Assembly: GCA_021292105.1 (NCBI GenBank)
Contig: CM037868.1
Location: forward strand, 36,476,876 to 36,540,875
Length of the DNA: 64,000 nt
Direction: 5' to 3'
Origin: Anadara kagoshimensis
Taxonomy: Eukaryota; Mollusca; Bivalvia; Arcoida; Arcidae
The notes below the pieces were generated by a model. The model was given only the letters and a program-made list of their open reading frames with translations, had not been told where the DNA came from and searched no databases. Positions 1 to 64,000 of the stretch are shown piece after piece (the first letter of the stretch is position 1; the number at the start of each line of letters is the position of its first letter). Both the position numbers and the translations under genes were made by a program.

Positions 1-295
1 GTAAATTTGAAAAGCTACATGTTTGCTTATTATATTTGATATATATACAGTACAGACCTGTCGAATTTTTTAACAATAAACTAAAGAATCAGCAGCTTCT
101 ATCTGCCTTTTGTTAGCTCGGCAGCTCTTGCTAGCTTTTCTATCTCTCGGAACCTTCTCTGCTACTAGGTATTCAATTCAGCGTGTTTTATTAACTATAC
201 TAAACTAACAACTCAAATGAATGAATGGGTCGTGTACATTTCTTCTTGTAATTTTGAAAAGCTACATGTTTGCTTATTATATTTGATATACATGT
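1..295. repeat. 46-bp direct repeat, two copies 247 bp apart
   Basis: A segment around GAAAAGCTACATGTTTGC is present at 1-46 and again at 248-292 with few changes. Between them is unique AT-rich DNA. The first copy may be cut by the window edge. Confidence 0.7.
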
Positions 296-670
296 ATAAA
301 CATGGTTTGTATATATGTAAAACATACTTTGTATGTATTTATAGACTTCTGTTTAAGATTTCACTATGCTAAGCTAACACTTCTCGTAAAATTTAAAATA
401 CTGGACAATATTTGACAACTTCACCATAACTAAATAATGTTTACATATAGATATTTTAGAAGAAAATTTAAACACCGAATTTGCAAGATCATTGTGTTTA
501 TATTTATAAACTTTTAAAATTTATGCCAGTCTTTGAATGCATTTAATAATTTTTTTTTGTTAAAATAAAGCTTAATGACAAAATAATATAATTCTGATTT
601 GTCCTGTGATAATTTTGAATTGGCAAAATTTGTCAAAAGTAGTACATCCCAGGTACATATATACGAACTG

Positions 671-673
671 CAC

Positions 674-753
<80 letters not shown>

Positions 754-802
754 CCACCACCACCATCATCATTATCATCATCAACATCACCATCATCATC
801 AC

Positions 803-858
<56 letters not shown>

Positions 859-881
859 ATTATTATTATTATTATTATTTT
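671..881. repeat. (CAT)n microsatellite followed by a TTA tract
   Basis: About 188 bp of CAT/ATC triplets with CAC and AAC interruptions near 753-800, then a TTA run from 859. Poly-His, poly-Ile and poly-Met reading frames across it are low-complexity artefacts. Confidence 0.97.
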
Positions 882-1236
882 GATTATCGTAAAACAGATA
901 AGTATGAACTTATTTATTATTTTTTTGTGATAAAGACACTTGTAAACTTTGTTTTAAGTGTTTACCAGGAAGTCATCGAATTTTTATCTTATCTTAAAAG
1001 ACTTAACTCACCCATGATCTCCGACTTTACCTGTCCATTAAAATTGATCTTTAAAGTCGGGAAATTAAAAAAAAAATATCGAAAATTAATAAATGTCGAT
1101 AAAAGGTAAATTCAGATCTCCCTCGAAGTCTTATCTCAACTCTTAAAAACTAAGATATCTTTGATCTCTGAACTTGTACTTAAAAAATATTTTCGAAGAA
1201 GTGAAGTTGTAAAGAATTCTCAGAATTATTTGAAGT

Positions 1237-1625
1237 GGTCTCGATGGCCGAGTGGTCTAAAGTAAGTGCTTAAGGCTTCTGACTGCGACATTTCCTAGAT
1301 AAGTGTCCAGTATTTCATAAATAACGTTTTCGCACTAGCGAGCATTACGTTGCATGCAACTTTTTCAGTTTTATAGACAAGTGAAAAAGGTGTACGGGTT
1401 CAATACTGAGCCATCCCGTCATCCATCCAACAGTCTCGACATCCCCAGAGGGTGTAGCTAGCTAAATAGGACGTGATTACCCGGCTTCCGGAGCACCCGG
1501 CCTCACTTTCCTGGTGGGTGTCCACGTGTCTAACCTAACGTTTCAGTTTCAAAGTTTTACTTTGCTTCTGGATTGTAATTCAGACATGGATTAGTATGTT
1601 TGTTTTTTATCTTATAATACACTGT
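1237..1625 (+). mobile_element. tRNA-derived SINE (SINE-5, type II tRNA-like head)
   Basis: The head has a tRNA Leu/Ser-like A box (GATGGCCGAGTGGTCTAA) and a B-box-like GGTTCAATACTG near 1397. The 3' part (GCTTCCGGAGCACCCGGCCT to GATTGTAATTCAGACATGG) recurs on the minus strand at 6200, 7885 and 12583. Not a functional tRNA: the anticodon arm region is split by unrelated sequence. Confidence 0.6.
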
Positions 1626-2037
1626 CCAATTTCGTGAATTTTATGAAATAAAGTATTAAAATAAGCACGTGACAAGTACTTAATCTTTATTTCATAAAAA
1701 TAACAAAAATTATTAGCAAATGTCGAATGTACTTTTTAAAACTTTATTTCATAAAGAAGTTAAAAACTAGCACATGACACAAGTATACTGTCGAATTATA
1801 TTTTAAAGTTTAAGATCAAGTTTTACATTCATACATAACGGTAATGTGTAACTCAGGAAGCCTTTTCAAAAATATTTTTATAATTTGGTATTTTATTTAA
1901 ACCTATTAAAATCATTATCCTATATTTTATTCAACAAAAGCCATGTATTTGTTTAGATCAGAACGTAAGCAAGTGTCGTCATGAAATGAAATAAGAATCA
2001 TTTCAAATTTAAGGATAGGCTGTACAAATAAACTTCG

Positions 2038-2041
<4 letters not shown>

Positions 2042-2080
<39 letters not shown>

Positions 2081-2342
2081 ACGTTTGCCAGTACAAGCGC
2101 TTGAAAAATGTCGATGGTTTTCTCTTAGTACTTTGGTTTTCTCGCCTAACTCGAACAGATGACCTCGACTGAATAAATATAACGTAAAACACAAACACCC
2201 CCTTCTCTCTCTCTCTCTCTCTCTTTTGTAAGAATGTTTGTCATTTTGCTGTGTTTTTCTTTGTATACTATAGTTATTTCATCCACCGCTCTAGAACGAC
2301 AGACTCGATTGAATGAAAGAATACAAACTGAGACGTAAAGCA

Positions 2343-2373
<31 letters not shown>
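2042..2373. repeat. Three (CT)n microsatellites
   Basis: Pure CT runs at 2042-2079, 2204-2225 and 2345-2373, all in the same strand orientation. The Arg-Glu-repeat reading frames over them are artefacts. Confidence 0.95.
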
Positions 2374-2376
<3 letters not shown>

Positions 2377-2379
2377 TTC

Positions 2380-3200
2380 GACATCGTCCTTTCTTTCTTT
2401 GTCATATCTTATGCAATGTTTATTACAACTTTTATTTAATACAATCAAGACTATTTATTTCTAGCTTATTTGAGAAGTAATTCTTTAACGTCATATTTGT
2501 AAATATCACTTGGAAACTATATAAATATTTTGACTTTAAAATAGGTTTTTAATTCATTTTTCATATAAACTTTCACAAATAAACGTTGATTGTTGTTATT
2601 ACATGGGTTTTTAATTTCACTGAAGTAGCGTGTTTACTTTTAAACAAGGGGGTTGTATTTCTTTTGCCGTTTGTTTAAAACGTTAGTCAAATAGTGCACC
2701 TCACAACTCAATTCAATGTTACCTCAAAATTCAAATCAAACATTTCATAAAATGTTGAGGGTTGTAATAAATCTGATACTCTGAGTTTCTAAACGATTGT
2801 ATTTTAGCCACTACAGAGAATGAACGTTCCAACGAGACTAACTAGGATTGTGCAGGTTTTAGACTGAGAAAGTTTGTCATTTTACGTTCTGAACGATTTA
2901 CCTAATATTGCTTTTGAATTTGTAATGCTCTTCCAATTGTACATGTATATTACATATTTGACCTAAACATTATGCCATCCTTTGCTTGTATTGCTTTTTC
3001 CTTCTTGTTTGTATATTATATATGTTCTCTTCTTTTTTCACCATTTCTGTCAAATAGTATTACTTTTGTTCCACATGTTATTAATTGTATATGCAGTTGT
3101 GGGAGACTGATTAATATAAGAATTTAATTCTTGTTTCAGAATCCCAGCTTATATTTTGTAATCTTTAATTTTGTGAAATTATATTCATTTAATAAATATT
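2380..3200. other. No gene seen
   Basis: AT-rich single-copy-looking DNA with short stop-filled frames. No splice-bounded coding segment, SINE or long tandem repeat was recognised. Confidence 0.5.
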
Positions 3201-3204
3201 GTTT

Positions 3205-3320
3205 AAACTAAAGTTTGTCAGTTCACTTGCTGAAGGTCGAAGGCTTTATAATCCCAGAACTTGACTGACTGTCTCGATATAAGTGAAAGTATCATGACTG
3301 GAGCGTAAAATAACCATGAC
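3205..3320 (+). mobile_element. SINE-2 3' part (shared tail)
   Basis: Contains TTTGTCAGTTCACTTGCTGA and the tail CTCGATATAAGTGAAAGTAT...GACTGGAGCGTAAAATAACC, the same tail as the full SINE-2 copy near 36838. Confidence 0.65.
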
Positions 3321-3479
3321 AACGCCTCCTACTTCTCCTTTATGACACGCCTGTCACGACAAGGGACATCATGCGAAGGATAGGTGAAGATTGGCTCGAG
3401 CAATACGGAGGACCACGCCACGGGGCATCATCCGAAGGGTGGGAGTACGACACAAGATAAAAATTGCCTCGGGCACCAT

Positions 3480-3610
3480 CAGGTCTACAGTAACACGGAC
3501 ATAATTCAAAGAATATCAGGCATAATTTGTCTGGAGTAACATCGAGGGTTTGAACTCACAACCCCAACTTGCGAAACTAAGTCATGCTCGCCCATGTGTT
3601 ACACAACTTT
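3480..3610 (-). mobile_element. tRNA-like SINE head remnant
   Basis: On the minus strand, CATGGGCGAGCATGACTTAG is followed by GTGAGTTCAAACCCTCG, matching A-box and B-box spacing of a tRNA-derived head. The family is not identified. Confidence 0.35.
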
Positions 3611-3852
3611 GGAATTAATGAACTGGATTCAAGTCCTTGATGAAATATTAAACATTGAAGAATAATGGACCATAGTGTTATTAAAATTATTGATTTTACA
3701 TTATAATCTTGTTGTGTATGTCATAGTGGCGTGTTAATACAGAGTACATTGTACTTTCTTTGTCTATCCCTGAGGAATAAAGATTCTATCTTGTTCTGGG
3801 AATCTCCTATCTAAGGTATACTTCAAGTTTATTTAGCTTTTGTTTTGGGGCA

Positions 3853-4155
3853 CCACTGCGGTAGCTCAGTTGGTGGAGTGCTCTCTCCGTATGTGGGAGG
3901 TCGTGGGTTCGAACCCCAGTCAGGGTCTGATCAAGATTTGAAAAAAAATAGGTAGTGTAATTCTTTTACAAAGAACTCGGCATTTACAAATGAAAGTCAC
4001 GGAACCTTCGGAAGAAGCCTTAAACCCCGATGTCCCGTGCCACGACAGGTGTGGCCCTATACTGAGCACACTGCAACTTCGCCTTTAGTTGGTGACGTCT
4101 CAATATAAGTGAAATATTCTTGACTGTGACGTAAAATCTCCATTCAGTCAATAAA
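3853..4155 (+). mobile_element. tRNA-derived SINE-1 copy
   Basis: Starts CCACTGCGGTAGCTCAGTTGG, with a B box GGGTTCGAACCCC, then the family body (GAAAGTCACGGAACCTTCGG) and the tail CTCAATATAAGTGAAATATT. It is a SINE, not a tRNA gene, because the tRNA-like part continues directly into the family body. Confidence 0.9.
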
Positions 4156-4529
4156 CCTACAGAATAAAGATTCCATCTTGTCCTGGGGATTTCTCTGTAT
4201 ACGTCAAGTTTTTTTTACGCTCTTGGTGTTTTTGACGTGTGGAACGTAGACAACTTACAACATACTTTTATTCTGATATGGCATCACAGTAAAATATATT
4301 AGATTTATATAACTAAATTTGTAAACATTTTGTGACATTCCCCATCCCATACTGGTGTCCATTCTTTGCTGGTAAAATTTTAAAGCACAATATATTCTCG
4401 TATTTTAAAGGCTGTGGAAAACTGCATGACGCAACTATCACGCTCATTTTTGTATGATTCGGAATTTTTAAAAGACGTTTGTGTAAAAATTGCAATTTTG
4501 TACGATTCAAAGTATTTAAAAACTTGAAA

Positions 4530-4785
4530 AACTGTGAGTCACAAGCTCACAAAAAATACCCCCGCTCCCCCACATAAAAAATCCATCAGATCAAATTTTT
4601 AAATAGGAGGTGCACATCTACATTATATCACAAAGATTGTGTGAAAGTTTCATGAAAATCCATTGAAGGGTTTAGGAAGAGTTGCGGATAAGAGATACCT
4701 TGTACCCTAAGGTGTAGCGGAAGGACGGACGGACACCCCTATCACTATATACCCCCCACTTTTTAAGCGAGGGGTATAAAAAACA
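4530..4785 (+). repeat. Mollusc-type dispersed repeat with GGACGGACGGAC
   Basis: Contains GTGTGAAAGTTTCATGAAAA, GGTTTAGGAAGAGTTGCGG and GGACGGACGGACACCCC, ending in AAGCGAGGGGTAT. This word order is a dispersed repeat I know from molluscan genomes; no transposase is visible. Confidence 0.6.
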
Positions 4786-4789
4786 CAAT

Positions 4790-6060
4790 GCAACGTAAAT
4801 ACAAAAGTAATCATAGTTTCTTTCCCAGAAAACCGGATCAAAAATATACCTGCCCTATTTTACACCATTAAACCCTATCTTTAGATCACTGTTCCGTTGA
4901 TTAATTTCCGTGACGACAATGATGATTACTATCGGTAATTATCCGGAATATTTTCTAGGATAAATCCAGCACATTACGAAAATAATCCCGATAGACGAGA
5001 TTGGGTAATTTTACCGTGAGCTAGAGGATCGCGATTACGTATATGTTTTTGGGAAGTACAACAATTTTTTAAATAAAAAATGTAGAAGTCTACATCAACG
5101 AGAGACAAATTCGATTAATTTAACATTTCAGGCATTACTAAATTAGCAAGTTTTATGGCATGTACAGACATTTTTTTTAAAAATAAAAAAATGTAACTTT
5201 AACTCTAGAATCAACGTGATTAGATTAATGCCACTATCCTGTCATCACAAAATTGATAAAAAAATTATTATTGCAACACATGCATATGGGATTTTGGTCA
5301 TGTTGTTTGGCAAATTAATAAAACGCGTTTAAAAATAAACAAAATATATATTACATGTCCAATCGTGATAAATGTGTTAAAACTATGTCTAAAATCATAT
5401 ATTTTATGATTATATACATGTAAAATTCGTTGTAAAGGTAATTTTGTTTATTGCTTCAGTCTACTTATAGCCTTAAAATTAATATACCTGGGACAAGTAC
5501 GTGCGTATCAATTATGTCAAAATTATGACAAAAATGGATTTTCATTTTCACAGAAATTTGTCATAATAACATCAAAATTTAAAAGATCCGCTATAAAATC
5601 TTACCTTTAAGCCAGCATTAATCCAGACTAATCCATTAATACGGTTATTATAATTAATAAGTCATTTCCCGTGGTGGTAGTAGATCTATGCCGATAACGC
5701 ACAGGTGAAAGGAAAAATAAATGCGGTAAGAGTTATCTCCCTTTAACAGGTGATTTTACGTAAATGACACCAGGATAAAGGCTTCTGTGGCAACGACATA
5801 AATATTTACATTTTTGTCGATCTAAATTTTGAATTAAAAGTGTATAGCGAGAGGTTAAAGACTAGATCTATGTTATATATTGTTATAGTGCAATGAGTTG
5901 TACAATAAGTGAATTAAACTGGGATTGATTTTTCTGGGTTAACACGCGGATATTAAACATAAGACTATATGTAGGTTGATTTGCATTAGCTGGTATATTG
6001 GGACATTAGAGTCATTGATTGGTTCTAGTTATTATAATTGTTAACGAGGACAGTGGCGTG
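4790..6060. other. No gene seen; AT-rich unique DNA
   Basis: No coding exon, SINE or tandem array was recognised. It holds a cluster of transcription-factor-like words near 5600-5775, listed separately as a weak regulatory candidate. Confidence 0.5.
5600..5775. promoter_or_regulatory. Weak candidate enhancer-like motif cluster
   Basis: Two TAATCC words (Otx/Gsc-type) within 20 bp, ATTAATA, two CAGGTG E-boxes, a GATA-type AGTTATCT and the palindrome TTACGTAA (PAR-bZIP) occur within 175 bp of otherwise repeat-free DNA. Motif words alone are weak evidence. Confidence 0.2.
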
Positions 6061-6199
6061 ATCGATGGGAACACAGGACTTTATTTTAAAAATAACCACA
6101 CAGAGAGAGAGAGAGCTTTCTGCAGGTCGATTTAAGTCAGTTTCTTGAAACTGAAATGCATTTTTAATATTTATGTAGTTGGGAAAAACAAATACCGGT

Positions 6200-6340
6200 C
6201 AATGTCCTAAACTTCCAGAGAAATGAGGCCGGATGCTCCGGAAGGATTAGCAACTTCTGTTTAGCTAGCGGCTACACCACCACTTGCTAAGTCGAGAATG
6301 AATAAAAGAAACATAGGAACATGACATTTTAGCACGTTAA
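6200..6340 (-). mobile_element. SINE-5 fragment
   Basis: GAGGCCGGATGCTCCGGAAG and TTTAGCTAGCGGCTACACC match the middle of the copies at 7885 and 12583 and, in reverse, the 1237 element. Confidence 0.6.
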
Positions 6341-7220
6341 ATATATGAACAATTCTGGATACAGTTCTCCATGCAATCTTCTTAACAACAGTAAATATTG
6401 AGAAAACACTGGTACTATTAACAATAAAAAGAAGCATATTGCTAGTAATTTGCTACCATATTTTAAGGGGTCATGCATATAACTTCAACTGTAGCCTTTC
6501 GCGGTTGTCATAATGCACAAGTCAAAATTCATGATTCGGATTAAGAACGATAAGAAAACGGTTCTCGAAAACTAGATACATAAAAATACTGTAAATGTTT
6601 CAGAGTTTGGTGTAAAGATTTTTAGAAAGTTATGTGCCTGTGTATTATTTTCAATCAAGATGGTTTGCGTCTTTGGTGCTCTTTAGTTGCGACCAAATGT
6701 ATAGGCCACAACGACCATACCCTTAAAGCTTAGCTGTCAGCATTTATTGTTAATGCTGCCCCGATTTGATATCTTATAATTCGAGGTGGCTTTCGTTACT
6801 ATAATTTTAACTGTTACGACCCAATTTGTACGGAAGGTCTTGGGTATTGGGTATATACTAAAGTGGCCTCCACGGTAGTCTGGCAGGTCTAATTGGAAGA
6901 ATTTAAAGCAAGTTTGATTTTTCTTGTCTCAACATCTGTTAATACTGTTTCCTTTTACTTTTTACACGTTTATTTTTTTCACATTCAAACAATAAAATTT
7001 GAAGATCCGTATATGTACCTGTACATGCATAATCGGTGGGAAAAATTGACAGCCAACTCCGAAAGAGTTACCTAACCTTAAAACATTTTCTTGTAGTATC
7101 TTATTAAATTTCATTTAATATGAAAATAGGCATTGCCTATCCCGGGAAATGTCCAAATTTGTTATCGGGTTATTGTGCACACACACACACAAAAAAGGGA
7201 TGGCACACATTGTTTTGTCT
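6340..7220. other. No gene seen
   Basis: Only short AT-rich frames with biased composition; no splice-supported exon or repeat family recognised. Confidence 0.45.
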
Positions 7221-7233
7221 TTCCAAATACTAG

Positions 7234-7527
7234 TTAAAGTTAAAGTCTGTCCCGAGCCATTAGGCCCATCAGGCCGGTCTTATCCCGGTTGCGGTGGCGT
7301 TAAGCGACTGAGAGTACAAGACTCTCCCCTGAATGGGACGCCGGTCCATCGCAGGGTTAACCCCCAGCATTTTGCTGGTACTCATTTATTTTTCAGCTGA
7401 GTGAACTGGAACAACGTGAAATTAAGTGTCTTGCTCAAGGACACAACACATCGCCAGGTCCAGGTCGAACCCACGGCCTTCGAATCATGAGTCCAACGCC
7501 TTAACCACTAGGCCATGCGCTTCCACA
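7234..7527 (-). mobile_element. tRNA-derived SINE-4, complete, with 11-bp target duplication
   Basis: On the minus strand it begins GAAGCGCATGGCCTAGTGG (A-box-like) and carries GTGGGTTCGACCTGG (B-box-like), then a body with CCTTGAGCAAGACACTTAAT and GCGTCCCATTCAGGGGAGAG. CCAAATACTAG flanks it exactly at 7223-7233 and 7528-7538, so both ends are defined. Confidence 0.88.
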
Positions 7528-7884
7528 CCAAATACTAGTGGGACTGACTATAGTTAACTACCGCCGAGTTCTTGCGTCATCTTTCAATCATGTTCTGTCA
7601 CACAGAACTGAGTTTTGGTATGATCTTTCCAGGGACACAAAAGGCTATTCAATTACCCAATACAGTGAATATACTAATCCATACCACGACAACATTCTCA
7701 CGTTGTAATGTCTTCTCATCTTAAATCACCTTTTACCATACCATGTGAATAATTTAATCTACTGATTTATGGATTGCATAAATAACTACTCCTGTTTCTT
7801 AAAACAAGATGTGTATCATATCTCAAGATTGCCCCATTCAATTAATGAAGCAGTTATACCAATGAAAAACAAACATACTTATCC

Positions 7885-8130
7885 ATGTCCAAATCACAAT
7901 CCGGGAGTAAAGTAAAAAAAAACTTTGAAACTGACAAGTTATGTTAAACACGCGAACTTCCACCAGGGAAGTGAGACCGGTAAGCACCTTCTGTTAGCTA
8001 GCTACACCGGCTACGTGTGTAATCAATATTAAATAAAGGGAACATGGAACTAAAACATCCAGGTCAATATTGGACACAGAGACATCAAACTTGTCAATAA
8101 TACAGTGATGATGGTCATAAAACTTTTTGT
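7885..8130 (-). mobile_element. SINE-5-related repeat copy
   Basis: Homologous over about 250 bp to 12583-12845: TCCAAATCACAATCC, CTTCCACCAGGGAAGTGAG, GGAACATGGAACTA, GGACACAGAGACATCAAAC. Confidence 0.75.
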
Positions 8131-8189
8131 CGAAGGCCCTGATAAGCCTAGGTTTGCAATATCCCTTGGTCAACAATCTATTCTGTTTG

Positions 8190-8410
8190 TGACCGCCTTG
8201 GTTGCTCAATGGTATAGCATCCTCTTGGAGAGTGGAAGATTTTTGGTTCCAACCTGACTTGTGTTATACATGACAATACTTCAAAATTTGAGTTACTGCT
8301 TCCTCATTTTGCAAGCCACATTTGGCTTAAAGGATAGATTATCGACTGGTTATAGAATTATATAAATTGGGAGTGGAATGCTTGTCTGTGACTCTGTTAG
8401 GCAGCACCTT
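8190..8410 (+). mobile_element. SINE-like element with tRNA-like head
   Basis: CTTGGTTGCTCAATGGTATAG is A-box-like and TTTTTGGTTCCAACCTG is B-box-like, followed by a non-tRNA body. Only one clear copy is in the window. Confidence 0.4.
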
Positions 8411-8619
8411 TAACCCACAACCCAATATTAATACAGTGGTATGAGGGTAAGCTCCTCTTACACCTTCAACATTCACAGGCATATAGTACCATGATGAGAA
8501 TTTTCTAAAGCACAGACCATTGCAATTGACAAATGATATGATTAAACTTGACAGGCTTGTACCGAAATAATGTTAATTTTAGCCCAGCCCCCTTAAGTTT
8601 CACTGCATGAATAGTCCCA

Positions 8620-8960
8620 GCCCCGGAGTGTTGAAAATGCTTTTTCACTTATATCGAGACGGTTAATTCTAGGATGGTGGTTTTTTTTTTTTACCCCAGT
8701 CAAGATTATTCATTATTCACCTAAATTGAAATGAAACATTTTGGGATGATATACTACAAAGATGGTGCTTTAAGATTTATATTGAAATGGTCGCTTATGT
8801 GGATGGTGGAGTGGAAATTGGCATTTATTCACTTATACCAACTTTTTTTCGAGAACCAAGTCTGGGATAGTGAAGAAGGTAATGTTGATTTTACCCTAGT
8901 TAAAATTTTTATATTCATTCCGAGAACTAAATTATTGGAATCCCCTGCCAGCATCAGTAG
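8620..8960 (-). repeat. Degenerate tandem SINE 3' tails
   Basis: Three or four decayed copies of the shared SINE tail, in the order ...ACCCCAGTCAAGATT... then GGGATGGTGGAG, spaced about 80-90 bp. Frames across them are not coding. Confidence 0.5.
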
Positions 8961-9079
8961 TCCAGTCGCCATCCCTGGAGGTTTTCAAGGAGCCAATTCA
9001 GACCATAAGACTATAGAGAAGCAAATTATCAAATCAGATTTTGATATGCGATTTTGAAATTTTATTGGTATAGCTTTTT

Positions 9080-9215
9080 CAGTCAAAGGGCCATAACTAC
9101 CAGTAAAATGAGTAAACCAACTCGGCTTAACAATATGCTCATCTCCTATCAGTGTTGATGCTTTGCACCAAGTTTTGTGAAGTAGCGCTTCATTGTTTTG
9201 ACTGAAGAAAGGATG
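9080..9215 (+). repeat. Mollusc-type 'GGGCCATAACT' repeat
   Basis: AAAGGGCCATAACTACCAGT, then CCAACTCGGCTTAACAATAT and TTTGCACCAAGTTTTGTGAA. The same order recurs at 45370-45490. Confidence 0.7.
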
Positions 9216-9298
9216 AATGGACGGAAACTTGAATTTATTAAACCCACCCCTTCTTTGAGAGGCTAGGGATGAAAAATTAGTCACATAATATATGGTAC

Positions 9299-9425
9299 CT
9301 AAATGCCGAGTGCTTGGTTAAAGATAATTCAATATTTTCAAGTCTTGGCCAGACAAGGCCAGGGTTTAAACCCTAAATTCCCACATTCTGGTGAGCACTC
9401 TACCAACTGAGCTACCGTTGAAGTA
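9299..9425 (-). mobile_element. SINE-1 5' fragment
   Basis: Minus strand: TAGCTCAGTTGGTAGAGTGCT followed by the start of the body, ending in AAGCACTCGGCATTT. The 3' two thirds are missing. Confidence 0.8.
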
Positions 9426-9654
9426 CCTTTTTTCTCAATTTGAAGTAAAATGACATCATGAAACTGAGGTGTTAAAATTGTGAAAGACTACCACACTTTT
9501 TAACATTGGATATGGAGTTAAATTTCAGCTGAAAAATTTCTCCAGCCATGACCCTCATTGCTTAAAGCAGAACAAACAAGATCAGGTATGACAAGTTTAT
9601 TGTATACCATAACTGTGACAAAAATAATTAAATTATACAACATTTAAATATGAA

Positions 9655-9990
9655 GCTATGAATAGATACAAATAATATGAGTATCCATGTAGGATAGGAA
9701 AATATCGCCCGAGGGGTTGAACATTTCAGTCAGATACCAGGCGTGATTTTTTTTTTCCATTTTGATGACAACTTTTGGTTTCAAATATGAGTTACATCAA
9801 TATCCACACCATTTTTCTAAATCTAACTTTATAATTTAATGTTTTACATAAAAATAAATATGACCATCAGATAAAATGTACCTGCATTTGGTTTATACAG
9901 AATGTATAGTTATTCATTCCAATTTTCCAAAATAAACATTTGAAACCCAATGAAAATTTCTAAATTTTTTAGACTCGATTGTCATTTTTC
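9655..9990. repeat. Dispersed repeat, partner at 49830-50180
   Basis: Shares ATGAGTATCCATGTAGGATAG, CCCGAGGGGTTGAA and TTTACATAAAAATAAATATG with the second copy over more than 300 bp. No coding potential. Confidence 0.75.
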
Positions 9991-10315
9991 ATCAACTCAT
10001 GTCCACGCGTGTAGGTGAAGATAAATGCACCTGGAGGTGAGGATACGTACGTGGGGGTGAAGATTGAAATTTCTACCATCATTTCTTCAAGCAGAAATGT
10101 TTATGTCAAACATAACAAGATGAAAGAAATTACCAGTAGTAATGATAGTCAAAATTTGTTATTTAAACTCGTTCTCAAAACTGCATGTGACCGTCAAGCC
10201 AAAGCTGGTAATTTTTTTTTCATTGGTCCAAATGAAAAATGCCAAATTCCAGACCAAATGTTTCTTGCCAGTTCTAGTCTTAACATCAAGCGCTGGCTTC
10301 TGTTTTAAATATATA

Positions 10316-10493
10316 CAGTCCAACTTGCCTTAAGGCAACCCCTATATAAGGACCACCTGCTTATAAAGGCCAGTAGAATTGTATCCCAAATGTTCTTTAT
10401 TCATATTATTTAAACCTGTTTATAAAGGCCACCCGCTCATAAAGGCTCCTTTTACTGGTTCCCTTGGGTGGCCTTTATAGACAGTTTTGACTG
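10316..10493. mobile_element. Tigger/pogo-like MITE, TA-flanked (178 bp)
   Basis: Ends CAGTCCAACTTGCCTTAAG and, inverted, CAGTCAAAACTGTCTATAAA, with TA on both sides. CAGT termini and a TA duplication are typical of the Tigger/pogo branch of Tc1/mariner. No transposase; same family as the copies at 17355, 35096, 43713 and 56480. Confidence 0.85.
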
Positions 10494-10494
10494 T

Positions 10495-10740
10495 AGTCAA
10501 ATTGTGCTTATTCAATGGAGAGGAGTGTCCGTTTTACATCCCAGTGAAAATGTTGTATCTGAACAGTCAGTTCTTGGGAGGTGAAGGAAACAGGAGACCA
10601 CAGTGAAAACCAGTGGCCTTTGGCAAGCAAACTGGCAGATTTTCTCACATAGGATCTGTCTCAAATGGGATTTAAACCTGGTGGTGAGAGGAGCTAGGAT
10701 CTGTAAGCACAATCATAAGACCACTTTGCCATAAAAGCCT
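10495..10740 (-). mobile_element. SINE-2 copy
   Basis: Minus strand: type II tRNA-like head (GGCAAAGTGGTCTTATGATT), body with CAGTTTGCTTGCCAAAGGCC, then the CTCCCAAGAACTGACTG tail region. Confidence 0.7.
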
Positions 10741-11095
10741 GAATTTAAATTCATGTATCACCATTCACTTAACATTTAGTTTTAATATCAGCCAGGCAAC
10801 AACATTCTGATCTTTAATTTCTTCATGATAAGCTATTTAAGCACTATTTCACAAATCAACCACACAAAAAATCATACTTTCTTCAAAAAAGAAAATAAAT
10901 AAAAAAATTCACAAATATTTTTTTTCATTTTCACATGCCATATAAAAATTAATGTGTGCAAGAAATCCCTCACAGGTCTCAGACTATTGCAAATTTTGTC
11001 CTAAAACTTGTTTGGTTTCACCATTTAAATGTGTTTGAAGCAAAGCAGTAAAACATATGTTGTGAATTTATATTTAGGGTTTATAAGCTGGTACC

Positions 11096-11188
11096 CTAAA
11101 AATCACGATCAATTCTTCTCTGTGGGCAATTCTTCTGACACAGAGAGCAGATACCGTCAAAGACATCTTTAAAGCCCTCGTCAATCCG
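11096..11188 (-). CDS. Candidate terminal coding exon of an unidentified gene (30 aa)
   Basis: The minus strand has a strong acceptor (tgttttttacccag) followed by an open frame RIDEGFKDVFDGICSLCQKN, CPQRRIDRDF and TAG. The composition is protein-like: Cys pair CSLC, charged residues, no low complexity. I do not recognise the protein. HMG20A exon 8 cannot splice to it in frame, so it would be the last exon of a separate minus-strand gene. The upstream exons are not visible between here and HMG20A. An in-frame ATG five codons upstream would alternatively give a 35-residue ORF. Confidence 0.35.
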   Translation of the reverse strand, partial: RIDEGFKDVFDGICSLCQKNCPQRRIDRDF

Positions 11189-11282
11189 CTGGGTAAAAAA
11201 CATTCACAAGTCATATTGTCATGTTGACATCCAGTATAATCCTTGCAATTAAGATAACACGCCATCATAATTTATCTCTGAA

Positions 11283-11446
11283 AGTAAATAAATAAATAAA
11301 TAAATAAAACTAGAACAATCTCTTGAGAGCAAAATATCCCATTCAAACCCTTAAATTTCCAAGACAATTATTTTCACTAATGTAATTTTGTGCACCTATT
11401 TTTACCAAGAAAACTGAAAATAAATAAATAAATAAATAAATAAATA
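11283..11446. repeat. (AAAT)n tracts plus left copy of a ~100-bp flanking duplication
   Basis: The segment from AATCTCTTGAGAGCAAAATA to TACCAAGAAAACTGAAAA followed by a TAAA run (11318-11446) is repeated at 12339-12478 on the other side of the TIR element. Confidence 0.85.
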
Positions 11447-12307
11447 CAGTATAACCTGCTATAGAGTCCACCTCCATATAAAGTCCACCTGTCTATAGCA
11501 ACCGGTCTGAAGTATCCCCAATGGATTTTACTATACAATGACCCTGTATATAAAGTCCACCTGCCTAATGTGAATAGAGTCCACCATTTTCAGTCCCAAA
11601 TGACTTCTCAACCTGTCTATAAAGTCCACTTTTTCAATCAAATTTTTAAGTCTTTAGTTTTATAATTTCTTAGTTTGTGCAAAAAATCAACTTAATTCTT
11701 ATATTCTTAATGTATGAAGATTAGAAATATATAATTACATGTAGTATAATTACAAATCTTTGATCAGTGTATAGAGAGACATTCAAAGTTTTACCATTTT
11801 CCATTGTAACAAGTATAGTTGAGTTATAATAAGTAAAAATTTAAGAAAAAAACTCATATAAAGTCATTATTCTCATGTCAATGACTGAAGCCATTAAATC
11901 AGAAGGTAGAAATAGTCTTTGTTATTTACAGGTAGTATGTTTTCTATACCTGTAATCTTAATTAGTGACACCCTGCTTCTTAAGAAAACAAAGACAATTA
12001 GTCAAATGTATATCGATACAGTAACCATGTAATCATATGATTAAATACACGTTTCACATAAGTTCTATAATTAACTCTGAAAAGTCAATCAAAAATTATT
12101 TAAAAAACTATAATGAAAATTATTTTTAACAAATTTAATAAAATAGCATTTAAATATATACTACATATGTTTCACTCATTTGTAAAACAATATCAACAAT
12201 AAATAATAACATGTCGGTAAGTGGTGACCCTCTGTATAAAGTCCACCTGTCTATTAAGTCCACTTTTGCCCAGTCCCCTGGGTGGTCTTTATACACAGGT
12301 TATACTG
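11447..12307. mobile_element. Larger Tigger/pogo-like non-autonomous element (861 bp)
   Basis: Termini CAGTATAACCTGCTATAGAG and (inverted) CAGTATAACCTGTGTATAAA, TA on each side. Several internal copies of the TATAAAGTCCACC end motif lie near both ends. No transposase frame in the interior. Confidence 0.85.
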
Positions 12308-12338
<31 letters not shown>

Positions 12339-12444
12339 AATCTCTTGAGAGCAAAATATCCCCTCCAAACCCTCAAAATATTCCAAGATGATTATTTTTA
12401 ATAAAGTAATTTTGTGCAACTATTTTTACCAAGAAAACTGAAAA

Positions 12445-12475
<31 letters not shown>

Positions 12476-12480
12476 ATATT
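12308..12480. repeat. Right copy of the flanking duplication with (TAAA)n tracts
   Basis: Near-copy of 11318-11446. The element inserted in a TAAA run between two copies, or the segment duplicated around it. Confidence 0.85.
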
Positions 12481-12582
12481 GCTTCTATGAGTACCGTAAT
12501 ATCCAAATTTATGAACGAATTATTATTCTTTTTTTTTTAACTTCCCTTACTTATTCGAAATCAAAAAAAAACATACTAATCC

Positions 12583-12845
12583 ATGTCCAAATCACAATCC
12601 AGAAGCAAAGTAAAAACGTTGGAACTGACAAGTTAGGCTAGACACGTGAACTTCCACCAGGGAAGTGAGGCCGGATGCTCAGGAAGGGTAAGCACCTACT
12701 GTTTAGCTAGCTACACCCGCCACGTGTGTAATCAAAATTGTGTGAAAGGAACATGGAACTATGAGATGTCAAATATATCCTGGGCAATCCTGGACACAGA
12801 GACGTCAAACGTATCAACAATACTGTGATGACGGCAATAAAACTT
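12583..12845 (-). mobile_element. SINE-5-related repeat copy
   Basis: Near full-length match to 7885-8130, including GGCCGGATGCTCAGGAAGG and TTTAGCTAGCTACACC. Confidence 0.75.
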
Positions 12846-13129
12846 TTTGAGGGGGGAAATAATTTAATCAAGGAAAATGGAGTCATGCTAATGGTGGCTA
12901 TGGTGAGTATAGTAAATGTATAACTGTTATTTATCTTAATCTTTTATTTTAGTATTTGAAAAAATGATATAAAAGTTGATTTTAATAAAAAATTAATTGA
13001 ATCTGATTTTTAGGGTGTCATTGAGAATTTACCCAGTGTGCACAGCATCCATTGTTTTATTTTTCAATGACCTGATGGATTAAAGTGCCTATCAATGCCA
13101 TAGGATGACAGATCCTAGTGTGAAAAAGT

Positions 13130-13711
13130 TTGTCAGTTCGCTTGCTCACGTTTGGTGGTATTTTCTGTGCACTCCAGTTTTTTCACCTTCCCAGAAGTGA
13201 CCATCTCCATATAAGTTAAAATATTTTGACTGAGGCATAAAAAACATCATTAGTGCACTTAACTCCATAATCCAATAATTATCAATAATAAAGGTAAAAA
13301 ATCTTGTCTGTGGTGTAAAACAACATTACTTCTTTCCATTCTATCCCAGAACTGTTAGCCTTGATGTAAGTAAAAGTATTTTGACTGGGATGTAAAGAAC
13401 CATTACTCTACTCAACCATCTCAGAACTAACCACCTTCTATAACTTTAAGAATCTTGACTGGGACATAAAACACCATTTGTTCACTCAACTCCAGAATTC
13501 CAAAACTGGCCATCTTGATACATGTATAAAGGTAAAAGTATCTTCCATATCACCAGTACTCCACTCAACCATCCCTGAACTGTCTTGATATAAATGTCAG
13601 AATCTTGATCGCGGTGTAAAACTCCATAACTCCACTCTACCCTGAACTGACCAACTCAAAATAAGCGACAGAATTTTGCTTTGGTAAAAAAAACCACCAT
13701 TACTCCACTCT
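13130..13711 (+). repeat. Tandem array of about seven SINE 3' tails, abutting the HMG20A stop
   Basis: Units of about 80 bp, each with an (ATC)CCAGAACTGACC-like block, then CTTGATATAAGTGAAAGTAT, then TTGACTGGGATGTAAAACACC and ATTACTCCACTC. They are antisense to HMG20A and probably lie in its 3' UTR. Confidence 0.8.
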
Positions 13712-13896
13712 TTAAAGATTTGCATCAACAATTAACTCCACTGCTTTTATTACATACCCTTCTATATTAAGTCTGCCGACGATTTCTCTAACAGTCGTGA
13801 TTAGAGACTCGTTTTCCTGTGGACACTCCAGTATAATATTGTGTAATTTTGTCATATAAACATCAATACTCTCTAGTGTGGGAAATTCACTTGTAC
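13712..13896 (-). CDS. HMG20A: HMG20A terminal coding exon 9
   Basis: Acceptor atattacag, then [40 protein letters not shown] and a lineage-specific tail to TAA at 13712-13714. The human tail stops soon after the equivalent of VGRL, so about 18 residues are extra. No AATAAA occurs on the gene strand until about 13060, so the 3' UTR probably runs through the array of SINE tails that begins directly after the stop. Confidence 0.93.
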
Positions 13897-16800
13897 CTGT
13901 AATATAAAATAAGATAAATTCATCCTTATCCAAATGACAACTTACAACAAAGAACATGATTAATTGTATTTGACATTCTGTAAGTAAAAAGGGCCCCTAG
14001 AACAATTCAATCATCATGCAGAAAACACATTTTAAAAGCAATAAATATAGTCTGTTACATAAAAAACATGACTTTGTCTGTTTTCTACAATTTTACCACA
14101 AATATTGTGATGATTTAACTTTTATTACTATTTTATTTATTACTCAATATTGGTGCTTCAAAAATATCATAAATATACAAAATCTACATTTTGCAATAAG
14201 GTCCTTTTTTGCATATGGATAGTCATATATGTATACACAAATCCTTTGCAAGCATTTGAACATGTAAGGCTTCCATTGAGGAAGGGATCAGGAATTAGTC
14301 TTTGATGGTCTGCTGAATGATTTGAAATGAAAATCACAAAACAGAAGTTAGACTGAGGAGAATGCAATAAATATTGCTAGTACTGCACGCATTCTCATTT
14401 TTATACCTTTTTCAACCATCAACCCCACATCTCTGTTACATAATTAAAATCAATTTTTTTTCCTGCAAATATAGTCTTGCATTTATGCTATTTTTCAATC
14501 AAAAGAAACACAAGATACTGTAGGTGAAAAAAGGTACAATTCACAAACAGAAAATCCCTTGATCTGCTGTACCGTTTATAGTATATGTATGGTTATAGTA
14601 ATATTAGAGAATCCCAACTATCACACTTATTTTACAAGTGATCCACAAATGTGTAGTCAAAATCAAACATTTTACTGACCTGGTAATGGAATACTGGCAA
14701 AGCTATTTGTGAGTGTAGTTCTTAAAGCGTCTAGGTGACCTTGAAGTGCCATGTTTGTACTTCGTTGTTGTACGGTGTCAATTTCCAGTTTTTCTATAGC
14801 CTGTTTCATATTTTCTATGTGTTTACTTAAAATGGCATTCTGTTCTTCTAGTTCTGTCGTTTGTTTACGCATCTGTCGAAGTTCTGTTTCTCTGGCTGTA
14901 ATATCAAAACAAAAATTTTATGATACAGAGTTGAGTTGAGTAATGGTGTTTATCGTCCCAGTCAAGAATATTTCACTTATATCGAGACATCGCCAGCTAT
15001 AGGCGAAGGTACAGAAATTTTGCCTGTGCATTGCACTTATGGCATTATACAGCAGCGTTCTTTGGCGTGCCAAGTCAACCGTGACATGGGACCTTGTTTA
15101 TTTTAAGTTCCCATCCGAAAGAACTGTGACTTTCATTCCGTAATGCTGAGTGCTTGGCGAAGGAACAGTCACTACCCACTTTCAAGTCTTGGGTCAGATC
15201 CGGTCGGGGTTCGAACCCATGACCTTCCACTTAAGGAGCGAGCACTCTACCAACTGAGCTACCGCAGTGGTCTCATAATACAGAAAGAGTATAGTTAACA
15301 TTTTTTTATCAGAGTGATCGTTATTTGGAGTGCCTACGGAAACATTTCACCTGTGGCTTGCAAATTCAAACTAGGATCTGTCCTGAGAGGGATTTGTATC
15401 TAGGCTGAGAGAGATTCTGTGATCTGTTAGCCTTATAGAACAAGAGTTATTAATAGAAAATGAGTTCCTCAAGTTCATTTTAAAACTTTAATACTGTAAA
15501 GGGGATTATTTTCGGGGGGTGAAAATTTCACGATTTCTGAAATCTGACATTTCACGTGAGCGTAATTTCCATGTTACCGTTATAAGTGGGTGTATATTCT
15601 GTATATTATAATAAATATAAACCTGTATAGTTGTCATTTTTGTGTGGGTAAAAACTTCGCGGTAATTTCTTTAGCGCGAAATAAGCGAAATGTTTAACCA
15701 CACGAAAATCCCCCTACAGTATTTATTGATAAAAAAACTTCATTAACATGATTAATGGTACTCATTTTAACATCCATGACATGATCATGAGAGAAACCAG
15801 AGTCACTGGAGAAAATTAGCAAGCAAACTGGTAAATTGTCGATCATTAGGATCTGCCCGAGTGGTATTCAAATCTAGGCAGCAAGATGCTGTGTGATGCA
15901 TGTATGTAAGCCTGCACTTTAGACCTTCCAGCAATTAGAAAATCAGAAATCTTATAAACACTAAGTGGACTAAAGCACGTTTTTACAGATTATGCCCCCC
16001 CCCCCACCACCACATAGGTTTCAATTTTTGCTTGTTGAAGGTTGGTGGTTTTCTTTGGTACTCCTATTTTCTCTACTCTTCCTGAACTAAATGCCATGAT
16101 ATAAGTGAAATAATCTTAACTGGGGCATTAAAAACTATTTCTGTGTTTCTTTCTCTCAAGCGATTGACCATAGTCAAACATGCAGTGATGAGACCAATTG
16201 ACGCATCGCCGGTCACTCCCACAATGTTCCAACACTGGCCGCCATCATGGTACCAAAGCAGCATCACAGCAACTAATGACGTTCTAGTGTCAGTGACATC
16301 ATAAAACTGCAAAACTCTGGCCCAGTTTTCATTCTTTTTGCGTGTAGTTCAAGCATGTCGGTCCTTTGTCGGAACACTGTGGGCGTGGCTAAAGGTGACA
16401 ATGTTAGCTACTTGGCCAAAGTGTAACCCTGAGCTGTTTCAGGATGGTAAAATTTCATAAAAACTTCTAAATTCTGGCTACTGTAACTCACTTTTGTTAT
16501 GATCTAAGAACTCTTCTGTAAATATTGGTATGTTAAATGTTCCTTCTTCTACTTCATGAACTAAAGCCTGAAATACAACAACGGTAATGTGTAATGTGAT
16601 GAATATGGAAGAATCCTTTAGCGATTTAAACTAGAATGGTCACTAAAGCTGACTTATAACCTTCATAGGTTTTGTCACTAGGTCATGACCCTTGACCTAT
16701 GCACCTTATTTCAGTATGCAACACTAGGGGTGGGTATTGGGAAAAAAAGCATATTACAATATATTGCAATATTTGAGAAAATATTGCAATACATATTGCA

Positions 16801-19800
16801 ATATATTGCAAAGTTAATGAATGCTTAAAAGATAAATGAACCGTCATCCAAGTTTGGGTGATGGCGGCGAATGTGCGACGTAAGATTACTTGTACCCCCC
16901 AGCGTATTTATTGTCTGCATTACAGACAGTGCATACTGCTATATTTTCATTAATAGTCCCCGCTATTTGCCTAAAATTAAATGTTCCCACACTTTTGCCT
17001 TTGCTCGTTTGTTTTTGACAAGTTTTACTTCGTCGTCTGCCATTATCAGTTATAACATGTATACATGTCTGTATCTCAGACGCGCTTTATTTTGTATGTA
17101 GTTGACAAACAATTACGAGATAAAGATTATATTACAGCCTTTTTAGTGTTAATAACAAAATAATGACCGTAAAGCATAATCTACTGATTTTTTAAAATTT
17201 CCGCGGTATACCGGTTTTTTATTTTGCGTACCGGTATATTGTATCGACCCTGCCATACCGCAATATATCGGTATACTGGTAATATCGCACACCCTTATGC
17301 AACACTTCATCTCAAGTTGGCTTACTCTTGTGCAAAGTTTGATCAAAACCAATACAGTCCAACCTGCCTTAAACGCCACCTCTATAGAAGGGATACCTGC
17401 TTATAAAGGCCAGTATAATTGTATCCCAATTGTTCTTTATTTATACTATTTGAACCTGTGTATAAAGGCCACCTGTCCATTAAGGCCACTTTCACTGGTT
17501 CCCTTGGGTGGTCTTTATAAACAGGTTTGACTGTACATAGAAATGGAAGATATGGCATGGACACGATATTGGCATGGATAGTCAGATGGATGGAGAGACA
17601 TATACGCCCCTAAACTTTACTTGAGGAAGATATATAAAAAAAAAATAAAAAAAATAAATGTCTGTAGAACCTAACATGATGTACACAGACTACTGTATCT
17701 CTAGAACCTCTGTATATAGGGGTAATTTAAGATCCAAATCGCTGGTTTTGAATATTAGTTGGTGTAAGTGATTGTGATATAATAGATGACAAAAGTGATC
17801 CCATCCTTGGATGAGATAGAGAAATTCAAAATCAGAACAATCCAGAGAGATTGGCACAGAAAACACTGCCCACTAAATTAACTCACATCCATTGTACTTC
17901 TATTTTCTTGATCCAATTCAGCTAAAATAGAAAGAAAAATCAAAATTAAAATGCATACATTATTTCATATAGTTTATATCCCAGTCAAAAAAATTCACTT
18001 ATATCGAGATATCGCTAGATATAGGTAAAGTGGCACATACCTACTGTGTCATTTAAGGTATCTTCTAGAGCTGTAATCGTGGGACAAAAAGGCATCGTGA
18101 TATTGTCGAACTTTTGACAATATCATTGTGAGAATATCGCGATATTTCCAGATGAATTTGTTCAAGAGATGTGCTGGGGTTTGTATTTTTGCAGTTAGCT
18201 AATATATACATAAAATATGGTATGCATCATATATTTATCATGCCACCTATCAGTAATAATTTGTTTGTGGTTCATGGCAAAACCACATGTTAAATCTTCT
18301 TAATCATGATCAATACACACGTGACCCAATGATTTAAAAGATTTTTTTTGTAACCAATAGTGTTCTGCAATATCGTGATGTAAGCTTTGTAACCAACATG
18401 TCCTCAGAAACAATAATCTCGATGAAAATATATAATAACAGCACTAGTATCTTCTGGGGTAATTTTTTACCTAGAAGCATCCTTAAAAATGCTTGCAATT
18501 ATATAAAATGAACCCATTTTTGCATCGTCTACACAAACGATGACACATTTGTTACTTGAGAGACTGTCTTTATTCACTAGACGAATAAATAATCCAAAAT
18601 TTTATGAGAAGAAATGTGAAATAGAGGATGGGATTTATTATCAGTAATTTTGTTTGCCTAAAATTACTACCGAATAAAGGTAGTGTCTTCTGAGGAAAAA
18701 TCACTGAATTTTCACAATTTGACCACTAAAATTCCCAAAAATCTAGTTGTCCTTAGCCACAAAATAGATAATGTCACAATATAACATCTTTGCAATGAAG
18801 ATTTTAAGCTATTGCTAGCATGCCAACATGCAGTTTGCTGCATTTCAAAACTTTAAATTTTCCCAATTTAACAGGCAGAATGAAGTATTATTATTTAAAT
18901 CTGTGATTATAAACAGCAGTCATTTTTACCTTTTCTCTTTTTTTCTTTAAACTGTTTATAAGCCTCTGTCTTTTGATAAGCTTCTATTTCTTTTATGTAT
19001 CTTTCTTTGTCTTTTTCAGCATCATCTAAATATCTCTGTAATGACAGAAAGACTAAAAAACTGTAATTAAAATGGTGATAGAAAGAATAACGAGTTATAA
19101 CTGAAATGGGATGACATTTCAAAAGTGTCCCCTAATCAACCCCAAAATGGGAAATCCCCAACCAAATAAAACCCTTTTTTCATCACCAAATAATTGCTGA
19201 TGTCATCATAATCATGTAAAACAAAATCAAAAGTAGTGCAAAAAAAAAAAAAAAATTTTACTGACTGGGAATTTTTTATGTTTTGTTTTTAAAATACCAT
19301 TATTGCATTTTTTGAAACAAAACATGTAACTTTGATACCCATTTTCATATGCATTTTGTCCATTCAGAATTGTAGTCTTTTGAACTGAAAAATATCAAGT
19401 CTTGGTCCAGGTGCAACGGATCACAGAAGCCAAATATCTGTTTTTCATGCTGTGGGAGTTCAGTCCACAGAGAACCGAGCATTCTAGTGAATTCTGAGAA
19501 TGTCAAGACTAGACTGTCTTGGTTTAGGTGTAAATGATCATGGAAACCTTACCTGTTTTCCATGCGGTGGGAGTTCAGTCTACAGAGAACCCAGCATTCT
19601 AGTGAATTCTGAGAATGTCAAGACTGGACTGTCTTGGTTTAGGTGTAAATGATCATGGAAACCTTACCTGTTTTCCATGCGGTGGGAGTTCAGTCTACAG
19701 AGAACCCAGCATTCTAGTGAATTCTGAGAATGTCAAGACTGGACTGTCTTGGTTTAGGTGTAAATGATCATGGAAACCTTACCTGTTTTCCATGCGGTGG

Positions 19801-22095
19801 GAGTTCAGTCCACTGAGAACCGAGCATTCTAGTGAATTCTGAGAATGTCAAGACTAGACTGTCTTGGTTTAGATGTAAATGATCATGGAAGCCTTACCTG
19901 TTTTTCATGTTGTGGGAGTTTAGTCCACTCAGAACCAAGCATTCTAGTTAATTCTGAGAATGTCAAGGCAGGATTCTCTTTCCGGAGTACTTCTCGCCTT
20001 TCATTTAAGAACCTGACATATCCAGTCAGCGGTTGTTTAGGTGCATTGTTGTCCTTTAACTTCTTTCTTTTCTTTCCTTTTGGCCATCCTCCTCTCTTTT
20101 TCTACAAATAGTAAATTGAGATGGTCAGTTCAGGGAAGGCAGAGGAAACCACAGGCCTGTCAAAAATTGAACAATTGACTAACCAAATGGAGTCCAAGAT
20201 CAGCTACCGAGTGACCGATTAATTTATTGTTTGAGGTAAGGAGAGTTCTAGGTTTAAATTACACTCGGGGCAAATCTTGGTGTAAGGAAGTTTCAATTTC
20301 ATCAGCCAATTGTTTTTACCACCTGACACTCGCAATATCGTCCACCATCATCTGAACTTGATGATTATTATTCAATTCTACTACCATTAATTGAGTTTCA
20401 AGTTGAGTATGAGATCATATTTTTTTTTGTTTGTAAATTAAAAAAAAAATTAAACTTATAATTTGTATAAAATTTTACCTCTGAACTTGTGTGGGCATCA
20501 CTGTCTGTTGGTATCTGAGGCACTGAAATTAAAACAAAGAAATTAGAAAATTATTCATGGTTACCCGTAGCTCTGGGATTCAACAATGTTGCAAACTGTG
20601 TTTTTCTGTTTTAAAGATTGGTAACAAAATGGAAGGATATTGTCATTAGCGAATCAACCTTTCTTGTTATACATATTACCGGTAAAGGAAAATAGTACTT
20701 CTCCCATTGAATAATTTCATCATTTGTCAATCAAACTTTTCAAGGTTTTTTCAAATTTTTGAAAAGAAACTGTTAACTTGGGACTAAGTCACTAAGTTGG
20801 CAAAGTATGAAAGACCTCCACAGACTTACCTAAACATTTATAATTCAGGAAAACACACTTCCAAATTTCAAATTATTGTGTAACAACATTCATTAACACT
20901 ACTAAAATTGCCCCCATTTTTGTGGTCATCTTAAAACTTAAAATTATGACCACAAACAAAGCAAAACATACAGTGTATTTCTCTGACAAGAATGCACATT
21001 AAACATGTATCCTTTGAACATGTTGAAATAATGGTTGTAAACTAAGTGGAATGGTTGAAGTCCCTCCACCAGTATTATAACCATCCTACTGGAAATTTAC
21101 CCAGTGTGCATAAAAAGTCTGAAATTTTTTAATCAGTGGACCCAAAATGTGCTTGTCTTTTTTTGGCTGTTTCTGTTATTAACCAGTATTGTGCTGTGTT
21201 CATGTTCTGTTCACTGCTGACGAGTAATGAACATACATGCCATATCTCACGCTGTGAGACAAAACCTCACAGATTTTTGTTTATTTTTTAAACTCCCGGC
21301 GTTAGATCGATTTCTCACGGAAAATTGCTATTTCTCCCTTTAATTTTTTTCAACCAAGCTACGCCAATCAATTGGGATGATTACTGAATAAACATGGTTT
21401 GAAGTGTCCAAAGTCGTGTGCAATGTACCGTAGATAATCATTATGTTTCTTAATTATACTTCTTTTATAACGTACCCTGAGCTAAATCAGCTAAAGCTTG
21501 TCCATGACCGGTGATAAAACTCCCATCAGCTGTAGTAAATCTGAAATCATAACAATAAATCAGTAATAAACTTGCAGGATTGGATTAATGGTGGTTTATG
21601 CCGCAGTCAAGATTCTTTCTCTTCCATAGAGGTAGTCAGTTCTGGGATGATGGAGTAATGATGTTTTACACCCAAGTCAAGATTTTCATTTATATTGAGG
21701 TAGTCAGTTCTGGGATTATGTACTGTAGAAATGGTGTTTTATACTCTTATCAATATCCTTGCATTTATATCAAATATTTCTGGGACGGTGGAGAGGAGAA
21801 GAATAATGGTGTTTTATGCCCCAGTCAAGATTCTTTCATTGATCAATATCGAGATTGTCAGTTCTGGGATTGTAGAGTGGTGTGAGTGATGGAATTTTTG
21901 TGATACTGAAGTGGTCAGTTTTGGGATGGTAGAGGAAACCAGCGACATAAGTTAAGATCAGGTACATGTAGTTACTTACGTGGCATCTACTGTAAGGTCA
22001 TTACTCTCTTTGGAAACATCATCATCAAACCCTTCAAAGTTCAGCTTTAAACCAGACAACATAGCGTTACTGGAACCAGAGCCTAAGTCCATCAT
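13712..22095 (-). CDS. HMG20A: HMG20A-like HMG-box chromatin protein, complete spliced CDS (9 coding exons, 348 aa)
   Basis: Joining minus-strand exons 22095-21980, 21540-21476, 20522-20479, 20101-19898, 19035-18930, 17921-17887, 16567-16492, 14895-14680 and 13896-13712 gives 1047 nt with no internal stop. Every intron is GT-AG. The protein has an acidic N-terminus (FEGFDDD), a basic tract at residues 76-91, an HMG box at about 95-163 ([34 protein letters not shown]), the segment [15 protein letters not shown] (about 201-215), a coiled coil (about 217-275) and a tail with SFASIPLPG and TVREIVGRL. These match vertebrate HMG20A/HMG20B in order; human HMG20A is about the same length. HMG20A (iBRAF) is a nuclear DNA-binding protein that acts with or against the LSD1-CoREST/REST machinery at neuronal genes. 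Bilaterians outside vertebrates usually have one HMG20 gene, so it may be the co-orthologue of HMG20A and HMG20B. The start chosen is the first of two adjacent ATGs, 13 nt into its exon, so the gene has at least one further 5' UTR exon. Confidence 0.95.
14680..14895 (-). CDS. HMG20A: HMG20A coding exon 8: coiled coil
   Basis: Acceptor gatattacag, 216 nt, donor GTCAGT. Encodes [20 protein letters not shown], continuing as a heptad-rich coiled coil, then [20 protein letters not shown] and PLPG. This is the region used by vertebrate HMG20 proteins for dimerisation and partner binding. A SINE sits only about 35 bp upstream of its acceptor. Confidence 0.95.
14930..15277 (-). mobile_element. SINE-1, full length, in HMG20A intron 7
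   Basis: Complete from the tail (TTGAGTTGAGTAATGGTGTT) to the tRNA-like head (minus GGTAGCTCAGTTGGTAGAGT). Flanked by ATACAGA at 14923-14929 and 15278-15284, an approximate target duplication. Ends about 35 bp from the exon 8 acceptor. Confidence 0.9.
15305..15435 (-). mobile_element. SINE-2 fragment in HMG20A intron 7
   Basis: Contains AACTAGGATCTGTCCTGAGA and GGGATTTGTATCTAGGC in the order seen in other SINE-2 copies. Confidence 0.55.
15494..15719. mobile_element. TIR MITE (226 bp), TA-flanked, in HMG20A intron 7
   Basis: Left end CTGTAAAGGGGATTATTTTC and inverted right end CTGTAGGGGGATTTTCGTG, with TA on both sides. No coding content. Likely a Tc1/mariner-type non-autonomous element. Confidence 0.75.
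15785..15930 (-). mobile_element. SINE-2 fragment in HMG20A intron 7
   Basis: GAGAAACCAGAGTCACTGGA, GCAAGCAAACTGGTAAATTG and TAGGATCTGCCCGAGTGG follow the SINE-2 order. Confidence 0.6.
16195..16402. mobile_element. TIR MITE copy, family of 37712
   Basis: Starts CAATTGACGCATCGCCGG, ends near GTGGGCGTGGCTAAAGGTG. The core GACGTTCTAGTGTCAGTGAC is shared with the 37712 copy. Both copies keep the same open frame ([12 protein letters not shown]) but no known protein. Confidence 0.65.
16492..16567 (-). CDS. HMG20A: HMG20A coding exon 7
   Basis: Acceptor ttgtatttcag, donor GTGAGT. Encodes [20 protein letters not shown] then LDHNK, a signature segment of HMG20 proteins upstream of the coiled coil. 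Confidence 0.93.
16725..17297 (-). mobile_element. hAT non-autonomous element with BED-finger remnant, HMG20A intron 6
   Basis: Termini TAGGGGTG and (inverted) TAAGGGTG, flanked by the perfect 8-bp duplication TGCAACAC (16717-16724, 17298-17305), which is diagnostic of hAT. The minus-strand frame 17043-16963 reads [20 protein letters not shown] and then a stop; another frame continues with [16 protein letters not shown], the CxxC part of a BED zinc finger. The AT-rich interior holds repeated ATTGCAATAT and CGGTATACCGG words. Transposase is mostly deleted. Confidence 0.85.
17355..17533. mobile_element. Tigger/pogo-like MITE (179 bp), HMG20A intron 6
   Basis: CAGTCCAACCTGCCTTAAAC and inverted CAGTCAAACCTGTTTATAAA ends, TA on both sides; close relative of the 10316 copy. 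Confidence 0.88.
17887..17921 (-). CDS. HMG20A: HMG20A coding exon 6 (35 nt)
   Basis: Acceptor ctattttag, donor GTGAGT. Encodes [12 protein letters not shown] and keeps frame between exons 5 and 7. Short, so found only through phase and position. Confidence 0.8.
17982..18055 (-). mobile_element. SINE-1 tail fragment, HMG20A intron 5
   Basis: CCCAGTCAAAAAAATTCACT, then TATCGAGATATCGCTAGATA and TAGGTAAAGTGGCAC match the SINE-1 3' end. 5' part absent. Confidence 0.7.
18930..19035 (-). CDS. HMG20A: HMG20A coding exon 5: HMG box helix 3
   Basis: Acceptor gtcattacag, donor GTAAAA. Encodes [20 protein letters not shown], then [15 protein letters not shown], closely matching the vertebrate segment R-Y-L-D-E-A-D-R-D-K-E-R-Y. 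Confidence 0.95.
19399..19975 (-). repeat. 115-bp tandem array derived from HMG20A exon 4 3' end and donor
   Basis: Five head-to-tail copies with a 115-bp step (starts near 19399, 19516, 19631, 19746, 19861; the first is 117 bp and diverged). The last copy is the functional 3' end of exon 4. Each unit holds HMG-box codons from LTFSE to KQ plus about 45 bp of intron. Three decoys keep an intact CAG|GTAAGG donor (exon-end equivalents 19783, 19668, 19553). The outermost has lost it (CAGATATTT). Two decoys carry a TAG where the box Trp should be. One reads open as [20 protein letters not shown]. Confidence 0.93.
19898..20101 (-). CDS. HMG20A: HMG20A coding exon 4: basic tract and first two thirds of the HMG box
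   Basis: Acceptor tatttgtag, 204 nt (68 codons, phase 0 at both ends), donor CAG|GTAAGG. Encodes [16 protein letters not shown], then [20 protein letters not shown]..., and ends [12 protein letters not shown]. The conserved box Trp is residue 134. Its last ~75 nt and its donor are the template of the tandem array just downstream (19399-19975). Reading past the donor gives VRLP and then a stop. Confidence 0.95.
20479..20522 (-). CDS. HMG20A: HMG20A coding exon 3 (44-nt microexon-like)
   Basis: Acceptor aatttcag and donor GTAAAA enclose [15 protein letters not shown]. It ends in phase 0. The low-complexity Ser/Asp/Thr content fits the linker before the HMG box. Confidence 0.85.
21476..21540 (-). 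CDS. HMG20A: HMG20A coding exon 2
   Basis: Acceptor atttcag, 65 nt, donor GTACGT. Encodes [20 protein letters not shown] with split codons at both ends that match the neighbouring exons' phases. Confidence 0.88.
21580..21945 (-). repeat. Tandem array of about five SINE 3' tails, HMG20A intron 1 and flank
   Basis: Units of about 75 bp with GTTTTATGCCCCAGTCAAGA and GTCAGTTCTGGGATGATGGA. Same tail as the arrays at 13130 and 51730 but on the opposite strand. Confidence 0.75.
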
Positions 22096-22108
22096 CTTGA
22101 CAGTTTTT
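21980..22108 (-). CDS. HMG20A: HMG20A exon with start codon (5' UTR end plus codons 1-38)
   Basis: Acceptor tctttacag, then 13 nt of 5' UTR (AAAAACTGTCAAG), then ATGATG. It encodes [20 protein letters not shown] and an acidic FEGFDDD patch, and ends in ...GCCAC before GTAAGT, leaving two bases of codon 39. The acceptor upstream of the ATG proves an additional non-coding exon. Confidence 0.9.
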
Positions 22109-22254
22109 CTGTAAAGACAATACATGTATTTATAAGATCAATTAAGGCTAGGTTTTCACAAATATGCTAAAAATACATGTTACTTTTGAAAGAATTTCTT
22201 AGAAATGGTGATTTAAGCTACCAGGAATAGGAACATAAAATTAAGGGATTCAAT

Positions 22255-22445
22255 GGGGTTCACAGTTGTATCACGTGATCAATGTGATAAAGTTTGTGTG
22301 GGATGTTTGGAAAACGTTTACGTCTCGAGTTCCCATCATTTTTATGGGAAAACATAATTGATATGATTCCATATTATCCAATGGAAATAATGCATCAGCA
22401 CAAACTTAACAGGGTACATATATCGTGTGGTACAGCAGCAAACCC
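22255..22445. mobile_element. TIR MITE (191 bp), partner at 39232
   Basis: Begins GGGGTTCACAGTTGTATCACG and ends TCGTGTGGTACAGCAGCAAACCC, an imperfect inverted repeat with a CACGTG-like word near each end. The interior TTTGTGTGGGATGTTTGGAA and CATATTATCCAATGGAAATA match the other copy. Confidence 0.7.
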
Positions 22446-22931
22446 AGATAATGCGAAAAGCGCCGGTCCAATGGTCATGTCCGGTAAAATAGTCGTCCGT
22501 CCGCTGAAAAATCCTAGCAATCCAGACCGAATGCAAACCCCATTTAATCATTGAGACTATGTTTTTGACTCTTGGGAATTTCATTTTACTGATTTTCAGG
22601 AAAAAGCAACTGTAGTCTATTTATATTGGTTGACTCTTTTTGAGATTTTGACTCCTGATTTCCAGCTAGAAGCACAGTGTTTATATGGATCATGTGGACT
22701 GGCACTTTGAAATTTTGAAGAATTAAGTCAATTTGACGCATGAAAATCAAGGTTCAAATGGAAGCCACACAAATACAACTTATTCCCCATGTATTCCATT
22801 GGATTCACATCCATACTATGTGATATCATGCATGGAGCCATTATTTCCATTGGCTATGGAATCACATTACATTAAATTTACCTGTTGTTGGAGAGGTGAA
22901 ATATACAGAAAAAGTGACCAGGATTTTTAAA

Positions 22932-22995
22932 AACTGACCACTATGCGGGAAGGATGTTGTTATGGACAAGTGCTGTTATAGACAGGTTAGACTGT
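22932..22995. mobile_element. Tigger/pogo-like element end fragment
   Basis: GTGCTGTTATAGACAGGTTAG then ACTGTA is the inverted CAGTCTAACCTGTCTATAAC terminus. No opposite end found. Confidence 0.55.
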
Positions 22996-23289
22996 ATAGT
23001 TGATCATGTGGGTCATTTTTGAAAAGGAACCTTGGAAAAAAATTGGGAAAAATCAATCGACAAAACCCCTTGTATCAAATCTACATTAAATACATGTACA
23101 CACCACCATAAATTATGTGTAAAATTTATACAAGATATCACGAGGATATACAATCTATGCCAAAACAGGTACTTTTCTTGGGTTCTAGTTTGGCCTCAGA
23201 GGTGTTGGACTGGGTCATATAATCATAAATATAATAAAAAGAAAATCAGGACAAGTTTTCTCTATTGTGGGACAAGGGGGAAAGTAGCA

Positions 23290-23499
23290 GTCTAGATAGC
23301 ACAGTTGTTGGAGAGCTTGTCAATAGTTCATGAGGTCCCATCCGACCTTTCAGTTTTCTTCTTCGTTTTACACTTATAAGTTCTCTATAATTTGTGCTTC
23401 AAAAATGGAAATTGTAGCGATATCCAAGGGTCGTGAGTTCGAATCCAGTCAGATAATCATCAACCGATGTGCCAGAAACCTCTGCAACTGCTGTCTCAG
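23290..23499 (+). mobile_element. SINE-like sequence interrupted by the hAT-like element
   Basis: AGTTGTTGGAGAGCTTGTC with a later GTCGTGAGTTCGAATCCAG suggests a split tRNA-like head. Its continuation after the insertion would be TCTCAGTGAGCTAGCACTT at 23913. Family unknown. Confidence 0.35.
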
Positions 23500-23912
23500 C
23501 AGAGCTGCCAACTGACCTGCAACCCGCTGGTCCATCCCGCATTTACATGTGAATTCCCGCTGACCTGCCAAGATGTAGACTGACCCGCAAAAAAAGCATA
23601 GAGTTTGAGGACTTGCAGTATTCATTCATTACCATGCAAATCCATATAATATTTCGATGGGTGGACTTAGAGTCTAATCGGGATTAATTTTGTGCTGGTA
23701 GCGGGTGAAAAATCACATAATCGTGAGCTTATATATATATACTAGCTGTTACCATTTCTCTCTGAAATTAAACAGCGCACAATTTTTAATCTTCTTTTCA
23801 TTTTTCCCCGGTTCCAAATAGTGCAGCTAGCTTAGCAGTGCGCTACGTAGCTGCGAAGTTGGATGGATCTGGAACGGACCCGCAATTGCACAAAATAAGG
23901 TTGGCAGCTCTG
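23500..23912. mobile_element. hAT-like element with CAGAGCTGCCAAC termini (413 bp)
   Basis: CAGAGCTGCCAAC at the left and GTTGGCAGCTCTG at the right, with GTCTCAG on both sides (duplication of 7-8 bp). Subterminal GACCTGC/ACCCGC repeats are typical of this hAT group. No transposase. It interrupts a tRNA-like repeat whose B-box-like GTGAGTTCGAATCC lies near 23430. Confidence 0.75.
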
Positions 23913-24299
23913 TCTCAGTGAGCTAGCACTTGAAAGTTGGAGTGAAAGTTATTACCACCCCCTGGAGCCTGTTTTTTTTTTACCAGATAGAACAAAAAAA
24001 TCAAAGAAGTAAAACAGAAAAAGATATGTCTATGCAGAACTGGTCTTATCACTGTTGCGCCAAAATTTTCAAAAGCCGGGTTTGACAAAAGCTAAGAAAA
24101 TGTAGAACGAAACTTTTCATATGTCCTTGAATTTATGTGACATGCAAAATGGGAATTTTAATGTTACAAACAGAAATGTTTAGCGCATTCATTGATACAA
24201 CGTGTTTACAAGAATTTTGCTAACATGCAGAATTCTAAAAATACGCACGTGTGATTGTTGACAATTTACAATTGTTCCTTAGAGGGGGATATCTTCATT

Positions 24300-24620
24300 T
24301 CGTACAAATGGCGAACTTGGCATCAAGCGGATTAATTTTAGAACAGTATAGTTCCGGCTATAAAATAGTTCTCAATCAAATATGAAATATTTTGAACTTC
24401 TCTGGAAGAATACCAATATGAATAAATAACTCTAATAAATATTAATTTAATTTTATGCTACCATTACATATTTGATTAAAAATAGGAAAAATATTTTGTA
24501 GGTCAGCGGAACAATTTTTACCGGAAGTGCTGTTGTTAGGCACTCACAAAGAAAGATGTGGTTTCACTTTGTCTAAAATTCTTTATATGCAACTCAACGT
24601 GATGGCTGCTCGGTAAGGTA
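24300..24620. promoter_or_regulatory. Candidate bidirectional promoter with a plus-strand first coding exon
   Basis: CCGGAAGTG (24521-24529) is a canonical ETS-family site, typical of TATA-less housekeeping promoters. On the plus strand, ATGGCTGCTCG followed by GTAAGG (ATG at 24602, donor at 24613) looks like a very short first coding exon (M-A-A-R), but no next exon was found. On the minus strand, CACTTCCG followed by GTAAAA (exon end 24522) could be the missing HMG20A 5' UTR exon, about 2.4 kb upstream of the coding start. An AAATGGCG motif at about 24307 resembles a YY1 site. All inferred from motifs. Confidence 0.35.
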
Positions 24621-24729
24621 TTATGCATCAATATTTATTTTTTCTATTATTTAGATATCTTATTTAGTCATTATTTGTCTATTTCAGAACCGCGAAGTAG
24701 ATACAAAGATTTTTTTGTATTATTTGCAG

Positions 24730-24752
24730 TAGCCCGAGATTCCTCTGGCCCG

Positions 24753-24785
<33 letters not shown>

Positions 24786-25371
24786 CAATTTCGGGCCAGA
24801 GATCGGGCTTCATTATTTTACATAACGTGATGCCGTTGAAATCCTACGGCAGGGTAAGATTTAATTTGGCGGATATGTTCACTTTATTTTCACGGGCATT
24901 GGGTAATGAACCAGTCAGATCGCTTACCTGAACCTTTATTTACAAGAATCCATCGAAAAAACTACGTGGCAACTCCGTTTTATATCCATTCCAGCCATAT
25001 AAATCCAACACTTGTGTATCAGAAAAGGGAGACTTTAACCCGCGAGATCTCGCGTTATTTGAATATCATAACATAAAAAATGGCGAGATGATGAAGGATG
25101 TGTTGGATTTATATGGCTGGAATGGATATAAAACGGAGTTGCCACGTAGTTTTTTCGATGGATTCTTGTAAATAAAGGTTCAGGTAAGCGATCTGACTGG
25201 TTCATTACCCAATGCCCGTGAAAATAAAGTGAACATATCCGCCAAATTAAATCTTACCCTGCCGTAGGATTTCAACGGCATCACGTTATGTAAAATAATG
25301 AAGCCCGATCTCTGGCCCGAAATTGATAAAAAAAAAAAAAAAAAAATTCGGGCCAGAGGAATCTCGGGCTA
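24730..25371. mobile_element. 642-bp palindromic foldback element with 9-bp target duplication (MULE-like)
   Basis: Left arm 24730-25011 and right arm 25100-25371 are inverted copies, identical by eye except for the length of one T/A homopolymer. The spacer is 88 bp. TATTTGCAG flanks it at 24721-24729 and 25372-25380. A 9-bp duplication with long terminal inverted repeats fits Mutator-like elements. Each arm has its own nested hairpin (AGCCCGAGATTCCTCTGGCC against GGGCCAGAGATCGGGCT) and, read outward from the centre, a 28-codon frame with LYGWNGYKTELPRSFFDGFL and a CAG|GTAAGC donor-like site. No transposase. Confidence 0.85.
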
Positions 25372-25379
25372 TATTTGCA

Positions 25380-26080
25380 GATACTTGTTTACATTTCACA
25401 TGTTTCAGTTTTTGATTCCATTCATTCAGCATGATTTGCATTCTAGTTTGGAGTATTCGACGGATTTGTCCATTTTTGAGAAAAATGTACGAATAAAATT
25501 AAAATAACCGATTCCACGGATTTTTCTCCCTATGACAGATTTTTAAACCCCCTTTTCCAGTTTGTGTGTTAACTTGTTTGTTAAAAATGTACTAACAGTA
25601 TAATATCATATTTAAAAAAATTACAAAAATTATGGCTTTGTGTGTTAAAAATGTACCATTCCGAAGATATTAAGAGCTTATTAGTCAGCCTGAAAATGAC
25701 TGGACCAGAACCATGAGAAATAATGATTTAATTCAAAAAATGCTTCTTCTTCTTGGTATTAATGAATTTCATGTCAGTCAGCAAGTAAACGTTTCAATAT
25801 ATTTTCTTAAAAATAATGGAGAATCTATGATATTTGTAACCATGGCATATTTGTGATGTTTAAAGTAGTTATGATAAGTTAATTAAAATTTGATACATCT
25901 TTTTCAACAGTTCATTATTAGTTTTACCAAGTCAATGAGAGAATCCCTTGCCTGTCATCATAAGATCAGTCTTGTAACTTGTAGAGCTTCACAATGGTTT
26001 ACCCAAAGCAGTTCTGATATAAAAACTGCAGACCAATTTTAATTATCAGCAAGATTGACTGGAGCAATGTGAAATAAAAT
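25380..26080. other. No gene seen
   Basis: AT-rich DNA with short frames only. It would be intron if the M-A-A-R exon at 24602 is real. Confidence 0.45.
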
Positions 26081-26320
26081 ACCATACCCCAGGACATTCA
26101 ACACAACACAAATGAAGGTTAATGATTTTGATTTCCTCTACTATCCCAAAGGCAGAACTTCAAATGAAAAAAATCGTTACCGAGTCTTAAACACACACAC
26201 ACAAGGATATTTTAGTTAATGGTTTTCTCTTGGCACTCATATTTCCTCTACCATCCCAAAGACAGAACTAACCACTTCATTAAAGTGAAAAATCTAAACT
26301 GGGGCTTAAATACACCACCC
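26080..26320 (+). mobile_element. Degenerate SINE-2 tail copies
   Basis: Two blocks of TTTCCTCTACTATCCCAAAG and TTTCCTCTACCATCCCAAAG, each followed by a decayed AAGTGAAAAATCTAAACTGGG tail. Confidence 0.5.
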
Positions 26321-26814
26321 TCATTAGGAAAAGGATGTTATGGTTAGGTTTTATGTTTTGATGTAGATATTTGGTATTGTAATAACTTTTTAACACTAAA
26401 TAAAATTAATTGATGATATCTCCAGGATTTCCAAATCACAAAATCACAAATTTACCAAACTACAGACTACAATAATGAAGATTATTGATATAATTTTCAA
26501 TGTCTGTGCATTAACTTGTGAGCACTCGAAAAATCCTAACTGGGGCATAAAATACTTTACTCATTTCCAAATGAAATATTGTGAAAATGACAAATTTTTG
26601 TGAGGGATTCAATATTCCCATTTCTATATTCATAGAAGTCAATAGCAAAAGAAATTTTACTTACAAACATTTTGAAGATTTTCAATTTGGATTTATTTAT
26701 TTACAAAATTCAGTTTCATGAAATTGTCTATTGTCAATTTGTTTTAAAAATAAAAGATTGATTGAATTTGAACTCCATGAATATTATTTAATGATTCTAT
26801 GGTGATTTAAAAGG

Positions 26815-27392
26815 CAGTGCTCCAAGAAGCCTAGTAAATACTCGAAATTTGCGACCAAAAATCGGATTTTGCGACTACAAATTGTGAGATGATCGCCATT
26901 ATGCCAAATAATTTTTTGAGTTTGGCCACTAAAAATTAGGAAATCCAGAAATTTTGTTCATGGCCCGTCACCCAACATGAAAAATAGTGCCGCCATCAAT
27001 AATATCTTAAAAGCGCTTGAATCAAAGCAGGTGACTTTATAGTTTGAAGTGCATAACTGACCGTGATCTAATTTTGCATAATGGCAGCCAAACGGCAAAA
27101 ATCACTTTTTGATTTGGGTTTTTCTGGCGATCAGCCTAAAGATCATCGCCGGCTGAAGAAAAGAAGTAGAAAATAAGTGAAAATAGAAGTTTCAAACGTG
27201 AATGGCTTAGTGAGTTTACATGGCTAGAGTAGGTATCTGAAGATGATCACATGTTTTGCAAATTAGAAAGAATATTTATAAGGTTTGGCCACCAAGAATT
27301 TTACCTGGCGACAAAAATCTTAAAATGGCTTCTAAAAATTTTTAATTATTAGCCATGTGGCTACCAGTTTTCAAAACCTGCTTGGAGCACTG
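26815..27392 (+). mobile_element. hAT-like element with TTF-type finger remnant (578 bp)
   Basis: Termini CAGTGCTCCAAG and CTTGGAGCACTG. The 27081-27176 frame starts MAAKRQKSLFDLGFSGDQ, and a shifted frame downstream reads EWLSEFTWLE, a stop, then MFCKL, resembling the N-terminal finger region of ZNF862-like hAT proteins. The flanks (TTAAAAGG and AAAGGGAT) do not form a clean duplication. Confidence 0.65.
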
Positions 27393-27399
27393 AAAGGGA

Positions 27400-28690
27400 T
27401 ATAAAACCTGAATTATTCAATCCTGAACATTGACAAGCCTATTTTAAAACTATCAGCAGATTTTCTCTAAGTTATTTTTAATTAGACTTTTATGAATTAA
27501 GCTTATGTGATTGGTTACTTCTAATAATTATTTGCATTTTATTGGTTGTTAAATGACTTAAGCTGATTTGATTGGTTGATTCGACGTATAATCTGGATTT
27601 TATTGGTTCTTACTCATCCAATGGATAATAAAAATGTCAGTCATTTGAATTAATCTTTTTATGTGCAATGTTTAGCTCGGTTTAAGAAAATTTGGCCGGG
27701 GATTAGTATTATGGGTACATTTGCAAAAAAAAAAAAAAAAAAACCAATAAAATATATCATTTGGACAAATTCTTAGTAAAATTGGTCCCCATTCCACATT
27801 TAAGTTATTTCACCCATATTGATGCAGTCAGTTTTGAAATGATTGAGGAAACCAGATTATCCATAGAAAACCATCCTTGGGTAGTTGAGCTGAAAACTTT
27901 CTAATACAATCGATATCCTTGAACGTACCTGGTCAGGATTTGAGAGAAGCTTTGATTTTGTAAAGTTTATTAAAAAATGACAGAAATGACTTTAAAATAT
28001 TGTGGCAAGAATGAAATTGTGAGGTACATGGTAAAGTCATCAAGGAACAGTAAAAAGAGATTTTGCTGTATTTATTTTTTGCTTAAGTATTAAAATAAGA
28101 ACTTAACAAAATGTTCTTATGATTGATTATTGTGCATTTTGTATTTGTATTTATGTTTTTCTAGTTACAAACAACATATTTTGCTTGTCTTTTTGTGAAC
28201 TTTAGCAGTTGATATGAAACGAAAATGTGGAATCTTGAATAATAGACTTGCATACTAAACAATATAATTTAGCAAACTTTTGGTATTTTTTTATATTTAT
28301 TGTCATACATTATCATGAATTTGATTTATTGTGCAGTTTTTCCTAATGTCTGATTAAAATTTAAAGTTTAATGAAACTGATGCTGGATCTGGCTTAAATA
28401 TGAGGATTTTGTGCTTGTTTTTATGTTGATTAGAACTGTTATACTTGTAAAATTAAAACTTTACAAAACATTGTTATAATAATTGTAAAATGATGCAGAA
28501 TAAGTCTTAATTTATTGTACATTTTAGTTGTGTTTGTATATTTGTGTTACTTCAGTCAGCAGATGTGTATTTTTGTTCTTGTTTTTCATGTTAGCTAGAT
28601 CAGTTGATAAGAAACAGAAACAGAGGTGTTTTGACTGACAGGGGCTAATTGTTTATTTATTAGTAATAGTGGTTATAGTGTCTGGCCAGT
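27400..28690. other. No gene seen
   Basis: AT-rich DNA; a poly-A run at 27725-27743 and decayed SINE-like words near 27830. No coding segment. Confidence 0.45.
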
Positions 28691-28696
28691 ATGTGG

Positions 28697-29410
28697 TCAT
28701 TTAGGGTCAGTGGTTTAGCTAGGTCAGCTGCTGGTGATGATGAGTTTGTTTATTTGTAGATTGTGAGAAATAAGGAAGCTGTGCGTAATGTTTTTTTTGC
28801 TGTTGATCATCAAATGAGGTTCCATATAGGATAACCTGAGAAGGTACAGGTAGAAATGTATTTTGTCATGGTCATTTAGGGCAGTTTGATTGCTGGGGAT
28901 GATGCGTTTGTATATTTGTAGATTGTGAGAAATAGGTTTTTACTGTTGGTCATCTGGAGGGGTTCTGTATGGGGTAATCTGGATCGGTAGAAACTGTGGT
29001 CTCTTTCAGTGATTGAGGATCATTTGATTGCCGGTGATGATGAGTTTGTTTATATACAGATAGATTGTAATAAATAAGGAAGCTGTGTGTAATGTTTTTT
29101 ATGTTGGTCATCTAGGGAGGTTCCTTAAGGGTTATCAGCATAGGTCAATTTAGTCAGTAGAAATATGGTCATTATAACATGTATAAGGGTTTGGTCAGGG
29201 TCATTTAGGGTCATTTGATTGTTGATGATGAGTTTGTCTATATATAAATTGTGAGAAATAAGGGAGCTGTGTGCAATGTTTTCTACTGTTGGTCATGGGG
29301 GGGTCCTTACGGGGTAACCAGCATACCCGTAGATACATTTATTGGAAATGATGATCACTATAAGTGTATGATTAGGGTCATTTGATTGCTGGTGCAGGTT
29401 TCATTTATAT
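28697..29410. repeat. Degenerate tandem repeat, ~150-190-bp units, four copies plus a part
   Basis: Each unit runs TCATTTAGGGTCATTTGATT, GATGATGAGTTTGTTTATTT, AATAAGGAAGCTGTGTG, TGTTGGTCATC, GGGGTAACC. Confidence 0.8.
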
Positions 29411-29424
29411 ACCATGTGGGAAGT

Positions 29425-29650
29425 TGTGGGTTAATGTATTTTAACCAGCCATTATTTATCAGGTGAACGTTTCAGGTATTTTGTGTTGTATTAATCAAAT
29501 TAATTACAGCATTTTAACCAGGCATTACCTATTTACCAGGTGAGCATTTCGGGCCTTTTGTGTTGTATTCACCAAATTTATTATAGCATTTCAAACAGTT
29601 GTTATTTATCAGGTGAGCACTCCAGGCCAAATTGACCTCTTGTGTTGTAT
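29425..29650. repeat. ~75-bp tandem repeat, three copies
   Basis: Unit: TTTATCAGGTGAGCATTTC then TTTTGTGTTGTATTAACCAA and ATTATAGCATTTTAACCAG. Confidence 0.8.
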
Positions 29651-30063
29651 AAATAAATTCCACATTATATTGTCTGTGTATAAAATTACATCAATCATGT
29701 TAATATTGTTAATTTCTATAATTATGGTATCAGAGTTAGCTCAATCATTACCCCTTATTCAAAACTCTTTATTATGGCAATGTATTAAAAAGTCGTTAAT
29801 TTTAAATATTTTTAAAGCAAGGCTATAGAGTTTAAAGTAAAAATAGAAATCCAATAAACACATAGTGGAGAATAGTAATGGTGTTTTATGTCCCATATTA
29901 TTTCTGAGCTGGTAGAGGAAACCAAAGTGCCAAGAGAAAATATTGTAGTGTATTAAGAGTCATTTATTTGTTAAATATTTTTAAAGCAAGGCTATAGAGT
30001 TTAAAGTAAAAATAGAATCTTAATTAACACTACCCAATATTATATTGTGGAGTATAATAATAG

Positions 30064-30173
30064 AGTTGAGTAATGGTGTTTAATGTCCCAGCCAAGCACA
30101 TTTTACTTACATCAAGACGTCACCAGCTATAGGAGAAGGTGCAGAAATTTTGCCAGTGTGCGCTGATGGCATT
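30064..30173 (-). mobile_element. SINE-1 3' half, left of an insertion
   Basis: GTTGAGTAATGGTGTTTAAT to GATGGCATTT, after which the SINE stops. The missing 5' half continues near 31121, so one SINE appears split. Confidence 0.75.
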
Positions 30174-31120
30174 TTTGTACAGCGTTTCACGATAGTAAAC
30201 GCGTACTTTGCTATCGCTTTCTTCCAAGATATCGAGCTTCTTTGCTATGAAATTATAAGATATGAGTACACATGGAAATAGTGCGCCTGGTAAATGAGCG
30301 TGAAAGAAGTATATCTGTTTTATCGTGAGATATGTATTCTGAGACGGGTAATGCATTTGGTTACATATGCACATTTGGAATAAATTTTCGGAATACATTT
30401 CGGAATCAAGTAAAATATTGCGACGGGATGTATCTAATAATTTCTGCAATTTGGCGAACTGATCTCATGTTTACAATAAAAAGTAGTCCGAGAAGTTTGC
30501 GTCCTACGATGTAAAATCATAACTTTTTATGAAATGAACAGCAACGGCAGGTTGATTTAATTAATTCTTCGTGAAATCTACGGAAATTTAAATTTATTTT
30601 GAAGGTTATGATAACGTATTTTGATGTTGAGGCAATTGTGTCATATTTTAAAACTGTTTATCGATTAGATTTCACTTTCGTGAAAGGGAGATAATTTGTA
30701 CAGTGTTGTGTGCAAATGACCACACGTGGATTTTAAATACTTCACCATTCACATGAAACGGGAATATTGTGAGTGATAATCAGCAGTTAATTAAAACCCA
30801 GATTAACAGCAAATGATCCAGTTACATACAACCGCTAGAATGTACCCCCTCATAGCGACGGTAGGATCTGCAAAACTCTACTTTCTCTCTATCTGAAATG
30901 ACAAAACGATCGGGTACAACTTTATTAAATTTTAATAAAGATTGTCTTTTTCATATATTTATGAAATTATTATTTTCTACCATTTAATTCAGCAATACAT
31001 GGTTTGGTACATTGTTTCTTTTTCCATGCATAGATGCATAGATCCCCACCCCCCCCCCCCTTATTTTTGGTTATGTTCTGTCTTGCCACAACACCATTTT
31101 CCCAACTACGCTGTACAACA
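30174..31120. mobile_element. Candidate ~947-bp TIR insertion inside a SINE-1
   Basis: TTGTACAGCGT at the left and ACGCTGTACAA at the right bound the segment separating two complementary halves of one SINE-1. It contains a minus-strand open frame (30449-30120, running into the SINE) of unknown identity, a CCCCCCCCCCC run near 31050, and no recognised transposase. The target duplication is unclear. Confidence 0.4.
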
Positions 31121-31345
31121 GCACGGCAGTGCTATGTTTCGTTGTGCCAAGCCTACCATGACACGGGACCTTTTTATTTTAAGTTCCCATCCGAAAGAAC
31201 TGACTTTAATTTCATAATGCCGAGTGCTTGGCGAAGGAACAGTTACTACCCACTTTCAAGTCTTGGGGCAGACCCATTTGGGGCTCAAACCAACAGCCTC
31301 TAACTTACAGCGCAAGTACTCTACCAAATGAGCTACCACAGAGGT
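31121..31345 (-). mobile_element. SINE-1 5' half, right of the insertion
   Basis: CGTTGTGCCAAGCCTACCATG, AAGTTCCCATCCGAAAGAAC and the tRNA-like head (minus GGTAGCTCATTTGGTAGAGT). Confidence 0.85.
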
Positions 31346-31480
31346 AGTGTAGTAATGGTGTTTTATGTCCCAGTCAACATGGTCAAAGTAGATCATTTTA
31401 TTTATAGAGCCATTCAGTTCTGGGTTTTAGAGGAAACCAGAGTGCCAAGAGAAAGCCACTGACTTGTTGTAAGGCTTGCC
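31345..31480 (-). mobile_element. SINE-2 tail fragment
   Basis: GTTTTATGTCCCAGTCAACA, CATTCAGTTCTGGGTTTTAG and GAGGAAACCAGAGTGCC. Confidence 0.6.
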
Positions 31481-31841
31481 TGGCGCTCCAGATTGTGGAC
31501 GTGGTAAAATAACTTTGGAAATCTTGATTAAATAAAAATAACTTTGAAAATATTGATAAAATAAAATATGAAATATGCAGAAAATATAACAAAATTGTGA
31601 TACATGTATATATATATATATATTCTTGTATATTTTGAATAATGCATAATTATGTAATGAATAAAAATCACCAAGGTTAGAGTGGTGACAGACTTTTGGA
31701 AAGCGACCTCACATACACCCTTCTCTTACAAAGATATGCCAGACTTACATGTAGATTCATACCTAGATGATGTTAACTGCTTTGATCCATGAGTACGTAC
31801 TTTAGACCATCCAGTCACCAAAGCCCCCTAGATAAAGTAGG

Positions 31842-32198
31842 TTGGTTGGTTGAATGTTGCTTAACGTCACATTAGCAATTTTTCAGCTATTTGCGAACTA
31901 CTTTATTAATCTCTATGGATTAATCTATGAACAAGTTTGTGTATGCAAGTGAAGTGCAAGTGTGTTGTCTGGTCTGTCTTGTACTAGCGCACACGCTGGG
32001 CTAGCTCACTGAGACAATACACCGCAGATGAGCGTACCACTCCCCCAGTCTGTTATACTGATACCAGGTGAACCAGTAAAGGCCAACGAAATGGAACATT
32101 CACTTTCCAACATGTGGTCCGAGGAGGACTTGAACTCACAGCAGCAGGACCCTGGATTTTAAGACTGACGTCTTATCCATAGGCCACTGCAGCCTCCT
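31842..32198 (-). mobile_element. tRNA-derived SINE-3, complete (357 bp), 13-bp target duplication
   Basis: TAGATAAAGTAGG flanks it at 31829-31841 and 32199-32211. Minus strand: head GGAGGCTGCAGTGGCCTATGG with B-box-like GTGAGTTCAAGTCC, body with ACTGGTTCACCTGGTATCAG, and tail ending GACGTTAAGCAACATTCAAC. Confidence 0.92.
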
Positions 32199-32319
32199 TA
32201 GATAAAGTAGGGTAATGATCCATAATTTTCTCTCATTGAAACATATCCATTTGAAGTATGGATATCATAATACTTTATCATAATCATGATGATGTAGATC
32301 TATCATTACACCCCTTGGG

Positions 32320-32427
32320 ATTATATAATAAAGTAATATGGTTTTATTCTCAAGTCAAGGCTCTTCCACTTTATCAAAGCATTCTGTTTAGGGATGGTAG
32401 AGGAAACTGGAATATCCAGAGAAAACT
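32320..32427 (-). mobile_element. SINE-2 tail, left part, split by SINE-1
   Basis: GTTTTATTCTCAAGTCAAGG to CCAGAGAAAACT. It resumes at 32775 after the SINE-1 insertion. Confidence 0.7.
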
Positions 32428-32774
32428 GTACCACTGTGGTAGACCAGTTGGTAGAATGCTTGCTCCATAAATGGGAGGTCGCGGGTTTGAGTCCCAACCG
32501 GGTCTGATCCACGACTTTAAAGTGGGTACTGACTGTTCTTTCACCAACCACTCGGTATTACAAAATGAAAGTCACGGTTCTTTCGGATGGGAACTTAAAA
32601 TAAACTAGGTCCCGTGTCACGGTGGGCTTGGCACGATAAAGAACCCTGCTGTATAATGCCAACAGTGCAATGCACAGGCAAAATTTCTGCACCTTCATCT
32701 ATAACTGGCAATGTCTCGATATAAGTGAAATATTCTTGACGGGGATGCTAAACACCATTACTAAACTCAACTCA
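32428..32774 (+). mobile_element. SINE-1, complete (347 bp), 10-bp target duplication
   Basis: AGAGAAAACT flanks it at 32418-32427 and 32775-32784, which defines the full length. Order: tRNA-like head (A box slightly decayed, TAGACCAGTTGGTAGAATG; B box GCGGGTTTGAGTCCC), unique body, then tail CTCGATATAAGTGAAATATT and ACACCATTACTAAACTCAAC. Confidence 0.93.
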
Positions 32775-32890
32775 AGAGAAAACTACCAACTTTAGGAAGA
32801 GAATTAGCAGACAAACTTTCTCATACTAGGATCTGTCTAGGTGGGATATTTGAATCTAGTTGGTGGATTTGTCTTTTGTCTGAACCCTAC
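32775..32890 (-). mobile_element. SINE-2 body, right part
   Basis: GAGAAAACTACCAACTTTAG, ACTAGGATCTGTCTAGGTGG and GATATTTGAATCTAGTTGG continue the element left of the SINE-1. Confidence 0.65.
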
Positions 32891-32934
32891 TTAAATTGAT
32901 AGTACCCTTAATGCTTCCAACAATCGGACCCCCT

Positions 32935-33302
32935 TTTAAGCCTCATTTAAGTATCTACAGTAGCTATTAGCAGATTCCCGATTTTGGGCCTCATTTAATT
33001 ACTTTCACAGTAGCTGTTTAGCCTGTTTACAGACCCCATTCTTGGACCTCTGATTAACTTACAGTATCTCTTTGCACATCCCTCTTTTAATTACTTGCAG
33101 CAGTTTTCAGATCCCCTTTTATGGCCTCATTTAATTACTTACAGTAGCAGTGTTTGCAGATCCCCCTCTTGGGCCTCAGTTAATAACTTACAGAAGATCT
33201 TCACAGATCCCCCTTTTTTGCCTCAATTACTTACAGAAGCTGTTTGCAGTTCCCCCTGTTTGGGCCTCATTTAATTACTTACACAGTAGCTCTTCGCAGA
33301 TC
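32935..33302. repeat. ~60-bp minisatellite, about six copies
   Basis: Unit: GCAGATCCCCCTTTTGGGCC, TCATTTAATTACTTACAGTA, GCTGTT. Confidence 0.88.
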
Positions 33303-34490
33303 AAGGCCAAATAGACACTATTGATTGTTTTGAATTGTAAAAAGAACATGGAATCCCCCTATCTCAATAAATGGTATGTTCCAGATAACATTGATCCCAA
33401 GAGTAAATGAGACATGTTCATTGTTCTGATATAGGGGATTACACACACTGACTCATTTTAACAATGAAATCTACGACCAATACACATTGTACTGGCATTT
33501 CTGGTTAAAGATTTGTACTGAAGTGACCACTACTGGACCGTTATTTACTTAGTACTTAAAATTCATGTAGTGACCATTGGAATTTTAATTTTTGGATGTT
33601 TTTAAACCATTTATTTTTAACAAAAACTGGTAAGTTTATATGATACAGAATCGGTGATGCTGGAAAATTGATTTTCAGTTGATAAATGTGTGTGTAATAA
33701 CTGTTACTATAATTGTACCATTACTCTTACATTTCTCATTCAATTTATTATTTCATAATTTGTTTTATTGGTCACCATAATTTAATTAAAATTTTTTAAT
33801 GTTCAATTTTAATCATTTATATTTTAACTGTCATGAAAATAGTGAAATATACAGTATCCCTGATGCTGGAAAATTGATTTTCATTGCAAGAACCTAAGGA
33901 CTCAATATAATTTTGCCATCCGAATTATTATTTGTTTATTGGACATTAGAGATTGTATTTTAGGGTTTTTTTTTTCTATTTTAATCATGTATTTTTTCAA
34001 CTGTCAATATAAAATCGCAGAATCTTTAGGAGATTGATTTTCATTGTATGTTTCACATTACACATGTGTTACGTTACCATGAGGATCCCAATATTATTTT
34101 TATTTGAGTCATTTGTTTTAGCCATTCAGAATTTTAACCATTTGTATTATCTTTAGATTTCATTATACATCTATACTATAATTATTTGATCACAGTTCTA
34201 ATAGCTATAATAATGGCTGCTTGAATTTTCATGTACCAAACGTTTGTATTTTGTATGTTTTTGTAATAATCATTGATTTTCATAGCAGTAAGATTTATTT
34301 TTGTATATATATGACTACGGTATATGACATATATGTTTTCGATGTACATGTAGGAAGGGGGGGGGGTTGGCGGGGTTTAGTGGCTCAGTTTGATCTTCCT
34401 GAAGGTTTATTTATCCACATATTTTGGTTTATTTTTCTGAAAGTGAACTGACTGTATCAAGTGTTTGCATGGGTATAAAACAGCACTACT
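33300..34490. other. No gene seen; three loose copies of a GGAAAATTGATTTTCA block
   Basis: The words GATGCTGGAAAATTGATTTTC (33657 and 33862) and AGGAGATTGATTTTCATTG (34028) suggest a decayed ~190-bp repeat. No coding segment. Confidence 0.45.
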
Positions 34491-34492
34491 TT

Positions 34493-34622
34493 CTTCTCTC
34501 TCTCTCTCCCTGAGACTCTCTCTCTCTCTCTCTCTCTCTCTGAGACTCTCTCTCTCTCTCTCTCCCTGAGACTCTCTCTCTCTCTCTCTCTCTCCCTGAT
34601 ACTCTCTCTCTCTCTCTCTCTC
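34493..34622. repeat. (CT)n tract with CCTGAGA interruptions
   Basis: Five CT blocks separated by CCCTGAGA, CTGAGA or CCCTGATA, a minisatellite built on CT. Confidence 0.95.
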
Positions 34623-35095
34623 TTTTCTTAATCTGAAGTTTTTTTTTCTTAGTTAAACAACCATAGCAAATTATACTTACAATAGTAAAGAATTTTATTT
34701 GCCCCTTTGTCGAACCCACTACTTCATATCCAAATAAAAAAACATTCATATTACCCTGTAATGACTTTACTTGGATGTGAAATTAAGTGGTCGGTAATCT
34801 TTAGCCTTTTAAATCTCAACCATTCCTTTAAATCTGTGTAGGTTAAGTGCTTGCCTTAATGAAAAGGAAATTATGTACAGTATCGGTGTGTATAAAAAAC
34901 AAGTTCATCTTGACATTTTGATGTAGAATTAATTAAAATATCCTTTGTAAGCAAACACTAATTACGTTGGTACCAGGAAATATGTTGTTAGGAAGTAGTT
35001 GTTGATTTAATATTACTCAAGAGTCAAGATCATGACCAGGTTCCAATTCCACCCGGGACAATCTAACCAGGCCTTAACTGATATACAGTTCAACC

Positions 35096-35247
35096 TGCTT
35101 TAAAGGTCACTTCTATATAAGGGCCCCTTGCTTATAAAGGCCAGTAGAATTGTATCCCAATTGTTCTTTATTTATATTATTTGAACCTGTATATAAAGGC
35201 CACTTTTACTGGTTCCCTTGTGTGGCGTTTATAGACAGGTTTGACTG
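35096..35247. mobile_element. Tigger/pogo-like MITE (152 bp)
   Basis: CAGTTCAACCTGCTTTAAAG and inverted CAGTCAAACCTGTCTATAAA, TA on both sides. Confidence 0.88.
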
Positions 35248-35464
35248 TATTAATTTTTAATTTCATTTCCTTATATGCCTACTTAGGGGCATAGAATTTA
35301 TTATTTTTTTTAAATTTTTATTTATAAGTGAAAGAATCTTGACTTAAAAAGATATAAAAACTCTTTACTTTTTCCCCATGTTCCCCTAGAGTCAATATCA
35401 CAATCAGTTTCAAATCCTTTTTAACAGATCATAATATGAGAAAGTTTTGAAAGTTTTGTTTCGG

Positions 35465-35800
35465 TGGCTGTCTCCTGGTACTCTGGTTTTCTCCACCATC
35501 CCAGAACTGACCGCTTTGGTATAAGTGAAGAAGCATAATACCGAATGACATAACTCAACTCTATTTTCCAAGGGTTGAGCTCAAAGCCAGATTCGAATCT
35601 TCAAAATCTTTATGTGCTTAAACCAAAGGTTTATTTACTAGGATTTTCCAGGTACTCCAGTTTCCTCCACCATCCCAGAACTGACAGCTTTGGTATAAGT
35701 GAAAAGCATAAAATGGAATGGCATAACTCCCCTCCATTTCCTGGGAGTTGAGCTCAAAGCCAGATTCGAATCTACAAGATCTTGATGTGCTCACAAAAGA
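35465..35800 (+). repeat. ~180-bp tandem duplication containing SINE-2 tail
   Basis: CATCCCAGAACTGACCGCTT...GGGTTGAGCTCAAAGCCAGA occurs twice in tandem; a decayed third tail follows near 35960. Confidence 0.8.
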
Positions 35801-36523
35801 TCAGAGATGGAGCTTAACTATTTTGAGTTAGGGGCCGAGCTCACTGCAGTAAAGAAGTTTTAATAGTAATAAATAGCTAAAACGTGTAAAAATTAAGGGG
35901 CCCAGGCTGATTTTTAGTAGCCATTGGCTACAGGGCCCCTGTCAATCTTCATCCCTGAAGGTTTTTTCCAGGTACTCCAGTTTCCTTCGCCATTCTAGAA
36001 CTGACTACGATTAAGATATAGAGTGAAAGAATCTTGACTGCAGTCTAATAAAAATAACTCTATACTCTCTTTGTCTATAGGAGAGTATGGATTCACAGCA
36101 TTGATTAATTTTTGAAGAAATAATGATTTTTGGAACTCTTGTATGTATAAGATAATTTAAGATATTTCTGTCTAGCATTTAGTCTCATCGCTGATTGATT
36201 TATCAGTAAATTTACAAGCAAGCTGATTTGGAAACCTTTTAAGTTTTGAGGTTGACTAAATAAAATAATTTGTTGGTTTGATAGACTTTTGAAGGCAGTC
36301 AATTTTGTGTTGCATCTCTTGATATAAATCCTTGGATCATCGGGATATCATGTGAGGTCCCTGTTATCAGCCTGGTTTTATCTGGTCTTTAAGGTTCTCT
36401 ATCTTAAGGAGGATTAATTATGATGTAATTACCTCATTATTTTTATAATCACATTCATGTTAGCTACTCTACCTGAGATGCTTAGACTTATTTGGAAGTG
36501 TTCAATTTTTGCTGCCTTAAAAC

Positions 36524-36785
36524 AGATCAGCCATCTCAGAACAGATTGACTACCACTGAGTAGATCAAATGTTTCAGAATGGACTGACCATCTCAGAATA
36601 GATCACCTGCCTCAAAACAGATAAACAGCCTCAGAACAGATGAACCATCTCAGAACAGATGAACCCCTCAGAACAGACAAACTGCTTCAAAACAGATGAA
36701 CCACCTCAGAACTGATCAACCACCTCAGAACGGACTCATGCCTCCTGAGAATGGATCAACCATTTCAGAACATATTGACCACTTT
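36524..36785. repeat. ~20-24-bp minisatellite (CTCAGAACAGAT...)
   Basis: At least eleven units of the type ACCTCAGAACAGATGAACC with point changes and small indels. Confidence 0.9.
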
Positions 36786-36837
36786 GTTGTTACTTCACAT
36801 TACCCAACTTTCTCCACTCATTCAGATTCAGGTGCCC

Positions 36838-37011
36838 AGCTTCATGGCTGAGTGGTCTAAGGTGTTTCATTATTGATTGTATTACCCTTCACAGCATAGC
36901 TTCAAATCCCACTTGGATCTATCTTAGTACAAGAATATTTGTCAGTTTGCTTGCTGAAGATAGGTGGTTTTTCCAGGCAGTCCGCTTTCCTCTACTGTCC
37001 GTAAACTGGCT
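36838..37011 (+). mobile_element. SINE-2 5' part with type II tRNA-like head
   Basis: CATGGCTGAGTGGTCTAAGG (A box) and AGCTTCAAATCCCACTTGG (B box), body GTCAGTTTGCTTGCTGAAGA. This copy shows the family's head best. A SINE-3 interrupts it, and the tail resumes at 37392. Confidence 0.8.
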
Positions 37012-37391
37012 GTAGAGGCCACAGTGGCCTCATGGATAAGATTCAGTCTACAAATCCAGGGTCTCTCACCACTGTGAGTTCGTGTCCTGCTCAGACCATT
37101 TGTGGGAAAAGTGAATTTTCCTTGCTGTTGGCCTTTACTGGTTTACCTGACATCAGTATAATGGACTGGGGGAGTGGTACGCTGGTCTGCGGCATACTGA
37201 CTCGGTGAGGTAGCACCTTAAAAATCGCCCTGAGTGAGCGCTAGTACAAGGCAGACCATACAAAATACTCAGACTTCACATGCATACATGAAATTGTTCA
37301 TAGATTAATCCATAGAGATTAATAAAATAGTTCTCATCGCGAAAAGCTGAAAAATTGCTGAGGCGACGTTAAGCAACATTCATCCAACCAA
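37012..37391 (+). mobile_element. SINE-3 inserted in SINE-2
   Basis: Head GGCCACAGTGGCCTCATGG, B-box-like GTGAGTTCGTGTCCTG, tail GACGTTAAGCAACATTCATCC. Flanks AAACTGGCTG and AAACTATCTG are an imperfect target duplication. Confidence 0.88.
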
Positions 37392-37466
37392 CAAACAAAA
37401 CTATCTGCCTCGATATAAGTGAAAGAATCTTGGTTAGGCTGTTAAACACCTTTACTTCACTCCACA
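37392..37466 (+). mobile_element. SINE-2 tail resumed after SINE-3
   Basis: CTGCCTCGATATAAGTGAAAG...AAACACCTTTACTTCACTCC. Confidence 0.75.
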
Positions 37467-37687
37467 TACATTAAAGATGTGTTTCTTAACTGGAAAATTA
37501 TGAAAGTTTATGCTTGTCTTTATATAGGATCTAACATTAGGCAAGTGGCTACCCCAGTTGGATGTTGGTCCATTGGAGGAATGGAACCAAATGTCATCTC
37601 AAAAACATGAGCACAAATCTGCCATGTTTGATATTATGTGATTTTATGTATATGGTAAATACAAAAGTCCATTGGTACTGAATGTTC

Positions 37688-38340
37688 CTATATTGCTTAC
37701 ACACTTCATGTAATTGACGTATCGCTGGCCACGCCCACAAAGTTCCGACACTGGCCATTCACAGTACCAAAGCAGCGCCACAGCAACTAATGACGTTCTA
37801 GTGTCAGTGACATCATTAAACCGCACAATTAAGGCCGAATTTTCATTCTTTTTTGCGTATAATTCAAGCATGTCAACCCTTTGTCAGAATATAGTGGACG
37901 TGGCCGGCGATACATCAATTGATAGACATCTGTAAACATTTATGTAGACACATTTAACTTCAAAATCAAATTTGTATGTTTTGTTGGATCTTAACCTTAT
38001 CATCAGTTATTTAGTAGTCAGATAGATACATGGTTTGTTTACATGTAGTCCTGACATTTTGAATTTTAAGTACTGAACTTCGTGTATAAAAAAAATCTAT
38101 GTAATCAGAAATTGTGAATATGATGCTTACCCACTTCATGTAATTGATGGACTTCTGTAAATATTTATTATTGCATGTATCTTCACATTTAATGATTCCA
38201 TATTTTCAAATCAAATTTGTATGTTTTGTCGGATCTTAACATTAATTTATCATCAATAATTTAGTAGTCAGATACATCGACCGATTTACATCGAGTCCTG
38301 TCATTTTGTATTTTAAGTGCAGTATGTATTGATTATGCAA
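37688..38340. repeat. Tandem duplication (two ~220-bp units), the first carrying a MITE
   Basis: Unit: GCTTACCCACTTCATGTAAT, CTTCTGTAAATATTTA, TCAAATTTGTATGTTTTGTC, TTAGTAGTCAGATACAT. The copy from 38125 is uninterrupted; the copy from 37692 holds the TIR element. Confidence 0.85.
37712..37921. mobile_element. TIR MITE (~210 bp) with its empty site nearby
   Basis: Left AATTGACGTATCGCTGGCCA, inverted right AATTGATGTATCGCCGGCCA. The uninterrupted neighbour unit reads CATGTAATTGATGGAC, so AATTGA sits at both edges of the insertion. Same family as 16195. Confidence 0.8.
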
Positions 38341-38520
38341 TCAAATTATATTATACCAAACATACGACTAAATTATTTTTACCCAGCTGATGCTCTTTAA
38401 TGTTGCAACTTCCTACTTGTCCGTCACAGAAAACATCCGTAGAAATTCATTGGTAAAATTAAGCAGTGTTCAATCTGGATGTTTTAGAGGTGGGCATGTT
38501 GGGTGGGGGGCGTGGGTTTC

Positions 38521-38730
38521 AGGGTAATGAAGTTTACACCCTGGTCAAGATTCTTTCATTTATATTAAGGCAATCCATGCAGGTATGGTGGAGGAATCCC
38601 AAGAACCTTGGAAAAAAGGATCTTCCGCAAGTGAACTGAAATTTTACCTTTCTCACACTAGGATATGCCCATCTGTAGGATTCTAACCTTAGTTGCAGAC
38701 AAAGTGAAAGAGCAAAATGCATTACAGGAC
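38521..38730 (-). mobile_element. SINE-2 copy
   Basis: GTTTACACCCTGGTCAAGATT, AGGTATGGTGGAGGAATCCC and CACACTAGGATATGCCCATC in family order. Confidence 0.7.
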
Positions 38731-39231
38731 ATTCGGTCTGGTAAACCAGCATATTTTACCAGACCGACTGACATTTTACCAGACCGCATACAAATGGAAC
38801 ATTTCATTTCATCAGGGTCATAGTCAAACACCAATCAGGGTCGCCCTTTTTGCCATTTTGGAATCAACGATCTTTCTGTGTATCTCATATTTACGTTTTT
38901 GTTCTATTCTCTCGTTGTCTGTTATTTTTCTTTTAATAAGCTTTCCTGGGATCGCCCCAGGAGTATACTGAAGACGAAATATAGCAAAAACTGCAGTCTG
39001 GAAGTTATTGACAGTACAATAATTTCAAAACTGGAGACGGTCATTCATCTGTCATTCAGTCCGAATTGCTAGGATTTTTGAGCGAACCAATGGCAATTTT
39101 ACCATACATGACCATCGGACGGGTGCTTTTTTGCATTGTCTGCAGTTGTAAGTGGCTCTGTGATTCATTAGCATGCACTTTAGACCACCCAGCCGCTGCA
39201 CATCTCACAGATACACAAACTTAACTTGAAT

Positions 39232-39424
39232 GGGGTCGCCGCTGTACCACGTGATACCCTCTAACATTTGTGTGGAACACTTATTTCCAATGGATATGGA
39301 ATCGCATAAGATGACTTTTCCCGTAAAAATGACGTTATTCTGGGAATTTGAGACGTTAAGGTTTTCCAAAACATTCGGCACAAACTTTAAGAGGCAGTGA
39401 TCACATGGTAATGCAGCGAACCCC
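39232..39424. mobile_element. TIR MITE (193 bp), partner of 22255
   Basis: GGGGTCGCCGCTGTACCACG and inverted GGGGTTCGCTGCATTACCATG termini; the interior matches 22255-22445 on the opposite strand. Confidence 0.75.
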
Positions 39425-39619
39425 ATTAATTCTTATGGATTAATAAATTTGCTCCCTTGGTAACCAGCTAAAATAAATGGTTGATGTTATGTTACACAGA
39501 AACACAATGAACCAGGGGTGGGATAGGTTAGGTTGGTGGTGGTGAGAGGGGGGGGGGGGTTAATTAATTGATTCTTGTGCCCCAGTCATGATATTTTCAA
39601 TGATATTGAGGCAGTCAGA

Positions 39620-40343
39620 TTTGTATCTAGACAATGAGAGGCAATTATCTGTAAGTGTGGACTTTAGGGCCCCAAACCCACACACAGGGATAAGGGCTGA
39701 GTTAATATTCTGGTTGGCATTATGAGAGGTCTAGTACATTGATCAGGGTTTGACACACAAGATAAAAATATTTATCATTATAGAGGGATGCATTAATCTG
39801 TAAGTGTGCACTTTAGGGTCCTAACCCACACACAGGGATAAGGGCTAAGTTAATATTCTGGTTGGCATAGTCATTATATATTTTGATTTAATGACAGTAC
39901 ATTGATCTCGTTTATGGCTTGGAAGAGAAGAAATATTTATCATCATCACTCGTAGAGAGATGCAAGTGTGTACTTTAGAGTCCCAGTCCACATACAGGGA
40001 TAAGGGCAGACTTTATATTCTGGTTGGCATTACATATTTTAATTCAGTGAGAGATCATCTCATCTCTTGCTTATGCCTTTACCCGTGACATCATTAATTG
40101 GCTGTTCCAGCAAGTGGAATTGCATGCCGTACACGACAGTGTTTTAATTTATCTCACAATTCAAAAAAAAAAAAAAAGAAAGATTTTCAAAAATTGCGAA
40201 TGTAAATATAACCATTGAACTGTCTAAAATGGTGTTTATAGTGCTATAACTTCCATTGCTGTGCAAAACAATTTTTTGATTCAGTGAGACTTTCACATTG
40301 ATCTGGTTTATAGCTCACAAGAGAAGAAATATTTATCTTCATC
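39620..40343. repeat. ~170-bp tandem repeat array, interrupted at 40344
   Basis: Units contain ACATTGATC, GAAATATTTATCATCATC, AGAGAGATGCA, GTGCACTTTAGGGTCCCAAC and CACAGGGATAAGGGCTGA. About three and a half units precede the large insertion; one follows (43107-43290). Confidence 0.85.
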
Positions 40344-41144
40344 ATAGACACAGTGTATGAACTGTACGCAAAAAGGTAGCTACTGTTCGTCGAAGCGAGA
40401 AGAAGGTGTATCGGGAGACACGAGGTTGTTGATTATCTATCTTTGTAGCTCAATTTTAATGAATTTAGTTTATCCCTTTTATTTAATCCATCTTCACTAT
40501 ATAAAGCTTTAGTGGTAGCCATATGCTCTCAGAAAAGTGTCAACTTATATAATAAATATGATGATGAACATCATCAAACGCCGAGCCGTGGGCTTCTCAC
40601 TTCTAGTTAAATTATGTAAAATACGTATTATTTCACATTGTAAGTTCCATTATCAGTACCTATATGTAGGAAAATATTCTTAGATTCCCTAAACCATGTA
40701 CAGAATGTTACAAACTCGTATTTACACTGAAAAAGCAAGTTTTCCTTCCGTCGTCGAAAGTTAGAACTGTACCGGTAGTTTTCAACATCTGTATTGTTTC
40801 TGTACCGGTAGCTACTGTTCTCTTCCACGTCATCCATGCGAGTTAGATGGAATTTTCAGTTTGATACTAGAAATTTTTGTAATTCAATTATAAATTATAA
40901 ATCATGCTTTTCTATTGAAGCAAAATATGCTATGGACAATATTAAAGACCAATAGCCCCTTAATTATAGTACATTTTGCAATTGCATTAAAATATATCGC
41001 ATACTGTAGCATGTTTTGACAATTTATTACTCAAATTTCCATATTGTAAGAACTAAGGGGGTGATAGCTATAATATAGAAATAATATTAAACGTAAGCTA
41101 CTATTCGCAACGAGAAAAAGATTATAACCCTATGTGCGTGAGAT

Positions 41145-42145
41145 TTGCTAGTGTGTTTACTATCAGTTATTAGCAAGGAATTTAGCTGTATAGTCATTGC
41201 AAGAATTAAGACAGGAGTGGACAAGAGACTTGGGAAGGAACATGCAGGATTTAGACCAGGGAGAGTAACAACAGAGCACCCTGAGAAAAATACTGGAACA
41301 AGCAAATTAATTCAGAACTCCAATGTACACATACTTTATGGACTTTGAAAAGGCATTCGACTCGGTGCACAGGAAGAGCCTTTGGACGATAACGAAGAGC
41401 CATGGGATTCCAACCAAAATCACTAATGCTATAAGAGGGACGTATGAGTGTTCTGTTCTGTCATTGAAGAAAATGAAACATCAGAGTGGTTCGCTATTAA
41501 AAGTGGTGTAAAACAGGGATGTGTAATGTCAGGGTTTCGTTCTACTAGTTATAAATTGGATGATAAAGAAAACAACAAATAGAGTGAGAAGAGAAATAAG
41601 TAGTGACTTTACAACATTATTGTTAGGTCTTGGGTTTGCGGAAGATATAGCACTTTTATCCTCCAAATTCTAAGACCTGAATGATAAGACTAGGAAAACG
41701 ACAAGAGGCATCAAGGATAGGGCTTAAATTAAATTCAAAGAAATAGACTTAGAAGGATTTGGAACATCAAAAATATTGGAAAAATTACAAAGATGCACCT
41801 ATTTAAGACCTTAGTAGGACCAGTATTGTTTTATGAAAGTAAAACGTGGAAAAGAACGAAGAAAGATGAACACCTCTTACAAACGGCTTCCGAACATATT
41901 GCCTCAGAAGGATACTAAGAATAAGATGGCAACAGAAAATACCTAGTGAAAAAAATATTGAAAACAGCTAGACTTAACAACATAAGCTATTAGATCAGGA
42001 AAAGAAAGTGGAACTGACTCGGACACATACTAACGAAAGAGGGAACAAATGACTGAAAGACAACACTAGGGTGGGAGCCAGAGGGAAAAAAGGAAAGACC
42101 TAAGTCCATACGGAGGAGAACAACGAAAAAGGAAAGAAACGCATG
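41145..42145 (+). pseudogene. Dead LINE (non-LTR) reverse transcriptase fragment
   Basis: Across several shifted frames: HAGFRPGRVTTEH, then MDFEKAFDSVHRKSLW (RT block with the conserved D), GIPTKITNAIRGTYE, SGVKQGC, a decayed (F/Y)xDD-box region reading FAEDIALLS, and near the end LRRILRI and WEPEGKKRKDLSPYGGEQRK-like tail words. Stops and frameshifts are many. Endonuclease domain and 5' part absent; clade not determined. It lies within the CACAGTG-ended element. Confidence 0.85.
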
Positions 42146-42458
42146 AAAGTATTTCACTTATATCAAGAAATCTCTAGCTATAGGCGAAGGTGCATAAATT
42201 TTGTCTGCGCGTTGCACTGATAACAATTTACAGCAGGGTTCTTTATCGCACCAAGCCTACCATGACACGGCACCTCGTTTATTTTAAGTGTCCATCCGAA
42301 AGAACCGTGACTTTCATTTCGTAATGCCGAGTGCTTGGCGAAAAAAAAACCCAGTCACTTCCCACTTCCAATTTTTTGGTCAGACCTGGTCGGGGTTCGA
42401 AGCAACGACCTCCCACTTACGGAGCGAGCACTCTACCAACTAAGCTACCGCAGGGGTT
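42146..42458 (-). mobile_element. SINE-1 copy joined to the LINE fragment
   Basis: TATTTCACTTATATCAAGAA (tail, shortened) to minus GGTAGCTTAGTTGGTAGAGT (head). The last ~35 bp of the tail are missing at the LINE junction. Confidence 0.88.
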
Positions 42459-43106
42459 ATGTTTAAAAGGAAGTGGTGCCTGTATTACCATAATACCTAT
42501 ACAACTAATTAGATAAAATCATATGGTAGCATAATAAGCATAAAAGTACTAAAAATCTCTGACTGGAAAAAGAGATATTTCCCCAGTATCCCAGAGAGAC
42601 TGAAGTTAAAGTATCACAATAAAAACTACCGGTACAGTGTTTCTTTTACTAAAACTTCACTACCGGTACAGACAAAATATAAACTACCGGTACAGTAACA
42701 TCTTGTCAGTCATGTCGTTTGAATCAATATTTTGAATGTTTCTGTGCCAAAGTAGATTTTGTAACTATATAGACTGATTGAAAAAGGTTTGTTTTCATCA
42801 TGTATTTAAAAATTCTCGGATATTTTCGATTAAATGAGCATAAATCTACATTTTAGATAGGTCCAGCGTTGCTCAAATACGTGTTCATGACTGTTTTAAT
42901 GGAATATTTAATTTATTTGGAGATTCTAAAACATACAAATACGCCCAAGAAGAAGATAGAGAACAACTGCTTATTTACCGTATTTGATTTCGAGCTGTTA
43001 TGTACGCAACAAGAAAATAAGAAACAATTTACTCGTTGACCTCATTGTCTCTCGCTTCGCCGAACAGTAGCTACCTTTTTGCGTACAGTTCCGTTCATAC
43101 ACTGTG

Positions 43107-43290
43107 ATAGAGAGATGCAATGATCTGTTATACTTATAGTCAATGTGTACACTTTAGGCCCCCAACCAACCCACACACAGGGATAAGGGTAGACTTTATA
43201 TTCATGTTTGATTGAGTGAATGCTCTAGTACATTGATTCAGTTTTATACTGCTCACAGGAGAAATATTTATCATCATCCTACACATGTTT
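43107..43290. repeat. Right-hand unit of the interrupted tandem array
   Basis: AGAGAGATGCAATGATCTG, CACTTTAGGCCCCCAACC, CACAGGGATAAGGGTAGAC and GAAATATTTATCATCATCC. Confidence 0.8.
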
Positions 43291-43712
43291 GACATGAAGA
43301 AGGAAGGAATTGTCTGTTCAGGCGGTGAGTTGTTGATGGTTATATCTTGATCATCTGGATGTTTGTAGTGGTTTCACTGCTCGCCAGCTGGTGTTTGTAC
43401 TAACTGTAATAACAGAATGTTTTAAGGACAGTAGGTACACTTTATAAAAAGTTATACAGACTTTAACTAATCTTGTAAGCCAGTACCAAAATAAACAGAT
43501 ACCAGAGAGTCAAGAAAAACTATTTTTATAGACAGTGATTTTGTTTTAAGGACAGTTGGTATATTTACATAACTTAAGCATTCTCTCCTTTAATCTCCTG
43601 GATTTAATCTTTGCACTCAGTTTCACAGTTGTAAAATAACGATACTGGTAACACAGTTAATTGTGTCTCTCGGGGCTTAAGGACAGTTTGCACACTTGGA
43701 TTAATTTAAATA

Positions 43713-43890
43713 CAGTCAAACCTGTCTATAAAGGCCACCCAAGGGAACCAGTAAAAGTGGTTTTTATGGGCAGATGGCCTTTATACACATGTTCAAACAA
43801 TATGAAAAAAGAACAGTTGGGATACAATTTTACTGGCCTTTATAAGCAAGTGGCCCTTATATAGAAGTGGCCTTTAAGGCAGGTTAGACT
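43713..43890. mobile_element. Tigger/pogo-like MITE
   Basis: CAGTCAAACCTGTCTATAAA at the left after TA; the right end AGGCAGGTTAGACT has lost its final bases. Confidence 0.83.
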
Positions 43891-43899
43891 CAGGGATTT

Positions 43900-44580
43900 A
43901 TCAGGGTCTTTTGGGAAAAGGCCCTAAACTAAAAATTGGGAAGAACTATTAACTTTCTGCTCATTTTGGGAAAACTTCGACATCATATCAGAAGTCAGTT
44001 TACTTACAACCTCGGAAGCCTTTTATGTAGAAGCGGTATTTTCATCTTGCTTTGCAGATGTTGTTTTAAAATAATCTAGAATCATTTACTTGATACTGCT
44101 GATTGGAGGGATCCACAACTTACTTTCGTTTTCGTTTAAAAACAACACAATATTCTAATTGGAAATTTTCTCAGCAGATTTGGGAAAAAATTAATGTTTT
44201 CCCATTGGGAATGGGGCCGAATTTCGGCCCTTAATAGGCCCTTGATGAATCCCTGAGACTGTATTGTACTTTTTACAACCATCCACTACCATACTTACTG
44301 GTAATATAAACTTGTTATTTATAAGTTAAAATGTATAAATTTCACCACCAAAGCCAAAAAAAACAAAAACAAAAACAAAAACAAAAAAGAAAAAACAAAT
44401 GGATATAGTGAATTTGTCATGGTACATAGCAAACAACATGACTATATATTTTATAACATGCTGGCAAGTTAGCCAGGTATGTTATATTTTGACAATATCC
44501 AATTTAAATGTTTTGGCAGTCAAAACATGCAACATAATTATACATCTTGATCTAATTTATGTAAACAAAGATATAAAAAA
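43900..44580. other. No gene seen; (AAAAAC)n at 44359-44398
   Basis: AT-rich DNA with an A-rich CAAAAA simple repeat; frames are short and biased. Confidence 0.5.
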
Positions 44581-44589
44581 GATTGATTG

Positions 44590-44790
44590 ATTGTCACGGT
44601 CAAAAATATTTTACTTATATCCAGATGTCACCAGCTATAGTGAACTGAAGTGACAGAATTTGTTCAAGCTTTGGTTAGATTTGACAGGGTTCAAATCCGG
44701 ATCTTCCACATCAGTAACAAGAACTTGACCAACTTTAGTAGTTAAAATGAAAATAAGGGCTCTACCAACTGAGCTACTGCAATGGTGAAA
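44590..44790 (-). mobile_element. SINE-1, internally deleted
   Basis: Tail side (TATTTTACTTATATCCAGAT, GTCACCAGCTATAG) and head side (minus AGTAGCTCAGTTGGTAGAGC) are present; most of the body is missing. Confidence 0.75.
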
Positions 44791-45359
44791 AAAAGTGGAA
44801 GTATACAAAGTGACCTTAATGTGAAGAAGAAATATGAACTAAACAGTAACATGTAGCATTCCACTAAGTATATCGGTATGTTAGGAGATGAATTATACAT
44901 AATTAAAACTTCTGGTACGTTTGTACTAGTAGATTGAGTTTGGTTAATAGAATACAGGTGATTAACAGATTGCAGGTGATTTACGCGAGCACGCGGAAAC
45001 TCAGAATAATGCGAGAGAGAGTAAGTGTGGATTAATTTTATAGTACAACATGCTTCACTTATTAAAGGTTCTTCAATAAGAACAGCATGTTTAAACCATT
45101 AAGATTTTTTTAACATCAATTGCTTATTGCAGTGTTTTCAACATCAGTTGGGTAGGGCACTGGAATTAAGAACAGCATTTTTAAATCATTAAGATTTGTT
45201 TAACATCAATTGCCGGCACTGTTATTTCAGAAATTAAAATCACCCAACGATTAAATTTATTCAAAATATGTAATACTGGTATATGGAATTTAAAAAAAAT
45301 TAACAAGCAAATTCAGTGAATTAGGATCCCCCACCAGCAGGTTCTTTTTTTGTGATTTG

Positions 45360-45490
45360 CACTTAGGGGTTCAAAGGGCCATAACTCTGAGGAAAATTAC
45401 CAAACCAACTCAGATTAATGATATATGCATCTCCTTTCTATGTTGATTCTTTGCACCAAGTTTTCGTGGAATAGTGCTTCATTCTAACTG
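45360..45490 (+). repeat. Mollusc-type 'GGGCCATAACT' repeat
   Basis: TTCAAAGGGCCATAACTCTG, CCAAACCAACTCAGATTAAT, TTTGCACCAAGTTTTCGTGG; second copy of the 9080 repeat. Confidence 0.7.
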
Positions 45491-45812
45491 GTATTTTTAC
45501 CAAAGAGTTTCTCAGCTGTGATAAATCTAGAAAATTTGGGATGTGTTAACTTGTAGGAATTTTAATCCAGTTTTTTCTGGGTTTATATCCGTATTAGTCA
45601 CTTCTATACAGAACTTAATAATGCACTAACTCGACATTAGTTCTTAATGCCAGGTAATTCTTCATAAGTCATATTAGTGTCTAAGTTATGTTGTTATTAT
45701 ATTATTATGTATAATTATCCAGAATTACTCACTGACTTTGTAATTACATTTGTAATATAAATGAGAAAATCTATCCAGCTGGCTAATAGAAAAAATTAAG
45801 GTCAGTCGATAC

Positions 45813-45817
<5 letters not shown>

Positions 45818-45845
<28 letters not shown>
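45818..45845. repeat. Poly-T tract
   Basis: About 28 consecutive T. No adjacent retroelement with a matching A-tail was recognised. Confidence 0.95.
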
Positions 45846-45848
<3 letters not shown>

Positions 45849-45930
45849 GATTAAAGATTTGTCAAAGTGTAAAGTAAAGCAGTGTAATAGTGTCGTGCCC
45901 CGGGGACTTGTGTAAAGGCATTCAGTTTAG

Positions 45931-46249
45931 GAGTTGAGTTAAGTAGTGGTGTTTAATGTCCCAGTCCAGAATATTTCACTGATGTCAAGATGTCGCCAGC
46001 TATAGGCGAAGGTGCAGAAATTTTGCTTGTGCGTTGTGCTGATGGCATTATACAGCTGGGTTCTTTATCCTGCAAAGCCCTCCATGAAACGGGACCTCGT
46101 TTATTTTAAGTTCCCATCCGAAAGAACTATGACTCATTTTATAATGCCTAGTGCTTGGCGAAAAGACAGTCACTACTCACTTTTAAGTCTTGGGTCAGAC
46201 CCTGTCGAGATTGGAACCCACAACCTCCCAACTGAGCTACCACAGTGGT
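45931..46249 (-). mobile_element. SINE-1 copy, small head deletion
   Basis: GAGTTGAGTTAAGTAGTGGT (tail end) to minus GGTAGCTCAGTTGGGAGGTT; about 25 bp of the head are deleted. Confidence 0.9.
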
Positions 46250-46360
46250 TGATTGAGTATAGAGAAGAATGTAGTGGAAGTACTGAAGCTTTGCACCCAA
46301 GTCAAGAATCTTTTACTTATATTGAGGCGGTTGGTTCAGGGATGGTGGACTAGTGTGGAG
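46250..46360 (-). mobile_element. SINE-2 tail fragment
   Basis: TTTGCACCCAAGTCAAGAATC and GGCGGTTGGTTCAGGGATGGT. Confidence 0.55.
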
Positions 46361-46399
46361 TACTGGTATTTTTATGCCCCACTCCCTGTTAATTAGATA

Positions 46400-48336
46400 A
46401 AGACAAAATGTTATTTCTGAAATAAATAAATTGATAAAAATGTTCTAAAAAATTAAAACCAAAATTTTGACAAAAAAAGAATTTAATTTAGTTTCATCAT
46501 GGTAAAATATAGACAAAAAAATAAAGGAAGGAAAAAATGTAAAAATTTAAAAATGAAAAAAAAAACCAACTTAATAATAACAAATACGAGAAGAAAGAAA
46601 TTATAATTTCTTTCCGTCTGTATAAGTGCTGTAAAAAAAATTAAATAATGAAAAAAAATATATAATAATAACAAATGAGAGAGAAAGAAGAAATTAATTT
46701 CTTTCTGTCTGCAGAAGTGTTAATTAAAACAAGGACTGCATAATATTATCCACACATGACAGAATGTTTACAATACAATTCTTTATTGATTTTATTCACT
46801 ATTTATAACACAATTGACAAAAAAGTTTTAACAAAAGCCAAGGATATAAACTAGGTCGCCAGTCAAGCGTAGAATCAGGTTGTGTTTATATCCAACTGCA
46901 TAAAGAAACAAAGACACACAGAACATGTATTATGATATATAGATCTGTTCATGTATGTCACATGTATAGATTGAGACTAATTTAAACTGACCGAAAAAGT
47001 CATATTGTTAAAATCGGAAAATTATTCTTAATAAGGATATTATAAATAGCTCAATTAATAGGTAAGTATTTATGTAGGTATGAATGACATTTGTAAATTT
47101 TGTATATATATGTATTGAATATCGCATGTTCTCTATTTTTGACTGAATTAAAAATGTTTATTTTTGTAGATTTGTAAAAAGGTTAATTGTTAAAGTTAAA
47201 AAATTAAAAAAAATTATTTTGATTAAGGATTATTATAACATGTTTATATAAATTTGTAGATTGAAAATGGTTAATTGTTGAAATTTAAATATGAAATAAA
47301 ATAAATTTACTAGTTTATGTGAAGGGCTTTATATTAATTATCACCCATGTATTGTGTGGATATACTGTTTATAGAATTATTATTTATATAAATAAAAATA
47401 AATTTTAAAAATAACAATAAAATAAATAAATAATTTTAAAAAATAACAATAAAATAAATAAATAAATAACAAAAAATTTAATTTAATTTAATTTAATTTT
47501 AATTTAATTTAAAATATAAAACGAAAATGGTTAGATAGATAAATTGAATAAAGAAATAAATGAATTCTGTACTGAAGTAGGCATATAATGAAATAAAAAA
47601 ATAAACAAAATCCTGGCTCAACTTTGTAAAGATAGAAATTCTTCAAATTTGGAAATAGCCTTTTCTTTAGATTTAAAATCAGTGTATCCCACCCCCACCC
47701 CCCACCCCTATTTTACTTGTTGGTATGGAAATAACAATGTTTGACAATATTAGTTTTGTTGTATAGGTAAACAACTTTGACCTGTCTGTTTGACCTTTCA
47801 TTAGGAATACTCATATGGAGGGTCCACCTAATAAATGGGTAGCGTTAGCATTCGCTAGTTAGTTAAATCAGACACAGATTGCCCATGATTATTTTCACAT
47901 CATATAAACGAAATATACATGCATGATCCCTATTACTGAAATTTACTTGTTCATAATGAATATTTAAATCAAAGGTCAAATGGACAGGTCAATGTTGTTT
48001 GCCTATACATTGGTTTGTTGTACAGTATTGTGTCTAGTTCATTTTTTGTTATATATATATATAAACACATACATGTAAATAGGTTATAGTGCTAATATTA
48101 GACAACATGTCTCTAGATGGCCTTTCATAGTCAGAATTTTATAAGATAAATTACAGTCTTAGATATGTAAGTTTAAATTTGATAAAAAAATTCAATTAAT
48201 TTTACATTTAAGTATGTCCTTATTGGTGTCAAGACATTTAACTAATAAACTTTGGTATCTGTTTGTAAATAATTTTCATTATTCATTTATACTCTTTCTA
48301 TAAGAGTGAGAGAAAATATTGGTATTATGAATATTG

Positions 48337-48340
<4 letters not shown>
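46400..48340. other. No gene seen; A- and AAAT/AATTT-rich DNA
   Basis: Purine-rich A-tracts 46440-46690 and AATAAATA/TTTAATTT simple sequence 47385-47520. The short reading frames have no protein-like composition. Confidence 0.55.

Positions 48341-48341
<1 letters not shown>

Positions 48342-48375
<34 letters not shown>
48342..48375. repeat. (GA)n microsatellite
   Basis: 34 bp of alternating GA. Confidence 0.95.
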
Positions 48376-48377
<2 letters not shown>

Positions 48378-48394
48378 CAAAACTTCCAAAACAG

Positions 48395-49130
48395 GACTTT
48401 GATGTTACTGACCTAATATGTCTTGTCACTGACCTACTATTGTCTTATGTCACATTGACCTCTTGTGTGTCATCAGTGTCACAGTGACCTACTATTGTCT
48501 TCTGTCACATTCACCTACTATTGTCTTATGTCACAATGACCTCTGGTTTGTCATCAGTGTCACAGGACCTACTATTGCTTATGTCACATTGACCTCTGGT
48601 TTGTCATCTGTGTCACAGTGACCTACTTTTGTCTTATGTCAAAGTGACTGGGTTTGTCCTCGGTGTCACATTGACATACTTTGTCTTATGTCACATTTAC
48701 CTCTGGTTTGTCATCAGTGTCACAGTGATCTTCTATTGTCTTATGTCACATTGACCTCTGGTTTGTCATCAGTGTCACAGTGACCTACTATTGTCTTATG
48801 TCACATTGACCTATGGTTTGCCATCAGTGTCACAGTGACCTACTTTTGTCTTATGTCAAAGTGACTGGGTTTGTCCTCGGTGTCACATTGACATACTTTG
48901 TCTTATGTCATAGCGACCTCAAGTTTGTCCTCAGTATCACAGTGACCTACTTTTGTCTTATGTCACAGTGACCTTGGGTTTGTTATCAGTGTCACAGTGA
49001 CCTACTTTGGCTTATGTCACTGTGGCCTCGAGTTTGTCCTCAGCGTCACAGTGATCTCGGGTTTGTTCTCGGTGTCACAGTGACCTAGATTGTATCACAA
49101 TGACCTAATTAATTTTTTACCTCATTGACT
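48395..49130. repeat. ~60-bp minisatellite rich in TGACCT
   Basis: About twelve units built from TGTCACAGTGACCTACTATT, GTCTTATGTCACATTGACCTC and GGTTTGTCATCAG. Each unit carries one or two TGACCT hexamers. Confidence 0.92.
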
Positions 49131-49149
49131 TAATATCTGTCTGATGTCA

Positions 49150-49830
49150 ACATTCTAATTTGTCTTGATGTTGCATTTACACCTAATTTATTTTCGAATC
49201 ACAGCATTTAGGGCTGTCAAACTGCATTATAACTTTTTGGACTGAAAAAACATCAGTGATTATTCACTAGATTCTCATCTTTCCTCAGAATAGAACACAT
49301 CTAAATTTTCCCTGATAACATTGCATGGAACTGTTACAAAAAAGGGGCACACCAGTCATGTTTGACTTTACTTAATATTACTCTTCCTTATACATGTAGA
49401 TTCAAGTTTCGAGGTTATTAATTATACACATGGTCACAGAAACTCATTGTGGTATAAATTTACTAGTTGCGGTATAAATTTTACTTTGTCATTCCTCCAA
49501 GGCGAGCCTAAACAAAGATTTTATAAAAACAATGACACTTGTTTTTTTGTTAATTGTTGTATGACATGGTTGGTGATTATTGACACGTAGAATAATTCTT
49601 TGTCTTCAGTTTCACAATCAGCTACATATACTGTTACATAGAGTATTTTTATAATATAACACAAGTAAAAACATGTTGATCATTGAAATGTTTCATATGA
49701 CTGAACGGTGTCTTCCCACTTAGCCAACATTTGAAAATTTTCTATTCCTACTCAGCCAACACATTGTTAAATAAACATTTAAGACTTCAACTGGAAAAGT
49801 CCACTTGTCCATTAAGACTAATAGAATCTA
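49150..49830. other. No gene seen
   Basis: Unique-looking AT-rich DNA without a coding segment or recognised repeat. Confidence 0.45.
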
Positions 49831-50180
49831 TCATGAGTATCCATGTAGGATAGGGAAATCTCACCCGAGGGGTTGAATATTTCAGTCGGAGACGAGGCTT
49901 GTCCTATCCTACATGGTTAAACTCATGATTGATTCTTGATGACAATTTTTTGCTTGAAGTATCAGTCACATCGACATTGATGCCATCTTTGTAAATCTAA
50001 CTTTGTTATTTAACGTTTTACATAAAAATAAATATGACCATCGGACAGAATGTACTTGATTTTGGTTTTTACAAAACTTATAAACTAGAAAACAAAGCCA
50101 TTTATTCTAATCTCCCAAAATAAATATTTGAAATGCAGTGAAAATATCTAAATTTTTGAGACTCGGGTGTCATTTTCCCG
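49830..50180. repeat. Dispersed repeat, partner of 9655
   Basis: Same order of words as 9655-9990. Here an internal inverted pair (CATGTAGGATAGG and CCTATCCTACATG, 49841-49916) adds a hairpin. Confidence 0.75.
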
Positions 50181-50769
50181 CAAGACGACGTCATGTCTCC
50201 ACAATATGACGTCATTCAAATGTCGGAAATCTTTATCTCAAACATATGAATATGGAAGACAAGTGTTTTAAAAATCCTGCTGCTTTTCTTTATTAAGTTT
50301 TGGAATAAAGGGTTTTTAAAAAATCTTTGAAACTCAAATGCACGTTTTCTATAGGTTGCATGTTTCAGGAGAAACAATTTTAGGAGGAAAAAAACTTGGT
50401 CATAACTTCATGACATGCAGGTGTGCAAAAACAAATTTCAAACATTTTTGCATAAAATTAAATGTCATCTTTTCTTTTGAATAAATTATTATTTAATAAA
50501 TTATTTGTAGCAACATGTTTCAGTAAATTCCTGGCTATTAAATGCACCTAAAACATAGCCATAAAACCAAAATATATCTGTCATTAAAATATTAAGACAC
50601 CTAAATGTCGCCAAAGTTTTGTTGTGTAACGTATCGTGATTTCAGTAAACTTTATAAATGCATGATTAAACTGAAATTTATGGGTTTGCCTGTTTGATGA
50701 ATTGAGTTTTGTTTTTTAAATAAAAAATTGTTTAAGATGAAAAGGCATTTGTGGTATTCACCTCTTCTC

Positions 50770-50935
50770 AGGAGTTGGGTAATAGTGTTTACGAATCGGT
50801 CGAGATTCTTTTACATGTATATTTAGGTGGTCAGTTATTGTAGAGAAAACTGGAGTACCCAGAGAAAACCACTGACCTTAGTAAGCAACTGAAAAATGAT
50901 GTGCCCTGACTGGGATTTAAATGACTGTATGAGTC
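50770..50935 (-). mobile_element. SINE-2 copy
   Basis: GTCGAGATTCTTTTACATG, GGTGGTCAGTTATTGTAGAG, ACTGGAGTACCCAGAGAAAA, GACTGGGATTTAAATG. Confidence 0.65.
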
Positions 50936-50999
50936 AGTTGACATGAACCAGCATCCATCCCAAGGCTCATACAACATTGAACAAGTAAAGGTCTATGAT

Positions 51000-51105
51000 A
51001 AGGATAAATATTTTCTGACTTAAGGTGGACCAGGATCAAACCCACATCAGATAGACACCGTGGGTTTGAAGGCTAATGTTTTAACCACTTGGCCATCATT
51101 ACCTG
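51000..51105 (-). mobile_element. tRNA-like SINE head remnant
   Basis: Minus strand TGATGGCCAAGTGGTTAAAAC (A-box-like) and GTGGGTTTGATCCTGG (B-box-like). The body family is not identified. Confidence 0.45.
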
Positions 51106-51268
51106 ATAATTTGTTGTGTAACAGATAACATTAAGATTATGCTTTTTGCTTTTTAATACAAATTGTACTAAACAGATTTTCGTAAAGCTATATTGGTATG
51201 TTTGTTTAATTCATTTCATGTAATTACTATAAAATTATTTAATTTAATTTTTATTTTATTTTTTACAG

Positions 51269-51356
51269 GATGTGTGTTTATTCAGATGGAATATTCAAGA
51301 ATTAACGACATGATGTGAAATTTTGGCGATTATTTGGAGTTGACTACTAACACGGT
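51269..51356 (+). other. Weak candidate non-coding exon
   Basis: A pyrimidine-rich acceptor (TTTATTTTATTTTTTACAG) precedes, and a consensus donor (GGT|GTAAGT) follows, an 88-bp segment with stops in all three frames. Could be a UTR or lncRNA exon, or chance. Confidence 0.15.
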
Positions 51357-51719
51357 GTAAGTACACATGTACCGAAGATTTTAAATCCCATGCAGAAAAA
51401 ACTTGACATGTGGTGTTAATAATGTTTGTTTGTCTATTCAGTCTTTCAGAGCCCTTGGTGGCCAAGTGGCATGCAATGTACAATCTAGGATTTTCAGATG
51501 GGGCCAATTTCAAAAACTTTCCTCAAAAGCATCTTAATATTGGTATTTTTGCATTCAAGTTATGTTAAATATGGCCCACCAAGTTCTTAACAATGGAGTC
51601 ATTAGGCAAAATAAGCAATAAATGGTTCCATGGACCCTTCGATCTAGAACAAACACTTGTATAAATCGCAGGTTTATGGATCATTGCCTTTCACTGTCTT
51701 GGTTGGAATCTATTTAGGC

Positions 51720-52015
51720 AGACCCTAGTTTGAAAAAACTTGTCAGTTCACTTGCCAATGGTTCATGGTTTTCTCAGTACACTCAAGTTTTCCCCAGCAT
51801 TTCTGATTTTACTAGATCAAAGAATCTTGACCTGGACATTAAACTCCATTACTCCACTACACTTCTTCCTTCACAGAACTGAACATCTCGATATAAGTGC
51901 AAGAATCTTGACCTGGACATAAAACGCCATTACTCCACTATACTTCTCCCGTCACAGAACTAAACATCTCGATATAAGTGCAAGAATCTAGATTGAAGTG
52001 TAAGACACCATTAGT
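51720..52015 (+). repeat. SINE-2 body followed by three tandem tails
   Basis: TTGTCAGTTCACTTGCCAATG, then units of about 88 bp with CTCGATATAAGTGCAAGAAT, CTTGACCTGGACATAAAACG and CATTACTCCACTA. Confidence 0.82.
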
Positions 52016-52670
52016 TTGCTTTCTCCATCTCTTAATTTATTAAATTTTGTCTGTCATAAAATGCTCTTTGGAAATTTAGTAAACCTTGGGGAAATCATCC
52101 ATTTAATTTCCCAGCATCTTCTTGACCAGAATGTTGGTTTCTAAGTAAACCTACAAACTTCAAGGCTTTCAAGAAACATTTTACAATACCAATATTTTTA
52201 AATGGCAGTGTCTGTTTCATAAGCTGCGAGATTCAGTAAAAATCCTTGAAGTAATTGCCAAAAATTCTGATGTTTAAACCAGAATCACGTCTTTAATGGC
52301 TTTTATAATCAGAGGTCAAGATTTAATTTGACCCCTGGTCTATTGTTTCACCCCCAGGTATGATCCCAGATTTCTGATAACCAAGTTTGTTAAAGATTCT
52401 TGGTCACGGTCAATTTCACTTGACAAATCTCCTGGGGTCAAAGGTCAGATTGATTAATGCTGATTACAGAAAAATGTGTTATAGTTTTGTTAAGATTTTG
52501 TGAGATATATCTGATATCATTGATATTGATGAAAAAATAGAGATATTGTTGACACATGAATAGACTGCCGTAGATTGATAAAGAAAAATGTGTCAATTTA
52601 ATGTGTCATATTGATAGTTTCATAATTTCAAAATATATCATGTACCAGCGAATAATATATATAGGTAATG
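52015..52670. other. No gene seen
   Basis: AT-rich DNA with no recognised coding segment or repeat. Confidence 0.45.
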
Positions 52671-52671
52671 T

Positions 52672-52922
52672 ACAGTAGCCCTGAGTTTCACAATCATTCC
52701 ATAAACAAAAATTCCCTAAACTTAAATTTGGCAAATTTAAAATCTTTATAATTATGGGAATTGTTAAGATATTTCAGAATTTAAGGAATCATTTTGAAGA
52801 TCAGTGCAAACTTATTATATCTGTATTTAATTTTATAAAAAATGTTCTATAGTTCCAACAGTTGCAAAATTTAAGTTGAAATAAATCTTAGTTAAGGAAT
52901 GATTGTGAAATTGGGGCCTGTG
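52672..52922. mobile_element. Foldback MITE (~250 bp), single copy
   Basis: GAGTTTCACAATCATTCCATA and inverted CAATTTCACAATCATTCCTTA with complementary AACTTAAATTT/AAATTTAAGTT blocks inside. Same family as the 60640 array. Confidence 0.75.
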
Positions 52923-53379
52923 GCTGTGGACACTGATCTACTGTGAAATGAAATCAAATTTTGCTGGTTACATTTAGATATAAATGACATAATCATGGGA
53001 TTGATTTCACTAAAAACCTATAAATAAATCAGATAAAAATTTACAGTTCAATCAGTGTGTGACAATACGGTTTTAAAAATTATTTAGAGTTCCACGAATA
53101 TATCAATATTATTATGTGGAGACGAACAACAATGGCCAACAGACAAAATATTGATGCTTTATCGACTGCAGCCATGAAATTATTATGTCCAAATTGCTGA
53201 GAAAGGTTTAATTGCTTGTCAAGAGTCATTTCAACAGATAAATACTGTTTTGGTCAATAAATATCGGAAAAAACATGAACAATTATGGCTACTTATGTCT
53301 GGTTAATCAATAGTTGTGTGTGATATTACAAGCTTGATTTGTATCTAGAATCTGTACTTATTTGGCTTAACTTTAACAG

Positions 53380-53590
53380 TAAAACCTTTGTTATAATGCC
53401 CCTTGATGACTTTGCTATTGCACTTTTTGCCACATACAATAAAAACTTGTTATAATGCTTCTTGATAACTTTGCCACCTCACTTAGTGCCACAATACAGT
53501 AAAACCTCAATATAATGCTCCTTGATGACTTTGCCACCTCACTTTTTGCCACATACGATAAAACTTCATTATAATGTCTTTGGATAACTA
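53380..53590. repeat. Three tandem ~63-bp units made of a Tigger-type terminus
   Basis: Unit: ACAGTAAAACCTTTGTTATA, ATGCTCCTTGATGACTTTGC, CACCTCACTTTTTGCCACAT. The CAGTAAAACCT start is typical of Tigger/pogo ends. Confidence 0.8.
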
Positions 53591-53604
53591 GGGCTTGGTA
53601 GCAG

Positions 53605-54022
53605 AGTTGAGTTAAGTAATGGTGTTAAATGTCCTAGTCAAGAATATTCCACTTGTATCAAGATGTTGCCAGCTATAGGCAAAGGTGCAGAAATTTTTGC
53701 CTGTGTATGGCACTGATATGGCATTATACAGCAGGTTTCTTTATCGTGCCATGTCTACCATCATTCTTTATCATGCCACGTCTACCATGATTCTTTATCA
53801 TGCCACGTCTACCATGACTTTTATCATGCCACATCTACCATGACACAGAACCATGATTATCTATTGATTCCCATCTGAGAGAACCGTGATCTTCATTTTG
53901 TAATGCCAGGTACTTAGCGAAAGGACAGTCACTACCCACTTTCAAGTCTTTGGGTCAGACCTGGTCGGGGTTTGAACTCATATTCTCCTACTTATGGATT
54001 GGGCACTCTACCAACTTAGCAA
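53605..54022 (-). mobile_element. SINE-1 with an internal ~28-bp tandem expansion
   Basis: Tail GTTGAGTTAAGTAATGGTGT to the head side (minus GCTAAGTTGGTAGAGTGCCC). Inside, TTCTTTATCATGCCACGTCTA...CCATGA is repeated about four times (53739-53842). Confidence 0.85.
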
Positions 54023-54029
54023 AGATTAG

Positions 54030-54120
54030 TAGGTTTGGTGGTAGAGTCACTCTAAGTGGTTTGTCAGTTCCCTTGCCAAAGTTTAGTGGTTTTCTCTGTG
54101 TATTATGCTTTCCTCAAAGT
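54030..54120 (+). mobile_element. SINE-2 fragment
   Basis: GTTTGTCAGTTCCCTTGCC, TTTAGTGGTTTTCTCTGTGT, then truncated. Confidence 0.55.
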
Positions 54121-54585
54121 CAAAGCCAGCCTTACTCAGTTACATAGCAAGCAAGTAGACAGCTACCCCTAATGTCATTAAATACAATATTATTACCTCC
54201 CTTAATGTTATTTCCTTTTTGTTCTAATTGATGTTCTTTATTCTTTGTAATAAATGATTCATGGTAATTGGGAAATTCCAGAATCGTCAAAAAGAACCCA
54301 GGATTCATAAAATGGTAAATGATTGATATGAAGGACACGCTCCATACTCGTTTTTTATCCACACTTAATCGTATACATGTCATTGATTTTATGTCTGTCG
54401 TGTAGAACTTGTCATGTCGTGTTCGGAAAAAAAAATCTCATGTTGAAAAGAAATTGATATTTTGGCTAGATTTTTTTTCATGTGATATTTGTAGTTGGAT
54501 GATCAGTGTTTTAATTCAAATCAAAATTTCTTTGTAGTTTATACAATTGGAAGTTTTGAAAAAAATGATATTTTTGATTTGGTTG

Positions 54586-55316
54586 AATGATGAATGAATG
54601 AATGAAGGAATGAAGGAAGGAAGGAACGAACGAATGAATGAATGATAGATAGATAGATGTGTGGATGGATGGATGGAAAATGAATGATAAATGGATGTAT
54701 GGATGAATGAATGAATGAATGAATGAATGAATGAATTAATGAATGAATGGAAGGATGGATGGATGGATGGATGAATGAATGTATGATTTGCTAGGTGAAT
54801 GAATGAATAAATGAATGAATGAATGAATGAATAGGTTGATGAGTGTGGAAATAGATAATTGAATGAATGAATGAATGAATAAATGAATGAATGATGTATG
54901 GATAGATGGATGGATGGGTGGAAGAATGAACAGATGAATGAATGAATCAATGAATGAATGAATCAATGAATGAAGGAAGGAATGAATGAATGAATGAATG
55001 AATGAATGAATGAAGGAATGAAAATTCATGGATGGATGGATGGATGGATGGATGAATGAATGTATGATTTGCTAGATGAATAAATGAATGGGTTGATGAG
55101 TGTGGAAATAGATAATTGAATGAATGAATGAATGAATGATGTATGGATAGATGGATGGATGGGTGGAAGAATAAACAGATGGATGAATGAATGAATGAAT
55201 GATGTATGGATAGATGGATGGATGGGTGGAAGAATGAACAGAATGAACAGATGGATGAATGAATGAATGAATGAACAGACATATCAGATGGATAGATAAA
55301 TGAAAGAAAAAATGAA
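54586..55316. repeat. TGAA/TGGA tetranucleotide satellite with higher-order units
   Basis: 730 bp of GAAT and GGAT repeats. A longer unit with TGTATGATTTGCTAG, GGTTGATGAGTGTGGAAATA and GATGTATGGATAGATGGATG is itself duplicated (54781 onwards and 55062 onwards). Ser-Phe-Ile-His reading frames over it are artefacts. Confidence 0.95.
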
Positions 55317-55689
55317 TGCCAAATTTTATACATTTATCTGTCAGCTTTAGTCTAGTATAATTCAGTTCTGTCTGTAAAACCTATGTGTTAAGAATATTGA
55401 TATTTTTGCTCAGATTGTTTGAGATATCTATTTTACATGATATCAGTGTGGTATGAGGAGCCGTAATATACGATAACTCCAGGCTAAACTTCCTCATATT
55501 TGTTTACCATGGTCGGCGGTTTGTAAACAATCAATCCACGTATTGATAAAGTGACATAAAAAGGTTCAAGTATCGTACAGTTATTTGTCCAGCGAGCGAG
55601 GTTCTGCTTGTAGGTCATAAATAAGTTTCCGACTCGGTACAATCAGTGTTGTTAAAATCAATCAATCAAGGAAATAGTTGGTTCATTTA

Positions 55690-56075
55690 TTCTTCCTTTC
55701 TATCTATCATCACTCATCCAATTCCCTTCTAGCCATCCATCCATCTTTCACCTAGCCAGCCAATAACCATTCCCTCATTCATTCATTCATTCATTCAGTC
55801 AGTCAGTCATTAAGGCCTCAGTGATGCGAATAAATATCCATCATCATCCATCCATTCAACCACCCTTCTTTCACCCAGCCAGCCAATAATGATTCATTCA
55901 TTCATTCATTCATTCATTCATTATTCATTCATTCATTCATTCATTCATTCATTCATTCAGATCTCAATGATGAGAATGAAAATCCATCATCTATCCATCC
56001 AGCCATCCATCCATGTTTCACCCATCCATCCATCTTTCACCCAGGTAGCCATTAACCATTTATTCATCCATGTTT
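55690..56075. repeat. TTCA/TCCA tetranucleotide satellite, opposite orientation
   Basis: ATTC and ATCC repeats with CTTTCACCCAGCCAGCCAATA blocks; reverse-complement in type to the array 370 bp to the left. Confidence 0.93.
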
Positions 56076-56361
56076 GTATTGAGTTTATTCAAGTTTAGAC
56101 CTATATATTAATACATGTATGTTAAAACACATATTTGAAATATTTTATCTTTAGATTTCAAGAAATTAGGTATGAAATGCTTATTTAAAAGATATTTGTA
56201 AATACTTTTAACTCCCAAAATTTGGTCTTATCAATTGAAAACTAGACTCTACTAAATGGAATATCATAATACAGTTGAGACATTAAATTTAACACTTAGT
56301 TTAAATATATACACTAAAAATTCATCAAATGCGCCATCAATAACTTTTCCACTTTGCTCAT

Positions 56362-56667
56362 CACATTACATGGCATATAATTAAAACTGTCTGTTATGGC
56401 CACCAAGGGGAATCAGTAAAAGTGGCCTTTATGGGCAGGTGAACTTTATATACAGGTTATCACCACATTACATGGCATACAGTCAAACCTGTCTATAATG
56501 GCCATCTAAGGGAATCAGTAAAAGTGTCATTTATCAAGTTTATGGGCAGGTGGCCTTTATATACAGGTTCAAATATTATGAATAAAGAACAATTGGGATG
56601 GAATTCTACTGGCTTTTATAAACAGGTGACCCTTATATAGAGGTGGCCTTTAAGGCAGATTGGACTG
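56362..56667. mobile_element. Tigger/pogo-like MITE (56480-56667) plus duplicated left half
   Basis: Complete copy: CAGTCAAACCTGTCTATAAT to inverted CAGTCCAATCTGCCTTAAAG with TA flanks. A partial copy (56385-56456) precedes it, and both are introduced by ATCACATTACATGGCATA-type sequence, so the flank was duplicated with it. Confidence 0.85.
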
Positions 56668-57174
56668 TATTTAGAAGTCCCAAAATCTGTTTTTCTTTAT
56701 ATAACAGCCAAAATTTGTTGCCCAATCCCTTTAGAATGCCAAAATGTAAAAAAAAAAAAACAGCGGCAATTAATTGAGGTTTAATAGTATGTTACAACAA
56801 ATGTATGTATACATTTAAACTTCATTAAAAGGTACTTATTTAAAAAATATTTTTTGATTATTTTTTTTTATTTTTTCCTACTTAAAAATTTGGCCATATT
56901 AATTCTGCTTCACAGCCCTAACTGGATGGATTATATATACATTTTGTATGCTAAATTTAACTGATATGTGGAGATATTTTAGTTGTATAATTTACATTTT
57001 AATATATAGAAGAATGCCATACTGTAAGTAAAAGATATAAAAAAGGTATATGTGTATATCCAACAATTAAGGTCAGTTGATATACTTGAATGTTTTCAAA
57101 TGAACAAGACTTAAAAAATTGTCTAAATATAGAGTTTTCCGCTCCAGTATCCATTCATTTTGTTAAAATTGAAC

Positions 57175-57500
57175 CAGTCAAACTTGCTATAAGAGCCACC
57201 TGCTTTGACTTGACTTACTTGACTTCTGCCTCTTGATTCCCTGGGGAACAAAGGGCCACAACAACACCTCTCCATTTGAGACGGTTTTTGGATAACTTCT
57301 TTGGTTCAACCCAGGTCTTTCCAGCTGTTCATGCCTCTGTGTTGGTACTTCTGCACCAAGTCAGTTTTTGCCATCCTTCTTTGAAAGGCCAGTAAAATTT
57401 TATCCAAATTCCTGTTTTAATCCTAGATATAAGGGGCACCTGCCCATTAAGGTCACTTTTATCGTTTCTCTCAGGTGGCCTTTTTAGACATGTTTGACTG
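57175..57500. mobile_element. Tigger/pogo-like MITE with a ~190-bp internal insertion
   Basis: CAGTCAAACTTGCTATAAGA and inverted CAGTCAAACATGTCTAAAAA. The middle (about 57205-57390, GATTCCCTGGGGAACAAAGG to TGCACCAAGTCAGTTTTTGCC) is foreign to the family. Confidence 0.75.
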
Positions 57501-57699
57501 TATTGTTATCCACAAATTAAAAACTTGTTGGCAACCAAATATTCAAAATTTGTGAAAAGTTGATCCCTTTTGAAGTATTTTTTCAAAAGTTGGTAAAATA
57601 GGTTATGTTTTTGAAAGATTTTCTCGGAAATTAGTAGCCATTGATGATATTAGCTACCTGGAATGTAAACATAGCATATAAGTGTTTTTAATTTAGTGG

Positions 57700-58115
57700 T
57701 TGAAGTATGTGAAATTCTCTTCCCTTATTGAAGTAATAGAAGTGTCCTGATTGACCTTAACTGTGATATGAAATATATCACACAAGTATATGGGTGGTTA
57801 AGGATATGAAATTCTACTCTAATTTAAGTTTATAAGTTAAGAAAATAGAAATGTCCTGATTAACCTTAACTGCGATCTGAAATATATCGCACAAGTATAT
57901 TCGGTTAAAGATATGGAATTCTACTCTTAATTTTTAAAAGTTTTTAAAGCTAAGAATATAGAAGTGTATCGACTAGACTTAACTGTGATCTTTTATATAC
58001 AAGTATAGGGGTGGTTTAAAAATATGAAATTCTACTCTTAATTTTTAAAAGTTTATATTAAGTTAAGGAAATAGAAGTGTCCCGACTGGCCTTAACTGTG
58101 ATCTGAAGGTAACCT
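57700..58115. repeat. ~120-bp tandem repeat, four copies
   Basis: Unit: ATATGAAATTCTACTCTTAA, AGAAATAGAAGTGTCCTGAT, CCTTAACTGTGATCTGAAAT, ATATCACACAAGTATA. Confidence 0.88.
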
Positions 58116-58184
58116 TTTTAAAGTTAAGTTTTACAATCATGTACTCTTGAAGGTTAATAAAATTTTGACAGATGTCCTATGTAT

Positions 58185-58345
58185 TATACAAGCTAAATTT
58201 ATAGATGAATGTAGTTTTACAGTTATGTTTTAAAGTTAATGGGCTCCTCAATACTCTCATGTTGTGATTTAGTATTTATTTTTCCCATTACTGGTATGTA
58301 TTCAAAAATTTTTTGTAAAGAATTTTTTCAAGGTACTAAACTATG

Positions 58346-58391
<46 letters not shown>

Positions 58392-58521
58392 GATTTACTT
58401 TATAAATGAAGTGGTTTTACAGGTAGAATTTAATACTCTCATGTTGTGATCCAGTATTTATTTTTTCCATTATGTGTTTCCAACTATTTAATGAATTTTT
58501 TGTAAAGCATTTTTTCAAAGG

Positions 58522-58566
<45 letters not shown>

Positions 58567-59004
58567 GAGCTTCTCTTTCCGAGATTTTCTATCTCTTTTT
58601 GTGTGTGTGTGTATCTCACTCCATATTATACAAGCTAAATTCATAGATGAATGTAGTTTTACAGTTATGTTTTGGAATTGATGGGCTCCTTGATACTCTC
58701 ATGTTGTAATTTTGTATTTATTTTTCCCATTACTGGTATGTATCCAAAAATTTAAGGATTTTTTTCTCAAGAATTTTTTCAAGGTACTTTACTATGCCTC
58801 TCTCTCTCTCTCTCTCTCTTACATTAGATTTACTTTGTAAATGAAGTAGTTTTACAGTTAGATTTTGAAATAAATCAGGGGTATTCAATACTCTCATGTT
58901 GTAATCCAGCATTTATGTTTTTTCCATTATGTATCCAACTATTTAATGAATTTTTGTAAAGAATTTTTTCATAGGCATTCCTCTCTCTTTGAGCTTCTCT
59001 TTCT

Positions 59005-59049
<45 letters not shown>

Positions 59050-59135
59050 TTTATACAAGATTTATAGATGAATGGTTTTACAGTTATGTTTTAAAATTAA
59101 TGGGCTTCTCAATACTTTCATGTTGTGATCTTCTT
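58185..59135. repeat. Higher-order tandem repeat with a CT tract in every monomer
   Basis: Alternating A and B monomers of about 215 bp (A 58185, B 58387, A 58622, B 58831, A 59048), each with TTTTACAGTTATGTTTT, ACTCTCATGTTGTGATCCAG, TTTTTGTAAAGAATTTTTTC and then a (CT)n run (58349-58386, 58527-58563, 58799-58819, 59007-59047). Confidence 0.9.
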
Positions 59136-59554
59136 GTATTTATTTTTTCCATGTTTGAATTGAGCAGATTTAAGCATGTTAAAATTGTTTTGATGAAGGA
59201 CAAATTTTTTAAGTGTTTTCCATGAGCTTTTCGAACTGGCTTCCTGGATATATGTAATAAAATCCTGACAAAGGTGTAAAGCTGTACTCCATTCCATGTG
59301 ATGACAGTCTAAAACAGATATGGAGATTAGATTAAAATTCCTTATTTATTTAATGATATCATCTTAAGAATGTGTTAGTATTAAGTTTATTTGTTTACTT
59401 TAACATGACACAACACCTGTCGCCCCGAAAAACATTGGTCCAATATACTTCAGTGTATCCGGAACACGGCACAACACCCAGAAACATCTCAAATAAACAA
59501 ACTCATACTTCAGGTACCTCAGGTACCCATAAACAGTCCAATCCTTATATCTGA

Positions 59555-59805
59555 TATGAAAGTCGTTCAATGAAAGTTTTCCAAAAATTTCTAAATATTT
59601 TCCCCTCAAAGTTAATAATTGTAAAAGTCTTCCAATGAAAGTTTTTAAAATATTTCTTAATGTTTTCCTCAGAGTTGATCCAATTATGAAAGTCATCTAA
59701 TGAAAGTTTTCCAAGTATTTCTAAATGTTTTCCTCAGAGTTAAAACAATTATGAAAGTCATCCAATGAAAGTTTTCAAAATATTTCTAAATATTTTCCCC
59801 CAGAG
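59555..59805. repeat. ~65-bp tandem repeat, four copies
   Basis: Unit: TATGAAAGTCATCCAATGAA, AGTTTTCCAAATATTTCTAA, ATGTTTTCCTCAGAGTT. Confidence 0.9.
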
Positions 59806-60129
59806 TTCACAACTTGTACTGGGCAGTAGGGGGTGTTGGTTATTTAAATAAATATTGACAAGAGATCAGTTTTTGTTTACCGTTGATTAAGATATCCGTC
59901 TTAATGTTGATCCCCTCGATTTGTTACAAACTTGTTGAGATAAACTCAGTAACAAACACAGGGTACCGCCACTAAGGTGAACTGGTGCCCTGCTCTCGAG
60001 TGACGAGTGTCGTTTAAATTAGACAGTACATGCACTTGCTGTGACGGTTTGTTTTTTGACAACAAATTACATTCTAGATATTTCTTTTATAAGAGATGTC
60101 GGATTAGAATTTAATCATTGATTTTTTAA

Positions 60130-60600
60130 AAATTTCTTTATGAAGTTCTTACTGGAATTTCTCTACGGATTTCTAATTTTCTTCATAACTTCCTAACTGG
60201 ATAACTCTGTATTTTCAACAGGAATTTCTCTTTGGATATCGAAGTAGAATTTTTACACATATAATTCAACTGGAATTTTTTTATGGATATTTAAACAGAA
60301 TTTCTCCTGCAATTTCTACTTTGAATTTCTTCATCGATTAATTCTCTGTGGATATATAGCTGAATTTTCTCTTCTGACATCTAACTGGAATTTTTTCATT
60401 AAGTTTTAACTACCGGTAAATAATTTTCAAGGAGATAACTGGAATTACTTCTTCGAATTTCTTCTCTGTGAATATATATACTGGTAGCTGGAATTTCTCT
60501 ACATAGTTTTAACTGGAATAATTTAAAGGATATAATATAACTGAAATTTCTTCTGGATTTTCTTACTGGAATTGACCATATTTATGTACATGTAAGTTTT
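60130..60600. repeat. Degenerate minisatellite (CTGGAATTTCT...)
   Basis: At least twelve irregularly spaced copies of AACTGGAATTTCTTCTGGAT-type words; boundaries are diffuse. Confidence 0.7.
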
Positions 60601-60634
60601 ATAAGTTATTTTTCTGGCCAAGTATTAAGTACCA

Positions 60635-61300
60635 GTCCCAGTTTCACAATTATTCCTTAGCTAAGATTTTCCATAACTTAAATTCAGCAAATCTTGGCAA
60701 GCTCTTTTTGGAACTACAAATTCTTAATTTTGTCAAAACTTAAAGCAAATGTCATAAGCTTGATATAATCTTTAACACGACACCTTAAAATTCCTGAATA
60801 TCTTAACAATTAACAAAATTATAAAGGTTTTTAATTTGCCAGATTTAAGTTAAAGAAAATCTTAAGTTAAAAATGATTGTGAAACCGGGACCAGTCCCAT
60901 TTCACAATCATTCCTTAGCTAAGATTTTCCTTAACTTAAATTTTGCAAAATTACAAATCTTTATTATTTTGTTAATTTTCAAGATATTCAGGAATTTAAG
61001 GTGTCATTTTAAAGATAACTTCCAGATTAAAACAGATAAGAAAAATCTTAGCTAAGGAACGATTGTGAAACCGAGGCCAGTCCCCAGTTTCACAACCATT
61101 TCTTAACTAGGATTTGATGTCTTGATAATTTTATTAATTGTTATGATATTCAGGAATTAAAGGTGACATTTTGAACATCACTCCTTGCCTAAAACATTTG
61201 TCAAATCTTCATTGGTAGTTCCACAGGAGATCGTCAAAATTTGCTAAATTAAATTTAAGGAAAATCTTTGTTAGGAATGATTGTGAAACTAGACCCAGTT
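60635..61300. mobile_element. Three adjacent foldback MITEs
   Basis: Each unit is an inverted repeat: CAGTCCCAGTTTCACAATCA, CCTTAGCTAAGATTTTCC and AACTTAAATT on the left, mirrored on the right by AAGTTAAGGAAAATCTTAGC and GATTGTGAAACCGGGACC. Units at about 60635-60893, 60893-61080 and 61080-61300. Confidence 0.85.
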
Positions 61301-61312
61301 ATTTTACCAAGT

Positions 61313-61679
61313 GATTGGTTGAATGTTGCTTAACGTCGCATCAGCAATTTTTCAGATATTCGTGACGAGAACTATTTTATTAATCTCTATGGATTAATCT
61401 ATGAACAATTTCGTGTATCCTTGTGAAGTGGGAGTGTGTTGTATGGTCTGCCTTGTACCAGTGTGCACTCAGGGCGACTTTAAGGTGCTAGCTCACTGAG
61501 CCAGTACGCTGCAGACAAGAGTACCACTCCCCCAGTCCATTATACTGATACCAGGTCAATCAGTAAAGGCCAACGGCAAGGAAAATTCACTTTCCCACAT
61601 GTGGTCCAAGTGGGACTGGAACTTGAAGCTGTAAGAGACTTCCCTCAGTCCATTATACTGATATGGCAAGGAAAATTCA
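61313..61679 (-). mobile_element. SINE-3 copy with rearranged head, 11-bp target duplication
   Basis: Tail (minus ...GACGTTAAGCAACATTCAACC) to AGTGGGACTGGAACTTGAAG. The normal head is replaced by a repeated piece of the body (CAGTCCATTATACTGATA, GGCAAGGAAAATTCACTTT). TTTTACCAAGT flanks it (61302-61312, 61680-61690). Confidence 0.82.
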
Positions 61680-62035
61680 CTTTTACCAAGTTAAGTTCCC
61701 ATGACAGTTTATATCATCAATAAAATCTATTAACATAATTTGTATATAGATGTAACAAGATAATAATGTACTGTCTGGTCTGTCATTAGTATCAGTAGGT
61801 GACGGTCATCTGGTGACAAAATATGTCCAGGGGGTCATTTAAGTGGCCACCTAAGTGAAATTACTGACACATGTTAACCACACCATGATTGTATCAGCTA
61901 ATTAAACAGTTGATCAGGCTGACCGATCTAATTTATTTATTTGTCCAGCTGGGTACATTTTTAGTGTGCAAGGTTGCCAATTAGGTACCTTTTTATAGTG
62001 TTGGACTGATTGGTTAATCAATGTAATTGATATCT

Positions 62036-62350
62036 AATTGGTTGAGCGTCCGATTAGCGATAATCGATTTTAAAATCTAATAATCGATCTATTTCGATTA
62101 TTTACTGAAGTTTGTTTATGGAAAAACGGAACGGTTCGCTTGATTCCACACTCGCTGAGATGAACGTCTCTTATAAAATAAGTATGAAATTGTAGCTGAA
62201 ATAAGTGTACATGGAAAAGAAAACTAATACAAATAACTTGCAGACATTATCAAGACTAAAAATTAGAACTTTGTAATTTATTAACCGATTATAATCGGAA
62301 AATCGGTTGAAATCATCTCCCGATTATAACCGATTAATCGATTATGAAAT
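62036..62350. mobile_element. Candidate TIR element with AATCGATT repeats
   Basis: GTCCGATTAGCGATAATCGA at the left and GATTATAACCGATTAATCGA at the right, with more TAATCGAT words between. Superfamily uncertain. Confidence 0.45.
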
Positions 62351-62681
62351 TGTAACCTATTTCCATCACTACTGTTTTATTATTAAGTGTTTGATCTTGG
62401 TACAATTTTCATACAAAAAGTCTGAATTTTTTAGTACTTTTAATTTTAAAAAAACCTTGTCAAAATGTCAAAAATTTGCCTAATTTGACCTTTTCATTTT
62501 ATCTGTCTGTTTATCCGTTTTTATGGTACAAATCCGTCAAGAACGGATAAATCCGTCGAATTGGTCAGCTTGGTTGATACAAAATATTGGTCTTCACAAT
62601 GAACCAGCTCAGATGAATGCAACCATCTGAACACATTGTATTCTTGGCTGCTTTCTTGAAATAAATATAAAACAGTCAAGA

Positions 62682-62980
62682 GTGAGTAATGGTGTTTAAC
62701 GTCCCAGTCAAGAATATCTTACTTATATCAAGACGTCGCTAGCTGTAGGCGAAGGTGCAAAAATTTTGCCTGTGCGTTGCGCTGATGGCATTATACAGCA
62801 GGGTTCTTTATCTTGCCAAGCCTACCAAGACACGGGGCCTGGTTTATTTTAAGTTCCCATCCGAAAGAACCGTGACTTTCATTTCAAAATGCCGAGTGCT
62901 TGGCGAAAGAACAATTACTACCCCCTTTTAAGTGTTGCGTCAGACCAGGTCAGGATTCGAATCCACGACCTCCCACTTAC
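62682..62980 (-). mobile_element. SINE-1, 5'-truncated, perfect 16-bp target duplication
   Basis: TATAAAACAGTCAAGA flanks it at 62666-62681 and 62981-62996. The element breaks off in the tRNA-like head (ACGACCTCCCACTTAC), so about 48 bp of the 5' end are missing. Confidence 0.93.
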
Positions 62981-63125
62981 TATAAAACAGTCAAGATCGG
63001 GGGAGAGAAAGGTTAAAAAGACTGGGTGTTTGAGTGCTAAAAAAAGTCGGAAATTTTAGGGTACATGCTCCCTCATAAAAATTCTATTTCATTTTGAGGG
63101 AGAATGTTCATTGATAAATCTTGTA

Positions 63126-63197
63126 CCAAATTTTGGAAAAAATTACCGTACCAAATTTTGGAAAAAATTACCGTACCAAATTTTGGAAAAAATTACC
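63126..63197. repeat. 25-bp tandem repeat, three copies
   Basis: Unit: CAAATTTTGGAAAAAATTAC plus CGTAC; nearly identical copies. Confidence 0.93.
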
Positions 63198-63555
63198 CTA
63201 AAAGTTTGATGACTACACAATATATGGTACACTGGATAAATTTATGAAAACGTAAGTGGTAAAATTCCGATAAATAAAAGGTCTTAAACATTATTAAGAT
63301 AAGAAAATTTTATGAAGTGTTTTTAAACGGGGCTTGTATGGAGACTTTTATATGACTAACACACATTACAAATCTGGTGTGATAAAGCAATATAACAATT
63401 CACAACATAAGTGTCCTACTGTAGAGTTTAGAAATTAGCTAATAAGGTCAGTTAGTTTATTTTTTTAATGCGCTAGATACGGTACCAGGAACACACTCTC
63501 CTTTTCTCCCTAAATTATCAGGAATTAAGAAAATCTATGACAGATCACAGGCATT

Positions 63556-63690
63556 CCTCCCCCCCCTCTCTCTCTCTCTCTCAGAGTGACCCACTCTCTC
63601 TCTCTCTTGATCCCTCTCTCTCTCAGAGTGACCCACACATGCTCTCTCTCTCAGAGTGACTCACACATGCTCTCTCTCTCAATGTGTGAT
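63556..63690. repeat. C and CT tracts with CAGAGTGACCCACA spacers
   Basis: Alternating (CT)n blocks and CAGAGTGACCCACACATG spacers, four to five units. Confidence 0.93.
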
Positions 63691-63714
63691 CTATGCTAAG
63701 CAGACTCTGTCTCT

Positions 63715-64000
63715 CACCATTACCGTAGCTCAGTTGGTAAAGTGCTTGCTCCGTAAGTGGGAGGTCATAGTTCGAACCCTGACCGGGTCTGACACAAGAT
63801 TTGAAAGTTAGTATTGACTGTTCTTTCCCCAAGCACTTAGCATAAGGAAATAAAAGTCACAGTTCTTTTCGAATGGGAACTTAAAATAAATGAGGTCCTG
63901 TGTCACAGATTGGTAGTGCATGATAAGAACCCTGCTCCTGCTGTATAATGCCATCAGTGCAACATAGGCAAAATTTCTGCAACTTTGCCTGTTACTGCTG
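63715..64000 (+). mobile_element. SINE-1, cut by the window end
   Basis: CCATTACCGTAGCTCAGTTGG (head), TAGTTCGAACCCTGACCGGG, body to TTTCTGCAACTTTGCCTG. The tail lies beyond the window. Confidence 0.92.

Follow-up and report, generated by a model that had tools for sequence, protein, structure and literature searches.

A young non-autonomous transposon family with CACAGTG ends in a bivalve genome, and a 12/17 spacer asymmetry confined to one of its complete copies

Can a mobile element have ends that resemble V(D)J recombination signals, with two spacers of different length? The question is raised by an element of 2758 bp (36% GC) located at positions 40349-43106 of the window, i.e., the whole stretch of 64,000 nucleotides that was analysed. 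Its 5' terminus is CACAGTG and its 3' terminus is CACTGTG, so that both ends read CACAGTG inward, as stated in the preliminary description of this DNA, which had also correctly placed a 5-bp target-site duplication, ATAGA, on either side (40344..40348 and 43107..43111). The left terminal inverted repeat (40349..40400, plus strand) is 52 bp long with a 5-bp deletion, and the right one (43050..43106, minus strand) has the 57-bp form of the family described below; aligned with each other, they show a single substitution and a single 5-bp gap. The left end of the window copy is CACAGTG-12-GCAAAAAGG and the right end is CACAGTG-17-GCAAAAAGG, and so the reported heptamer to A-block spacings of 12 and 17 bp are true of this copy. 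The A-block GCAAAAAGG matches the nonamer ACAAAAACC at 6 of 9 positions, a likeness that had already been called partial and that falls short of the nonamer of a V(D)J signal. In addition, the inverted repeat extends for 24 bases beyond this block with one mismatch; therefore, conservation does not single out the 'nonamer'.

The element is inserted at ATAGA within a degenerate tandem array (39655..40344), the units of which resume at about 43112-43279. The claim that other units of the array display the empty site was examined by joining both flanks with a single ATAGA and aligning the product to neighbouring units. Two alignments span the junction, one with array positions 39736-39947 (155 of 237 columns, 65%) and one with 39878-40025 (123 of 179 columns, 69%), and a third, at 74%, stops short of it. 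The claim holds, although because the array is degenerate, the empty site is demonstrated at the level of 65-69% identity only. Another tandem array, at 48448-49086 and with a unit that contains TGTCACAGTGACCT, accounts for 11 of the 20 CACAGTG heptamers on the two strands of the window and looks unrelated to the element. A Pfam scan of nine window frames for host genes found nothing at 0.01.

The left 137 bp of the window copy were used as a query against the host genome (G000, 1.115 Gb) and gave 679 candidates, 40 of which were scored. Relative to the window copy, 37 of these 40 left ends have a net five extra bases and one has six; the two that lack extra bases are the window copy itself and L014. 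We read the copies ranked 2 to 21 among the 40 (L009-L028), a sample that is biased towards the window copy because it was chosen by similarity rank. All of them except L014, which has lost its right end, retain both ends. With the window copy, this makes 20 complete copies of 2369-4947 bp, and the family is mostly 2.4-3.4 kb. CACAGTG is present at both ends of all 20, which were picked by their likeness to the window copy. The search for further copies that the preliminary description proposed thus uncovered a well-defined, young and abundant non-autonomous family with exact RSS heptamers.

The same copies decide the matter of the spacers. The 37-bp end with the 17-bp spacing has 454 exact sites in the genome (231 forward and 223 reverse; a reversed-pattern control gave 0), although genome-wide counts may contain some duplicates because two haplotypes of one locus, described below, were probably retained in the assembly. 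The 32-bp end with the 12-bp spacing has one exact site, the window copy, and up to three mismatches add only the left end of L014, which has two further changes. In every one of the 20 complete copies the right end has the 17-bp spacing. So does the left end in 19 of them, the sole exception being the window copy; since the other 19 are all 17/17, the inverted repeats of the family are symmetric and 57 bp long. The five bases missing from the window copy fall between two GAAC repeats, and therefore a single deletion accounts for them. The idea that the element is genuinely asymmetric and RSS-like, with a 12-bp spacer paired to a 17-bp one, could appeal to the window copy, the only one that has both, and to the 12-bp left end of L014. 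Against two such ends, however, stand the 454 exact 17-bp ends, the 19 symmetric copies and the position of the deletion, and we consider this explanation extremely improbable. Helix geometry also counts against it: 12 and 17 bp differ by half a turn, unlike the full turn that separates 12 and 23. The 12/17 pair is a lesion in the window copy and not a rule of the family, and 12/17 asymmetry as an RSS-like feature is refuted in this genome. Of the element that was originally proposed, a DNA transposon with CACWRTG ends, 5-bp duplications and no visible transposase stands; its asymmetric ends do not, and the 12- and 17-bp spacings proved neither constant nor paired.

The other copies behave as expected from the preliminary description with regard to their first bases and their duplications. 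The target duplication is exactly 5 bp in 19 of the 20 complete copies, and the exception, L019, has the 6-bp ATAGTA instead. The flanking 5-mers are identical within a locus in 19 of 20 cases and between loci in 7 of 380 comparisons; consequently, the duplications are not due to chance. The 19 exact duplications have a GC content of 22%, which is low against a background of 36-34% (binomial 0.003-0.008); 14 of them begin with A and 10 end with T. L019 and L028 have one difference in 3108 aligned sites plus five gap columns, while their flanks and duplications differ. Two nearly identical copies at different loci imply that the family moved recently. Of the first 100 of the 454 end sites, 26 are unpaired and the others form 37 inverted pairs, and a broader end pattern has 551 sites in the genome, nearly all of which are the family end with A.

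The complete copies also have a common interior, mostly 91-98% identical per aligned block (L023 and L025 each have one block at 89-90%). Two subterminal CTGTACCGGTAG repeats are present on the left side (40766..40811, plus strand) and three, inverted relative to these, on the right side (42622..42696, minus strand). This 2 + 3 arrangement occurs in 18 of the 20 complete copies; the others are 2 + 2 and 1 + 3. Between the repeats is a degraded reverse-transcriptase fragment with broken frames (41142..41918, plus strand). In a scan of ten frames of the window copy, its matches to RVT_1 (E 5.7e-4) and DUF6451 (E 5e-5) stayed below the curated cut-offs. The fragment is shared by the other family copies and is partial in L021 and L024 owing to deletions. 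A dispersed repeat (42150..42457) is present in all 20 complete copies, and the window contains nine further matches to it that span 100 bp or more; two of these may be pieces of one copy. By eye it resembles a SINE; ARAGORN reported no tRNA anywhere in the window. Frames in the 20 complete copies reach at most 129 amino acids, and a comparison of the copies with two RAG1-like proteins of the genome gave no match at E below 1.

No transposase frame was seen among the unspliced frames of the fetched copies. Length was used to pick autonomous candidates: within the first 100 of the 454 end sites, the four inverted pairs of greatest length (3.8-8.9 kb) proved to be the same element with extra sequence, which we read as nested insertions; two of the four hold reverse-transcriptase frames. 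L035, L037, L038 and L039 are family copies with about 0.9-5.8 kb of extra sequence that we read as nested insertions, and reverse-transcriptase frames lie in those of L035, whose RVT_1 match is under its cut-off, and of L037. The longer frames in L035, L037 and L041 are either reverse transcriptase or unassigned. We also looked for another family with the same ends. A pattern that allows a divergent next base, GTAGCTACTGTTCGNCGAAGCGAGAY, has three sites, and the loci L040 and L041 obtained with it both belong to the same family on reading. CACAGTGTATGAACGGAACTGTAC followed by any base except G has 13 sites with no pairing among the 13, of which only L041 was read, and CACAGTGTATGAACGG followed by any base except A has three sites compared with one in each of two controls. 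No other family was seen in these end-pattern searches, L040 and L041 being the sites that were read. Thus, neither an autonomous copy with a Transib or RAG1-like core between such ends, for which the preliminary description had advised a search, nor any Transib-type transposase tied to them, was found among the sites read (unspliced frames, first 100 of 454 end sites), and for this reason membership in the Transib/RAG-like group is no more than probable.

RAG1-like proteins are nevertheless encoded in this genome. A RAG1 family model had one match above its cut-off (30.8 bits) and none in 14 control genomes. The matching protein, P0001, is an 832-aa frame (minus strand, positions 1162-3390 of L029; C8:56669253-56671748). 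Its last 72 or so residues recur at 31 places with 72-76% identity, in short frames that belong to a set of 63 matches (scored: 60 of 235 candidates), which suggests that its carrier element has many truncated relatives. A second RAG1-like protein, of 715 aa, occurs as three identical intact frames and one copy split over two frames; its loci include C4:28143230-28145374, C8:38664014-38666158 and C10:19176107-19178250, and in L032, where it lies at 1890-4034 on the minus strand, a 173-aa frame precedes it. As the three frames are identical, the unit was probably amplified recently, and it looks like a RAG1-related mobile element. Taken alone, the 715-aa protein had no match among Pfam models at 0.1 or among solved structures at 10. 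A profile of three RAG1-like proteins, however, can be aligned along 343 of its positions with mouse RAG1 (E 3e-6), and it weakly matches the RAG1L chain 6b40 (E 4.5e-4), which we take to be from amphioxus. The invariant D and E of the profile align with a D and an E of RAG1 that are presumably catalytic; the alignment does not extend to the first D. A third type of RAG1-like locus is found both in L042 (C29, a 214-kb contig) and in L043 (the chromosome-size C13) with 99.8% identity over about 4.9 kb. The two are probably haplotypes retained in the assembly, and for this reason their comparison gave no boundary for the unit; nor did comparing L044 with L045 yield a usable boundary of the P0001 unit.

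Could one of these proteins, of the 715-aa, P0001 or L042 type, move the CACAGTG ends? Their relationship to RAG1 and the probable recent amplification of the 715-aa unit speak for it, and one family end (C6:30867367-30867444) and a broken RAG1-like fragment (C6:30867555-30868535) are 111 bp apart. That fragment is outside the element, however, and the family copy may simply have inserted into a dead RAG1-like gene. The stretches around the three RAG1-like loci, which may miss the ends of the elements, contain no 57-bp end and no inverted CACWRTG pair with an exact 5-bp duplication; the sequence from which two copies of the 715-aa unit become alike has no CAC at its start; and every end among the sites listed (C1 to C4:38.7 Mb) is more than 40 kb from the nearest RAG1-like match. 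The proteins were found but could not be tied to the 57-bp ends, and we consider this partnership very unlikely.

What class of transposase would then act on the family? According to the available portions of the sources, Transib, RAGL and RAG are characterised by CAC ends together with 5-bp duplications (PMC7204232, PMC4411706, PMC8355894, PMC8289069). These two features of the family favour a Transib/RAG-like transposase that would act in trans, and we regard this class as probable. On the other hand, ProtoRAG, Transib and RAG have GC-biased targets according to the accessible part of PMC8289069, and the family, with duplications of 22% GC (n = 19), departs from this tendency. The AT-rich targets, together with RAG1-like genes that lack such ends, leave the class unproved. 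The AT-rich targets, often with A first and T last, speak for a rival reading in which the transposase belongs to a different, perhaps undescribed, cut-and-paste superfamily that happens to combine CAC ends and 5-bp staggering with such targets. It could also be said for this alternative that the RAG1 family model detected no Transib transposase, its single match being P0001, which has no such ends in the sequence read around it. Ginger2 termini differ from CACAGTG ends. In duplication length Ginger2 alone comes near, with 4 or 5 bp in the part of PMC10045372 at hand, among the superfamilies compared, which were less than a full survey. Moreover, the first seven bases of the family equal the RSS heptamer consensus, CACAGTG, as given in the available text of PMC8289069, and 5-bp duplications are typical of Transib/RAGL in the corresponding parts of PMC7204232 and PMC4411706. 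Another superfamily is therefore unlikely, but by no means negligible. An undescribed RAG1/Transib branch with CACAGTG, a symmetric 17-bp spacing, AT-rich A...T targets and a divergent or separate transposase, possibly a RAG1-like protein of this genome, seems improbable. For our part, we prefer the Transib/RAG-like reading.

Transib ends begin with a heptamer of the form CAC[AT][AG]TG. The family matches this end and the 5-bp duplication of the Transib N families as they are described, and its inverted repeats are symmetric, as in most Transibs (PMC8289069 and PMC8355894, in the parts available). It differs in its A-block spacing of 17 bp, compared with 20-22 or 12/23 in the accessible portion of PMC8355894, in its AT-rich targets and in that no linked Transib transposase was found. 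With the RAGL transposons (ProtoRAG and the protostome RAG1L-RAG2L elements), it has the CAC start and the 5-bp duplications in common, but judged by frame length (at most 129 aa in 20 complete copies), it lacks convergent RAG1L/RAG2L genes. The protostome RAGL end consensus given in the available part of PMC7204232, CACTWMCAAACKTYKBB, has AAA at positions 8-10, where the family has TAT, and ProtoRAG ends, 27/31 in the excerpt of PMC8289069, contrast with the symmetric ends of the family. Compared with V(D)J signals, the heptamer equals the consensus in that same excerpt, whereas the nonamer matches at 6 of 9 positions, the spacers are 17/17 with no 12/23 pairing, and the family consists of dispersed copies flanked by target duplications.

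Taken together, we think it probable that this is a non-autonomous cut-and-paste family with symmetric 57-bp terminal inverted repeats of the form CACAGTG-17 bp-GCAAAAAGG. A Transib/RAG-like transposase made elsewhere would recognise both ends and join the element to cuts staggered by 5 bp, and such cuts lead to 5-bp target duplications. An ancestral copy would have carried the reverse-transcriptase fragment and the dispersed repeat as passengers and would have been amplified to hundreds of ends, some of them very recently. The window copy or its donor lost 5 bp on the left, for which a deletion between the two GAAC repeats is the simplest account. The symmetric ends and their number, the 5-bp duplications, the common interior, the nearly identical copies at separate loci and the 5-bp deletion are observed directly, whereas the recent movement, the action in trans and the Transib/RAG-like class of the transposase are deduced.

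In conclusion, what looked like a natural example of RSS-like asymmetric spacers is explained, in this genome, by a 5-bp deletion in one complete copy. The feature that remains is the combination of exact RSS heptamers with a fixed distance between heptamer and A-block. The family offers a set of substrates for two questions: which of the animal's transposases cleaves CACAGTG ends, and what makes its targets AT-rich.
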